Assembly (NCBI GenBank): GCA_000611775.1
Contig: KK106981.1
Coordinates: 7,926,023 to 7,990,022, forward strand
DNA length: 64,000 nucleotides
Source: Umbilicaria muhlenbergii
Lineage: Eukaryota; Ascomycota; Lecanoromycetes; Umbilicariales; Umbilicariaceae
Direction: 5' to 3'
The notes below the pieces were generated by a model. The model was not told the origin of the DNA. It did no database searches and saw only the letters and a list, made by a program, of their open reading frames with translations. This document shows positions 1 through 64,000 of the stretch, piece by piece. Position numbers and translations under genes: made by a program. Within the stretch, counting starts at the first letter, position 1. Each line of letters starts with the position of its first letter.

Positions 1-286
1 ATTACCGTCCTCCCCTCCACCGGCACATCTGGCTCGACGCGCACGACTGACCTAAGTGGCAACCAAGTCCCAACTGGCCAAGGTACAACGGGCACAACTG
101 AACACTCCCGGTCCTACTGACGAATGCCCGTCCTGGCACCCAATCCTCTCCAGCTCGGGATACCAGCCCAATGATGTGGTGATACCCATGGTGACACTCG
201 AGGTGATACACTATCACTTCTCCTTCCCATCGAGTGACAATGGACCGCCGAGGCTTCGTCGACCATGTCTTCTGTCCCTTCCTGGT

Positions 287-311
287 CCTTCCAATCCTTC
301 CAATCCTTCCA
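287..311. repeat. 9-bp minisatellite, CCTTCCAAT, ~2.8 copies
   Basis: The unit CCTTCCAAT is read almost three times in a row. Too short to assign a role. Confidence 0.7.
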
Positions 312-625
312 GTAGGAACCGTCACAGTACCAAAGATACTTCGGCGCTGGCTGAAAGGGTTAATCGGTTTCGGAGCTGCAAGGCGCTTCTTTCCACAGCC
401 ATGGTCCACAAATTGCTGATCCCGGTTCTGGTGGCGGAATTCCTCCGCCTGCCCCTGACACTTGCAGGCAGAGCACCCGACGGCGGATACGGATCAGCGC
501 TGTCAACCGACGACGCTCCAGCCTCCCGGAGGACGGCGGGCGCGTTATTGGCAGCTGCTCCGTACCGACGACGCTCCAATCTCCTCGTGGCTTGTCAGGT
601 TGACCGTTTCAGATGCATTGGAGCA

Positions 626-660
626 GGGCATGATGGGCATGATGGGCACGATGGGCATCC
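626..660. repeat. 10-bp minisatellite, GGGCATGAT, ~3.5 copies
   Basis: The unit GGGCATGATG repeats over three times with one T-to-C change in the third copy. Confidence 0.7.
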
Positions 661-896
661 AGAGCATGTCGGCGAGCCGTGCACAGATCGGTGGGTGAAC
701 CGTGGCAGGGTGCCGCAGGAGCGCCAATCATTCGTGCATGCGGATCGCGGAAAGCGGAAATTATTGCCTCGAGTGTTGAGATGCATACGGACGTACATTG
801 CAGAGCATACATTGCATAGGGTGACGGTCAAAGCGTACCTTACCTGGGAGTGCTGCAGAGCGCAGTCGTCGTAAGGGTCGCCCGGCACATGCACTG

Positions 897-975
897 CCTA
901 CGGTGTCCATGGCCTACGGTGTCCATGGCCCATGCTCTCTGCTCCATGCTCCATGCTCCATGCTCCATGCTCCAT
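897..975. repeat. Compound minisatellite: 17-bp x2, then GCTCCAT x5
   Basis: CCTACGGTGTCCATGG occurs twice in tandem (about 897-929). After a short spacer, five perfect copies of GCTCCAT follow (941-975). Both units contain CCATG, so the two arrays may share an origin by slippage. Confidence 0.8.
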
Positions 976-1224
976 GGACGACTTCTGCGCATTCCATGCC
1001 CGCCTCGGGTGCGACCCCTACGACACGGCTCATGCAACGCGGCCCTACCGGCGGAGGAGGGCCAGCTCCGCTCGGTCTAACGTTTCGCCGCCGTATCCGG
1101 TAAATGTGGGGAAGCTCGCCGCGAGCTTCGAAGGTTCGAAGCAACATTCTAGATCTGCCACCCTTGCGCGTTGCATGAATCTGCCATCTAGTCACAATCA
1201 GGACGACACCACCAATTTGCCAAC

Positions 1225-2109
1225 ATGGTCGAAAAGGTCTATGTGACCTATAATCAGGTGATACCTTCCCGCCCGTTGGAATGCCGTGCATACGCCGCTC
1301 AGCCCCACAGCATGACCCCGATAAAAGATCAGCATTGGACTGACTGACTCCTGGTGGCGTCTGGTAGGTTCACAAACTATGTCAAGCCTCCGCGGAGCAG
1401 ATCCTGAAGGATTTTAAGCCGAACCTCATGATTGCCATTGGCGGTGGTGGCTACGTTCCCGCGCGGATCTTGAGGTACTTCCAGAAGCCTGGATTCAAAG
1501 GCTGGGCATGTGCTTAAAGAAGACTAGATCTTTCCTAAAACGCCCTGGATCCGCCAACATCCCGATCCAAGCTATTGGCCTCTCCCTATACGAGAATATA
1601 AGAGATGGTCCCGTCGAAGAACCTGGAACCAAGGTCACACGCACGCAATGGCTCGATCTCAGCTCTCTGGAGATGGCCAACCTGGTTGGGAAGAACATCT
1701 TGATAGTAGACGAAGTCGATGACACGAGAACCACGCTGGAGTATGCGGTCAAGGAGCTGGAAAAAGACGTCGAGACAGCGCGGGAGAAGCTAGGTCGTCA
1801 AGGGGAGAAGACAAGATTCTCCATCTTCGTCCTTCATGTGCGTCTGCTGCAAGGAGATCTGGCAGTGCGGGCCGACACTGACCGTAAGTATAGAACAAGG
1901 ACAAGCCGAAGAAGGGGCATCTACCGCAGGATATGATGGAGGAGAACAGATATCTGGCCGCGAAGACTGTATCGGATGTGTGGATATGCTATCCTTGGGA
2001 AGCCACGTATGCGGAAGACGTCTGAATGTTATTCGTGATCACATAAGCTGACAGTTACAGGGACATTGACGAACATGATCAGCTTGCAGAATCACAATCG
2101 GTGAACTAG
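1225..2109 (+). CDS. HPT1: HPT1/XPT1-type purine phosphoribosyltransferase, 5 exons
   Basis: Salvages hypoxanthine, guanine or xanthine to the nucleoside monophosphate using PRPP; cytosolic. Model: join(1225..1257,1368..1474,1528..1837,1894..2006,2061..2109), 203 aa, all introns GT-AG, total length a multiple of three. Visible motifs: IAIGGGGYVPARI (~33-45), an SRTQW-like TRTQW segment, and the PRPP-binding loop ILIVDEVDDTRTTLEYA (~104-120). After it come the conserved C-terminal segments RYLAAKTVSDVW and YPWEATDIDEHD. The start ATG gives MVEKVYVTYN, matching the usual N-terminus of yeast Hpt1-like proteins. The exon 2 donor lies inside ILR; reading through it would stop soon after, so intron 2 is required. 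Whether it prefers xanthine or hypoxanthine/guanine cannot be told from sequence. Confidence 0.93.
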
Positions 2110-2667
2110 AGAACATTTAAACGCCCTCAGAAGGCTGCCTGTATTGTTAGACCTATAGACCTTTTCAACTATATTGCTGTAGCAAGTCAGAATTTTCGTG
2201 TTGACAACGAAGACGGAGTACATTGCGGACTTCTCACTGTTTCATGCTTGTTTTCAACCGCAGAGTACCTTTCTTCAAGCCTCTAATGCAGTCTTTATGA
2301 AGATTTTTTTCGAAAAGACTAAATCGTCTCACTACTTGATTCTCTTCAAAACCACACTGATGCTCTCCTTTCGTGCAACTCCGTCATTAAACTGGTAAGT
2401 CTAGCTCACCACTCCCTCCGCAACATTACTAACCTGCTATTGCTTCAAATTTGCCAAAAACAAGCCGTGCAACATCCAATCATTACCCAACCTCTCTCCC
2501 TCCTCCCGATTAACCCATGTCAACAACAACTTGCTCCTTATCCTTCATCCCACTCGCTGACGCCATCTCATCGAGAGAAGTGTGATGACACTAGCTTCAC
2601 CGCCCCCTGCCCCCGCTGTCCCGGCCCCTGCTTCCGCTGCCCGGCACCCTACCCTCAACGCCGGTGA
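2110..2667. other. Intergenic, nothing supported
   Basis: Somewhat AT-richer than its surroundings, with pyrimidine-rich tracts at 2480-2600. Convergent 3' ends of the flanking genes presumably lie here. No gene seen. Confidence 0.5.
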
Positions 2668-3294
2668 TCAATTCTCCGTGCGCCTCCCCCTCTTGGATGC
2701 ACGTTGATTGTCTCCACTAGAAGTTCGGCGGGATTGCTTCGGTGCTGAAGCCTGAGCCGCTGGAGCTGCGCCATATACACGGCTTCCCGATGCCGAACCT
2801 ACTTTACTTGGTGCGTAGGCGTCCAATCCTGAAGCCTCTTCAGGCGAGGTGCAAACTTCTTCTTCGGAATCGTCGACTACGTATGGACTGTGTGCGGTGG
2901 ACCCCGAGGTAGTCCCGGCTTGGGAACTAGGTTGGCCTGTGCCGGAAACGGAAAGTTCCTGGAAAGTCGAAGACACTCTGTATGCGCTGGATGAAGAGGG
3001 CACGTTACCATGAGAGACTGCCTCTCCAGTCGTGTGAAGGTCGGCAGTGATCGCGGTTCCTTTAACAGCCCGGCGTTCATATTTTTTCATAGACTTCTCT
3101 ACTGCTTTAATCTGCTCCTTGCATTCGGCGCATGTAAACTTGCCAAGTAGAGGGGCTTTTTCGGCCTTTGTCATTGACGGTAGTAAACGTCTCGTAGCCT
3201 CGTCCACGTCGGGTATCCACGGCTTGGCTATTCCGCAAACATCACAAGAACGACGGTCGCGCGTCTTGTCCCTAGGACCAAACAGTTCAGGCAT
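2668..3294 (-). CDS. Hypothetical protein with two Cys pairs, 208 aa
   Basis: Single-exon frame starting MPELFGPRDKTRDRR. The N-terminal half has two CxxC pairs, CDVC (~17-20) and CAEC (~55-58), separated by ~34 residues that include the PWIP segment. This spacing is compatible with one zinc-binding knuckle, though no named family is recognised. The rest is low-complexity, Ser/Thr-rich, with an acidic patch (DDSEEEV) and a basic C-terminus (SKRGRRTEN) that could act as a nuclear localisation signal. It could be a small nuclear or DNA-associated protein; this is inference from composition only. Confidence 0.5.
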   Translation of the reverse strand: MPELFGPRDKTRDRRSCDVCGIAKPWIPDVDEATRRLLPSMTKAEKAPLLGKFTCAECKEQIKAVEKSMKKYERRAVKGTAITADLHTTGEAVSHGNVPSSSSAYRVSSTFQELSVSGTGQPSSQAGTTSGSTAHSPYVVDDSEEEVCTSPEEASGLDAYAPSKVGSASGSRVYGAAPAAQASAPKQSRRTSSGDNQRASKRGRRTEN

Positions 3295-3588
3295 TCTGGC
3301 GGTGGAGTCTGTCTAGAGTTGGCGGTTTGTGAGATTGATGTGCGAAAACTGCTTGCACAGGTAAGAGTCTTGACAGCAAACACTAATAATGTGGAGACCA
3401 ACGTACGAGAGTCGGGCTAGGGGATTGCTGGCTAGTATCAAATCGGCTTAATGTTCGAGGGAAGTCTTTGGTTGTTTAAATATCCGTCTCGATGGATGTG
3501 TTGATATGGGAGTGCTGTGGTGGGTAGCTGGATATATATACCCATCGAAGACCGAAGTGAGGAACGGGAGACAATGTCCCCCTGACCC

Positions 3589-4242
3589 CTACGCATTCAA
3601 CATGCGGCGCCGCCCCAGCCCATTGAGCGTCTTTGATACCGGTTGCCCCTGTGTCCTACAGTCGCAGTCGACGTGCATGTTTCGAGTTCCGCCATGTGAG
3701 TCAAAATGCTCCGTGTGCAACCTCTTCTGCCTAACTCGTCGAACAGGTATAGTCCGGGCATCTTGATTTGAGGATTTTCGGAGCCTGCCTTGATTCGAGC
3801 TAGTGTAGCTATGCTGGCCGTTACAGAAGTGACGCGTTCGGGGCGGCAAGTCACTTGGTGGGTTAATAACATTGGTGACTGCTTGAGTCTTGCCGTGGTC
3901 AAAGGGCCCGGGTCTTGCATCGTGCCGCACCCTGTCTCGTAATGGTCGCTTCGTAAAGGTTAACGGCAGAGGAGGTTTCGGTGGTGGGTCACTTTGATCG
4001 GGAAGAGAGTGAATGAACTGATGACGGCTAGTCCCAACAGGGGTATCAGATGCCGGAAAGACATACGAGTGAATGATATCAAATGCTTCGCGTATACTCG
4101 GGACGATGGCAGAGTATGAGCTTCGTTCGAACCAGCATACTTGTAGGAATAGGTAGCATAGGCCATGAATACAGATGAGAACTGTGCAAAGGGCAAGAGA
4201 GCTCATCCAGATAGGCCTCACATCAAATCCAGGTAGACCCAA
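3589..4242 (-). CDS. Possible membrane-anchored hypothetical protein, 217 aa
   Basis: One open frame beginning MGLPGFDVRP. Residues ~13-35 form a hydrophobic stretch (SLALCTVLICIHGLCYLFLQ) that would make one transmembrane helix or signal anchor. The rest is polar, Pro- and Arg-rich, with no recognised domain. A shorter overlapping frame on the same strand competes with it. Nothing independent supports expression, so this is tentative. Confidence 0.25.
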   Translation of the reverse strand: MGLPGFDVRPIWMSSLALCTVLICIHGLCYLFLQVCWFERSSYSAIVPSIREAFDIIHSYVFPASDTPVGTSRHQFIHSLPDQSDPPPKPPLPLTFTKRPLRDRVRHDARPGPFDHGKTQAVTNVINPPSDLPPRTRHFCNGQHSYTSSNQGRLRKSSNQDARTIPVRRVRQKRLHTEHFDSHGGTRNMHVDCDCRTQGQPVSKTLNGLGRRRMLNA

Positions 4243-5358
4243 TATTTTACTACAAAGACCCTAGCCCTAACACTCACAGAACCGGCAAATATAACCCGAA
4301 TCAGCAGTAGACTAACAAAACCACATCAGTACTGAGGTGAATAATGAAGAGGTAGAGAAAGAGGCTGAAGAAAATGGAAAAGTAGGCAAAATCAACCTGC
4401 TGCGGCTAATCGCTGTCAAGTACTCCCTTGTATAAAACGTGACTGAGAAGTACCCGCATGACCGCGGAGTACTCTGTACTATGACCTAATGTCTCTGCCG
4501 AGTGCTACCCCCGAAACCTTGTTAGTGATCGCTGAGCTCGCCGTTACCAACTCTACAATAGCTAGAACAAAGCCTGCTCTATCACCTTAACAAGCTCGTT
4601 CTCTCCCAGAATTTGCCTGTCTGTTCACCCTTCTTAATACTTTATACTACAATCGCTGTCGACGTGCGATACACCACTATAGAGAACGCTTGACCTGCTG
4701 TACAACGCTGAAATGTCAACCCAGCAGCGGCAGCAGCAGCGGCAGAGACAGTAAGACAGGGATCCAGAGCTGAGTTCATAACACCGTTCACAGAGAGTCC
4801 TCAGAATGTCTAAGATCAAACCCGAACAACGAAGGATGAGGGAGGGAAAACTAGAAAAGACGCAAGAACACAGACTCCTAGACTGCAAGGAATTGAGTCT
4901 CTAGATCTTGAAGAATGACGCTTTGAGGGAGAGGAATGGGAGAGAAATTTCAGCGGAGACAGTAAGTGATATTAAGGGGTACTCCGTAGTCATGATTCGG
5001 CGAGGGGGTGCTCCATGGTGGTACTCCGAATCCGGTAAGCAACAAGTGACAGGTGGGCGTCTAGAGCTGCTGGTATCGGTCAACAGCACCAAGGAACCTC
5101 GAAATTTTTAATCCATAACTATACAGGGAGGCGGCGGCGGAGACAGCAGAGTGAGCCATTGAGGGCAGAGATCATGCCGAGATTGAAGACTGTAGTGCTG
5201 TAAGGCGCTGCCTTGAGGTTAGCAGCACTTCCTTAACTGTGGTCCATTTTGATGGTGGGGGAGGGACAGGAGGCGGGCGGGCGGGGCGGTTCGGGTGTGA
5301 AGTGGCGGCAGGGTTGGCAGCGGCGAAAGAAGCAGCAGAGTCTCGAGTTGAGCTTTCT
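4243..5358. other. Intergenic, CAG-type microsatellite, no supported gene
   Basis: No frame with family support. A short CAG/CGG trinucleotide tract is present at about 4720-4747. GTACTCCG-like motifs recur (for example near 4980 and 5020) and resemble the TIR core of the adjacent MITE only in part. Confidence 0.45.
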
Positions 5359-5877
5359 ATAAAGATGCGGCAAATATCCCCCGAGTACCCCCTTTTTTTC
5401 TTTCTTTCCGGGGAGTAACCCCCCACTAAAAATTACACGCCCATGCGGTCTAACGGCCAAAAATTAGCCCGTCCATAGATTGCATCAGCTGTAGTATTCC
5501 TTTGTATTTCATTGGGCTAGAAGAACGGTTCTTGAGACATTTGGGGTTACAAGAGACATTGTGACTGTCAACTGAGGTTGTTCTGGAAGCTTGGTTTACG
5601 GTAGGAAGGTGGGTTTAGTGAAAATGAAAGGGTTGGGGGAAAATGGGAGTTTATTGAGTGTAGGCTTCATGAACTAGCAGCAGCGACTGCGGGGTCTAAT
5701 TTAGGGGAGGGGGGGGGCTCCCGCGATATATTCTTTCTATAAGCGGGACTAGCGGCAGCGACAGCGGGGTTTAATTTGGGGGGGGGGCGTACTCCCGCGA
5801 TATACAGTCAAAAAGGGGTACTTCCCGGAAAGAAAAAAAAAAAGGGGGTACTCGGGGGATATTTGCCGATAAAGATG
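5359..5877. mobile_element. MITE with ~47-bp TIRs and 9-bp target-site duplication
   Basis: The element spans 5368-5868 (501 bp). Its left end reads CGGCAAATATCCCCCGAGTA and the right end is the reverse complement of the same sequence; the match extends about 47 bp through a poly-pyrimidine tract to CTTTCCGGG. Directly outside both ends lies the identical 9-mer ATAAAGATG (5359-5367 and 5869-5877), read as a target-site duplication. No transposase frame is inside, so it is non-autonomous. A 9-bp duplication and long TIRs are typical of the Mutator (MULE) superfamily; that assignment is inference. The nearly identical TIRs and perfect duplication suggest a fairly recent insertion. Confidence 0.8.
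5673..5804. repeat. ~75-bp direct repeat, two copies, inside the MITE
   Basis: Copy 1 is 5673-5730 and copy 2 is 5748-5804. Both run from ACTAGC(A/G)GCAGCGAC through a G-run to CTCCCGCGATATA, with small differences in G-run length. They make up much of the right half of the element. Confidence 0.7.
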
Positions 5878-6115
5878 GCAAATGAACAACTGATAAGATA
5901 CCCAATACATAGAATACACTCAATTCTTTACTGCTACTCTATTGTTATCATCCATGCAGTCTTCTGTCCACTCATGTCACTGTCCTCTAGCACACTGCTT
6001 TTACTACTGCTTATTGTGATCAAGAACAAAGCTATCTCTAGATCAAGCCAGCCAGAAAGCTCCTTGCTAACACCAAATCCATCCTCACGCCCAGCAGGTA
6101 TTCTTCCCAGAGTCA

Positions 6116-6811
6116 TCATGACGTTGACGAGGATCTCCCACGTCTCACATCGTTCCACAGATAGGCCATGTCGTTTAGACTCGATGGACGCCGAAGCTGG
6201 TCTTCCTGCTGGTGTTGTTGCTCGTGGTGGATGTCGTTAACCAACGGAGGATTGTCGTTTGACATCCACTGACGCCGTCCAGGAACAAACTCCGTGGCTG
6301 TCGGATTAAGAGCTGGCGCTGATGAGGCTAGCTGCGGAGCCAGCCGACCTTCGATTCGTTCGATGATTCGCTCTTGCTCCTCCCAGAGTCTTGCCCAATC
6401 GGCTCGCTCACTTCGAACAGCCAAATCGGCGACGGCGGTCTCGAAGCTCTCATCTCCAGTCGAGAAAGTCGTACGTACGCTGGCTTCATAAGTGGTTGGC
6501 CCGTGTTGACGACGTACTCGTTCCGCCCTGGCCTGGTCGGCTCGCGCGCGGGCTTGCTGGCTTTCTTGACGTAAAGATTCTACTCTGGATGAGAGTTCCT
6601 CGATGCGACGAAGAGTGGCGTCTGGGGTGTCATGATTCGTGCATCTCAGGCATGGATAGCCAGGTTGGCCGAGAGAAAGCGCTGAGGTCTCGTGAGGAGT
6701 GCCGGTGTTGCTCTGGAGCCCTAGGATTACCCTCAGGTCTTCGTTGCATGAAGATCGGCCAATGGTTTCGGTGTGGCCGCATGACCACGAGTAATGGTAT
6801 TCGATACACAT
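6116..6811 (-). CDS. Met-Cys/CGH family protein, 231 aa (copy A)
   Basis: Hypothetical protein whose N-terminus MCIEYHYSWSCGH is followed by a lone Cys and a CxxC pair (PCLRC, ~54-58), a spacing that suggests one metal-binding knuckle. From ~65 on it is a long Arg/Glu-rich coiled coil (RIEELSSRVESLRQE, and later WEEQERIIERIEGRL) with a polar tail. The same architecture is seen in the frames at 7868-8716 (-) and 59702-59971 (+): Met-Cys-x-Tyr/Phe, a Cys-Gly-His-like triplet ~8 residues on, then CPxC. No named family is recognised. It is either a fungal orphan family or a rapidly diverging one; function unknown. Confidence 0.6.
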   Translation of the reverse strand: MCIEYHYSWSCGHTETIGRSSCNEDLRVILGLQSNTGTPHETSALSLGQPGYPCLRCTNHDTPDATLRRIEELSSRVESLRQESQQARARADQARAERVRRQHGPTTYEASVRTTFSTGDESFETAVADLAVRSERADWARLWEEQERIIERIEGRLAPQLASSAPALNPTATEFVPGRRQWMSNDNPPLVNDIHHEQQHQQEDQLRRPSSLNDMAYLWNDVRRGRSSSTS

Positions 6812-7867
6812 GCTGGCTCAGGGTAAGTTCTAGGTCTTGCTTAACGCTGTTGAACGGTTAGCTATGTGTTTGGGTCGGCAAGGACAGTAGACACGACGAA
6901 CTTACAGTATCTCCGGTGAATGGCAGTGTTCGGAGAGCAGAGCTAATCAGTGCAGCAATTCGGAGTGCAAATAGATGGTCTGGGTAGGGAGTGTACGGTA
7001 TCCAATGCTAAGAAATCCACAGGGTAGACACGTTGAAATACCATTGTGATGATATGATGAAAGCAAGAGCTAAAGAGGCTAATGGAATATAGCGGAACTA
7101 TAGTGAAGTGTAGTAGAGTGTTGGGCTCACGCGTTGGAGCGTTGAGAGCAAGGCCTCACTACGGGGATTATTGATTTGGGCTACAACTAGATAAGTAACG
7201 AAGACGCAGATTTAGATGAAAACCACCTTTCCGATGCGCAAAAAGGCCACAATACAACTTCGCGACGTCAATCAAGTGCTGCGGTATATTCGAGGCGGAT
7301 TTATAATATGTGTCAACTAGCGTGCCCTAGTCACGTGATTCTCAGTGCTTGTCCATTGACGCTCTGATGCTTGTGGAGCAACCTATTTTTTCAAACTGCT
7401 TAAGAAGACTAAATATAAAGCGGAAGGTGCTAGAAGAGCATGGTATGCGCGAAGAATAGAAGAAAGGTGAAGACGCGGATCTGTACTGTTCCATTGACTG
7501 TTTGTGTTCCTACACCGGGCTCGGTCACTTACTGTCATTGTGTGAGATAAGGACAAAGGCTACTTGTTGCCAATCTGCTGATATGCTAATATCTTACACA
7601 ATCCAATATGAACTGTACACTGCAAAAAGCCTTGACTCTCCAACCTACCAGCCTTTGTTCTGCGGTGTATTCCATCATGCTCGTCTCCAATGGAGCCTTT
7701 GATATGCAGCTTGACCCATGGTATGGTGACCACACAGATCCAACTTGTGAATGCAGCATTTCGTGGACATGATAAAAACTCCAACGCTCGCCACGTATGA
7801 ATCGCTCTCCATCTCCTCTCCCTTCGCCCAAAATCCTACGCATCCACTATTCCAAAAAACCTCCAAC
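6812..7867. other. Intergenic, nothing supported
   Basis: Separates two same-strand paralogues of the Met-Cys family and presumably holds the promoter of copy A. No gene or repeat recognised. Confidence 0.5.
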
Positions 7868-8716
7868 TTATCTATTATCCCCATTACTCTCATCCACGAC
7901 ATCCTCCTCTTCCTCTGCGATGGCCACCTGGGTAAGACCCGAAGGACGGTTGCGGCGTTGGCGTGCCTCGTCTCGAGATCGCTGAGTCCTCGAACGGCGA
8001 TCTGGTGTCCAACTTCCGGCGCCCTGGATAAAAGACCCGTGCTCAGCGGTTTGTGGATTGAAGCGAAAGCGGTTGGGCTGGTTCGGTCGATTCGAAGTTC
8101 TGGCTGCTAGACGCCTTGACGCCTCTTCCGCCTCTTGGATCCTTCGCGCTTGCTCCTCCATGAGACGGAGATCTGCCATGATTCGGTCATACTCGTCGTC
8201 GAGCAGAGCGAATGCGCGTTCTTCCCTAAGGTAGATCTCCGCTTGAGCTTCTTGCCAGGTTGGGGGTTGCGGTGCTGGCTGGGTGTTGCTTGGTCCGCTG
8301 ACAGCACGAAGTCTTGCCTCCGCAGACTGCCAAGTCAGTTCTTGCTGTACAGACCGGCTACCATTTGGCCCGCCGACAGCACGAAGTCTCGCCTCCACAG
8401 ACTGCAAAGGCGGGGCTTGTCGTGCAGGCTGGCGGATGCTTGGTCCACTGACATCACGAAGTCTTGCCTCCACAGCGTCGATCGTGATAGCCTCCGGAGC
8501 AACACATCTTGGGCAATTGTACGGGGGTTCGCCGAGGCTAATATGGGCCTGATCCACGCAGTTTGAAGTGTCGATCTGCAAGACGCCTAAACCGGTGATG
8601 AGATGCTGTCTCACGATTTCGTTTTGAAGGAGTCCATTGCCGCATAGCATAGTCATACTGTGGGCGTAGTCCATGTGGTGGCACGTGGGCCAATAGTGAT
8701 AGAAGTATCGACACAT
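7868..8716 (-). CDS. Met-Cys family protein with 25-aa repeats, 282 aa (copy B)
   Basis: The N-terminus MCRYFYHYWPTCHH aligns with copy A (6116-6811), again followed by isolated Cys residues and a CPRC pair (~72-75). Residues ~85-165 hold three in-frame copies of a 25-aa unit with core EARLR(D/A)V(S/G)GP, encoded by a 75-bp tandem repeat. The following segment is helical and charged (LLDDEYDRIMADLRLMEEQ), which resembles the WEEQERIIERIEGRL region of copy A. The C-terminus is Arg-rich and ends in an acidic EEEEDVVDES stretch. Family and function unknown; the shared N-terminus and coil argue that copies A and B are real paralogues. Confidence 0.6.
   Translation of the reverse strand: MCRYFYHYWPTCHHMDYAHSMTMLCGNGLLQNEIVRQHLITGLGVLQIDTSNCVDQAHISLGEPPYNCPRCVAPEAITIDAVEARLRDVSGPSIRQPARQAPPLQSVEARLRAVGGPNGSRSVQQELTWQSAEARLRAVSGPSNTQPAPQPPTWQEAQAEIYLREERAFALLDDEYDRIMADLRLMEEQARRIQEAEEASRRLAARTSNRPNQPNRFRFNPQTAEHGSFIQGAGSWTPDRRSRTQRSRDEARQRRNRPSGLTQVAIAEEEEDVVDESNGDNR
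8255..8480. repeat. 75-bp in-frame tandem repeat, 3 copies
   Basis: Units containing TGACAGCACGAAGTCTTGCC (or near variants) recur at about 8297, 8372 and 8447, a 75-bp period. Being a multiple of three it keeps the copy B frame and encodes the 25-aa repeat. Confidence 0.85.
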
Positions 8717-9615
8717 CTTGGTGGAAGGATCCTAGGTGGGAGTACCTTAAGCTGTGGTAACTTCGTGTCAGCTCATATATGTTGTTCGGAGGTACGACCG
8801 CAAGTTATCGGATAGGTCACTCACCGATAACGGGACTTGGCCTTATATCACGTATCTGCCTTCCGTAGGACCCCATGCACTCGAACACGGTACGTGTAGG
8901 AAGCCTTGACGGGAACTGGCAACTTTGTTTAGCAGAAGAGGTAGTGAGCCGAACTTGTAAGCGAAATAGCGAGACGTAATTTGAGAAATGTGGTGAATAG
9001 TGTCATCAAAAGCTAAGCTCCTCGTTCCAAAATTAGGAAGACGTGTTAATGTGGGCATCACCGCAGCGACACCAATAGGGAGACAACACACCAAGCCGTT
9101 AATGTTAGACAATAGGAATTCGCCAACCAAACAGCAAGTTTGATACAACCGCGCCGGGCATAGGCGCGAAGGGAGAGCAGCCTAAAACATTGATGCAACT
9201 ACTTGCCCTAACCTGCCGAGGGTGAACTTGTCGGCAAACACCACAGGACTTCTAAATCTAATGCCTGCAGCACTCTCCGCTTTTTTGATACCCCGTTTTC
9301 GCGATAATTCAGGAATAGACCACGAGGTGTGTAAATCATAATCGTTTTGGTGCAGAAGGGGGTTTTCAGCAAAGTAGCATTCGCTTGAACTTAACTAAAA
9401 CGCAACAGAAATTGATTGTCGCAGCAATATTTAGAACGGCCACAGCAACAACTCTCAAAGCTAACATAAAGGTTGCAGTGCAGGTAGAGTCATACCACGA
9501 AATGTCACCACTAAGCCAAAGCCGACACCCCCTTTGGAAACTTTCTTGAGTCATCAATATACACGCCTTCACTGTTTACTTTCTGGGAGCCGCAAATCCT
9601 CAGAATGATGAAAAC
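8717..9615. other. Intergenic, nothing supported
   Basis: Several short frames on the minus strand lack domain support. Holds the promoter of the Met-Cys copy B gene and the 3' end of the homeobox gene. Confidence 0.5.
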
Positions 9616-11575
9616 CTAGTAGTAAGTGGTGCCATACGTAAAAGACTTCGGTCTACTAGTGTTGCAATCTGGTATTGGAAAGCTACCGCTGCGATAGATA
9701 TCATCGAAGTTGCTAAGCGGATGCTGCAGGGGATGCATGTCGGGATCTCGACTGAAGCTATGGTATTCGGAATCTTCCCAACCATAGACGGCTGGAATGC
9801 CTCTTGGAGGTGAATATCCCTGGTTAAAGACAGTAGGATACGGAGAGCTGGTTTGCCTTAAGTGGAAGTCTTCCTGTGCCGCCAGCGGCGCATTATTCTG
9901 GTCTTGAAATTCGCGACCTCTCTCAAAATTTGATCGATCTGGATGAGGTGTAGATGAAGAGTGTAAACCAAGGTTAGGCGGAAAGTCGATACCAAAAGGA
10001 CGCGCGTCCACAGAGCCATCGGACGCTGGACAACAAGCCTGATCGTCGGTAACATGATGAAAGGAGGTTGGCACAGGATCCACCGTACATGGCCTTGCAA
10101 TACCCGAATTACTTTGTGGGCGCTCATCTCCTGGCAGGACGTACCCAGGTTGTATATTCTGTGTAGAGTATAAAGGTGCGGCTGCGGTGGGCGTCGGTGT
10201 GTTGTCGTAGTCGAATGAATTACCAGAACATGATATGCTCGATCTTGGTTGTGTCGCCAGTGACTCCGCTCGGCCTTGCTGTCCTTGATCAGGTATTGGT
10301 GCAGCGCATATCTGGAAGGGTGGATGGTACAGATCAGATGGACTACTAGATCGAGCGAGTGGATCTGGCTGCCTTCTGTTCTTGGCTTGCGGAATAGTCT
10401 GCATATTAAATGGTATTGGCTTGGCCATCGCCGTCGCTGAAGATACGTTCGCTAAGGTTGCAATGGAACTTGGATGTGTATATGTGTTATTGCATCCCGA
10501 ATCCATGCTGGTTGGCAGGATGTTTCCGTTGTCGTCTCTCTGACGGATTAAATTTTCGACTATCAGAGGCCGAATATTTTCAGATCCTTTGTAGGTTGGG
10601 GCGAAGCAAACAAGTGACAAGTTCGAGGCCGTCGTACGTTGAGGGAGTCGTCGCAGCGGTGAATTCATTGCTTGAGTTATGTCAAAATCATCCGGCAACG
10701 CCCTGGATTTCATCATACGCTCCCTATCATCACTTGAAAGGCGTTTTAGCTTTGCTCGTCTAGGCACAATGGTAAGTATAACCCAATATGAAAGACACTA
10801 GCATTATAATACCTATTCTGGAACCACACTTGTACCTGACGAGGACTTAAGCCGGGGACTTCTCTGGACAAACGTTCGCGCTGTGCCGCGTCTGGATGAG
10901 CTTGACGATCAAACTCATTAACGAGAAAGCGAGTTTGATTGTGGGTCAACCTTTGTTGATGAGAACAAGCACCAGGGTATAATAGAATGATCAAGGTACT
11001 GACCTGAAGCGCCTAGCCTTTCGCTTCTCTGCTCGTCGCTCCGCGGCAGTCATGGGCCGTTGGCAAGCGCCAACACTCTCTTCTGATTCAGCTGTGAGCA
11101 TTGCCTCCTCCTCCTCTTCCTCCTCACCAGCCTTATCATCCTGTTCGGCTTCCGCTGAGGTGGGAGTAAGTCGTGATATAGGACTGACTGGCGAAGATCC
11201 GTTATGAACTGACTCACATAGCACTTGGCTCTTGACTTCATTATTTCCACATTGCGGCGAGAAAGTAGGCTGGTACCCAAATTGAGGACTTAACTCGGCG
11301 CCACTGTCGATGGGTCTGTGATGGCTTTCACGCGCGATGCCGAAGAAAGAGGTCGTGCGAAACTGACCATCAGGGCATGCCAAGGTTTGTTCACCGTCAG
11401 TGAACGACGCTGGGACTTGGTCAAGTTTGGAGTCTTCGAAATCAACGTTTGGAAGTCGGCCGGGGTATTGCGAAGTAGACGGCGGGGGTGACTGATTTGA
11501 CCGGCGTCTGCTAACCAAGGCCGTCATTGGAGAGATAGGCATTTTAACGGTGAAGAGTCGTCCGAGGCTTAACAC
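9616..11575 (-). CDS. Homeodomain transcription factor, 617 aa, 3 exons
   Basis: Sequence-specific DNA-binding regulator, nuclear. Model: complement(join(9616..10759,10813..10950,11004..11575)), two 53-nt GT-AG introns, total a multiple of three. The homeodomain lies at ~182-243. Basic arm: EKRKARRFR. Helix 1: LTHNQTRFLVNEFD. Helix 2: AAQRERLSREVPG. Recognition helix: LSPRQVQVWFQNRRAKLKR. The invariant W-F-x-N-x-R is intact (Trp ~233, Asn ~236), and intron 2 falls between the two Arg codons of NRR. After the domain comes SRALPDDFDITQAM, as I recall it from other fungal homeobox factors. An acidic run of eight Glu (about 11113-11139) precedes the domain; the C-terminal half is Pro/Ser/Asn-rich, as in activation regions. 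Start could also be the Met at 11542. Target genes unknown. Confidence 0.9.
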
Positions 11576-14346
11576 CTGTGGTCTTATCGGGAAGGGTAGC
11601 CCAAGCCACGAAACTATGTTTGATCCACTGACCTTGGTCTGATGCTAAATAGTGCCTATCGACGTGTGTAAGAAGGTGCTCCGCAGAAGTATACTAAGTG
11701 TACCATGGTTAGGCTTGTGTTCATCATACAGGAGCACTTCGACTGTAGACTTGTAAGGCTTCGAAGAAAACGTCGTACGTACGCCAAAATCAGCTTCGCC
11801 CAGGTGTGGCATCAACTTCTAGCCGACGGTAGAAGGTTACAACCCGACCTAAAGACTTAGATGCGTTAACTGGCACAGCATGGATGACCTCCGCAGAAAT
11901 CCGTACTCTCTTTCTCCTTACTAGAATCAACAAGTCCAAGTCTAGTTATACTTCTTTAAAGTCGGTCTTGAGGATCGCGTTGATAGTTCGCAGTCTCGGA
12001 AGATCTACTTTTAGCGTCTTGCGCCTGGAGTGATGAAGTTGCTATTGCTGTCATTCCAGTACAGCAAATCAACCAAAGGCAACGACCCTGGCTCTGTCTA
12101 TATCGGTGATGCCAAGCTCCAAGGGTCTACTCATCCCCTATGTCAATGTTGCCTAGCAGTTCGCCGCGGTTCGGTAGATGATGTGACAGGTGGCTATTCA
12201 TGCCCACATCATGCAAGCTTAGCTCGCTGGAGGACTGATCTACGAACTAAATCAGTCTAGACAATCTTGTAATGCAAGAGTCGTGGAAGAAAGGTGTTTC
12301 AGCCTGTCAATAGTATAGCAGCACATTCGTGGCGTGCTGACGAGTGGATGAGCTTGTGGCTCTTTGCCTGTGATTCTCCATCAGCGAAAGCAAGCTAGGA
12401 GCTGACTTGCTTCAGGGCGCGTCAGGGCTAAGGAGCTAATGTTAGTTCCTGAGCGCTCGAAGATAGCGCTCATAGATGGGCGCCCGGAAATAATGGCTAA
12501 GGACGAAAAACCGACGTCCTAAGAGCTGGAAAAGACCACGTGCATCAACTTCAAGCACTGCCGCCCTACTTCTGAGGTGACAAATTGATCCGGCCAGAAA
12601 ATAGCCGTTGCTACTCACTCGGCACTTTTCGAAGAGCGGAGAGTAATGCAAGGTAGTAAAGCGTGAGTGGCGGGAGGTTATGTAGTATCCCGCATTTCAG
12701 CCGGAAACCCACACCGTTATGATTCAAGGAAAGCCAGTAGAAGCCTACCTCAAACCCTGTCAATGAGACTAGACGTAGCATTCGGTAAAAACTGCCACAG
12801 TGGTCTTCTGGCTATCTGCATCCAAGAGGCGCAAATTTGCGCTGTCAAGTACCTCAACGTCGAAGTCAGCGGCGTGGTTGGACTCATGCTCGGACCAGAC
12901 CCCATGGGTTGTGGAAGGTAACACAAGTGAAGCTTCTATGCTACAGGTTGAAACTCCTTCGCACTGAACAGAACTCTTGAGCGCATCTGAACGATCAAAG
13001 TTCGGAGGGAACAAGAAAATGCGCTTCGGAGTCATGGTGCAGCCTGTGAGCCCTGTCAGGGCATTTATGCACAGAGGTTGCCTGGCTCACAGCCTCTTGC
13101 TGCGAAAGGGTGTCTTGAACCAAATTGCGCAGGCCATGGAGCGGGTCTGGGGAATTGATAGTCGATCGGCCCGAACCGATAGGACTAGAGAATGAAGGCT
13201 GATAAGCCTGAACAGCGTCAAGGGGCTTCCATCCCAGGGCCCGTACGCTGTAATCTGCTGGAGGGTGAGCATTTATGCCCGAGAGCTGCCCGTCCATAGC
13301 GCTCGATGCTTCGAGAGGCATCTACTACACGGTTAGAGTGCTGACTCTCCGCGCGATGCAGGGAAGCAGCACGGAGTCCTGCAGGTGGGAAGTAGTGAGG
13401 CACCTGGGGACCCGAGTAAAGGCCATCGTCCCGGGAGATGCTACATCATACCTCCGATAAAAGCGGGTTCACTGCAAAATGCCGTGGCAAAACCTCCGCG
13501 TTCGGATGGCCGACGTAGGTAGGGTCATCTCAATGTCTACCGCAGCGATTGAAGACGATATAATGATGACCAAACTAAGTAGGGCGTAATATCGCCACTA
13601 TAGAAGTAATTCAAAAGCGTAGACATTGCATAGGCTCTGTGTCCTCCTTCTGAGGCATTTGTTTTATCTGCGACGGCCGAAATATCTTCCAATGGGCTAT
13701 TTCATCTTTACAAACCTAAATAGAAAATGCCACAGGCGGCCATAGATAGCCCACGGAAGAAGAGTCAAATGATCGGTGTTGCTGCCACTTGCTTCGTTGG
13801 GAGCTCCCAACTGTCAGGTATGACCCGGTGCGTGAGCCTGCGATGCTGGAAGGGCACTGTAACACAACGACCAATGTTTTTTGTAAAGAAGCGAACAATG
13901 CTTTAGCCCTCAAAACCGGCAGAGCCATGCCGCTGCAGCCAATTTCTCTGCTCCTCATTCACTGCTCTAGCTTCATCGTCGACCTTCTGAGCGGCTGTGG
14001 GTCTTATAAGCACAATTGGATTCAGCCACACTTGGAACCCTTTGATCATGGAGAAGATAAGAAAGCATGACATGATCCTTCGCCACGCTAGATACCATGT
14101 GGACTCCGTGGATGGTTGGAAGTGTCTTCGCCTAATGGAAGCACCGTCGTCGAAATAAAGCGTGATCTGACCATGCCGAAAAGGGTCAGAGTCTCAACGC
14201 ACACAAGGATCTACCTTTATGCGTGGCATTGACAGTACATTCTCCCTCAAACATTTATTGGGGTACTTAAAAGTCACATAAAAACATTAACTAGCGTAGG
14301 CCGATAGATTACATCTTTCAATACAGGATTTATATTATTCACTTCA
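11576..14346. other. 2.8-kb stretch without a supportable gene
   Basis: Short frames occur on both strands (for example 12667-12921 +, 12769-13035 - and 12995-13321 -) and overlap one another; none carries a recognised motif or obvious splice continuation. The left end must contain the homeobox promoter. A lineage-specific or decayed gene at 12.7-13.4 kb on the minus strand is possible but unproven. Confidence 0.45.
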
Positions 14347-16646
14347 CTACTTGATGACAGCCTCTTGCGCCGATGTAGCATCAAGGCTTGATTCAGCCAT
14401 TTGTGACGGTACTGGCTCTGCGGCTGGCGACTCTGGGACTGGCGACTCTTTGGAGACCTCATTTGAGCTTCCCTCTTCCTTTTTACTTCTATTCTCCGTA
14501 TCCTCCTGCTCAAACAAGGCTTGCCAGTTGTTGCCGTCATCGATCTTGTCCAAGAGGTTGAGCTTGCTTTTAGATGCCACACGCAGCATTCGCCACAACT
14601 TGCTTGCACGCGCACCAGTAGCCAGATGCTTGTCCTCGTCTGTCTTAGCCGTTTCAATGGCAAACTCATCTTCTACAATGTCGCTTCTGAAGGACTCGGC
14701 AGATGGGACAGAGTATCTGTAGGCTGTAAGTGGTTTGGAGATAAACACGGAGTTGCCACCCTACCTTTCCGGGTCCTTCAGCTGCTCTAATCCGTCTAAA
14801 CTCTCAGCGTCTGAAAGAAACTTGAGATCCATGGACCCCAAAGGTATTGCCCTAAGCCTCTTGTTTGCACAGGCTTTTTGCGCTCCGCTCCTAGCGTTTA
14901 TAAAGTCTTCCGCTGATATAACAGGCCGTTCAATGGGCGGACAGCCTTCAGCTTTCCAGCGAACCCAATTTTTGTCTCGTGCGAGAACTGTATCAACCAT
15001 GCGATAGTAAAATTTACCCTCCGGGCCCTGCTGTAGGTAAGTCGCAATATCAGACCTCATCTGACTCGCCCATTTCGACTATATAGTACAGTCAGTAAAA
15101 TGCTGGTTACCAGGTATAAAGAAATTTTTTGGTGACGCACATCTTCTTCGCTAATGGTGTAGTTATAGAGTACGGACTTGTTTGTCATGTTTTCAAGTTT
15201 CGTCTTGGCTTTGGGGGTGAGTGAGAGGAGAAAATCGACTATTATAAGTGCTTGCACCAGTATGTGCCGTCGAAATGCAAGATCGCTGACCTGCGTGAGG
15301 TCAGTACGTCATCTCTAGGTTCTACATTGGGTACATTGCTATACCTCGAGCTCAAAAAGATCCCTGCTCGTCAGGTATTTGGGATTGAAACTGCTTGATA
15401 GCTCGTCCGTAGAGCCTCCGCGTTTTCTTTTCGTGCCTCTTTTTGCTTCATCAGAAGCCCTGGTCGCTCCACGGACTTCCATGTCGTTGTGCACATCTTT
15501 GAACTTATGCAGCGTGGACTCTAGACCCACTTTGAACCTTTCAAAGTTCGAGCTGTAAAATAATTTCGTAGGAGTGGAAAAATTATCTTGTAAAGCCCAG
15601 AACAAAGGATACAGCGTGTCCAAGTCCGGAACTGCTCCTTGTAGATTCCCAGCTTTCGTATCGAACTTCACACTCTTCCCCGCTTTATCTGTTGCATCTG
15701 AGATAGCAGTTCGTGAAGATTCTGAATCCTTGAGCTTCGATTCTGGTTCACCATTGTGTAAATGCTCTTCGCTGCCGTCCCCATCAATTGCCATTGAATC
15801 CTCAACGATCTTGGACGGCAGGGGAGCGTTGTCGTACGTAGTGACATTCTCAGTGTGGTATTCTCCCCTCAGGTTAACAGAGCTTCTATCGCCGAGTGGA
15901 AAGCTTTGAAATAGGAATATAAAGACCCTGCCACAAAAGACGGTGTCCTCTGCTCTTGACAGTCTTCGAAGAAGCTCGTTGCAAGCCCGGAGTATAATAA
16001 GGTGCTTTTGTTTGAAGTGTTTCTATAAGTCACAGAGATGTTAGACTTGTGACCACGTTTTAGGGACAGTGGCGATCGCTCACAGCAGTTATGCGCTCAC
16101 GACGGGAGTCTAGGTAGTCGAAAACGCTCCTGCATCCATCGATTGTCTGACTATCTAGGAGCTCTTCGACAAGCCAAAAGATGAGACCGGGTTCGCACTG
16201 TTCTAAGAGATGCTCAGCTATGCAATCTAGGATCTCGATTAGTTCAATAGGTACCGTTATCCGACAGTATAGAGACTATGTCAAGCAGATTCCACACCTG
16301 GGTAAACGATGGATCGTTGATGGAACTGGATGCCTTGTGAAACTCGTTAACTACCTTCAACCCTCTATGGCTTGCGGCAACTTACAAGTGACTCATAGAA
16401 GATGTTCCTGAAAGCCGTTTCAATCGCTGCATAATGCGCTTGATTACTCTTCGTTACTGATCCATCGACGACCCTACTCAACTGAGCGATTCCATCGTCA
16501 AAGTCTGAGGCGACCAGCGCTGGCTCGATGTCGCCATTGGGCTTGACCGCTTGTGCCCGACGAAGAAGCTCTCTGATGGAAGCTGTGTATCTCTCCACGG
16601 ATGAAATCCCAGTGCTCGACATAGCGGCTGTGTTCCCAGTCGTCAA
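14347..16646 (-). CDS. HPR1: THO complex subunit Hpr1/THOC1, 659 aa, 7 exons
   Basis: Core subunit of THO/TREX, which couples transcription elongation to mRNP packaging and export; nuclear. Model: complement(join(14347..14716,14765..15078,15141..15290,15345..16022,16084..16202,16255..16342,16386..16646)), all GT-AG introns of 43-62 nt, total length divisible by three. Family segments continue across the joins: AHYAAIETAFRNIFYESL, VWNLLDIVSILSDNEQCEP, LIFWLVEELLDSQT, LIILRACNELLRRLSRAED, FCGRVFIFLFQSFPLGDRSS, NPKYLTSRDLFELEVSDLAF, NKSVLYNYTISEED and GPEGKFYYRMVDTVLARDKN. The C-terminus is acidic and low-complexity. Translation could instead begin at Met9. The first intron is only 43 nt, so its exact acceptor is the least certain join. 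Divergent from the Aquarius gene. Confidence 0.93.
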
Positions 16647-17021
16647 TCACTGGACCATAAGCAAGGGCCGCTGTGACATCGTTGGAGCACTTACAGTGCT
16701 GCAACCTTGAAATATTGAGGAAGTTTGGCGCAATGTTGAGCTAACAATGAAGGTTGTTCATTGTCCCCTGCACCAAATAAGGCTGGCCGGGCTGGCAGCT
16801 CTGGGGCTCTGCGGGAGCTAGTGGCGCTAGCGGCATGGACCCTTACTCGCCTTGCAACTCTCAAATTTTGGGGAACTGGGACGCGCTTTGCTTGTTGGCC
16901 ATAGGACGAGTGGGCCCTCTCACACGCTCTGTCTCTGTCAGCTGGTCGTACGAGGGCAACGTGCCAATGCCTCAAAAGTCAAGGAGCCTAAACATTCCAA
17001 ACCACTGACCTGAGCGTTTCT
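16647..17021. promoter_or_regulatory. Divergent promoter of HPR1 and Cwf11/Aquarius
   Basis: The 375 bp between the two start codons must serve both genes. A 94-codon minus-strand frame (16691-16975) overlaps it without family support and could at most be an upstream ORF. No TATA box is evident. Confidence 0.55.
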
Positions 17022-20000
17022 ATGGCCGCAAGGGATCCCGTAACGGTCTCCAGCATGGAAGGAGAGCATCGACCTACTGTTGCGGATCTTGAGGGAGACA
17101 ACCATTGGGCCGTTCTTGCTCGGAAATATTGGTTGAAAGCTTCAAAGTCAAAGAAGATAAAGACAGAGGTAATCAAGACCGAGCTGTGGGATGCGCTGGA
17201 GGCGGAGAACTTCGAATTTCGAATACTCCTCTTGCTGGAGAATTTACATCTACTAGAGAAGTAGTACCTCTCGAACGATTTTCGCAGGCCTTGCAGCACT
17301 GATCTTGCTCAGTTACCTATGGCCGGGATATACAGACGATGCCTCCAATTATCATGTCCTTCTTGTCGCTCTGCTTGTGGCAGTCAAAAGCAGAGAGAAC
17401 CTCCCAGTCTGGGGTATGCCAAAATAGACACCGATGGACTCTTATAATACTGATCTTGTAAAGATGTTTTCAGCGATCGGCCGGCCGATTTCTCGTCCTT
17501 ATTTCGCCGTGTTCTATCCATGAGTCTTGATACTTCCCTGTCAATAACCATTCGAACCCACCTTCTGTCCTTTCTCGTCAATGCCTTTCAATCGCTTGAT
17601 AACGGACTGGTACGCAAGGAATGTGCTCCTTTGGTTGGAATATCAATATGGCACAATCTCGCGAGTGATGCTGCAAGGGAAACCGAATTCGGAGAGCATG
17701 GACAGTTAAGAAAAGCATGGCGCGCTGCTGCAAAGCGCTACGATGCTGCCGACGGGACCACCCAAGCAAGGCTTCGCTTCGAACGCTCATGGTTGTATTC
17801 AATGATATTGGACTTTGTGTGCCGGTTATACGAGCCCAGCCAGACAAAATTAGGTTTGTCTTCTTACCGAGCGGGCTTATGATGAGACTGATCGATTCGG
17901 ATAGGCGATTTGATCTACTGCGAGCGATTTCTGGAACTGCTCATCGACCTTGATAGTCAGCTGCCTACTCGAAGATATGTAAATACCCTCTTGCAAGACT
18001 TCAATTTCCTGTCGTTGGTGAAGCTATCTACGCTATTCAACGATGAAGAGAACGGACTTCTGCGCGACCTGTACAGCCTACTTCGACACTTTATGTACTT
18101 CTCTATCGATGACCATACCGGTGCTCAATACTCGAGGACCCAAGCGTATGAGGCCCATTGCGCAAGGCTTGCCCGCTTACAGCGCACTGCTCTCAAGCAT
18201 TTCAAATCAAAGCTCACTATTCTGGCTCTTTCTAATTACGGCGCAGTCGAACAAAGACCGGAGTTAGAAAACCATTTAGAAACGCTGGCTGATACAGAAC
18301 TTTCCGAGCTATGCACCCTTCTCGGCTATAGAACCAGCTATCCTCCATCGACTAAGGTTGCTATTGACCGGACTTTCCTGATGGAAGTGCTGGTATCAAG
18401 CCATGAGAGACGCAAAACTTTCCAAGAAGTTGTCAGAGATCTCAACATTATGCCTACGGAAGTAGACACCCCTAATTCTCTAGTTCGCCAGTAGCTAATA
18501 CATATGCAGACTACGTTGTATGAGCCCACTCTATTGCGTAATGAAACTTACAACGGGTCGCGGTCGCTTGCGATTCCGAAGCTCAACCTCCAGTACTTGA
18601 CCGTCGGAGATTTTTTATGGCGATCGTTCGTACTGTACCGCTGCGAGTCATTCTTCCAGATCAGAAAGGACATCGAGGATACCATGAAACGAATGCAAGC
18701 TACAAATGTAGGACCCGGCAACAATACGCAATTTGATGGGTTTTCGAAGATGGCAATACCGATCTCAAAACCTTCGTAAGTACTCATGACACCGTGGTAC
18801 TGCTTTGTGCAGTACACTGACAAATTCATCTTAAGTATCCTCGAGGTTGTGCCACCGAAAGTGGGCTACGCTAAGCCTTCGCTGGTCCGTGCAGAGATTG
18901 TGCTGGACACCAATAGCCTAGCTGAAAACGTTAGGAGAGAATGGGAGTCCCTCCGTCCTGATGATGTGATTTACCTTCTTGCTGTGCAGCCACCAGAGGA
19001 CACAAAGATGATGAATGGACACTCCGCATCGTCAAGTGCCGGAAAACCAGGTCTGCTTCATTTACGTGCAGCAGAAGTCATGCAATTGCTCGACGAAAAC
19101 GGCCGCTTAATGCGAGACATCTCCGGAGGTCAGATGAACGGTCACTCCCATAGGCCGCATCTTCGGAAAATCATCCTAAAGCTTGATGCGGCCGCGTACA
19201 AGCTCGATAGCGATCGTCAAGCGAAAGGAAAACACAACATTTATGAAGCTATCAACGTTGTTGTCCGCCGGAAAGGTCGCGAAAATAACTTCAAACGAAT
19301 CCTCGAGTCAATACGTAGTCTTACCCTCTCCGATGTCCCAGTTCCTTCGTGGTTCCAGGAGGTCTTCTTGGGCTATGGCGATCCTTCAGGGGCAAGTTAT
19401 GCAAGACTAGCAAACCGTCTGAAGGCTGTAGATTTCCGGGATACGTTCCTTAACTGGCAGCACTTGGTTGACAGTCTACCGGGCAAGGTAACTATGGCTC
19501 GTTTGGTCCTTGCGTTATAGTGGCAGGCTAACGATGACAATAGACAGTTGAACCAGATAGCAAAGAGAACTCCAGCTTCGGTCCACCTTACATCCTAGAG
19601 GTACCAATAGACACAGGTGCTACCGCCTCAAGACCTTCCAAAAAGCGGCGACTCAACGATGTTGATTCAATGCCTTCTCACCAAGAATCTGTCCGAGTTT
19701 CCACGTATCGCCCTCCAAATACTGGACCGTATCCCGTTGACGCCCCTAAGCTGAATCAAATCCGATTTACACCTGCTCAGGTCGAAGCAATCGTGTCGGG
19801 CACTCAGCCAGGCCTTACAGTTATTGTGGGACCTCCGGGTACTGGCAAGACTGATGTCGCCACACAGATAATCAACAACCTCTATCACGACTTTCCTACT
19901 CAGCGGACTCTACTCGTAGCTCATAGCAACCAAGCGCTGAATCAATTATTCCAAAAGATCATTAATCTCGACATTGACGAGCGCCATCTGCTACGTCTTG

Positions 20001-21639
20001 GGCATGGTGAAGAAGATTTGGAGACAGAAGCAAGCTTTGGCAAGCAAGGTCGCGTCGAATCATTCCTAGACAATCGAAGCCGCTTCTTGGCTGAGGTAGA
20101 CCGGTTAGCCGCCAACTTTGACGCCCCCGGAGCCCACGGCAACTCATGCGAAACTGCCGGGTATTTCAATTCTGTTTACGTTAGCCCTGCTTGGTCCAAT
20201 TTCTGGGAGATCACCCAAAGTCCAGATATCACGACCTCAGAAATAATCTCTGCATTTCCCTTCCACCGATACTTTAGTAATGCACCTCAACCGCTCTTCC
20301 CACCAAATTGCCCAAAGGAGGAAATCATGGATATCGCCAAAGGCTGCCAATACCATATCAAGAAAATCTTTGCTGAATTAGAGGATATCCGTCCTTTCGA
20401 GATCCTCCGAACATCAAAGGACAAAGCCAATTATCTCCTGATAAAAGAAGCTCGTATAGTGGCCATGACCTCGACTCACGCCGCAATGCGGAGGCAAGAG
20501 ATTGCTGACCTGGGATTCCATTACGATAATGTCGTAATGGAGGAGGCTGCGCAGATTACCGAGATTGAGAACTTCATCCCTTTGGCACTGCAAAAACCCA
20601 AAGACGGCGAACTGCCACTGCAGAGAATAGTGCTCTGTGGAGACCACCTACAAAATTCTCCAATCGTCCAGAATCTTGCATTCCGACAGTATGCAAATCT
20701 CGAGCAGAGTCTCTTCCTCCGATTTGTAAGATTGGGAGTGCCTACCATCAACCTAGATCAGCAAGGGCGGGCCAGGCCAAGCATCGCTGAATTATATAAG
20801 TGGAGATATTCCAGACTCGGGAACCTATCTAATGTAGAGACGGCCCCAGAGTTCAAACAAGCCAATGCGGGATTCAGATACGATTACCAATTTATCAACG
20901 TACCAGACTACAAGGGCGCGGGAGAAATGCAACCATCTCCGCACTTCATACAGAATCTAGGTGAAGCTGAATATGCAGTTGCGATTTACCAGTACATGCG
21001 ATTACTCGGCTACCCTGCGTCGAAAATCTCGATATTGACTACTTACGCTGGACAGAGGTCGCTCATCAGAGACGTTCTGGATCATCGCTGTGCAAGGAAC
21101 AGACTTTTCGGGTTGCCGAGAATAGTCACTACTGTGGACAAGTACCAAGGAGAACAGAATGAATGTAAGTTAGAAGCAGAGTCACTCACTTCACCACTGA
21201 GGCTAATCGTCAACCAGACGTTATACTCTCGCTCACCCGCACGAACCGAGTGGGGTATCTCCGCGACATTCGTCGCCTGACAGTTGCTCTTTCTCGTGCT
21301 CGTCTAGGCCTATATATTCTCGGTCGTCGCGAGGTTTTCGACACGTGCTATGAGCTCAAAGAGGCTTTTGATCGCTTGTTCAAACGGCCAGATGCACTCA
21401 TGTTGGTGCATGGCGAGGTCTTCCCTACCACGAGGTTTGTTGACGATGAGGTGGAGGCCACGGAGATGGCGGGCTTGGAGCATCTGGGGCAGTATGTATA
21501 TGAGATGACACAAGCGAAAATTAAAGCCTTGCAGGGAGGGCAGGAAGCGCTCCCACCAGTTTCAGAGGAGGTGGATATGGACAGAGGTGAGGCTGATGGG
21601 GATGGGGCTTTGGAACAGCCCGAAGAGCTTGACGATTGA
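17022..21639 (+). CDS. cwf11: Cwf11/Aquarius, spliceosomal intron-binding RNA helicase, 1415 aa
   Basis: Superfamily-1 helicase that binds the intron upstream of the branch site and joins the activated spliceosome. Model: join(17022..17260,17313..17413,17464..17853,17905..18461,18510..18775,18836..19487,19544..21164,21218..21639), seven GT-AG introns of 48-60 nt, sum divisible by three. The N-terminal Aquarius domain reads FEFRILLLLENYLWPGYTDD, LVRKECAPLVGISIWHNL and QLPTRRYVNTLLQD. The helicase core has Walker A GPPGTGKT (~831-838), motif II as EEAAQ (~1068-1072), LCGDHLQNSP (motif III), DQQGRARPSIA, VDKYQGEQNE and a final LTVALSRARLGLY (motif VI). The nuclear-type basic patch SKKRR lies before the core. 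Splice joins are well supported because conserved motifs cross them (for example YQGEQNE|YVILSLTRT). Confidence 0.95.
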
Positions 21640-23164
21640 TCAAATGCCCGTATTGACCACTGATGGTCTTTATGTACATAGGTACATGCTTGCAGTATAC
21701 ACATGCAAGCACGCGATGTTCCACTCAGCTTGACTTGGGTGAAAGTTCTTCCACAACGTTATTAGGGTCTTTCCATGCTAGAGCCACGTATCTATTTATG
21801 CCGTTAATACAGCATCTTCGGCAGGCTCGCAACAACTTACTTAGTGTGGCTCCCCCTCGCCACCAATTGATCTTTAGTATTCATGAATTTGATTGAGGTA
21901 TATGCCAATGTCTTTCCAACTAGTCACCCGGACGCATCAGCGGGCACCTTTAAAGATCTCGCATTGGTCAGATAGCTTACATTTGTCGCACGTGACCTCC
22001 TACTACACAATCAGCGGCCTACATAAGGAGTTAACGAATGGACACTGACAGCGCGCAAGGTATCTCCGATTCTACCGCCGGCGTTCAAATACGTCACTAC
22101 CGCGACCACGTCAGCGTCTCTTACCAGGAGCAATCCCAGAACGGACACTGACCGCTCAGGTCGGTAGAAACGCCCGTTGCAAATAGGCCTCTCGACGCCA
22201 CGGCAAGAGAACCGCCTAGATCGACTAATCACAGTTAGTAGCTTGGTAACACGTGATTTGATCGACCTAAAGCGGCAGAAGCACGTACCCATGCTAGCAA
22301 TCGTGCCACCATGGAGGATACCGAGCCGGTTCTGGGTCGATGCTTCGGTCAGCCTTGCACTTGGGAGTGGTTAGAACTCAATTTCTGGAAGTAAATGACT
22401 TGCTGTGTGCTCTTTCTGGACATCAAGCTCGAAGTTCACGGTACCGGGCCTAGCAGCTGTCACTCGAAGCTGCAGGTATTGTTAGCTTAATCGTGGGATG
22501 CCACACGAGTACGCATTGTGCAGACTTCGGTGGCAAACGAAAGCTTCTTCATACTGCAAATGTACGTAAGGATATAGCTCAAGCAGAAGAGCATCACAGG
22601 TGTTCACACTGGACCAGCAGAAATATTATAGGGAAATTAATTCAATGTAAACATCAAGCGTAAGTTCATATCAACAATTACAGTAAGGGCAAGTCTAACC
22701 ATAGCATGACTTACCCCATCTAGAAGTCTTCTCCCCATTGAATCAGCCAACAGTGATCGTCCTTCCAACAAAAAATAAATGCAACGGACAAATACCTAGG
22801 CTCAAGTCCAGAATTGGCCCTGAAGGACTCCCAGACCTGATAGTGAAGGTTAGTAGAGTTTCTGTCAACAAGCTATAGACCACTTGAGATCGTACAGATT
22901 TTACGAATTTCAAAGCTGCCATTGCAGAATCCACAGCCGTACAGTTGACCGATCAAGACTGCGTAGCAACCTTCAAAATGACAGTCGTCCGTTATGTTTG
23001 ATAGGCCTGTAGGGCTGCAGATACAGCAGGTGGCCCAAGCGCCATCAAGCTCAAAGGCAGTCCAACGTCAGGCGATGATGGTTCCTAGCAGTACAACCAT
23101 TACAAGCATGATAGACAGATAACATCGGTTTCGTTGAAGAGGGTAACAGCCGTGCGTCGGCAAG
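21640..23164. other. Intergenic, nothing supported
   Basis: 1.5 kb without a convincing frame. The phrase GGACACTGAC followed by (A/C)GC recurs at about 22039 and 22142. The right end holds the TFB2 promoter. Confidence 0.5.
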
Positions 23165-24768
23165 ATGTCCGCCTCTTCTCTACGATCCTTTGAGTACCTG
23201 GAGTCTCTTCCCGGTACCGTCTTCAATCGACTATACCAGCAGCCTTCGACGGCGCTGGCCATTTTCCGGCGCATGTTGACTCATCTGGGTATGCCATGCA
23301 CCTCTTAGCTTTGCTGTGGTGGTACTGATACCGTGTGTACGAAGCAAAGAGCTTTGTTATGGCTATGCTGTACATCAGTCATCCTCTTCCGGTAACAGAC
23401 CTCGAATATTGGGTGCGCGCGGACAGTAGACGGTAAGTGCCTCATCGCCAAAAAGAGGGCCATACTGAGCAGTAACAGTGAGAGAGACCATGCTATATCC
23501 CTGCTGGAGCGCCTTCACGTACTGTCCACCGCTGCTGTCAATCCCGGTCAGCCTCGAGCGTACACCCTAACCAATCCGTTCGCGGCCTCTCTACGGCTTG
23601 CACTTACTGGCGGAGGTAACCACAAGTCCTTCGGAATACCATGCAGTACGCCGGCCAAAAACCCCGTTACTATCGCCGAGCTTGATAATATTGCGCGAGG
23701 ACAATGGGAAGGTGTGCTGGGGTATATGGTGGGCAGTACTGGCATAGACCTATCCGACTCAGGGGTAAAACTCAGTCACGGAGTTAGGACCCTTTTGCAG
23801 CTAGGGGGTCTTGTCGAGGTTCGAGGCAAGAAGGTTGAGATTACTCAGGATGGGTTTGCGTTCATCCTTCAAGAGGTCAACGCACAAGTCTGGACTGTAC
23901 TTATATTGTACCTGGAGAATGCCGAGTCTGTATGTGCCGACTCTACCCCCAGCAGACCCAACTCCTCTTTAAACCTGGCTGTCGATTTGAATTGTAGCTG
24001 ACACTGCACAAGTTACAAATGGACCCAGTCGACGTCCTCTCCTTCCTCTTCATGCTCGGCAGCCTCGAACTCGGCCAAGACTACAGCAAGACAACCCTAA
24101 CCCCCACCCAGATCCAAATGCTCGAAGACCTCGGTGACTTTGGCATAGTTTATCAACCCTCCCCCACCTCCAGCCGTTTCTACCCGACTCGTCTCGCCAC
24201 GACCCTCACATCCGACGCCGGCGCCCTTCGCAGCGTATCTGCCGGTTTCGAGAACACTCTCCGCTCCGCCGACGGCAAAGGCTTCATCGTCATTGAAACG
24301 AACTACCGCGTTTACGCTTACACCTCCTCGCAGCTGCAAATTGCTATCCTGCAACTTTTCTGTCGACTATCCACTCGCTACCCCAATATGGTCGCCGGCA
24401 AAATCACGCGCGAGTCCATTCGCCGCGCGGTGGGCATGGGTATCACGAGCGATCAAATCATCAGTTTTCTCTCCACGCACGCGCATCCGCAGATGAAGAA
24501 GAACAACCCGATCTTGCCGCCTACAGTCGTCGACCAGATTCGACTGTGGCAGATCGAAGGCGAGCGTATGAAAGCCACAGTGGGGTTTCTGTTCAAGGAT
24601 TTTGTCAGTGCGGCCGAGTATGAGGCGCCTTGTCGGTATGCGGAGGAGGTCGGGGTGCTGGTGTGGAAAAATGATACTAGGAGGATGTTTTTTGTCACGA
24701 GGCATGAGCAGATTGCGACTTATTTGAAGAACAAACCGAAGAATCTGAAGAGTGCGCAGGTCGGGTGA
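23165..24768 (+). CDS. TFB2: TFIIH core subunit Tfb2/p52, 472 aa, 4 exons
   Basis: Regulatory partner of the XPB helicase in TFIIH, acting in RNA polymerase II initiation and nucleotide excision repair; nuclear. Model: join(23165..23288,23345..23432,23479..23929,24013..24768), introns of 56, 46 and 83 nt, sum divisible by three. Visible family segments: EYLESLPGTVFNRLYQQPS, ALAIFRRML, KSFVMAMLYISHPLPVTDLE, LTNPFAASLRLALTGGG, VLGYMVG, GLVEVRGKKVEITQDGFAFI, LSFLFMLGSLELGQDYS and FIVIETNYRVYAYTSS. The C-terminal Tfb5-binding region is present up to KNKPKNLKSAQVG. Length is close to that usual for fungal Tfb2. Confidence 0.95.
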
Positions 24769-25218
24769 AGGGCATAAAAGGGGCGTTTGGGGGTGAGGTC
24801 ATTGGGTCTTGGGGCGTGTCGGGTGTGCAGGTACGGCGATTTTTCTCAAAAAGTTGCGTCGCTGCATTGCATATGATACCATTCGCGGCTTGTTTTTGAC
24901 CTGCATTGTGCTATCTGTCTGAGAGTCGTATGACCAGAACAGCTCACTCTAGAGTGTGCTGCATCCTTACATCACAAGAATTCTCAGACACTTGCTCCAG
25001 TCCATCCAATACTACATACCCAGGTGGTCAGATGGACAAGAACAAACACTTGCCTGGTCCACTCAAATCCTCCATAACCGCCCACGTGAGTTGCAAGCAG
25101 AACAGGGCGCAAATGAGAGATCCTCATCCAAACCCGTCTGCGCACAGGGGATAAAAGGGAACACTGATGCCCGCCCATCCGACACCAAAGTTCCCCAAAT
25201 CCCCCTACGCAAGCAACA
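24769..25218. other. Convergent 3' intergenic region
   Basis: 450 bp between TFB2 and the C-terminus of the minus-strand gene. No feature recognised. Confidence 0.5.
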
Positions 25219-26936
25219 TCACCACCCCCCACTCCTCTTCCGCCCCTTCTTCCCACCCTTCCCCTTCTTCCAAAACAACCCCCCTTTCTTCTTCACCTGC
25301 TCCTGCTGCCCCACCACCACCACCTCTTCCTCCTTCTCCTCCTCCCCCTCTTCCTCATCCTCCTCGTCCGACAAAATCATCGCCCGCTCCCCCTTCCCAC
25401 TAAAGATCCCCCCCCTCTCCATCCTATACTCCTCGACCACACGCCTCGTATACGCCAGCTTGAAAGCCGCCAAACTCGCCTTGGCTTCTTCGGTTTGGCA
25501 GAGAGAGTTCAGGTGCACGAAGACGCGGCGGGTGCGGCGCCCGTCGTCGTGCATGCCGCTCACGGCGGGGAATGCGGTTGGGTTTTGCATCTCTTCTGTG
25601 CGGAAGCGGTCGGAGAGGGCCGTGAAGCGCCCGGCCCAGTAGCCGGTGGGCATGGCGGTGTGGATCTGGGGGAGTGGGCGGGTTAGTTGGCGAGGGAGAG
25701 GGAGGAGTGGGGAGTACTTACGTGACGGGGGTTCTGGGGGATAGGGGTTTCGGCACGGGACTCCGTCTCTTCGGCGACGTCTTCGGTTTGTGCTTCGAGG
25801 TGTGCTTCGGCGTGTGCTTCAGCGGGTTGAAGCTTCTCTCGGACAACCGCTAGCTTTGCGGCTTCGAGTTTTTGCCTGAGGTTCGCAAGTGCTCGGCCAG
25901 CTGAAGATCCAGGGGTTGGGGTTGGCGTCTCGGATTCTTCGACTTTGGGTTCTGCTTGAGGTTCAAGAAGTTCAGATGTGACAGGGAGTGAGATCTCGTC
26001 TGCATTCGAAAAAGAGACTCGAGCATTTCCGGAAGAATTAGGCTCTGGGACATCCGTGAGAGTGGGAGTGAGTGTTTTGCTGGTCTTGGGTGCAGCACGC
26101 ACAGGGATGCGGCTTATGCCTGAAGATATCGACGCTGGTGTACGCTTGGGGTGAGGTGTGCCGCCACGACCTTTGCTAGAGGAAGTCGTAGTCGGAGTTT
26201 TCTTGACTGCGTGAGTTGGGGTCAAGATCTGGTTTTCCTTGAACGCCCCAAGAATCGCCTTGCGCCGATTCTCGCTGCTGGACGTAGTACGGGCATAACT
26301 TGGGGTCCGGGGAGATGAGGTGGCGCTTGCGAGCTCTCCTTGCAGCTCACCCAATGTCTTGCGCCGTGGCACCGGAGGACCCAGTGGAGCCATGAGTTGG
26401 TGTTGGATGATCTGGACGCTGGACTCACGCGGCTGGTGGTTGTATTGGGGGGTGACAGGAGCGCTAGCTTGGCGCGAAAAGAACGGTGTCTGTGCAATAC
26501 GTGTCGACAACTTGCCTGACCTTGAGCTTGGCTGCTGGTTCTCTATCTTGGAGCGATCTGAGCGTGGGAAGGACGCAAGTGAGCTGGAGGACACAAGTGT
26601 CGAGCCGGACGTGTTTGTTTTCGAGCCAAAGGCGTTCAGGTTTCTGAAGAACGAGGTACTTCGAGCTATTCCGGACGCGGTAGGCAGACGAGACTGGGCT
26701 GAAGTGCCTGTCGGGACGTTCGCCACTGTACGGCGGCGGCTGAACGTGTTGGTCGCGAACTTGTTGAGCGTGTCTGAGAACGAAGACTTTCTACGATCAA
26801 GAGATGGACGGTCAGATGGATCCATTGCGGCATTCATCTCTGCAGCATTATCAGCTTCTTCCCTGGTAGCCATTTCGGTGGCCTGATTGGTCGTGTCTAA
26901 CGATAGAAAAGAGATGTTGGTGAGAAAGAGGCTCAC
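25219..26936 (-). CDS. Conserved Ser-rich fungal protein, 553 aa, 2 exons
   Basis: Model: complement(join(25219..25665,25722..26936)), one 56-nt GT-AG intron; both exons are multiples of three. The N-terminal ~400 residues are Ser/Thr/Pro-rich and disordered-looking, with basic motifs (SLDRRKSSF, TFSRRRTVA, PVPRRKTLGELQ) that look like phosphorylation sites, then a short helix (ALANLRQKLEAAKLAV). The conserved part follows the intron: TAMPTGYWAGRFTALSDRF, then RRTRRVFVHLNSLC and ASLAAFKLAYTRRVVEEY. The tail has an acidic run (DEEDEEEGEEEKEEE) and a Lys/Gly-rich end. I recall the YWxGRF segment from many ascomycete proteins of unknown function, but I cannot name a role. Start may be the Met at 26873. 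Confidence 0.8.
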
Positions 26937-27061
26937 TTTCGCTAGCGTCTTAACGGTAGCCCTAAGGCTCCCGGGGGCCGCGATGCGGCTCTTACAGGGA
27001 CCTTTCGGGCATCGCCCAAGTTATCAGCTCACCGAAACCACCAACGTCCGGCACCACAATC

Positions 27062-27912
27062 ATGGCAGTGCCATTGGCGCAAGCTCTCCGGGCGACATCC
27101 AGACGCGAGCAAGAGACAACCAGAACATTCCTGCCGCAATACGATACCACTCCCAGGTGAGCTCTCACCTCCACACCGGCTAATCTACGTCAAGAAACAC
27201 TTCAGTCGCCATCTTCTATCAAACTAACACTTGGTGCAGGAGACAGCCTGGCGAGGCTCTGGTCACTTCTTTCTCCGGCTTCCCGCTCGAGACGATCCCA
27301 CAAGAGCTCTTCGAGGAGATCACCTCGCACCTACCCTTCGAAGACAAGCGCAACCTCGCTCAAGCGTCCAGAACGTGCTACCTCCGCACAGGCACCACCA
27401 GACCAGAGAACCGCCGCCAATGGATCCGCTACCTCGAGTCCCAATGCCGCTACCTCCCCTCCAACCGCCTCGACCTCAAGAGCTACTCCTCCATGGAAGT
27501 CTGCGAAGCGTGTCTCGAGATCGTGCCGTACCAGGTCATCAAACGCGACTCGCACTTCTGGTGGATAGAGAATGAGACCAACCAGCGCCGGAGGCGTCCA
27601 GATGCCGAATCTAGAGAGTTCCGCTTGAAGAACAATCCATTCAGACCGGTGGGCTTCGTTGGTGTTTGTAGTGAGGCCGGGATCCGTTGGACGCATGAGC
27701 AGTGGGAGCAATTGGCTTGCCGTAGATGTCGGTATTACCGCCGGGAGATGATCAAGACGCTGTGCATGGAGAAGGGGCAGTGCAAGAAGTGGCAGGTTGA
27801 GGAGGTGCCGGTGAGGGTCGGAGTGTGGAAGAAGATCAACACTGTTTTCGAGCTGGCCTTGGCTGCAGCAAAGCGTTGTTTTAGGCGAGGGAATAGGGCC
27901 GGGAGGGATTGA
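27062..27912 (+). CDS. F-box protein, 255 aa, 2 exons
   Basis: Likely substrate adaptor of an SCF ubiquitin ligase. Model: join(27062..27156,27240..27912), an 83-nt GT-AG intron, total divisible by three. The F-box follows the join: FPLETIPQELFEEITSHLPF, then EDKRNLAQASRTCY. C-terminal to it are paired cysteines, CEAC (SSMEVCEACLEIV) and CRRC, with a further Cys pair in LCMEKGQCKKW, which could bind zinc. No leucine-rich or WD repeats are present, so the substrate cannot be guessed. The short first exon (MAVPLAQALRATSRR) is the least certain part; an internal start in exon 2 would still keep the F-box. Confidence 0.75.
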
Positions 27913-28408
27913 AGAGCTAATGATATGCGATGCGAAAGGTATGTGTATATGAGTAAGGTATGCAGTCTTGTTCGGTATCGCTGACTAAGTTACTGAGCTA
28001 GGGGGTTCAGGATTGTTATGCGGCGGGAACGATTTCTGGAGTACGTGTGGTAGTCATGCGAGCATGAGTAACGATTACGAGAAGACGAGTGATGATTAGC
28101 CAGAGTCTGGACATGATACTTGGTTTATTCCACCCGATTCGAATTAGGATATGATGAGTCGGAACTTATTTGGATCTATCAAGGAGACCAAGTCTGTCAA
28201 AATCTGTAGGCTGCCAGGAGAACAGTGACGGTGCAGCGCTTGTCCACTGCATGATGACTGCCTACCGAGTGGACATCGCTTGGGTAGAGGCTCCTTAGGC
28301 GTGGTAACTAGTACCCTAAAATTTTATGAAAATCTCTGGATACGCCCTCCTTGCAACCCTTGTCCCCGTCCTCTCCTTACGCCAAAGTCATACCCTCTTG
28401 TCCAAAAA
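27913..28408. other. Convergent 3' intergenic region
   Basis: About 500 bp between the F-box gene and the TOF1 stop codon. No feature recognised. Confidence 0.5.
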
Positions 28409-31400
28409 TCATTCATCCTCATCACTATCTTCTAACAACCCAGCCATAACCCGCCGTCCAGTTCTATGCACAACCGGCACATCATCATCCTCATCTTCCC
28501 CACTAGAATCCAGCTGCATAGCATCAACCTTGTCCCGCACCAGTACTCTCGTCGGACTGGAGGGTTGTGTATGGCTGTCGGACGCCTCGTCCGAGTGTTC
28601 TTTCTGGTGGAGCTCTTGCGAAGAGTGCATATGTTGCGATGATAGAGGCGTGTCGGAAGCCTCATCTTCGCTTGTTTCGAAGGCTTTTCGGTTTGTTGGG
28701 GAAGAGGCACCGCTGGTGATGAGTATTTCTTCGTCATGATCGGAATCGTTGCTCATAGAGTCCTCATCTTCGGAAAGTTGCTGTTTGCGCCTTTTCTTCT
28801 GCTTGGGGGTTCCGCTACCTTGAGCCTTCCGCTTCTTGCCCTTGCGAGGTTTCCCATCATCTTCTGCAATACCACTCAGATTGCCTGTCCTTAAAGCCTC
28901 GAGCACCCTTAGGGATTGCCCTTTCCGTGTCTGCTCTTCTCTCGCAAAGAACTCCATATACTTTTCCTCGTCCTCTTCTTCATCGCTATCATGCACGTAA
29001 AGGTCGCTCTTGATCTTACGCATCTTTTCCAGGTTAGCCTCGTCCCTAGCCTTCCTCCGTGCAGCCCTTGTCTCCTCATCAATCTCTCTTGGCTCGTCAG
29101 GATCGAATCGCTTTCGCTCTCGGCGGTTCTTCTTCAATTCCTCCAGAGCATCTGACTTGCGGTTTGTAGGTCCTCCAGCGGGGAACAGGAAGTCCTCATC
29201 GCCGTTCGTGACAGCGCCATCATCCTCCGAGTCATCGTCATATTCGGCACGAGGCTTGACTGTGGGCTTCCTACGGAGCATTTCTTCTGCTGTTAGAGGA
29301 TCTTCGTCACCATATTGCATAACAGGGTTGTCTCGATGTCTCCCTAATATGTCGTGCGTCTCTCGTAAGTCCTGCGAAGTGATAATTGAGGGAATAATCC
29401 AGGTTGCGTCAGGCTCATCGTCGATACCTATCCGCTCAAAGCCCACCAAGGACATGAGGAGGCGGAGTTTATTGTCTTTGAACATGGCTATTCTTCGCTC
29501 CTCGTTGTCTGGCTTCACAACTGTGCTAAAGTTAGCATGTCCAGAGAGACCGATAGAGTCTGCCAACTCACTGATGGATGGTGCTCTCCGTGAGTCGTCC
29601 ACTGACTCTACGCTCTCCCCCTTCTCTGCTCCTTGTAACCTCCTTGCCTCGGCCTCGGCCTCCCAGCTTTGCCGCTCGATTGCGGCAGAAGATAGCACGT
29701 CCTTCACCCAATCGACTGCTTCAGGTTTGTTCTCTATCAGAACGGCCACTGCTACGCCAACCTGCTCATCCTTCGTCATTGCACCTTTCACCTCCAACTC
29801 AGCAGGCGCTCTAGGTTTCAACGGAATCGTTTGCTTCTCGTATCCATACTCCAAGTAGAAGACTGTAGAATTGATCTTGCTGAATAGCAGCTCCACTGCA
29901 AGCTCCGGACGCTGCTCGAGCCTCTTGATCATTCTCTTAAACAATTGTCGTACCAGCTCATCCCAGTCCTGGTACATTGGATTCGCAACGTCTAAACCTT
30001 CTGGACCTTTGATCATCTTATTGAAAAGCGCAATGATATCCAATCGAAAAAGCACGACACTCATTCCGTGTTTGAATGCTACTCGATAGAAGAACCGGTG
30101 GGCTCGCTTCAGCTGCTCGGTCTTCAGATCGTTATAATATCGTAGGAAAGAGACGAAGGTATCAACGCAATGCTGGGTCACGAACTTGGCAGAGAATCGT
30201 GTGAAATCGAACTTGCGTTCCTTGGAGACACGCTGCGCTTCCGCTACATCGTCTGCTTCCGAGTCTTGGTTGTCCACATCGTTCGACGGTCCATTGTCTG
30301 ATCCCGCGATCTTCTTCTTCCGACGGGCACGTCGTCGCGAGCGGACTTGTAGGTCTAGATTTTCTTTTGAGTAACGCTCAAGCATACGCAGGAAAACATG
30401 AGAAAGCTCCGTGCAAGCATCAAGATAGCCAAAGCCTTGATCTTTGTAGCCTCTAAGTATGCTGATGATCCGATCATGAGTGCTTTCTTCGTAGAAGATA
30501 CGGTTCTGGATATTTTCTGCAATCTCCTGATCCTCATAAATTGGTGACTCGGACATTTCCTGTACGGTGAGAAGGATTTGTGTGAAACACCGCATACCAG
30601 CATTGACGTCTTGCCAGGACTTCAAGTCGAGTTGGTTTTGCATGAAACGGTTCAACAAAATAAATGTTTCTTGGTTCAAGACGCTCGCTACCAGAGCAAA
30701 GCTGTCAAATTCGAATACGTCGTTCATCTTCTTTTGCTTGTCGGCCTCTTTTTTCGTTTTCCGTCGAACACGCTCAGCTTCGAGGAACCAGGAGACAAGG
30801 AAGAAGAATTGCTGTGCATGGGTCTCAAGGATTCGGTCTGCCTCACGCTCGATGGCTTTACGGATATGGCTAAATAAAGGGTTAAAGCCGGAGTCCAAGA
30901 ACTCTTCCACAAAACCTCGCAAGTGTGTTTTTGCATTGCCAGTCAACGGGACAGCGATGTCGAAATGATTCTGTAAGGGCTCGGTGTCTTTGCGTCGCTG
31001 TTTTGGCTTGTTCCATTTCTTAGTCTGGTCCATCTTGGAGAGAGTCTGTTGACTGTTCGCTAGCACCTCTTGACCAGATACGGTGGAGACTCGAGCATCG
31101 TCACGCTTCACCCAGATCATTGTACCAAACCGGTTGTGCCTTGTGGGCGCATTCTTGGCGTAGTTCCTATGCATGCCTGCCTCCTTGGCCAGCAAGGCTC
31201 GAAGCTCGTCCGATCTTGTCGCATCCAACTGAGCATCGTCCATGAAAAGCTTCTCGATGTCGACACCTTTCACTAAATGAAATAGAATCTCCATAAGCAT
31301 GACGTCCTGAGTGTTGAAATCCTCGCCCATGTTTGACGCAATGGTGAGGAGTAGAGCGAGGACGTCCTGGTAATGGAATGCTTCTATTGTTGCGGATCTA

Positions 31401-32135
31401 GAAATGTCGTTTTCGTCCCCTTCAGAGGGTAGGTGTTGGGGTGGCGAGATCAAAGCAACATTCCGGAAGAAGTAAAGCAGGAGTTTTATGATGCCTTCGT
31501 CTCGGGAGATTCGTTCGCCCATCGGTAGTGCCATAGATGGCAAGCCTATACGCACAGCTGTACGTAGTACTTGTGCCGACTCTCGATCCAGGATTGCACG
31601 CTTGTATGAGACTTGAGCGAGCTGCAAGTACGGGATATGTCGGTGGTGATTGACAGTCATCTGTTGCTCGTCCTTTTCGATTGGCCAGGTCAGTGGCACT
31701 AGTAGCTCCACTGGGAAGATACACATCAGCGTCTACGACCACCAAATATGCCACCCGATACATACAACATGCCAGTGCAATCTTCGACTTGAGTCTGTCT
31801 TCCGTGGCGTCTTCGGGCCATGCTGCTAGGATTTTCAAAAGATCCCCACTGACGAGGTTCGCCTCTGCAAGACACCTTGCAACGTCCAGCCTGTTTGCTT
31901 TCTCGTCGTAAAGTCTGAGCCATTTCTTGAGATCCTTGAGACATGCCAATGCATCGTCTCCCAGCACGTAGCAACCATCCTCGTCGGCGCCGGTTCCTCC
32001 AAGCTATTTGCGCCATCAGATTCCCCAAATCCAATGGATCCGAGTGAGGATTTCACTTACAGCAGATACAAGGCTGTAGACATGTGCGCGGACCTCGGGG
32101 TCTACTACGCCATGTGAAGGATCTACCCAATCCAT
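28409..32135 (-). CDS. TOF1: Tof1/Swi1/Timeless replication fork protection factor, 1204 aa
   Basis: Partner of Csm3/Swi3 in the complex that pauses and stabilises replication forks and supports S-phase checkpoint signalling; nuclear. Model: complement(join(28409..31710,31766..32003,32061..32135)), introns of 57 and 55 nt, sum divisible by three. The Timeless domain fills the N-terminal half: [73 protein letters not shown] and [20 protein letters not shown]. The middle includes [20 protein letters not shown]. The C-terminal third is acidic and Lys-rich ([29 protein letters not shown]), ending [12 protein letters not shown]. Length agrees with fungal Tof1 proteins. Confidence 0.95.
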
Positions 32136-32396
32136 TGCTCTTTTGCTGACCGGTTGCTTGAAATCGTCAAGGTCGACGATATTGAATCTGGGGAGACGCG
32201 ACGCGCGAACCCCTGTACACGCTGCTCTTAAGTGGCTTGGCGCTCGCGCAGCTTGAGATGGCCCGTGCGCCGTCCGATGCAAATGCCAATGCCGAGCGAC
32301 GTCATGCTCGGCAATTTCAAAAGCTCCCGATGCCCTGAAGTATTTCTCCAGCAGTGAGGACCGCGTGTGTTTGTTCTCTTCTTTCAGGAAAGCAAC
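32136..32396. promoter_or_regulatory. Divergent promoter of TOF1 and the acyl-CoA dehydrogenase gene
   Basis: 261 bp separate the two start codons. An open frame continues upstream of the TOF1 ATG to 32282, but the family N-terminus fits the Met at 32135. The TTTCTCCAG-type pyrimidine tract before 32397 may belong to the + strand leader. Confidence 0.55.
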
Positions 32397-33479
32397 ATGT
32401 TCTCAAGCGTTGGTAAGAGGCAACTGTGCAGTCCAGCAGTACTGCGCAATGCCCGCTGCTTCTCCGCAAGTCCCTCCGCTGCAGCGGCGGCGGAGGTGAA
32501 GAGACTGGGTGTCATTGGGGCTGGGCAAATGGTAGGCTGAACCAATCGCCCATTGGGATATTTCAGAGCATCAAGTGCTGATTGAAGGAGGTCAGGGTTT
32601 AGGCATAGCGCTTGTCGCTGCGCTGAGGGCGAAAATACCGGTCACATTAGTAGATACCTCGCAGGCTTCGATCGACAAGGGCTTGAAGTTTGCAGGTGCG
32701 AGGGAACAAGACTGGACTCTGGCAGCCACATACTAAGTCTCTATACAGACAAATTGCTTGAGAAAGACGTCTCAAAAGACCGAATATCCAAAGACGACGC
32801 CACGGCCGCCCGCGAACGTCTCACACCCACCACAAAAATGGACGACCTCTCAAATGTCGACTTCGTAATCGAAGCCGTCCCCGAGGTCCCTTCCCTCAAA
32901 ACAACCATCTTCTCGCAACTGGCCTCCATCTGCCCCGCCCACGCCATCCTCGCCACCAACACCTCCTCCATCTCCATAACCAAGATCGCCGCCGCCACAA
33001 CCCAAGACGCCACAGACCTGTCCGCCGCGTCGCGCGTCATAAGTACGCATTTCATGAACCCGGTGCCGGTGCAAAAGGGCGTGGAGATTATTTCCGGGTT
33101 GCAGACGAGCCAAGACACGGTCGATACAGCCATGGCGTTTGTGAAGAAGATGGGGAAGGTCCCGTCGCAGTCGGCGGATTCGCCGGGGTTTTTGGCGAAT
33201 CGGATCTTGATGCCTTATATCAACGAAGCGATTATTTGTTTGGAGACGGGGGTGGGTGGGAAGGAGGATATTGATAGTATTATGAAGAATGGGACGAATG
33301 TGCCCATGGGACCTTTGCAGTTGGCGGACTTTATCGGCATAGATACGTGTTTGGCGATTATGAAGGTGTTGTACGAGGAGACGGGTGATAGTAAATACAG
33401 ACCCGCGGTGCTGCTGAGGAAAATGGTGGATGCGGGTTGGCTGGGGAAGAAGAGCGGGAAGGGGTTTTATGATTATTGA
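32397..33479 (+). CDS. 3-hydroxyacyl/3-hydroxybutyryl-CoA dehydrogenase, 321 aa
   Basis: NAD-dependent oxidation of L-3-hydroxyacyl-CoA to 3-ketoacyl-CoA in fatty-acid beta-oxidation. Model: join(32397..32531,32596..32695,32749..33479), introns of 64 and 53 nt, sum divisible by three. N-terminal ~30 residues (MFSSVGKRQLCSPAVLRNAR) are basic and Ser/Ala-rich like a mitochondrial presequence. The Rossmann motif is LGVIGAGQMGLGIALVAA (GxGxxG at ~41-46, crossing intron 1). Other family segments: DFVIEAVPE, ATNTSSISITKIA, the catalytic-His region STHFMNPVPVQKGVEII, DSPGFLANRILMPYINEAI, MGPLQLADFIGIDTCL and the C-terminal GWLGKKSGKGFYDY. It lacks a hydratase domain, so it is the monofunctional type. 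Chain-length preference cannot be read. Confidence 0.93.
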
Positions 33480-33625
33480 TCTCTACCACGATTTGGATTC
33501 GAACAGTAAAAATCAATATATCATGAAGCTATGAAACGTAGACATAGACTTTGTCATGCACCAAGATGCGATACAACTCAGCTTCTAGATGGCCCGACCA
33601 CCTCAATCCACTACCACAGCCCCCT

Positions 33626-35890
33626 CTAAACCTTCCTCTTCAGCAACCCCTTGAAGAAATCAAAACTATTACTATCACTCTGCAGCGTCCACATCTTTCC
33701 CGTAGGCCGATCCTCCCACCCCAACTCCTCCGCCATCAAAAGGCCCCAATCCCTCGTAATCCCTTTAATCCTCGCCTTCTGCCCGCCCTCCGCCTCCAAC
33801 GTCACGATTTGATCTGTATGCAACCAATACTTGTAGTACGTCTCCTCGAACTGTCTATCGAAGCCCGTGCGGCAGAAACGCGTGTAGAGGGAGGAGAAAG
33901 TAGTGAGAATGCGGGCGAGCAGTTTCTCGAGCGTGAAGAGCGGGGGGTGGGGAGTGGGTAGGAGGGAGATTAGCGCGTTGAGGGAGGTGGTGGGGGAGGC
34001 GTTGGTGGTGTTGAGGCCGATGCCGACGACGGAGAGGTATTCGCTCGAGGAGTAGTGCGAGTTTACGAGTATACCGCCGATTTTGACGTAGGCTTTTTCT
34101 TTGGGCTTGCTTGGGTCTTGCGCGTCTGGATTGGAAGATCGTTAGCGGGTTTGTCGTGGAGGAGGGAGGGGGGGTAGTTGAGACGCACAGATATCGTTAG
34201 GCCATTTAAGCTTAAGGGGCATTTCTTGGTAGCCGATGTCGTAGGATTTGACACCTTCGACTATGGCGAGCGCGGCGAGGTATTGAATGAATACTACGGG
34301 AGCCTGAGGTGTGATGGCCATGGGATGCCGGATGCAGGTTGAGAACATCAGAGAGCCTGCTGGCGATACCCAGACGTTTGAGCCTCGGCCTCTTCCAGCG
34401 ACCTGGACTGTTGCGGTGGCGGTGAAGCCAGAAGGAAGACGTCGAAGCATTTGGGTATTTCTAGTCACGTTGGTTAGAAACACCTCTGAAGAGAGAAGAG
34501 ACAAACTCAACGATGCGTACTTCTCTAGTAGTGAGTTCGTGCTAGTGACCACTTCACCGTATAGCAAATAGTTCCCTAATTTATTATCGTGATCTTTCGA
34601 TTTTTCTTGATAGTGCTTTAGGTTCGAGTAGAAAGCGTTATGGTTGAAGTACGGGGTCTCTTTCGATGCTGGGTAGTCTTTCTCATGCACGACGATGCGC
34701 TTCACAACGGTGTTATAATCGACTATTCTATCCTCCCCAGCATTGCTTTGGTCAGTCTTATCGCTTTCATCTCCCTGGAGCGTACTGGCAAGAGAATTGA
34801 GGGACCATGTATTTCGCTTCTCCAGATGGAATGTATCTGTATCATCTTTGATGTATTCTTCGCCATCGCGGATGGACACAATCTCTTGCAAGCTAGCGAC
34901 TATTCCTGATGTCTCTGAGGGTTCCATAGACGAAAGATGAAGTCGGGAAAGTGAAGGTACCGTATTATCGTCTTGGTTCACTCGCAGACCGAGCCTCGTT
35001 AAGCAGGCTTTGACAAAGTCCATCCTGGGCTTGTCATCTCTTGTGAGATCATCAACAACCTGGGGAAAGTCGGGTCCGTCCGCCTCTTTGTCAAGATTGA
35101 TTGGCGCGAACCTTTTGAGCTGTCAGCATCCTTGTACTTACAACAGAGAAACAATAACAGACTCTGGATGTGGGCTGGTCAGTACTGCACCCCCTTCGCC
35201 GACTCTGCAATAGACGACTGCTGCAGCTCCCTCTCCAGGATCTACATCGATCTTCTCGGTAAAGCTTGCCAGTATCTCTACTCCCCTGTCCTTATATTTT
35301 GGTGCATCGACAAAGACACCTCCGCCGTTGTAGTAAGACCGGAAAACAGCCGGTATGGAACCCTCACCGAGTGCATCTTTCTCCACTCGTAGTTCTACGG
35401 CCCTTGCACCCACTTCGCTATGGTAGACAAAACCAGAGAATGCACATCCACGACATGTTCCAGGATAAAATGCCAGCTCTCGATCGCCGACAACCTCCAT
35501 CTTCTTATCGCCAACTTCGAATTCACAGCGCTTAGAACCATAATAGCCCCCAGCGCAGAGACCTAGATAGGCCCCTCCCCTTTCAACAAATTGAGTAATT
35601 CGCCTGTTACCTTCGCCGTTAAGAGTACGGCAGTAGGGCAGGTCTGCACCACCCGGGATGACCAGTAAAGCGCATGTGCCGGTCCAAGGTTCCTTGATGA
35701 GGGCATCGCCAGACACAGGAATGACTGCGTAATGTGGAGCAAGCAAGCGGCGTAGCGTGAACAGACAGTGCCGGACAGCCTCGAATGTAGTACCATTCCC
35801 TGGCAAACAAATCAGATATTGAAATTTGACATGTTTTCAATTGTTCAAGGTACCTGAATATACAAGCACGTTCATGCGCTTGGAAGCCAT
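33626..35890 (-). CDS. BPL1: Biotin-protein ligase, 678 aa, 5 exons
   Basis: Attaches biotin to a lysine of carboxylases such as acetyl-CoA and pyruvate carboxylase. Model: complement(join(33626..34125,34189..34460,34521..35111,35163..35799,35854..35890)), GT-AG introns of 51-63 nt, sum divisible by three. The N-terminal glutamine-amidotransferase-like region of eukaryotic ligases is present: MNVLVYSGNGTT, LLVIPGGADLPYCRTL, GGAYLGLCAGGYYGS and GGAVLTSPHPE. The catalytic half has GEVVTSTNSLLEKN, VAGRGRGSNVWVSPAGSL (the biotinyl-AMP loop), KLKWPNDIYAQ, KIGGILVNS and VGIGLNTTN. The C-terminal cap has the short segment VTLEAEGGQKARIKGI. Intron 3 is 60 nt and in frame; removing it restores the usual spacing before MLRRLPSGF, so I call it an intron. 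Confidence 0.94.
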
Positions 35891-35982
35891 TTTTAGAGCT
35901 GCTTTCTTGAGGAACGCTGCAACCGAAATAAAACACGCTTGGAATCCGCAACTCTCTCAATTCAGATTGGATGCGAAGAACG
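35891..35982. promoter_or_regulatory. Very short divergent promoter, BPL1 / COA4
   Basis: Only 92 bp lie between the two start codons, so core promoters or 5' leaders must overlap or leaders be very short. No TATA box seen. Confidence 0.6.
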
Positions 35983-36440
35983 ATGTCTACGCCAAACGAA
36001 GCACAGAAGAAGCTGCCAACCGATGATGACGACGAACCGGATGAGTGGTAAGGATAAACGGCCTACAGATTGATTGCGGATGCTGATATTGCCTCAATAG
36101 GGACAAGAGGATCTTCAGCACCGGTTGTTCTAGTATTAATACCTTCGCAACAGTGCTTTAACAATTACTCGCGTCGGTAATAACTTCTGTACAGCTGAAC
36201 AGACTAAGATGAATGATTGCTACTTTGAAAAGAAGGATTGGAGGTTATGCAAGCAAGAGGTAAGGTGTTCAAGGCCCAATCGTGATCGTGATTTGTTAGC
36301 CGACATCAACCTTCTTCCATCCCAACCATTAACCGTACTGCTGGAGGCGCTGATTTTCGGTTCCCGAATAGATGGAGAATTTCCGAGAGTGCTGGAAACG
36401 GAGAGGCAATGACAAGAGGACGGAGACCAAGGATGCCTAG
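35983..36440 (+). CDS. COA4: Coa4-type twin-Cx9C mitochondrial protein, 76 aa, 4 exons
   Basis: Small intermembrane-space protein needed for cytochrome c oxidase assembly. Model: join(35983..36047,36101..36132,36195..36259,36372..36440), introns of 53, 62 and 112 nt; exons sum to 231 nt. Spliced protein: an acidic start (MSTPNEAQKKLPTDDDDEPD), then EWDKRIFSTG, then Cys residues spaced C-x9-C-x9-C-x9-C: CSTEQTKMNDC, CYFEKKDWRLC, CKQEMENFREC. The exact nine-residue spacing is restored only by these four exons, including one of 32 nt, which is strong internal evidence. DWRxC and the EMxxFRECW motif match Coa4/Cmc3 proteins. No exon is long enough to stand out alone, so the gene is easy to miss. 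Confidence 0.9.
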
Positions 36441-36683
36441 CTTAACAGCCTGCATCCAAACACCACGATAGCACTATTAGATTTTGGGTCATCAGAAAGT
36501 CGTCAAGTAAATAAATCACCAAACTATAGATTATATCGTACCTTGTTGAAAATCCATAAGCGCTGCAGTCGTGGTTGCGGCTGCTGAAGCGGCGGCTATG
36601 GCGCTTGTAAATTCATTTCAGGGTTCAGCACCGCGCTCGCGATCCAGCCACTCAGTCCCATCACTCCTCCCCCATCACCCACC
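36441..36683. other. Intergenic, probable MGM101 promoter
   Basis: 243 bp between COA4 and the next start codon; no recognised site. Confidence 0.4.
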
Positions 36684-37740
36684 ATGGCGACCCTGACATT
36701 CCAAAGGGCCACCTGGTGCTTACAAATATCGCGGACGTCGCGAACATTTTCAGTCTCATTCACCACCGCCCTTCCCCACCGAGGCGAGCTCAGGAAGCTC
36801 CCTGTGGACGCAACAAACCCTCTACGGTCCAGCCGCCATGACAGCTCCCGAGCACGATCCTCTCGGCACTCTTCCGCCCGCACCGCCTTCACATCGACGA
36901 GGGTTTACCAGGCACAGCAAGCTGCTGAAGCTGCAGCCGATGCTCCGGCTGCCACTCCGGCAAAACCTCGCTATCCCAGTTATACGCCAAAACCCCCAGC
37001 AAGGGCCGCCACCTCGGCTGCCTCCCAGCCTGCCTCTTCCTCACAGGCGCCCACTACCTCCCAGCCGCCTAGTGAACCCCTTCCCGACCTGACCAGTGGC
37101 TTTGACGACACGCCCGTAGTTCTCGACGAAGATAGCCGGCAGGTGGACTGGGCACGCTCCTTTCACGGGCTCTCTACACAAGCGTTTTCAAAGGAAGCTG
37201 CCGATGCGCTACTGCAGCCCATACCGGCTGACGACATCGAAATCAAGCCAGATGGGATCATATATCTGCCCGAGATTAAGTACAGGAGGATACTGAACAA
37301 GGCGTTTGGGCCTGGGGGTTGGGGCTTGGCGCCGAGAGGGGAAACGATTGTGACGGCAAGGGCGGTGACGAGGGAGTATGCGCTTGTTGCGCTGGGTCGG
37401 TATGCTCTTCTGAATTCCTAGTGGATATTGATAATTAAGAATGCTGATACGTTCTTGTAGATTGGTCTCCGTCGCACGTGGCGAACAAGAATACTTCTCC
37501 CCCGAAGGAATCCCCACCAGCGCCGAAGGCTGCAAATCCAACGCCCTCATGCGCTGCTGCAAAGATTTAGGTGTCGCAAGCGAGCTGTGGGATCCGCGGT
37601 TTATACGGAAGTTTATGAAACAGTATGGGAAGGAGGTATTTGTGGAGCATGTGGTGACGAAGAAGAGGAAGAAGGTCTGGATGCGCAAGGACGATGAGGT
37701 GAGGTATCCGTTCAAAGAGACCAAGGGGTTTGGGATGTAG
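36684..37740 (+). CDS. MGM101: Mgm101, mitochondrial DNA maintenance/recombination protein, 331 aa
   Basis: Rad52-like single-strand-annealing protein of mitochondrial nucleoids. Model: join(36684..37399,37461..37740), 61-nt GT-AG intron within GR|LVSV, sum divisible by three. The N-terminal ~90 residues are Arg/Ser-rich and poor in acids ([18 protein letters not shown]), as in a mitochondrial targeting sequence, followed by an Ala/Pro-rich linker. The conserved core is then complete: [92 protein letters not shown] and [10 protein letters not shown]; it ends [11 protein letters not shown]. The N-terminal low-complexity part could hide a further small intron. Confidence 0.94.
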
Positions 37741-39333
37741 GTATGGTTGAGACTTGAGTACATCAGGGCAAGCTGTATTATAGATTTTGTGCGCGTAGAA
37801 CCATACCCCACTACACATGCTGGGAGGGCGCTGGACTGGCAACAGCTCTGCGATATCAATAGCGTATCGCATTCTAATTACTCCATAGAACTCCAAGTTC
37901 TGATATCGATGCTTACAGTTTCCGATTAACGTGATAGTGCTGTTATTTGGTCACCCGTCAGGCCCATAGTAGATGCATCAACACTCTCAAGTCGTCCCCT
38001 AAGTTTGCGTTGTTCCATGTGTTGCAGCGTCTGTCGATCTGATCGAAGTCTTGTACTACCAGTGACCACGATCTCCCCTTGGCTCGGAGGTACTTGGCTC
38101 AACACGAAAGGAGTGCCAGAATGACTGGTTGAGCGGTAAAAGCAAGCTGAGAGTCTGAGACTTTCACATGTTCGGTGGAGGGTAAGGGCATATGACAATG
38201 GAAGTCAAGAGGTGATTTGCTAGAGCATTTCGAGAGGCAGGCGCTAGAAGGATGATAGTGTATGAGGCTGTGAAGAGTGATCCGGATTAGCTACTGCCTA
38301 TTTGTGAAACGCTGCAATCTCGAGGCTAAGAGGCCATGGATCCAGGTGGTCCGATAAAATTGCGGAGAGTAGAAGTAAATATGTTCGTTTCACGGATCTC
38401 TCTTCGCGGAATATTGAAACATCGCTTCCATTGTTGAGCTATCGATAGGGTCTACTGAAGACTTCGGCTTAGAAGGCTTCTACTCGTAGAGTCTACGCTT
38501 CTAGCCTACTCCAAACCCTCCTTATGCTCTTGTAGTGTTAACATTGCCACCCAATCTTTACTCATCATGGTTAGGTACGGTAACGCAATCATGGGACATT
38601 AGTTCATAAGGCTGAGGACCCTTGCCAAGATAGCGGGCGCAGGCAAGGCGTCGCGGCGGGGCTGTGCTGTGCGCCTGCAGCTTGGACGAGCCATGTTTCT
38701 GAATCTCTTGTCTCTCACTAATCAATGCCCAACCGCAAGGCTTTTTTGCGACTTTCTCTTGGCCTTGATGTCCTGGCCTGAGGCACGAGGAAATGGCTGT
38801 GCCTCCAATGACATTCCTATCTCACTGCTCCTGCCGGAGGACGTAGACGGGAACGGGCCGAGAATGTGGCGATTGGCCGAGGATGCCTTGGTGGCTGCTG
38901 CAGCTGGACGTGGTGCACCGCATCCGATACCTGTCTCCGATGGTTACATTCGCCGATAAGGTACATGTCTATCGAATTGGGGGTGCGGTTTCACTTCCCA
39001 TGGGTCATGGTCATGCTGGAGCCCGTAGGCTTGGTGTACGGCGACTATGCAAGTTCTTTCTTATCTTATTCAAGGAGCCGATGGTCCGTCAACCGTTCTC
39101 TCTACACGTACCTGGCTTTCACAAGTCAGCCTAGCTCTGCCCTGCCCTGACGGGTTATGCGTAAGCTAAGTGTAGGAGATTCAGGATCTTGGCAAGGCTT
39201 TGCTGGTTGGCGCAATGGGCAGTGGACTGTCAATGCGTGAATCGTTTTGAGGCTTGAGAAAGGAGCCTTGTGATGAGCTATGCTGAGTGCTGAGTGCTAT
39301 TCAAGACTTGTTTTTCGATCAAATTGAAGCGTC
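37741..39333. other. 1.6-kb intergenic region, nothing supported
   Basis: Two overlapping + frames at 38669-39150 lack motifs. The 12-mer CCTTGCCAAGAT near 38621 recurs inverted near 39184; the similarity does not extend, so I do not call a transposon. The right end must hold the RBR gene promoter. Confidence 0.45.
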
Positions 39334-42139
39334 TTGAGAGACAATGAGAAGGCGTCCTGTAAGACAAACACTTCTGTCATGTTGCCACCCTCTGAACACG
39401 TTTTCTTGAACTTCTTTTTATATCTGAGTGATAAAATCTTTGAATGGCTCGAACATATCCTGCAATTTTGCGTCAGGCTTGAAGCTATCATCTTCTTCCC
39501 GGCCGTGGCCTTTGAGATTTCCCCGTTTGCTAACTGTCCAGAATCTAAGCCCATAGGACAGTTGCAAAACGTCGCCTCTGTTGGTAAGAGCGTGGCTGTC
39601 AATACACACGTCGTTGGAGAGAATACAAAGCAGATGCACTCGCTCGGTCGGCACACGGCCGTCACTGGGCCCCGGATTAGACGCAAGCCTCTAAGCTCGG
39701 ACGGAACACCTCACAGTCGTGTCGGATCTATAGCATTCCAAGATGCAAATACCGTCTCCTGGGTTGTAGAAGAGGAGCTCAACGGGATCGATTTGGAGAA
39801 CATTCCATGGCAGGACTACGACATTCCCGAAGAGCTTATGCAGGCACTAGCAAACACACCCCTGGAGATCCTTAATATTGTGAGAGAATCCATCGACAAC
39901 CGGCGGGCTCTGAAAGCGTCAATATCTGCCGAGGCACCCCGTTTGGCTTCAAATACCACTCCTGGTGTCAATCCGGTCAGCACAGGAGACTACTCAGCCG
40001 CCCAAAGCCCGACTACCACTGTAAGCCAACGGGTTGTGTCCGAATATTCGGCATCCACGGTGGGCTCTACGAACCCAAGCCGCTCGTCAAGTCCAAATGA
40101 GGCGACAGAGTCAACGACCACGCTAGGTTCTAGCACTGATGATGAATCAAGGGAATCTCATCATCTGGATGTCCCCTTACACACTCTGAGCTTACGACAT
40201 ACAACGCAGCACGAAAGCCTAAGGACCGACAAATCCAAACTCCAGAAAAGTCGCCCGAAGGCCTTCAAAGATCGTGGACTAGCCAGGCTTTTTAGATCTC
40301 GCAATACTGCAAAACCCGACCTTGTGACGCCTGAAGCAGCTGATAGCGAGCCCACCAGCTTTAGTGAGTGTGCAAGCTGTTTCGAGGACATTCCCAATAC
40401 CAAGAGCGCAAGCCTTGCTTGTCAGCACAAGTATTGTTCTCCCTGCTTCGTGCAGCTAGTTCGGACTGCCATGCAAAACGAAAACTTCTTCCCACCAAAG
40501 TGCTGCCTCCAGGAGATCCCCAGAGCCACGATACGTACCCACATGCCAATCAAAGATTTCGCTCAATTTGACGAAAAGGCACAAGAGTATGCGGTCCCAA
40601 CAGGCTCACGGTGGTATTGTTCATCGCCGCGATGCGGAAAGTGGATAAAAACAGGGAAGCGTCTTACATCCGCAACACTAGTCTGCCCGCACTGTAAGTT
40701 TTCGATGTGTACGTCTTGTCGAGGGTCTACGCATAGCCTTACGGAGGACTGCCCTGAAGATCGGGGTCTTGGGGCGACGCTTGAGGAAGCGGAAAGAGAG
40801 GGCTGGCGGAGATGCTATAACTGTCGATCCATGGTCGAACTTGCGACTGGCTGCAGGCACATTACATGCAAATGCAAAGCTGAGTTCTGGTACGTCAAGG
40901 GTACTTTTAATCTTTATGAGTCTACTAAGTTTTGCTAGCTATACATGTGGAGCTCGGTGGAGGACCTGCGCTTGCACAGAGGATGATCAGACTAGGCGAC
41001 GGAATGCACTACGAGCGACACGCCAGGTTCAGACTGCCGAAGCACGAGCTGAAGAGGCTGAAGTGAGAGAAGCCATTGCAGCTGTTGAAGCAGCAGAGCG
41101 CCAAGAAGCTGAAGAGAATGTGCGTAGACTAAGAGAAAGAGTGGCAGAAGCAGAAGCCCAACAAGCCAGACTTGCTCGTTTGGTGGAGGAACTAGAGAGC
41201 AAGAGACGAAACGGCATTACGACCCACTATCAATATCTTCGAAACGCACTCCGCGATCTACACACATCTCATCGAAAGGCATTGGCCAAACGCTTCGAGT
41301 CTGATAAGCATAGAATAGCCAGAGCAAAAGAGGCTTGGACTTTCGATCAACAATCCCAAGCGGCCGAGATCGAGTGCGAGAGAGCGAACGTCCACAGTAA
41401 AAAGGAAATCGTCATGCAAGAACTCCGACAGAAGCAAGCGAAAGAGATTTCCGAAATCGTTGCAAGGCAAAAGGTGGACGAAGATACATTTTCCGCGCGA
41501 CTGAACGACGAGTTGGAAAATGCGATTCCGAAGCTTGACTCCATGGAGAGGCTGTGGGAAGTGCAGAGGAACGAACGTGCTACGCTGAGAATGCATCAGA
41601 ACCAAGATTTACAGAAATGGCAAGATCGCTGTGCAGCTGGGATCTTCGCCGTGGAGGAAAGGTTGAGACAGCAGCAAGAGAAAATGGAAAAGCAGTTCCA
41701 TACCGAAGTCGACGGAGAAGAATTTACGAGACATGTTTTTGCTGCTCGCAAATGGTATGAGGTTCTTACCGAGGAGCAACAAGGGATGCTTGATGCAGAC
41801 GAGCGCCATCATCTGGAGTCGGGAGCAGACGCACCAAGCCGAGATTCACATGCAGCGGCGGATGAAGCTTCAGCGGCGAGTATCTCAGCACAAGGCGCCG
41901 CGGACACCGACGGTAGCACGGCTCCAGCAATTTCTGCGTCCAAAACACCATTCTATGGTGATTCATTCACAGAGCACTCACCATCCTTGGATGCAAGTAA
42001 AGCACTCGCTCATGGAGCCTCGCGGTCCGAAAGGCATGAGCTTCGAAGACGCCACCCGCCAAGGTCTTGTATATTAGATCGTCCACGGCCCCTAAGAGTA
42101 AGTCACAGAGCCTCTTTGCAAGCAAGTACGGGTCAGTGA
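39334..42139 (+). CDS. RBR-type (RING-IBR-RING) E3 ligase with coiled-coil tail, 918 aa
   Basis: Probable ubiquitin ligase of the RING-in-between-RING class. Model: join(39334..40889,40939..42139), a 49-nt GT-AG intron that falls inside RING2; splicing turns EFW into EFCYTCGARW and restores the last two zinc ligands. RING1 starts at ~346 (CASCFEDIPN, ACQHKYCSPC). IBR: RWYCSSPRCGKWI, LVCPHCKFSMCTSCRG. RING2 (~494-540): RCYNCRSMVELATGCRHITC, with the catalytic-type Cys next to GCRHITCKC. A long coiled coil follows (~545-790), rich in Glu/Ala/Arg (EARAEEAEVREAIAAVEAAE), then a Ser/Thr-rich tail. The first ~100 residues are hydrophobic and atypical; a start at the Met at 39634 is equally possible. 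Confidence 0.85.
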
Positions 42140-42632
42140 AGGAGTGTCGGACATGGGGACGGGATAAATGGCGATCCTCAGCTGGAGTTCGTCTTGACTA
42201 CTTAAAACGCTAGTCAGGCTCAGCATAATTCTTCCTGTGAAGATGCTGAATGCGATTACCCTCTTGATGCTCCGCTCGAATTGCAAGAAACCGATTTGGT
42301 TGTTGGCTTGTACAGCGGATCCGCAGCTGGAGTCTGCTACTTGTTTTGACTTCCCTCTAGGGCATGATGGTAGGGTACGACGGTATGGTGCTATAGCGAC
42401 AGACAGTCATGTGCTATAGAAGATGCATTCTGAGGGCGGCGACTTCTACGCTGCTCAGTGTAAGGTATTACATGATCGGCATAGTGTATGGCGGGATGGT
42501 GAGGATGGTCCGGATGATACAGCATATAAAACACATGATCATGATGCTAGCGGCGAAGAAGCATAGAGATTGTAGCAGCCTGCTATCTCAGTACACGACG
42601 CTGTCAGACACCAACGGAACCACCTTTCACCC
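42140..42632. other. Convergent intergenic region
   Basis: About 490 bp between the RBR gene and the stop of the minus-strand gene; GATGGT-rich short repeats near 42493-42515, nothing else. Confidence 0.45.
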
Positions 42633-43061
42633 CTATCGATATCTTCCCGACAGTTCCTGATTCCGCGTAATCACCTCAACAGCATCACGACTCGCACGGC
42701 GTTTCAGAAAGAAAAGCAGAGGTCCAGTGTTGGCAGCCGTGAAGACAGTTGTAGCAGGGAAACGTGCATCATGAGCATCCAACCATCTGATCTCCAACGC
42801 CGAAACGCCGTCATTCGAAGGGATGCCAGTTAGGTTGTTAACGTCCAACTGGCGGAAAGCTGCGAGAACTTGTGCTTTCAATGCATCCAAAGACGTGTTC
42901 AGACCAACGGTGATGAAGATGTGTGATATGTCCATGTCTTTCAGCCGCACGAGGAGTGGGACAGAGTTTTCATCTGCCGGAGTTGAAGGCTGGGTCGAGG
43001 GAGCTGGGGGGGTTGAATATAATTGGCCCCTATTGGAAAGCTGTAGTACTCGATCAACCAT
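42633..43061 (-). CDS. Small hypothetical protein, shared alpha/beta module (copy 1), 142 aa
   Basis: Single exon starting MVDRVLQLSNRGQLY. After a Pro/Ser linker the rest looks like one compact domain: a strand (HIFITVGL), a helix (LDALKAQVLAAFRQLD), a strand (ALEIRWLDAH), a loop with TTVFTAANT, and a last strand (PLLFFLKRR). The order strand-helix-strand-loop-strand also fits frames at 43596, 48587 and 58539. No named family is recognised; the layout recalls a small beta-grasp-like fold, which is inference only. It is head-to-head with copy 2. Confidence 0.55.
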   Translation of the reverse strand: MVDRVLQLSNRGQLYSTPPAPSTQPSTPADENSVPLLVRLKDMDISHIFITVGLNTSLDALKAQVLAAFRQLDVNNLTGIPSNDGVSALEIRWLDAHDARFPATTVFTAANTGPLLFFLKRRASRDAVEVITRNQELSGRYR

Positions 43062-43595
43062 GCTGAGTGGGTTGCTTCAGGACGCAAACCGCAGACCTTG
43101 AGTAGGAGCTCGTTCCTTGTTGAAGGAAAGGAGCAATGGGAGGACTTTATGTATGGAATATTATCCTCAGATGTTTGTCGTTCCGAGTTTGAAGTTTTCT
43201 TTCATACTGATTCGCTCAAGTGATCGTATATCATGGGTTAACAGCACTCTATTGTGGCCAGGGTTCTAATGGTTTGGGTTGCCAGTGATTAGGATGAAAA
43301 TTCCGACATACTTCGCGAATGTGACAGAACTCTTGTCATGTCAGAGGCATGTGTGCTTTCTAAAGCTCGGATGCGTGTAGCTGGGAATCCGTGGGAGCCG
43401 CAATATACGTTTGTTAGGTATCATGCCGTCTGCATGCATATTGAGCAATCCCGAGTTTGGTCACCTACCGCAACAAAGGACACTGACTCTTCAAAGTAAC
43501 CTTCTTCCGGCGCAATTGGAACGCACCTGAACCCTCACGCTGACACATGTCACCTGCTCAGGCACTGGTATCGGCAAACCAAGTCACAATCTACA
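43062..43595. promoter_or_regulatory. Divergent intergenic region between two module-bearing genes
   Basis: 534 bp separate the start codons of the 42.6-kb (-) and 43.6-kb (+) genes, so it should hold both promoters. No TATA-like or palindromic site stands out. Confidence 0.4.
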
Positions 43596-44216
43596 ATGGC
43601 GTCCCGTGCACCCAATGTCGACATGGAAACTCAGACTGTGTCCGCGAATGACCCCAGCGTTGGGCACACAGCATCGGCGACATATGGAGGACCTATTCCA
43701 AGTAGTCCGCAGCAGCCACGCGAAACCTCAATTCCTGCCCCCCGCTGCTCCTTTCGAGTCTTCCCAAACCAGGGTCTCGAGATTGATTTCAAAGCCATCT
43801 CAGCCATTCAAGATACGCCGTCAACTCCATCTTCCTCCGAAACAGATCGTCGAGTCCCCATCGTCGTGGCCGTGAACGTCTCCGGAAGAACCAAAATTAT
43901 AAATGCTTTCGGGCTTCCGAGTCAAACGATATGGGAACCCAACTTATCTCACGAAGTGCTCCTTGTGGACCCCTCTACCGCTACTGTTCTTAGGTTGAAG
44001 GAAATGATGTTAGACGTCTTCCTCACGGGCAGCACATACCGGGATCGAGGGAATGTCATGCCTGCGGATTTGGAAGGGCTGTCGGAGGTGCAGGACCTTT
44101 ATCCTTATCGGAAAGATGGGCTGAAGGTCTGGGTGCATGAAGCGAATGTGCAGGCGGTGTTGAGGCTTGTTGGGGAGAGTAAGGGGAAGCAGGTGTTGCA
44201 TGTGGTATTGAAATAG
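43596..44216 (+). CDS. Small hypothetical protein, shared alpha/beta module (copy 2), 206 aa
   Basis: Starts MASRAPNVDMETQTVSANDP. The N-terminal ~85 residues are Ser/Pro-rich. Then come RRVPIVVAVNVSGRTKIINA (strands), TATVLRLKEMMLDVF (helix), DGLKVWVHEANVQAVLRL and a closing strand KQVLHVVLK. The final part matches the layout of the 42.6-, 48.6- and 58.5-kb genes (strand with Trp, a polar loop, a hydrophobic helix or strand, a final Val-rich strand). Membership is weaker than for the 48.6/58.5-kb pair. Function unknown. Confidence 0.55.
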   Translation: MASRAPNVDMETQTVSANDPSVGHTASATYGGPIPSSPQQPRETSIPAPRCSFRVFPNQGLEIDFKAISAIQDTPSTPSSSETDRRVPIVVAVNVSGRTKIINAFGLPSQTIWEPNLSHEVLLVDPSTATVLRLKEMMLDVFLTGSTYRDRGNVMPADLEGLSEVQDLYPYRKDGLKVWVHEANVQAVLRLVGESKGKQVLHVVLK

Positions 44217-45046
44217 GGGCAAAGGATAGATTCTTTGGTGGTACGGCACAACTGCCAAGGGAAGTTGTGGAGGTGCTTCGCTATAATTCTGTTTGAAAGA
44301 AGAGTCCTTATGCCGGGCAATCTTGAATTTCTTTCTCAGCAGCTTCCTTGCCATTGATCTGAAGTGCTTCAGAACTGCATGACTTACTCTGGTAGAACTA
44401 AGAGACGAGAACAAGGAATCGAAACAACTAAACAGGCGTGACACGCTCTTGCGCTTCGTAATGCTAGGCAGCTGCCATTGCAAACCAATCACTGTAGTTT
44501 CCGGATGGTACAAAGGGGCTGAAGTTCGATTCTAGTTGAGCAGCCGTGTATGATCGCGAAACTGCTTACTAAAAACGGATGAGGTTGCTGGGGTTGAGGG
44601 GGGGGGAGTTGTGTTTGAGGGTGGAGTTTTCTGACTGGCCTTGAGGATGGGGCTTTGGTGGTTGAGGAGGACACTTAATGGTTACGAGGTTTGGCAAGTC
44701 GGTTGAGGGACTGGTTTTTGGATGATATTTGGAGGGAATATCCTGAACTGTTAGCACGACTGAAAGAAACTTGTCGCAGGCATGGAGATACCAAGAAGTG
44801 GCTGGTTCCGGCTAGGGACAAAGGGCCTCTTCAATGAATTACCAGGAAAGGGAGATACATGGGGATTGTTAGGGTGGATATCGTGGATTGGAATGGATCT
44901 TGGATGTTGAGTGGTCAAGGGGACCGCAGCTGCGAAATGCCGCACTTTGTCCCTATCTATTGGTTAGAGCTTCTGAAATGACACCTCCGACACTCCCACG
45001 TCAACCCTAATGTTTAACCCCATACATTTGACCGCTCGCTGCGGTA

Positions 45047-45060
45047 AACCCTAACCCTAG
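45047..45060. repeat. Two-unit telomere-like motif (CCCTAA)
   Basis: AAACCCTAACCCTAG contains two CCCTAA-type units. Two copies can occur by chance or mark a healed break; no longer array follows. Confidence 0.4.
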
Positions 45061-46285
45061 TCCTCCGTACCGGCGGCTTAACCTTCCTGTTACTGTGAGA
45101 CTGGCAGAGAATTTCAAAGTGAACGGCGAGCGTAGTGAGCAGCTCAGCGTTGGGATCAAGGTTATGATTACGTGCGTGCGTTGCGGCGGAAGTCGTCAAA
45201 GCATTTCAACGAGACTGAGATACCCTTTACCTCTATGACTTTGGTTGAGGTTCAGGGGGTTCTAGGTTAGCCTCTAACCGAGAGTCTGTAGACTTTCGGG
45301 GCGCCGGGAGGCCAGAATGAGATCACGCAGGCGCGGCAGGCTTCGACCTCGTCGAGCCGAGCGGGCCATGTTTAGCGAGCGCATTGCAAACGACGTCAAA
45401 CCTCCACGACAGCAGGGCTCGGCCTTGTAGCCACTCTCATCTAAGAGAACCAAACATTGCACTCGACATCGATGATCATTCATAGCTAACGAGCTCGAGC
45501 ACGATCGCAATAGCAACGATTTCCATGCAAGCCATCATTGAGGCACCCGATGCCGGAAAACGGGACTTGATTCATTCATATTGCCGGACGAGCATCCTTT
45601 CCCGGCCAACGTTCGCCTTGACAATCCACCCATTGGGGCGCCAAGGGATGCTTTCGTCTTCGCGGTGTGGTGACCTCAATGTCGACTTGATCTTCGTCTC
45701 CTATGCAACGGAGGGAAGGTCGGTTAGCTGGATCGACGGCGTGTACCTCGCGTGCGCGCCATGAACGTGCATCATGCAGTCTGCAGTGCACTCTGCAAAC
45801 GACGTCGCACAAGAGGTCCCTGGAATCTGCCATCCCCGTCAGCTGCCTCAAACACTCAACCTGGGATTCTTGCCTGCTGATCCAGGTCTCTGGACCCAAG
45901 GCCCCCATCACTTGATGTGTGTTGACGCTGTTGAGGCCCTTGAGGCATTGCCGGCCCCAATCTCGAGATCGGCCAGCACGGTTGATTCGCTGCTACGGGT
46001 TTAGTGCTGATGGAGGCTTGCCCGAATTCCTTATGTTCCGAGCCCCGCTACGCGTACGGAGTAGCCCGGGGCTTTTTCACCTGGCTAATCGTTGCAGGTG
46101 ACGGGAGTACATCCTCTCGGGGCATCCACCCGGTAGAGAAGGCGGCACCTATGATAACTTGGCAACTAGACTACTCTCGCAACGCTAGGGCAATCATACT
46201 GCAAGCCCCGCTTCTTTTATGCCAGTGTCAATCACGCGTCCTTGTACCTTCCGTGCGGCACCCTCGTTAAGATGCACTTTACGAG

Positions 46286-46296
46286 TATATATAAAA
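46286..46296 (+). promoter_or_regulatory. TATA box of the FAD oxidoreductase gene
   Basis: TATATATAAAA lies 110-120 bp before the ATG at 46406, leaving room for a leader of roughly 80-90 nt. Confidence 0.6.
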
Positions 46297-46405
46297 CAGT
46301 CCTTTCCTCTTATAATGAGACTGCGAGTCCTGTGCTAATTTGCTACCACTCGGTCCACCCTCTGTCATTTGATCATTGTATATTGCGTCTACGGTCATTC
46401 GCAAC

Positions 46406-48240
46406 ATGAATGTATTATGCTCATGCTATACAGTCGCATTACTGGTGTGCACCCAATTTCTCGGTCTTGCTTGGGCACAGTCAAACGGACAATTCTGGAA
46501 TAGCTCGGCTAGTTGCGTGAGTAATCTGGGCAGAAGAGGCCCTTCTATGTTACATGATTTGATGTGCTGAAGTTCTGACGTCTCCCAACAAGGTAGTGTC
46601 AACGCCTCTCATCGCGACTTGGTAGCAAAGTCTCTTACCCTGGCAGCTCCGTTTATGTTTCCGAGACCAATGGGTCGGCGTCCTACTGGTCACAACAAGA
46701 GGCCTCCATTCTGTCCAGTTGCCGGGTGACACCAACTTCCGCCGAAGATGTTTCGGTAGCTGTGGTTGCGCTGCACCAGGGCAACTGTTCTTTTGCTGTG
46801 CGTGGTGGTGGTCACACTCCATTCGCGGGAGCTGCAAACATTGAGAATGGCGTTACGATTGACCTTGGATCCATGGATCAAGTGACTGTCAATCAGGATC
46901 AAAGCATCACCTCTATCGGAGCCGGTGCTAGATGGGGAAATGTGTATTCGCAACTTGACGCTATGAACCTCACCGTGTCTGGTGGTCGAGTTAGTCGTGT
47001 CGGGGTTGCTGGGCTTACTTTGGGAGGTAAATCGGAGCATCCTGAGCGAACCGCGGCCCTGGCTGTGTGTGGACTTAGCAGTTAATCGACGACTTATAGG
47101 TGGACTGTCCTTCTTTGCACCGCAACACGGCTTCGCTTGCGATGGTGTGGTGAACCACGAGGTGAGTAGTAGGAATTCTTATGGGTTAGACGTCACTGAG
47201 ATCTTGAGCATGAACAGGTTGTGCTTGCTTCTGGACAGATCGTGATCGCAAACGAATACGAGAATGCGGACCTCCACCAAGCGCTTAAGGGGGGCTCCAA
47301 TAATTTTGGCGTTGTCACTCGTTTCGATCTGAAGACTTTCCCTCAGGGCAAATTATGGGGGGGCATTATCGTACTCCCTATCACATCGGCACAGGAGCAG
47401 TTCCAGCCACTGGTAGATTTCAATACCGCGTCCGGAGCAGGAGTAGATCCATACGCTACAGTCATCAATGCTTACGTATACTCAAATACAACTGGAAGCC
47501 TGATCACAAATTTCCCTGTGTACACCAAACCCGAACCGTTCCCAGCGATACTCCAAAGCTTTACAAACATGCAATCACAGCTTTACAATACGCTCGAAAT
47601 CGCCAATTTGACGACTTTCACCGATGAACTTGACGGATACAACCCGAATGGACTCAGGTAAGTTTGTCCGTCTCCGAAAACTGTACAATCAACAGAGGAT
47701 TGCGTTCGGCCTTGGTGTGATGATTGCGGACAAAATCTGACGTGTACGTACAGACAGCTCTGGGTCACACTAACAATTGGAAACGATGCGGAGCTCCTCT
47801 CAAGCATTTTCAATGCTAGCGATAGTCTCGTGAACCCGCTGCTGGGTATAGTACCTGACCTCCAATGGGCCCTTGCATACCAAGCAGTACCGATGAGTGC
47901 ATCAGCGCAGAGCGCATTGAATGGAGGGAATGTGCTCGGGATCTCGCCTGCCGACGGTAACTTGTTCATTATTAATCTGGGCGTCCAGTGGATGGATGAG
48001 GCCGATGATGTTCGCATTAACAACGCCGCTGAAGATTTCTTGTCCCAGGCTACGCAACTGGCGGAAGCGAAAGGATTACTAAACGATTTTATCTACCTCA
48101 ACTATGCACTGCCGACGCAGAACCCCTTGGGTAGCTACGGGAGCGCCAATTTGCAGCTGCTGAGAGACGTCTCTGCAAAATATGATCCGGACCAGGTTTT
48201 CCAGCGGTTGGTGCCGGGAGGGTTCAAGATTCCTGGTTAG
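46406..48240 (+). CDS. Secreted FAD-linked oxidoreductase (BBE/6-HDNO-like), 509 aa
   Basis: Flavin oxidase of the berberine-bridge-enzyme-like family, usual in fungal secondary metabolism or sugar oxidation. Model: join(46406..46516,46597..47026,47100..47161,47218..47657,47754..48240), five exons, sum divisible by three. A signal peptide is clear (VALLVCTQFLGLAWAQ). The FAD domain has SCRVTPTSAEDVSVAVVAL, the histidine loop AVRGGGHTPFAG (His ~110, position of 8-alpha-histidyl FAD) and GARWGNVYSQLD, then GGRVSRVGVAGLTLGGGLSF. The second covalent Cys of bicovalent members is not seen in GGGLSFFAP, so single attachment is inferred. The C-terminal BBE segment reads NYALPTQNPLGSYG and KYDPDQVFQRLVPGGFKIPG. 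Substrate unknown; no synthase gene is next to it. Confidence 0.92.
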
Positions 48241-48586
48241 ATGTATGCAGCGACAAATTGGATAGATGCATACGAAGGGGAAGTTGTCCGCATAATGTTT
48301 CAGAGCTGAGTTGTGCACCATCATTGTAGGCCTATAGTTTGTTTTTCAGCGGCTTATATGCATAGGCGGTTCCTAGTTGTCCTTATCCCGCTTGTTGATA
48401 TTTTACAAAGGAAGGACCCCAGTATTCGTAATGCACTGCGGCTCGTTACTCATGTGATTTGGCTCAGCTCCTGTCCATACATACAGAGCAATAGTATGTA
48501 TACTAATATAAGATCTATCTTGAAACCCCATCACATTTGATTTCGTTTTTCACCTTGTTGGAAATCTCCGCGCCTATCAACCGGAA
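48241..48586. other. Intergenic, nothing specific
   Basis: Roughly 350 bp holding the terminator of the oxidoreductase and the promoter of the zinc-knuckle gene; AT-rich near 48480-48550. Confidence 0.4.
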
Positions 48587-49681
48587 ATGTCTACTAGCCG
48601 AAGTCGTGATTGCGGTCGCGGCGGTAGCAGAGGAGGAAGAACCTGTTATCGCTGCGGAGGAGAAGGGTATATCGTCCGTGACTGTCCGCAGAAAGGAGAC
48701 ACTGGACGCACATCCCGCACGAATCTCGGCGGCGGCGACGGTGCCGGTGGAAATGTGGACCTCACTGGGAGTCCAGAATCTCCTACGGTTCGTGGCCGCG
48801 GCCAAACCAAATACTACGAGGGAGAAGAACAAGAACAAGCTTCATTTGCTCAGGGAGGGGTACGGGATCTACCAAATGACGAGCCACTCGTTGCGGCCGA
48901 GGAGACTTTGAATTGGGATCAACCCGAAGCCTCCGTACCGGCCGAGGAGACTTTGAACTGGGATCAACCCAAAGCCCCCGTACCGGCCGACGAGACTTTG
49001 AATTGGGATCAGCCTAAAGGAGACGAATCGTCTACGAGAGCTGGCGAGACACTGAACTGGGAGCAACCGCATGCGCAATGGCGTCAACCAAACGACGAGG
49101 CCTTCACTGAGGCCAACGAGACGTTGAACTGGGAGCAACCGCACACGCAGCGAGACAAAAAGATTCTCCCCGCCGCCTCCTCCAGTAGACCGAACCCCCA
49201 TCTCGGGGGCCACCAAGCGAAGCAAGACCATTCAACCAGGTTCAAGCCTCCGCCCCACACCCAACCAAACCCGCCGCCCGCTTTCTCAGACCCCCTTAAT
49301 TCAAACCCCGCCGTCCCACCCACCGACAATTTACTCGGCCAATCCAACTACGAAGGCCATATCAACTTGCCCGTCATAGTCAGCACGCCCGAAGACCTCG
49401 GCGACCAGCGCGCCGTCGTCTTCGTCTGGCCGAAAGAAGGATATGCAGCTCTGCGGCATAGGCTGGGGAGGGTGTTTGGACTAGAGATGGAGATCGGGGT
49501 GGGGGTTAAGTGGAAGCGCGGGGCGGATGAGAAGTGGTTTCCCGAGAGGACGTATTTGGAAGAAGAGAATTTCGAGGGGGTGGTGGCGTTGGTGGGGAGG
49601 AGGGGCGGTGGGGATGTGGTTGTTGTGTTTAGGGAGATGGGAGGGGCGGGGAGAGAGGGGAAGGGAAGGGGGAGGGGGTGA
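48587..49681 (+). CDS. Zinc-knuckle-like protein with ETLNWDQP repeats, 364 aa (module copy 3)
   Basis: Single exon. N-terminus: an Arg/Gly-rich tract (SRGGRT), then CYRCGGEGYIVRDCPQ, a CCHC zinc knuckle in which the His is replaced by Tyr. Residues ~103-190 contain five copies of an octamer ETLNW(D/E)QP spaced ~13-20 residues apart. A Pro/Asn-rich linker leads to a C-terminal domain: AVVFVWPKEG (strand), YAALRHRLGRVFGLE (helix), VGVKWKRG (strand), PERTYLEEENFEGVVALVG and DVVVVFRE (strand). This domain aligns by eye with the 58.5-kb frame, sharing R-T-x-L-x(2-4)-N and D-V-(V/I). RG and knuckle suggest RNA or single-strand nucleic acid binding; this is inference. Confidence 0.7.
   Translation: MSTSRSRDCGRGGSRGGRTCYRCGGEGYIVRDCPQKGDTGRTSRTNLGGGDGAGGNVDLTGSPESPTVRGRGQTKYYEGEEQEQASFAQGGVRDLPNDEPLVAAEETLNWDQPEASVPAEETLNWDQPKAPVPADETLNWDQPKGDESSTRAGETLNWEQPHAQWRQPNDEAFTEANETLNWEQPHTQRDKKILPAASSSRPNPHLGGHQAKQDHSTRFKPPPHTQPNPPPAFSDPLNSNPAVPPTDNLLGQSNYEGHINLPVIVSTPEDLGDQRAVVFVWPKEGYAALRHRLGRVFGLEMEIGVGVKWKRGADEKWFPERTYLEEENFEGVVALVGRRGGGDVVVVFREMGGAGREGKGRGRG
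48897..49145. repeat. Five degenerate in-frame repeats encoding ETLNWDQP
   Basis: GAGACTTTGAATTGGGATCA and variants recur five times, first at ~48-bp spacing (copies 1-3 nearly identical), then at ~60 and ~69 bp with GAGCAACC in place of GATCAACC. Confidence 0.85.
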
Positions 49682-49999
49682 GGGTTTGGGGTGGTAGGTA
49701 GATGAGGTGGATGTGCAAGTGATGGTGTTTGGGGAGGACTTCTCGTTGCGTTATGAGATCATTCGGGAACAAGAGCTTGTCGTTGCTATGGGACCGTAAG
49801 TATGGAGCGAAATTGGAGTGCTTTACGTTTATTTGCCCGTGAATGACCAATGTGGCGGTGTGATAACACATGTGTGACAATAATCAAACCATTCATCCCA
49901 TCCACACCTCGGCCGCGGCAAAACAACAACTTCTAACCTACATTTCTCACAACGACCTTTCCTCCTCACTACTTCAATCAACGAAACCAATCTGCAAAC
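49682..49999. other. Intergenic, nothing specific
   Basis: 318 bp; a CA/CT-rich tract (about 49900-49990) precedes the next start codon, as is common in fungal leaders. Confidence 0.4.
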
Positions 50000-50568
50000 A
50001 TGACAAACACTTCACCTCCAACGTCAACTGTCGACGACCTCAAGAAGCAGCTCGAACCAATCCTCGCCAAAATTCGAGCGCTCCGAGCAGAAATCGAGAC
50101 CCTCGAAAACAAGAACCGCCAGCGCTACATCGCCGCGCAGTCGTTGGTGGTGAACGGGAAACCAAACGCTAGAGGGTCAGAAGCTATGGAAGCTGTCAGC
50201 GACCACCACCATGCTGTCAGCCGGCTGAAGTTGCGGATTCAATACCTGGGGAAGTTTGAGGAGAAGTTGAATCGGCAGGTATGTTTCGGGAGGTAGCCCC
50301 TCAAGATGAACACTGTGTATTGGAGTCGTTACTGATGAGTTAGTAGATTTCTGTATTGATGGGAAAGAAGTTTCCAGAGGTCGACGAGGATGGGTCGGGC
50401 GAGGAGAAAGACGCTGTTGCTGGGAGGAAGGCCCCGCTTTCGGAAAGACAGATAATGAAGGCCGGAGGGAGCGGTGAGCAGGTGAAGCTGGAGCCGGTGT
50501 CCAAGAGCGAAGGGAAACCGATGGATCTCACTGAAAATGGATTGGCAAAACTGTCTTTGAGTCAGTGA
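50000..50568 (+). CDS. Small coiled-coil array gene 1, 166 aa, 2 exons
   Basis: Model: join(50000..50278,50347..50568), 68-nt GT-AG intron, phase 0. Exon 1 encodes a coiled coil (DDLKKQLEPILAKIRALRAE, IETLENKNRQRY; later AVSRLKLRIQYLGKFEEKLN). Exon 2 begins with Ile (ISVLMGKKFPEVDED) and is polar and charged, ending LTENGLAKLSLSQ. No domain is recognised. It is the first of a set on this strand (50.0, 53.2, 54.9, 55.8 and 57.0 kb, plus two decayed loci) with a helical exon 1, a phase-0 intron, and an exon 2 opening with Ile. Confidence 0.65.
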
Positions 50569-51459
50569 GCGTGGATTAGGATTTGAGGCTGCATGATAGG
50601 TAGTAGCTTGTGGTGCACTTGATCGAGCGGAGAGGTGTTTGTGGTGATAGACGGCTACGGCATCAGGGTGCGGGTGCAATGGAGTAGTCTGATCTCGACT
50701 GTGACACTGGAGTTATTCCATTGGTTCTAGTGTGCAGCTTCGATGAGCCAAATGGTCCTGCAGATAGTGTTATCGGTCGTCCTCCTGGGTTCTCTCTGGC
50801 GGATACTTCTCCAAACATACTCGTCGTGAAACCATTATGGAACCTGCTAACTGTGTCAGCTTGGTAGGCAACTACATTCTGTCAAAGCAAAGCAGCCCCG
50901 GGGCCATCCCCAGACTACATCCCCTGACTAGCATATCAGATCCTCCAGTCTCTATACATGCATACTCAACTCACTGCGCTGGCACGCAAAAGAGATGATT
51001 GAGTCTCTGCACTTGCGCACTTGCACACTTGACTGACTGCGGAGAAGCCTTGCTACCGCTCTGCCCAAGAAGAGGAAGAGGCTACGGAGGGCTTTATCAA
51101 TAAACTGAAATCCACGCTGGTGAGAATGCAACAGCTATTTTCCAGCGTGAGGACGAGAAGTATTAGGTAAGTTGAATGTTCAGCACATGTATGGTGTTCT
51201 GGCTGGCAGCAAAGGCAACTTACTGAGGCGCAGTAGTTTGCAGAGGAGAGCAGAATGACAGGCTGGTGAATAGGAGGGATACGCTCGGACCACCCGGTGG
51301 TCTTCTCCCGTTAGGGCTAGCCGATCGGCGTCGCACAACGTGTTGGCTGAAGAATCCATTTCCCACTCCATCTCTGCACATATCTCGACTTATCTTCACC
51401 TCCACCAATACTCATCTGTTCTCGTCACCATAGCCAGCATCGAGACTGTACGTCTCACC
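50569..51459. other. Intergenic, nothing supported
   Basis: 890 bp without motif-bearing frames; a GCACTTGC-type short repeat at about 51010-51030. Confidence 0.4.
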
Positions 51460-51989
51460 ATGGAGATGCTATCTTCCCCTTCGGCAACTTAAGAGCTTCA
51501 CGAAGTCCAAAACATCGTTCACCAAACGCTTGCCGATATCAGCGCAAATCACGAATGATGTCACGAAGAATACAGAGAGATTCTACAGTATTTGCCACAA
51601 TACGTGCTCTTAATTTCAGCCGACCCTAACCACCCTAATTGGCTGACCTGGAGGTTGTAGCAATGGCATTGGTACCTGGCACAAGAAGGATTAGAAAGAC
51701 CTTACCAGGAGATGGAGATGTGGACAGAGAAGTGCTCGGAGACATTCAATGCAGTACGTGGCTACCTTTCTTCCACTGCAACGCGCTCAGCTGATTAGAT
51801 GGCATGATCAGCTGTTGATGTGGCTGCTGAGATTTGATATGGAGAAGGCGCTCGCGGATGAAAATGGCCAATGAGAAGTATATGACCGACGAGGGGTATA
51901 TGACTGATGAGAAGGATATGACCAATGACGAGGAAATGACAGACGAGGAGGAAACGACCGCTGAGGCAGAGGGAGGGCAAGCACTCTAG
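51460..51989 (+). pseudogene. Probable decayed coiled-coil array gene 2
   Basis: From the ATG at 51460 one frame reads as a helical, polar protein (ELHEVQNIVHQTLADISANH, then CHEEYREILQYLPQY), interrupted by two stop codons (about 51490 and 51556). A 57-nt GT-AG phase-0 intron could follow, and QWHWYLAQEGLERPYQEMEM continues in frame after it. The 3' part, in another frame, holds an acidic tandem repeat (YMTDEG, DMTNDEEMTDEEE) ending at the TAG near 51989. Its assignment to the family rests on position, size and helical composition; exon 2 does not open with Ile. Alternative: unrelated orphan or non-coding. Confidence 0.35.
51878..51962. repeat. Degenerate 15-18-bp tandem repeat encoding MTDE-like units
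   Basis: TATATGACCGACGAG, TATATGACTGATGAG, GATATGACCAATGACG and GAAATGACAGACGAG follow each other, about four degenerate copies. Confidence 0.65.
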
Positions 51990-53071
51990 AGTTGCAGGAC
52001 ATGTAAGGGTGTAAAGTCATGTCGTACTCACCAGCTACGAGCTTGGTAGGTCGAAGTTACTCGGTCGAACTTACTCAGTCAGAGATAGGTAATTGTGGGT
52101 GGTGATGTCGAAATCAAGCATGCTCACTCATTGCCCTTGAAACAAGTTTGCAACATCATGAATAGACACCTTGTGACTATATCCGTATTATTGTTACACC
52201 GCAACAATTCTCAGCCTGGATGTCAAGCACATGCCACCGTTGAAGGACTATAGCGATCAAACAGGTCAGAACCTCGCTAACTAGGCTCCAACACAACCCT
52301 GCTGGGCAGAAACTAGCGTTGTAATACTTACAACATCACACATGAAAAACCACACGACCATGACCGCTATTTATTCAGATTTCATACTGAGGAGTGGTGA
52401 CCAGGGATACGAACCCGACAAGAGCGTCTAGGCAAAGATTCATGAAAAAGTCAAAGCTAGGAAGAGGCAGCTGAGAGCGGGTTGGGAAAAGATCATTGAC
52501 CACATAAGGGCGGCAAGCACAGGAGCCGAGAGAGGTTGTACAAGTCCCAGATATCAAGATGGCAAGTTACGGGTTTGAGGAAGAGGTTTCAAGAGGTGAA
52601 GCCGCAGGCGGAGAAACTTGAACAAGTAGATCCCTAGATGGGGAGGCTGGTGGCATGAGATGAGGCCAGCGTCTGCGGGAGCGAGAAAACCTGATCTCTC
52701 CGAGTAAGATGATGCCGCGTCTGTTTCAGTATACACGTGGGCTCTTAACTGACATACCATAGTTGGTAACATGCCCGAGGCCGAGGGCGGCCGAGAGACG
52801 GATTGAGACTTCACAGTTCGTGAGTTTCACCACTCAGGTGCCACTGCTGATGAGTTTCATGGCTTTTGAGTCACCGCGGGTTGGGTCCACAGCTTGTGAG
52901 CAGCTCTCGAGTCTCATAACTCTTAGACACCGCTCTTGGGTTTCACGGCTTATGGATTTCACAGGCAACGACTTTGACAAGCTCAAAACATGTGATAAAT
53001 GAAGTGACTTGGACCGGAATGTCCAGTGCATGTGCCAGCAGGAATGAGTCAACAGCGGGTTCTCTGAAGTG
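51990..53071. other. Intergenic, degenerate repeats, nothing supported
   Basis: At 52815-52965, phrases like GAGTTTCA(C/T) and GGGTTTCACGGCTTATGG recur loosely every ~30 bp. No supported gene. Confidence 0.4.
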
Positions 53072-53080
53072 TATATATAT
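53072..53080 (+). promoter_or_regulatory. TATA-like element before coiled-coil gene 3
   Basis: TATATATAT lies about 150 bp before the ATG at 53231. Confidence 0.45.
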
Positions 53081-53230
53081 CTCACTGGAGCACCATCTAT
53101 TGAAATTATCCAACATCCAGCACCGGCAAAGTACATCACATTAGAACGCCTTCCACCAAAATCGTTTGTCACCCAGCACCGACATCCAGCACCGACATCC
53201 CTTAAGCCAGCGACAACAGTATCCGTCAAC

Positions 53231-53676
53231 ATGTCAGATGATAAATACGCAGACGTCCAAGATGAGATACGCCTCGACAATCCACGCAATCCAATCAATG
53301 AGCTTAAAGACGAGCTTACGAAAATCGAGATGGCCCTGATGACTGCGGAGCATAGCGTCAAGCTTGAAAGCTACAGAATTACTCTATATTATCCACTGAC
53401 TCATACTTTGAAAACCCTATATGCAACATATCTCTACAAAGAGACTATTGCCGGAATGGAAAAAGTAGTTGAAACCGGCGCTGAATATGTGAAGGCATTA
53501 AAAGCGAGACGTACTCAGCTCAAGGAACATGTAAGCCTCAGGTTATCATGTTTGTTGAAGGACAAAAGATTGTACTAATCACGTGGTAGATTCCGCAAAT
53601 GAGAGAGCTGAAGAGAAAAATGTTGGCGCAAGAGGCTTCTGCAGAGGAGGTTGCCGCAAGAGGGTCTGCCGCGTAA
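53231..53676 (+). CDS. Small coiled-coil array gene 3, 128 aa, 2 exons
   Basis: Model: join(53231..53530,53590..53676), 59-nt GT-AG intron in phase 0. Exon 1 (100 codons) starts MSDDKYADVQDEIRLDN and contains helices (INELKDELTKIEMALMTAEH; ETIAGMEKVVETGAEYVKAL). Exon 2 (29 codons with stop) opens IPQMRELKRKMLAQEASAEE and ends GSAA. The intron position and the Ile after it match genes 1, 5, 6 and 7, although sequences are otherwise very different. No domain known. Frames upstream of the ATG stay open to 53069, but the TATA-like element makes the later start better. Confidence 0.65.
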
Positions 53677-54184
53677 GAGCCAAAGGGAATGGAAAATGCC
53701 CATTGAGGGTAGTGGTTGCCGTTCCAGTTTGGGAGCAGCCATTGTGGGATGTGGCACATAGGTTTTGGATTTCTGGCAAGCTTTCGGAAAGACCTGCGAA
53801 GCAGGGGGTAATGTCGGGGGAGAGGTTGTTGTAGCATGTGGCTGTCACACAAGTGTTTGAGTTATGACCAGCATTCGGAGACAACTTTCATGCAAGGGGG
53901 GGGTTTGCAGGGGACGTTCTTGGGAAGTACAACATTCATTTCAAAGACCAGATAGCGAAATGCAACATGACTGCTTTATAGGCCTTGCCCTAACACTATT
54001 CCTACAAACCGCAATCCGAAAACGAGTTTCATCACGGCTGTCGCAGTAAACCCAGAAAAGAAGTGACGTGTACAAAGTGCCCGGACCCGCCAACTATATC
54101 ACTCACCGACATTTCTCATATATCCCAACATCTCCCTCCTTACAACCAGCTTCAGCAATCTAAGAGGCCACTTTCTCACCCGCC
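53677..54184. other. Intergenic, nothing supported
   Basis: About 500 bp; no motif-bearing frame. Leader of the next locus is CT-rich (54100-54180). Confidence 0.4.
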
Positions 54185-54595
54185 ATGTCTACTGACCTGG
54201 TTGTCTTCAAGCGAGAACTCGAATTTTTCCAGTCCTCGCATTCGAATCTCAAAGAAAAAGCCCGTCGCCACTGCGAACAACCGCGTCAACGGGATCTTCT
54301 TCTGCAAAGCCTCTCACTCCCCACGGGCCAAAGGACATTGACTTGATTGCCCCGTACGTGCGCGCTTAGGCTCAAAACAGGGAAGAGTTGAGAATGGTCT
54401 CATTGGAGTTGATAGTATTGATTGAGAGGGTCATGCATTATGTAAGTATGCTTGCTGCGAGGTTGGGAAGTGGGATTACTAAGGGGGTTATAGATCTCCG
54501 ATGCATCGAAAAGTGACGGGATAATGGAGATGTTCGACATGGTGGCGTTGGAGAAAGCGGAATTGGAAATAGTAGCATGGAAGAGAGCAGAATAG
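54185..54595 (+). pseudogene. Probable decayed coiled-coil array gene 4
   Basis: The ATG at 54185 opens a 53-codon frame (MSTDLVVFKRELEFFQSSHS) that stops at 54346. A helical stretch then resumes in another frame (NREELRMVSLELIVLIERVM), reaching a phase-0 donor at 54442. A 52-nt GT-AG intron (54442-54493) follows, and exon 2 opens with Ile (ISDASKSDGIMEMFDMVALE) and stops at 54595. Exon structure after the intron matches the family closely, but the two halves of exon 1 are out of frame, so the copy looks broken unless an unseen intron joins them. Confidence 0.5.
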
Positions 54596-54935
54596 GAGAA
54601 AGGTGAGGAGACCAAAACACGAAGAGCCTCAACCGCACGGGCTGATACATCTCATTGATGCAGGAAATTAAGATACCGTCTTCAGAAGATCACGAAAAAG
54701 ATAACAGACCCCGCACCATCAACACTGTAACGTGAAGTACATCAACATCAGTGGCTACCGTAGTGAATGTAATAACACAAAGACTTGTACCAACCTCGTC
54801 TCAGACCATCGATATTCGACTTTTCTCTCGTTAACAATCTCCAAGCAATTCTCGAATCCCCACCACCAAACTCCTAAAGCCTCAAGGCTCTGGACCACAA
54901 CTTCCACACACGACCACATTTTCTCTCGCCTCATC
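54596..54935. other. Intergenic, CT-rich leader of the next gene
   Basis: 340 bp between array copies 4 and 5; CA/CT-rich in its second half, no other feature. Confidence 0.4.
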
Positions 54936-55368
54936 ATGCCCGCCACTCTCAGCCCCAACCCCGAAATCGAGGTCCTCGAACAAAAGCTCAAAGATATCGA
55001 CATCGAGCGCCTCCGCGTCCATAGAGCCTACTTACTCGCCCATGAAACATTACATAATAGCGAGGACATGATTCGGGACCTCGACTCTACGAGGAACTCA
55101 TTAGACGCCGACTCTGTGCGAGAGTTTCGGGATAATCGGAAGAGGGCGGCGCAGTGGATGAAGACTCACAGGGAGGCTATGGAAGTTTTGCTATCGCAGC
55201 GGATAGAAATTAAGCGTCAGGTGGGTGCAGAAACAATGTGTTTCTGGTAGTCTGTGGGGTGGGCTGACTGATGCGTATTAGATTGCGGAGATATGGGAGA
55301 AGGAGAGGATGGAGAGACGTGCATCTGAGAATGAGAAGGCTGGCAAGAAAACCACACGTAGGAAGTAG
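54936..55368 (+). CDS. Small coiled-coil array gene 5, 123 aa, 2 exons
   Basis: Model: join(54936..55220,55282..55368), 61-nt GT-AG intron in phase 0. Exon 1 (95 codons) starts MPATLSPNPEIEVLEQKLKD and is almost wholly helical (IDIERLRVHRAYLLAHETLH; EAMEVLLSQRIEIKRQ). Exon 2 (29 codons with stop, the same size as in gene 3) opens with IAEIWEKERMERRASENEKA and ends in a basic tail KKTTRRK. The open frame extends upstream to 54732, but the CT-rich leader just before 54936 favours the later Met. No known family. Confidence 0.68.
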
Positions 55369-55801
55369 AATGCTGTTTAACCACAGGAGGATTCTGGAAG
55401 TACGTGTTGGAATTCTGTGATGTTGTTATACGGGTAGCTGCATAGCTTGCGGAATTTGAGAAGGAGATAAGCAGGCTCAAACTGCGGAGTCCGGAAAAGC
55501 GTCAAACAGGCAGTGGGATGCTGGTGGTAGATGACGAGAGAACATGAGTCATGGGCTGTAGATGATGTCGTTGCAAACAATATCAAACTAGTCTGTGGCT
55601 GAAAGTTAGTGCGTGACCACTTCTGCCAACAAACGAGAAGACCAGAAGACCTATTGCGAACTGAATTGCCAACGATGTGTTTGCTCCCATGTAAAGTTCA
55701 TAAAACGCCCACCCCTACTCCCTCTAGAATCCAGCCATCTTAAACTCCACAGACATTTCCACCTTTGTCAGTCCTGAACACGGCGGGCATTGCTTCTTTT
55801 C
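55369..55801. other. Intergenic, nothing supported
   Basis: 433 bp between array genes 5 and 6. No other feature recognised. Confidence 0.4.
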
Positions 55802-56176
55802 ATGGCGACCCTCACGACAGCACCCTCGGACGGACTCACCAACCTCAGGCTCAGGCTCGAGGAGATCCTAAGCGAAAAAGCCGAATTGGAAGAATCCTTT
55901 TTCCAAACCTCCTTGATGGGCCTGAAAGAACGTGCGCATCGCCTTGTATCAGAACGACTGGACTACATGATGAAGCTAGAAAGCTTGCTTTTCCAAGAGA
56001 CGGGTGCTAGGAGAGAGGTGCGTTTACGCTGTCTGACTGATTGAACATTTCTGCGAATGCTTATCGTTATGCTAATGGGTCGACGTGCAAAGATTGAAAG
56101 ACTCGAAAAGGAACAGGCGGACGCTCTGTTTAAGATGGACGTGGATGGCGGGAAGGTTGGAGGCACCAAATTCTGA
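55802..56176 (+). CDS. Small coiled-coil array gene 6, 99 aa, 2 exons
   Basis: Model: join(55802..56017,56093..56176), 75-nt GT-AG intron in phase 0. Exon 1 starts MATLTTAPSDGLTNLRLRLE and continues as a heptad-like helix (EILSEKAELEESFFQTSLMG, LVSERLDYMMKLESLLFQET). Exon 2 (28 codons with stop) opens with Ile: IERLEKEQADALFKMDVDGG, ending KVGGTKF. It is the shortest intact member; function unknown. Confidence 0.66.
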
Positions 56177-56972
56177 GGGCTGTGGGAGCCAGGCCGATTC
56201 CACTTGTACTGCTAAAGTCTCGTCCTTCATAGTTCCGAATCCAAGATAGCTTTCCGCCATGAAACAGTTGTCTAAAATCATGGCCTTGGCATACACATCC
56301 CGGGAACAAACTTGCCTTTATGATCATGGACTTCATCGAGCGGAATTGCCTAAACAGCAGGAACAGAAAGTGGACGAAGAGATAGGAGATAGTTTTAGAC
56401 AACATGTGACGTAATCTTGCCCTAATCTATGTATGCCTCTAGACTCTACCTCGGTAGTCCCTGAGGCAGCTGTGGCGGACAATTAACAAGTGACGTTGAT
56501 AGCAGAGCTGGACTGAATAGAGGAACGCATTAGGAAAACCGTCGATACGAGAACGATGCGTACAGGAAGGAAAATTAATAAGAAATGACCTGGTAATAGC
56601 GACCGTCAAAACGAGGAAGTTAAGCGAGAGGCCGGTGTTTCGAGGCAATCAGATCCCGCGGTATCTAGTTTTTGGGTAGAGATCACAGTCGGCTGTCGAA
56701 AATGGTATCCAGACCTGTCGAAGATGTACGAAGGCTTCTCGACGATGGCCCGAGGACAGCAATAAGGCAAGCCATGAGCGGTCTAAGTTATATCAGGCGT
56801 CACCAGATTCTTGCCATTCACAGAAGATGAGTTATCCTCGTAAGTGAATGACCCTACACAAACGTTCTGTTCTTTCGCCTGCACTTTCGCTCAACCGCCA
56901 CAATCTCCAAGTCAACTTCACCTCACAATAAGGTGTATTTCGCAAGTAAAACATAAAGACTCAGTCGTCATC
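56177..56972. other. Intergenic, nothing supported
   Basis: About 800 bp. A minus-strand frame at 56130-56405 has hydrophobic stretches but no support. Confidence 0.4.
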
Positions 56973-57888
56973 ATGGCATCGGACAGCGCAAGGCAATCGT
57001 GGGCGACACAGTCGTGGATGACAGAATCTCTATCGTCGTCCCCAACGTCGCTCTCGCGCGCTTCCTCTCCATGGCCTTTGCAACTCAGGTTCTCCTCCCA
57101 AGCTTCGTCAGAGTTCGGAGATTATGCCTCCACAAACGTGTCAATACCACCATCACCCACCTCAATTCCACTCCCACCTGCGTCACCCAACGAACTAGCT
57201 CCCCCAAAACCTGTCCATCCCATCATCCACCTCAAGGCCGAATTGGAGGATATTCTTGAGTGCCAACGCAGTCTCCGCAAGGACTCCAGATACGTCCAGA
57301 ACAGACTTTACGGTGTCGAATACAAGTTTGGCCCTCATCTCATTAGAGCAGCTCCGCGTAGAGAGGTTGCATACCCTAGCAACGCAGTGGAGCAAGATCT
57401 GGAGAAGGATGCGATCAGACTGGAAGCGAGGCGTCAAGAGCTGGTCAGCAAAGTAAGTGTTCTTCTGGTCGGCGGGTACTGTAGTTCGTGCTGACTTCCG
57501 GATAGATCGCTGAGCTCATGAACCAAGAGGTGAGACAGCCAAACACCAATTTGCGATCGGTCTAGAAATTCTGTATTGACAAACCCAGATCAATGAAATA
57601 AAAAGGGCGAACAACGACAGTGGGAGGTGGAATTTGAAGCATGAAGAGGAGTTGGATAAGACTCGGCAAGACAACGAGGCTGGCAGCACCAATGAGAGAG
57701 AGGCAGAGAAAAGTAAGAATGGCAAAGGAGATGACGAGAGTTACGCAGATGCGGTGGAGCTGCAGGAATGGCAGTATGGCGACGAGAAGGAAGAGGATGC
57801 CGATGTTGAGGAGCAGGATTTTGTTGGAAAGGAACAAGAGGGCGAGAAGACGGAAATCAGAATACAGAGCGAGGTTGGATCCCAGTAA
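56973..57888 (+). CDS. Small coiled-coil array gene 7, 267 aa, 3 exons with a 24-nt micro-exon
   Basis: Model: join(56973..57452,57506..57529,57589..57888), introns of 53 and 59 nt, both phase 0. Exon 1 starts MASDSARQSWATQSWMTESL, has a long Ser/Pro-rich section, then the family-like helix (IIHLKAELEDILECQRSLRK; QDLEKDAIRLEARRQELVSK). Exon 2 is only IAELMNQE and exon 3 opens INEIKRANNDSGRWNL; both begin with Ile right after the intron, as if the exon 2 start had been duplicated. The C-terminal 90 residues are strongly acidic (DDESYADAVELQEWQYGDEK). It is the longest and most elaborate member of the array; function unknown. Confidence 0.66.
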
Positions 57889-58394
57889 GCTTCTCTCACA
57901 CTTGGCTGCTAGATCTATCTCAGTGGTTTCTATCGGGAAGCAAGTAGCCAAATCGTGGCTCTCAGACAAGCTCTGTGCCCCCCACGGACACGTTCATAGC
58001 AGCAGACCTGCATGATCCTGAAAGCATGTTAGCTTTGGAGCTTACGTTCCACGTCTGACCTATGTATTTATCCAATTCCGGATTTCCCCCCTGGCAGCCA
58101 TGTTGCTTGCTTCTCGGCCCTTCAGGTACATATTTGCCTTTGCATGGGGACATTGCAGTTGCAAAGCAGGCTAACGGCTACGTCTGAAATTGAGCGGCAA
58201 TCTTACCATATGCGCAGACCAGGCTGGGGTTTGCGAATGGCGATGCGGCGTGGCTTTGATTGTAACAATGCACGATTCTTACATGTGCCTTAATATACAC
58301 GGTAGCGTAAGGCGCCGCAGGAGCTTATCCAGCCTGCATCGGTATCCCTCCATCGTCCCAATGCGTCAGAAGCCGTCAGTGGTGGTGTGTCTTT
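57889..58394. other. Intergenic, nothing supported
   Basis: Separates the coiled-coil array from the 58.5-kb module gene; no motif apart from the TATA-like element that follows. Confidence 0.4.
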
Positions 58395-58406
58395 CTATAT
58401 AAAAAA
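58395..58406 (+). promoter_or_regulatory. TATA box before the 58.5-kb gene
   Basis: CTATATAAAAAA, a strong TATA match, 144 bp before the first in-frame GTG and ~215 bp before the first in-frame ATG of the downstream frame. Confidence 0.6.
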
Positions 58407-58538
58407 GAGAGTAGCCACGTTCAGGAGCAGAGATAAGCTGAACAGTGCGTCCAACATCACACCAGTAACAACTTTGGCATCACTCAGCCGGATTCTTCTC
58501 CGATCCACGATACGAAGTATGCCAGGCTAGGGTCAAAA

Positions 58539-58859
58539 GTGATTCGTAAAGCCAAGGTCTCCGAGTTCGGGACGGTCGATTTCTTCGAGTCAAGACATGC
58601 TTTCCCAGCAATGATAAGGTATAGCCACAAGCACATGGTGGTCGTTCTCAATGCCTGGGATAACTTGAATCAACTCTCTGAGGGCTTGAGGGAGCTATTT
58701 CAGTTGGCTCGTGGCCCTGTCGTATCACTGGTCTGGTCCACACAGACCGAGATCACGCCAGCCAGAACTCTGCTAGATCAAGACAACATCATGGCATATC
58801 TGACGCTCTTGAAAGTCAGGTGCGGAATGGATGTTATCGAATTGTTAGGTCCACTCTGA
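58539..58859 (+). CDS. Small hypothetical protein, shared alpha/beta module (copy 4)
   Basis: The open frame runs from 58539 (a GTG codon) to the stop at 58859. The first ATG in frame is near 58611, giving MIRYSHKHMVVVLNAWDNLN and 82 aa; the upstream part may come from a spliced 5' exon not found. The domain reads strand (HMVVVLNAW), helix (NQLSEGLRELFQLAR), strand (VVSLVWST), TPARTLLDQDNIMAYLTLLK, and a last strand (GMDVIELL). It matches the C-terminus of the 48.6-kb protein best. A clear TATA box upstream supports a real transcript. Function unknown. Confidence 0.5.
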   Translation: MIRKAKVSEFGTVDFFESRHAFPAMIRYSHKHMVVVLNAWDNLNQLSEGLRELFQLARGPVVSLVWSTQTEITPARTLLDQDNIMAYLTLLKVRCGMDVIELLGPL

Positions 58860-59701
58860 CTGTGTTGAAGTAAGAATTGGACGAAGGCAGGCTTCAGTCA
58901 CCGCTCGAGAAAGGGCAAGGAATGGGTGGCGGTTCTGCGGTGGAGACAGGACAGGGGAGGAGGGCCGAAAGAGGTTAGGCTTGGTCATCGCTGCTTAGTC
59001 AATACATAAGGCTGAAGGGCAGGAAGTCACACAAATGACACGTACTTTATGTCTAACATTAGGTGTGAAACAGTAGGATTGATAGAGATGATATGCCTCC
59101 TGGTAGTCTTGGCTTTTGTTTAATATAGTCAATCGAGCAAGGCGTCTACAGCGCTGGTTCCTGAACGTTCATTTCTACCTTTTGCTTTCTCATCTCAGTA
59201 CTGCATTATTTACCCCATCTACTTTGGTCTCTTTGTACCATGGGTTGGGTCTATTTTTCGTTATTTTCTCCAGGTATGAAGCTGTAACCCGAGAGAAGAA
59301 TGCGCAATGCTGTAAGCAAGAGCTTGAATTGTCTATACACATGCCGAGATCAACTTTGAGGCATTGATATGAAACTGTGTCACCATAAACAAATCATATC
59401 ACGTCTCACGTGGAGCAGCTAACCCAAGAAGCATGATTGACAACGTGATTCACTTATAGTAGGCAGCAGAGATCCTCCACTTGTTGGGACGATGCCTTTT
59501 CCTCTCTGTACTAAAAGACCCTTCGACCAGAGTACGTTCAAAAGATCCAAAACGGTTAAGAGGTCATCATTATTAATACGTTATCAATCTCAGTCACAGG
59601 ATCTTTCACATCGCCAATCAAGGACTACGTAAGTACCTTAAGCATTCGTCCAAAGGGCTTCAGATACTAATGTCGGTGTCGGAAGTCTCGAGACAGTCAA
59701 C
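58860..59701. other. Intergenic, nothing supported
   Basis: About 840 bp; hydrophobic frames at 59116-59367 lack support. Confidence 0.4.
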
Positions 59702-59971
59702 ATGTGTTCCTACGACATAGTTAAGCACGATTGTGGCCACATTACCGAGCGCTGGACAAAAGATTGCGAGATTCGTCGTTACCAATATCGCAAAGGTCGA
59801 GAAATGAAGTCTTGTCTTAAGGAACTCGATCCGGTCACTGTGGAAGGCCGATGCCCACATTGTGAAAATGCTAAAACACTCGGAATTGCTCCAGGAAATC
59901 CCCGGACAGGATATGGTAATGCTCGAGTTTTTGGACAGGAGCCAGAGCGTGGATATTGGAGAGACTCCTAA
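59702..59971 (+). CDS. Met-Cys/CGH family protein, 89 aa (copy C)
   Basis: Starts MCSYDIVKHDCGHITERWTK, has further Cys residues at ~22 and ~38 and a CPHC pair (~51-54). Met-Cys-x-Tyr, CGH and CPxC have the same order as in copies A and B near 6-9 kb. It ends soon after the last Cys pair (stop at 59971) and lacks the coiled-coil part of copies A and B. A different frame (59862-60122) is open downstream, so a frameshift or a missed intron could have cut the protein short. A single zinc knuckle is plausible; no named family. Confidence 0.5.
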   Translation: MCSYDIVKHDCGHITERWTKDCEIRRYQYRKGREMKSCLKELDPVTVEGRCPHCENAKTLGIAPGNPRTGYGNARVFGQEPERGYWRDS

Positions 59972-60285
59972 TCTTTCGTCGACTTCGATAAGAGATAGTT
60001 TAAGTTCACCGCCCTTAACCGCTCTTCCGGGAAAATATGAAGTTGGTCTCATTACTGCTTCAACATCACGCTTCAGAAGAACTCAATCCAGGAAACCGGC
60101 AAAATTCATCCAACAATCTTGACCGAGAAAGGGATATTGTGAGAAGTTCCGCAATTCCTATTACTGCAAAACCTGGCAGCGCTGACACGACCAACCAGCG
60201 AACACAACTCCATCGATTCGAATATCTAGTCAGAAAAGAAGATAAGGATGGTGATTTTATAAGCAGAAGCCCAACGCAAGCCACT

Positions 60286-61514
60286 TCAGAGAAAACCAAG
60301 CCAGTGGGATTGAGGGATGTAGCTCCCCTGACGAGGTGCAACAACTGCCGCAGGCCGCCATGTCGAGGGAGTCGTTATCGGCGGAAAAGTGGTGGAGTTT
60401 GCACCGAGTTCGCGATTCCTATTTGCCCGCATCCTTCCTGAACGCGGAAGCGTTAGGTGCACTGCGCCCTGTCGACCGCGTCGATCAGGCGCTAGACTCG
60501 TGCAGAAGCATTGATTCAGCGGAGTAGCAAGACAACCCCAGCAGAATCTTGTTCCGCAGTGAGAGCCTAGTCACCAAGGTCAGCAGAGTATACACAAGCA
60601 CCAGCGAAGGTATTGGCCCCATACAGCTCATGTGGTCACAACCAACCAACTTCTCCACGTAATAGGGGCAGTGTGCCCCGGGGCATTTCTGGATTGGAAG
60701 GCTTGCTAGCAAATCTTTCGAGCGGGCTTCCTCGACATCCGCCCGTTGGTCGTACTCTTCACAGGTGAAATCTTCGTGCCAGGGTACCCCATGATCGAAG
60801 CACATCAGAAATTTGCATATGTGGCAAACCATGAACGCATCGGTCGGATCAGGATGAATTTGGCCATAGCCGCACCCTGAGCGAAGACACCACCGGAAGT
60901 TAGGGTCACGTTCAAGGGTTCGCCGAAGAACCAGATTCTCGAACCTTGTGCTGTCAGCGTAATGGTTTTGACCCCCAAGCGGGGACTATTTCATACCTCT
61001 CGAACACCGGTTTCGGCACTAGATGCTGGATCTGATCATACTGCAGGCGATTAGGACACAGCGGGCAAGAGATATTTTCTGGGCCGACAGCATTCATCTG
61101 CGTTTCAATGTACTGCCGAATGCAACTCCTGCATATTCTCAGAGGGTGATCACAGCTAGGAAAGGCTGAGGCCCGCATGAATGAAGACCATCTACATGGC
61201 TGCCCAAGGTGATAACCCTCTTCCAAGCTGCGGAAGCGGCACTTCCATTTGACCTCGTAACATATGACGCATGTTCGAACGTAGAGGTGGTGTTCGTGTG
61301 GTCTGGGCGTAGGCGCTGCTCCTTTGCGACCGTTGTCAATAGCGGATGTGGCGCTGTGGCTACTTTCCTTTGGGGAAGTAGTATGCCTTTTGTACTTCCT
61401 AGATAGATTTGCCAAAGGGGTCTCTGGGTGGAAGATGCGTCCTGTTGTAAGCCATGTCAAGGCCCCAGAGACAAGAGTTTGGCCGGCTGTTGTAAGAGTC
61501 ATGGTTGAGGTCAC
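60286..61514 (-). CDS. RBR-type (RING-IBR-RING) E3 ligase, 374 aa, 3 exons
   Basis: Probable ubiquitin ligase. Model: complement(join(60286..60566,60625..60950,60997..61514)), GT-AG introns of 46 and 58 nt, sum divisible by three. RING1 starts at ~82 (CVICYEVKW, CDHPLRICRSC, ENISCPLCP). The IBR follows the first join: STRFENLVLRRTLERDPNF, then CLRSGCGYGQIHP, VCHICKFLMCFDHG and FTCEEYD. RING2: KCPGAHCPYYVEKLVGCDHM, then across intron 2 SC|CSHCGTRFCWGC, which restores the zinc ligands. The C-terminus is basic and polar. A TATATA box on the minus strand at 61574-61579, 60 bp upstream, supports the chosen start. It is the second RBR protein of the window; its architecture (no long coiled coil) differs from the 39-kb one. 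Confidence 0.85.
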
Positions 61515-61573
61515 CAGAATACGAAGTTGAAGGAGAAGAGAGGAGTTGATTAGGCCAAGGCAACGGGTGCGAA

Positions 61574-61579
61574 TATATA
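61574..61579 (-). promoter_or_regulatory. TATA box of the 61.5-kb RBR gene
   Basis: TATATA read on the minus strand (GTATATATTC), 60 bp before the ATG at 61514. Confidence 0.5.
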
Positions 61580-61750
61580 CGGAGGCAGTGCTCGAGGTTC
61601 GCAGTTTCTCTTAGACCAACGCGCGCGCTTTTTCGAGGCATTTCTTCACACCATGTTTCAAAATCTTTCCCCGAAACACCATCAAGTAACCACCCCGTTC
61701 CACGACCACTTTCCACGACCGTGTTCCTGGTTGTTTCGAGATAATTTTCA

Positions 61751-63492
61751 TCAGTACAGCTCACGAGTCCTTCGGCCTGTTGCTTGACACCAGTCACACT
61801 ATAACGACATCAGGCTCACCGACCAATATAGATGAGTCGACAACTTACAGTTATAGCTGTACATCCTTCATTGTGCTCAAGGCAATAACCACCACCGCAA
61901 GAGACGCATCGCCGCTGTGTTAGAAGTTTACAATCATGACACTAGAGGGTTTTTTATCGTTAGAGATATGCAAAGTATTTCTTGTGAAGGACCCAGCTTA
62001 CGGCTCGCCCACATTCTACACAGTCCCGCGTGACACGAACCTAATATGATGATGTCAGCAGGCGGTAATTCCAGTTGCAGCAAGCAGATATCAGGAACCA
62101 AAAGCTCTTGCAGCATACATCCCTATCGAGCTATCATCCCCACATGCCGCCAGAGCCGGCCCCAGCCATTTCTTCTTCAACAAGACATCGTTCAACACAA
62201 AGACCACCATGTACCTTTATGTTCTCATTGACCCCGTCAGTCCAGTCGATACCTTCTTCCAGCATTTCTGTCTTTTGTATCATTGTGTATGTGCTAATAC
62301 CAGAAGCGTTGCAGCATGATTCGCACCACCACTTGTTACAACGATCACAGCGACGATTGAACAGGCACTCCCCACAACGGGCGAAGAAAGGTGGAGGGAT
62401 ACAGGCACTTGGGACCAAGCTCTGTGCAGCTTTGACCGTAGAGGAATGTCGAGGTGGTGGTGCAAGTAGTGGAAGATGCTCAATTGGCGAGATGCCCAGG
62501 ACAGCGGCCCCTTCGGGCGAGGTATGACATTGAGCACAGCCAGTAGGGCCTAAAGCGAAGATAGCGACGCTCGGAGAGACGTAATGCTCCGGTACTTTGG
62601 CCATTCCCGCGGCGGTGCTAACTTCCAAATCCGTCGGACCTCGGTCAACGGGTTTCAGCTCATGCCGGAAAGACCTGCAAAGAACAGCATCGAATGCTAT
62701 GATCCCCCTACACAGGTCTAGTACAGAAGCCCACTCCGGAAGGTATGGTTTAGTTATCATCTTTCCAGAAGCCTGATACCACTGGTCTCCATCCATGGCG
62801 AGTGACGCAGACAGCGCTTGATGTGATTTTTGGTTCCATTGCATCCCGAGCTGGGCTCCTTCCGATGACATGACGCCTGTAGATGGAAAGCTAGGGCTAC
62901 GTTCAAGACTCGATTCCCCACCGCCGTTTAAAGTACGGTCACTGGGACCGAAAAAATATAGACCTTTCAACTTTGGCATTTTTTCTGGTCTTGATGGCCG
63001 CACTGCATACTTCAAGACTTGCAGAAGTTTGCGCTCGTTGAGATTTTTGACCTCTCGGATGGAGAGTATACGGATGTTGTAAGGCTCGTCGCAGATGAGC
63101 TCATGGACGAGTTCCGCAGGGACGGATAGACCGTCCAAGATGAGAGTTTGAACATCGGTAAGAACGCTCTTCTTCCTCAAGAAGGAGAATATACCCCTTA
63201 AAGGCCCAGAACAGAACTCTTCTTCAGTGAGCCCTTCATCCATTCGCTCGCTACGCCAAACTTGCCCTCCACTGTCAAGTGGAGGAATAGAAGCAGCAGC
63301 CTTAACAGGAGAGAGGTCGAGGTAACGAAAGACATGTGGGGTATCGTACACAAGAGAACGGAATGATTTTGAAGTTGCCGCCAAAGATAAAAGACTAGAA
63401 ATGGGCACGTATGGGCATGTTTGGTGGAGAACCAGAGTATTTGACAGAAGCTCGAGAAGTGTGACGGGCAAAGCAGTCTCCGGCGAAGACAT
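61751..63492 (-). CDS. F-box-like Cys-rich protein; 452 aa, or longer if 3' exons are spliced on
   Basis: The main exon (62134-63492) starts MSSPETALPVTLLELLSNTL with an F-box-like N-terminus (YVPISSLLSLAATSKSFRSL). Later it has CHTSPEG, then CGECLFNRRCDRCNKWWCES, and stops after GAGSGGMWG. Downstream on the same strand are three exon-like pieces that stay open, have GT-AG borders and all phase-0 joins: 62002-62040 (RVTRDCVECGRA), 61849-61941 (CHDCKLLTQRRCVSCGGGYC and LEHNEGCTAIT) and 61751-61798 (CDWCQATGRRTRELY, stop). These Cys-rich pieces continue the zinc-binding character, so the gene may use a donor before the GMWG stop (for example at 62181) and reach 61751. Both ends seem possible; ubiquitin ligase adaptor role is inferred only from the F-box. 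Confidence 0.7.
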
Positions 63493-63828
63493 TGTGGCGG
63501 TAATTTTTACCTCCCGCCTTTGAGGTCAATGGATATTGCAGTGACGGCCGGTGGTGTTGTAAATGAGACTTGTAACAATGCCTGAGAGGGTACTCGTAGC
63601 CCGGGAGTGTCGTTAGTCGTCTGATGTTCATCACCTAAAGAGGCAAGGCGTACTTCCTGTTATCGATAACAGCTGGACTGGTGCCGATGACAAACTGGAG
63701 TACCTGCTTCTCGAAGCTTCACATAATCTTCATGGCACTCTCTACAGCAAAGCCATGCACATAATCATTCCTCTCACAGCAGGCCCTTTGTGTGTACACT
63801 CTCTCGATACTCGACTGTCGAACCCACC
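63493..63828. promoter_or_regulatory. Divergent intergenic region, F-box-like gene / UFD1-like gene
   Basis: 336 bp between opposed start codons (63492 - and 63829 +). TTATCGATAACAG at 63660 is a partial palindrome (GTTATCGATAAC). No TATA box. Confidence 0.5.
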
Positions 63829-64000
63829 ATGACTACAGAACCACCACCACTACGATGGTCGACTCAGCTGTCCGTCGCGCCCATTGCCACCAGCCGCTAC
63901 TTACAGGGCGACAAGATATCTCTGCCGCAGTCAGCGCTTGAACAGCTACTATCCGCTGTGACAGTCGACGTCGCCGGTGCTGGTTCTTCTCAGCCGTACA
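63829..64000 (+). CDS. UFD1-domain protein, 5' end only (57 codons)
   Basis: Starts MTTEPPPLRWSTQLSVAPIA and continues TSRYLQGDKISLPQSALEQL, LSAVTVDVAG to the window edge. The pattern L-x-W-S-T-x-L-x-V-A-P, L-x-G-D-K-I-x-L-P-x-S-x-L-E-x-L-L resembles the first beta-barrel of UFD1-type ubiquitin-fusion-degradation proteins of fungi. The rest lies outside the window, so whether this is the Cdc48 cofactor itself or a UFD1-like paralogue cannot be said. Confidence 0.7.
   Translation, partial: MTTEPPPLRWSTQLSVAPIATSRYLQGDKISLPQSALEQLLSAVTVDVAGAGSSQPY

What the first reader, a model, noticed from the sequence alone, without database searches (positions are those of the whole stretch)
50000..57888. 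Tandem array of fast-evolving coiled-coil genes sharing one phase-0 intron followed by Ile
Five gene models (50.0, 53.2, 54.9, 55.8, 57.0 kb) and one decayed locus (54.2 kb) lie on the same strand. Their protein sequences hardly align, but each has a helical exon 1, one short GT-AG intron in phase 0, and an exon 2 whose first codon is Ile (ISVLM, IPQMR, ISDAS, IAEIW, IERLE, IAELM). Exon 2 is 28-34 codons in four of them. Conserved intron phase and flanking residue in otherwise divergent neighbours is best explained by local duplication and rapid divergence. No named family comes to mind, so this may be an undescribed lineage-specific family.
Basis: partly seen in the sequence, partly recalled or inferred. 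Interest (0 to 1): 0.75.

Follow-up and report, generated by a model that had tools for sequence, protein, structure and literature searches.

The report
Tandem diverged coiled-coil genes sharing intron
A fungal DNA segment carries a row of five intact and one broken small genes, so diverged that their proteins barely align, yet they still share one intron at one place in a helical protein: a real gene family, probably unnamed, of unknown biological role.

Summary
A scan that ignores the residue after the intron finds five ATG–phase-0-intron–stop genes at 50.0-57.9 kb, all on the + strand. The first usable acceptor gives Ile in 5 of 5, against 0 of 6 donors elsewhere in the window and a mean of 0.02 in 200 shuffles. 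Codon usage favours the predicted frame in all 14 exon pieces. Locus 54.2 kb is a broken copy.

Common descent is supported beyond the intron: a shared N-terminal block, and a junction at one heptad register. Leave-one-out profiles recover four members above pattern-keeping shuffles; the fifth is marginal. AlphaFold makes exon 1 of the two genes modelled purely helical. No Pfam or NCBIfam cut-off is reached. No secretion or membrane segment is evident.

Corrections: the 57.0 kb gene probably has two phase-0 introns, both followed by Ile. "Rapid" is not shown; the copies may be old. RIP is absent.

Best reading: a birth-and-death family of small intracellular coiled-coil proteins, probably oligomerising. 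Descent is well supported; function is inferred. No fungal genomes could be searched.

The parts
50000..50568 (+). gene 1: exon 1 50000-50278 (93 codons), intron 50279-50346, exon 2 50347-50568 (73 codons + stop), longer charged tail
   Evidence: phase 0, Ile, in-frame codon usage 0.14 and 0.12, other forward frames negative
53231..53676 (+). gene 2: exon 1 53231-53530 (100 codons), intron 53531-53589, exon 2 53590-53676 (28 codons + stop)
   Evidence: AlphaFold exon 1 one long helix 21-99
54185..54595 (+). gene 3, broken copy: exon-1 start readable, then a stop and a change of frame, intron 54442-54493, readable exon 2 54494-54595 (33 codons + stop)
   Evidence: its first fragment is the top non-member hit in 2 of 10 leave-one-out domain searches (gene 2 out; gene 4 out), but only rank 31 (E 41) with the five-member profile
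54936..55368 (+). gene 4: exon 1 54936-55220 (95 codons), intron 55221-55281, exon 2 55282-55368 (28 codons + stop)
   Evidence: AlphaFold exon 1 two helices 9-52 and 58-94
55802..56176 (+). gene 5: exon 1 55802-56017 (72 codons), intron 56018-56092, exon 2 56093-56176 (27 codons + stop); shortest domain
   Evidence: marginal in the strictest profile control
56973..57888 (+). gene 6: Ser/Pro-rich N-terminal extension, coiled-coil domain from about residue 77, introns 57453-57505 and 57530-57588 (both phase 0, both followed by Ile), 8-codon middle exon, 99-codon acidic tail
   Evidence: codon usage 0.07, 0.45, 0.22 in frame, other forward frames negative; second intron has no CTRA site, and without it the gene would stop after 19 exon-2 codons
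51460..51989 (+). possible older relic: exon-1-like pieces with in-frame stops, phase-0 GTACGT...TTAG at 51754-51798 followed by ATG, not Ile, then an acidic-repeat tail in another frame
   Evidence: codon usage 0.21 near each end, -0.06 to 0.05 between; no profile support (ranks 58 and lower); tentative
52500..52634 (+). possible relic fragment of the junction end of the domain
   Evidence: second-best non-member hit in two of five leave-one-out domain searches, not among the top three in any of five when the alignment was remade; codon usage 0.05; tentative

Best explanation
A tandem array of paralogs from one ancestral two-exon gene, multiplied locally and diverged to near saturation while keeping a helical coiled-coil domain, with at least one copy dying (birth-and-death). 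Each intact gene makes a small, soluble, probably intracellular protein: a Pro before a heptad helix (core [ILV]-x2-L-x3-L-x2-I), a variable middle, then a second heptad stretch that runs across the splice junction ([LIVA]-x3-|I-x2-[LIMA]) into a variable charged tail. The most likely way of working is self- or cross-association through the heptads, as adaptor or scaffold, with the tails setting partners. Supported here: gene structure, common descent, helical prediction of exon 1 for two genes, no evident secretion or membrane segment. Inferred: oligomerisation, partner choice, any biological role.
For: 5 of 5 array donors with phase 0 and Ile at the first usable acceptor, 0 of 6 donors elsewhere, shuffle mean 0.02. 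Junction-anchored block scores exceed all 2000 random placements in six of six window sizes, and without the Ile column exceed register-kept jitters (p 0.0000 to 0.036). N-terminal block: 0 of 60 shuffles reach it at widths 14, 18 and 22; 1 of 60 at width 10, where gene 4 falls on another site. Leave-one-out profiles with remade alignments: residue-permuted copies reaching the real score 3, 0, 4, 9, 0 of 500; polarity-pattern-kept copies 3, 0, 2, 38, 0 of 500 (genes 1, 2, 4, 5, 6). Six-frame rank of the left-out gene 1, 1, 12, 3, 1 of 1977, and 1, 2, 3, 3, 1 of 1223-1547 with the fixed alignment. Codon usage highest in the predicted frame in 14 of 14 exon pieces. Helix only in AlphaFold. Highest 19-residue hydropathy 0.42.
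Against: Whole-protein pairwise alignments are mostly noise: 8 of 10 pairs have z below 2.4, the best is gene 1/gene 6 at 3.1, and only 2 of 10 line up the junctions. Gene 5 is weak in the polarity-kept control (38 of 500). Circularly rotated copies often score as well (248, 16, 173, 10, 310 of 500): expected for local matching, but no support. Leave-one-out E-values are weak (0.025 to 5.4), and N-block profiles alone fail (gene 4 ranks 631 and 433). Some reverse frames have weakly positive codon usage, up to 0.15. No intron similarity (21 pairs, lowest p 0.056), no upstream similarity above z 3, 2 of 15 downstream and 1 of 15 gene pairs at z 3.1-3.3; no shared upstream motif. pTM is low (0.36, 0.35), the alignments have five rows, and the two models differ (two helices, one helix). 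No expression data.
Confidence: 0.7

Rival explanations
1. Convergence: unrelated small coiled-coil genes that by chance carry a phase-0 intron before a core Ile.
For: Pairwise similarity is near noise; heptad patterns alone make coils resemble each other; PMC5633384 states that coiled coils evolve de novo readily (passages).
Against: 5 of 5 Ile against 11 of 180 background; shared N block; recovery above polarity-kept shuffles for four of five genes; same strand, contiguous, no such Ile gene elsewhere in 64 kb under the strict rule.
Confidence: 0.06
2. The genes are remnants of one older array under relaxed constraint: mostly decaying, with little protein function left.
For: One broken copy and two possible relics among eight loci; extreme divergence.
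Against: Five open gene structures with best codon usage in frame in all 11 of their exon pieces after such divergence suggests selection on the product; no RIP signature.
Confidence: 0.12
3. A recognition-type family (allorecognition, killer/antidote, or host-interaction factor) in which divergence itself is selected.
For: Tandem copies, birth-and-death, strong divergence on a kept scaffold; comparable logic in powdery mildew effector candidates (PMC3582587, passages).
Against: No signal-peptide-like or membrane segment by hydropathy; no known domain; divergence rate not measured.
Confidence: 0.12

Closest known systems
Powdery mildew CSEP / RNase-like (RALPH) effector family
   Same: Sequences eroded almost beyond alignment, argued to share an ancestor partly by a common intron position (PMC3582587, passages; PMC6759760, passages).
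   Different: Those are secreted, with an RNase-like structure and, in the wheat mildew Avr proteins, a YxC motif (PMC12830362, one passage). Here: no secretion-like segment, helix only in two models, one Cys in five proteins.
Essential taxonomically restricted proteins of yeast and worm
   Same: Restricted proteins in which essential members have more coiled-coil regions than non-essential ones; many act in chromosome segregation (PMC5633384, passages).
   Different: Those are a functional class found by phenotype, not one gene family (my reading). Here: a tandem array without any phenotype, and restriction to a lineage is untested.

Membership tests
Powdery mildew RNase-like (RALPH/CSEP) effectors | N-terminal signal peptide | tested here: not met
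   best 11-residue hydropathy in the first 35 residues is -0.29 to 0.95 in the five proteins; hydropathy only, no dedicated predictor
Powdery mildew RNase-like (RALPH/CSEP) effectors | RNase-like fold | tested here: not met
   exon-1 models of genes 4 and 2 (two of five) are helix only; no RNase Pfam match at E up to 1
Powdery mildew RNase-like (RALPH/CSEP) effectors | common intron position across the family | tested here: met
   for this family's own intron; not shown to be homologous to the mildew intron
Pfam coiled-coil families hit weakly (Prefoldin, ZapB, PspA_IM30, CENP-K and others) | score above the family's curated cut-off | tested here: not met
   best 15.6 bits, all matches of genes 1 and 2 below cut-offs of 23.2-33.9; genes 4, 5 and 6 have no match at E up to 1
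bZIP transcription factors (considered for the heptad helix) | Pfam bZIP match | tested here: not met
   no bZIP match at E up to 1
Segregation or kinetochore coiled-coil proteins | localisation or segregation phenotype | not testable with these tools
   needs experiment

The most novel reading that the evidence does not exclude
The array encodes a set of mutually pairing coiled-coil proteins whose heptad specificities have been driven apart, forming a self/non-self or driver/antidote-like code within a fungus.
Probability: 0.08. Interest if true: 0.8.

Novelty: new member of a known kind. Interest (0 to 1): 0.42.

Why it matters
It is a clear case where an intron position records common descent after protein sequence has nearly lost it, and so a handle (junction register plus N block) for finding a family that ordinary similarity searches would split into orphans. 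Whether the family is lineage-specific, and what drives its divergence, becomes testable once related fungal genomes are scanned with this two-exon signature.

Tried and rejected
RIP as the cause of divergence or decay: composite index -0.58 in the array against -0.47 in the rest, all eight 1-kb bins of 50-58 kb negative; rejected. Shared promoter element: 6, 15 and 3 of 60 shuffles reach the best motif at widths 10, 14 and 18; not supported. Recent unit duplication by intron or flank homology: not found beyond marginal scores. Gene 6 introns 1 and 2 as copies of each other: p 0.78; rejected. PDB by exon-1 profile: 3 matches at E up to 1, best 0.017 to a chain called H12, judged a chance coil match. 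Foldseek PDB: 0 matches at E up to 10 for the gene-4 model; the gene-2 model was not searched. Rfam: 0 at 49-59 kb. tRNA: 0 in the window. Bacterial promoter/terminator scan: no excess over shuffles, and not meant for fungi. Prokaryote genome scan with gene 4 exon 1: 86 pattern matches, none confirmed. Viral-contig scan with the TIMELESS-like protein, to look for fungal contamination: 9 pattern matches, none confirmed. Short N-block profiles alone are too weak. Seven paper searches (one search returned 0) listed no paper that I recognised as describing this family; I saw listings only, except passages of PMC12830362, PMC6759760, PMC3582587 and PMC5633384.

Full report
What was checked. The five models and the broken locus were read from the sequence. 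Each intact model starts at an ATG, has an exon 1 of a whole number of codons, a first GT-AG intron of 53-75 nt with a CTRA site, and an exon 2 beginning with Ile. A scan of all 64 kb, both strands, that asks for this anatomy but not for Ile found the five genes and six donors elsewhere. The first usable acceptor of each array donor gives Ile (5 of 5); later in-frame acceptors in genes 1, 2 and 4 would give K, R, E. None of the 11 candidates elsewhere gives Ile. In 200 shuffles of the array the mean was 0.16 donors and 0.02 Ile donors, and phases 1 and 2 gave none in the array. Under three looser rules Ile appears elsewhere at 1 of 26, 4 of 75 and 8 of 93, near the 11 of 180 background of window pseudo-introns, and a few extra array models appear with other residues; the five stay.

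Are they genes? A codon-usage score trained on eleven other ORFs of the window is positive in the predicted frame of all 14 exon pieces tested (three from the broken copy) and negative in the two other forward frames of each; some reverse frames are weakly positive (up to 0.15) but always below the predicted frame of the same piece. Seven intergenic stretches score negative in all six frames, in part because stops are penalised. I chose the training ORFs as long or conserved; two overlap by 20 bases. Gene 6 needs a correction: reading on past the first 8 codons of exon 2 meets a stop after 19 codons in all, while a second phase-0 intron (57530-57588) leads into 99 open codons with codon usage 0.22, again starting with Ile and with hydrophobic residues at the same spacing. 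That intron is less certain: donor GTGAGA and no CTRA site.

Are they one family? Whole-protein pairwise alignments are nearly noise, and identity to gene 4 or gene 2 in exon 1 is 14-28%. Signals appear when the sequences are anchored. Around the junction all six loci show [LIVA]-x3-|Ile-x2-[LIMA], consecutive core positions of a heptad (read). Junction-anchored block scores of the five intact genes exceed all 2000 random placements, and with the Ile column dropped still exceed register-kept jitters (p 0.0000 to 0.036 by window size). Without anchoring, the best common block is N-terminal, P-x3-[VIL]-x2-L-[KRE]-x2-L-x2-I, 65-89 residues before the junction; 0 of 60 shuffles reach it at widths 14, 18 and 22, and 1 of 60 at width 10. 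Profiles built from four members, realigned without the fifth, score the fifth above residue-permuted copies (3, 0, 4, 9, 0 of 500 reach it for genes 1, 2, 4, 5, 6) and above copies that keep the hydrophobic pattern (3, 0, 2, 38, 0 of 500), so genes 1, 2, 4 and 6 are recovered by more than coiled-coil pattern; gene 5 is marginal. Rotated copies often match as well (248, 16, 173, 10, 310 of 500), which is uninformative for local matching. The left-out gene ranks 1, 1, 12, 3, 1 among 1977 six-frame fragments; the E-values are weak (0.025 to 5.4 with the fixed alignment). The start of the broken gene 3 is the top outside hit in 2 of these 10 searches, though only rank 31 with the five-member profile.

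What are they? No Pfam or NCBIfam model reaches its cut-off (spliced proteins, exon 1). AlphaFold on exon 1 gives two helices for gene 4 (mean pLDDT 78.8, pTM 0.36) and one long helix for gene 2 (81.1, 0.35), from five-row alignments: helical, probably coiled coil, with no reliable tertiary arrangement. Exon 2 was not modelled, because the spliced protein is not a contiguous translation. Foldseek found no PDB match for the gene-4 model. There is no strongly hydrophobic segment; charged residues are 31-41%; one Cys in five proteins. So: small soluble, probably intracellular coiled-coil proteins with variable tails. That they oligomerise and act as adaptors is inference from anatomy.

How did they arise? 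Local duplication and birth-and-death: six loci on one strand in 8 kb, one broken, and two weak candidates at 51.46-51.99 and 52.50-52.63 kb. RIP, which hits fungal duplicates (recalled), has left no signature. Introns and upstream flanks do not align, and downstream flanks only marginally, so the duplications are either old or followed by very fast change. One genome cannot decide; 'fast-evolving' stays unproven.

What is known. Using a shared intron to recognise a family eroded in sequence has precedent in powdery mildew effector candidates (PMC3582587 and PMC6759760, passages), but those are secreted and RNase-like, so this is not a member. Essential taxonomically restricted proteins of yeast and worm have more coiled-coil regions than non-essential ones, and many act in chromosome segregation (PMC5633384, passages), which makes structural or segregation roles a fair guess and no more. 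That the window is from a filamentous ascomycete is my judgement from its TIMELESS, MGM101 and IBR matches and short introns; no call names the organism. No fungal genome or proteome collection was available, so 'undescribed' rests only on Pfam, NCBIfam, PDB and seven paper searches.

Noticed in passing
6116-6811 (-) and 7868-8716 (-): Two neighbouring same-strand ORFs are diverged paralogs (local score 104, 0 of 300 shuffles reach it), with a Cys/His-containing start and a shared LGxPxYxCxRC motif; no Pfam match at E 0.001 for the first (the second was not searched).
   Followed up: partly
42633-43058 (-), 49187-49678 (+), 58500-58859 (+): A second scattered, diverged family around the array, sharing W...P-x-[RT]-T-x-[FL]-x3-N (pairs reached by 1, 2 and 0 of 300 shuffles; a fourth ORF at 43596 did not join, 50, 12 and 217 of 300). 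Perhaps beta-grasp or PB1-like by eye (recalled); no Pfam match for the shared part.
   Followed up: partly
39379-40935 (+) and 60485-60832 (-): Two IBR-domain ORFs (RBR-type E3 ligase-like) lie on either side of the array on opposite strands; relation to the array unknown.
   Followed up: no
48587-49681 (+): ORF with a zinc-knuckle-like start (17.4 bits, below the Pfam cut-off of 20.8) and five ETLNW[DE]QP repeats.
   Followed up: no
57506-57588: Gene 6 has an 8-codon exon between two phase-0 introns that are both followed by Ile; the two introns share no detectable similarity.
   Followed up: partly
51831-51989: Acidic tail-like repeat (YMTDE units) with codon usage 0.21 in one frame, next to the possible relic.
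   Followed up: partly
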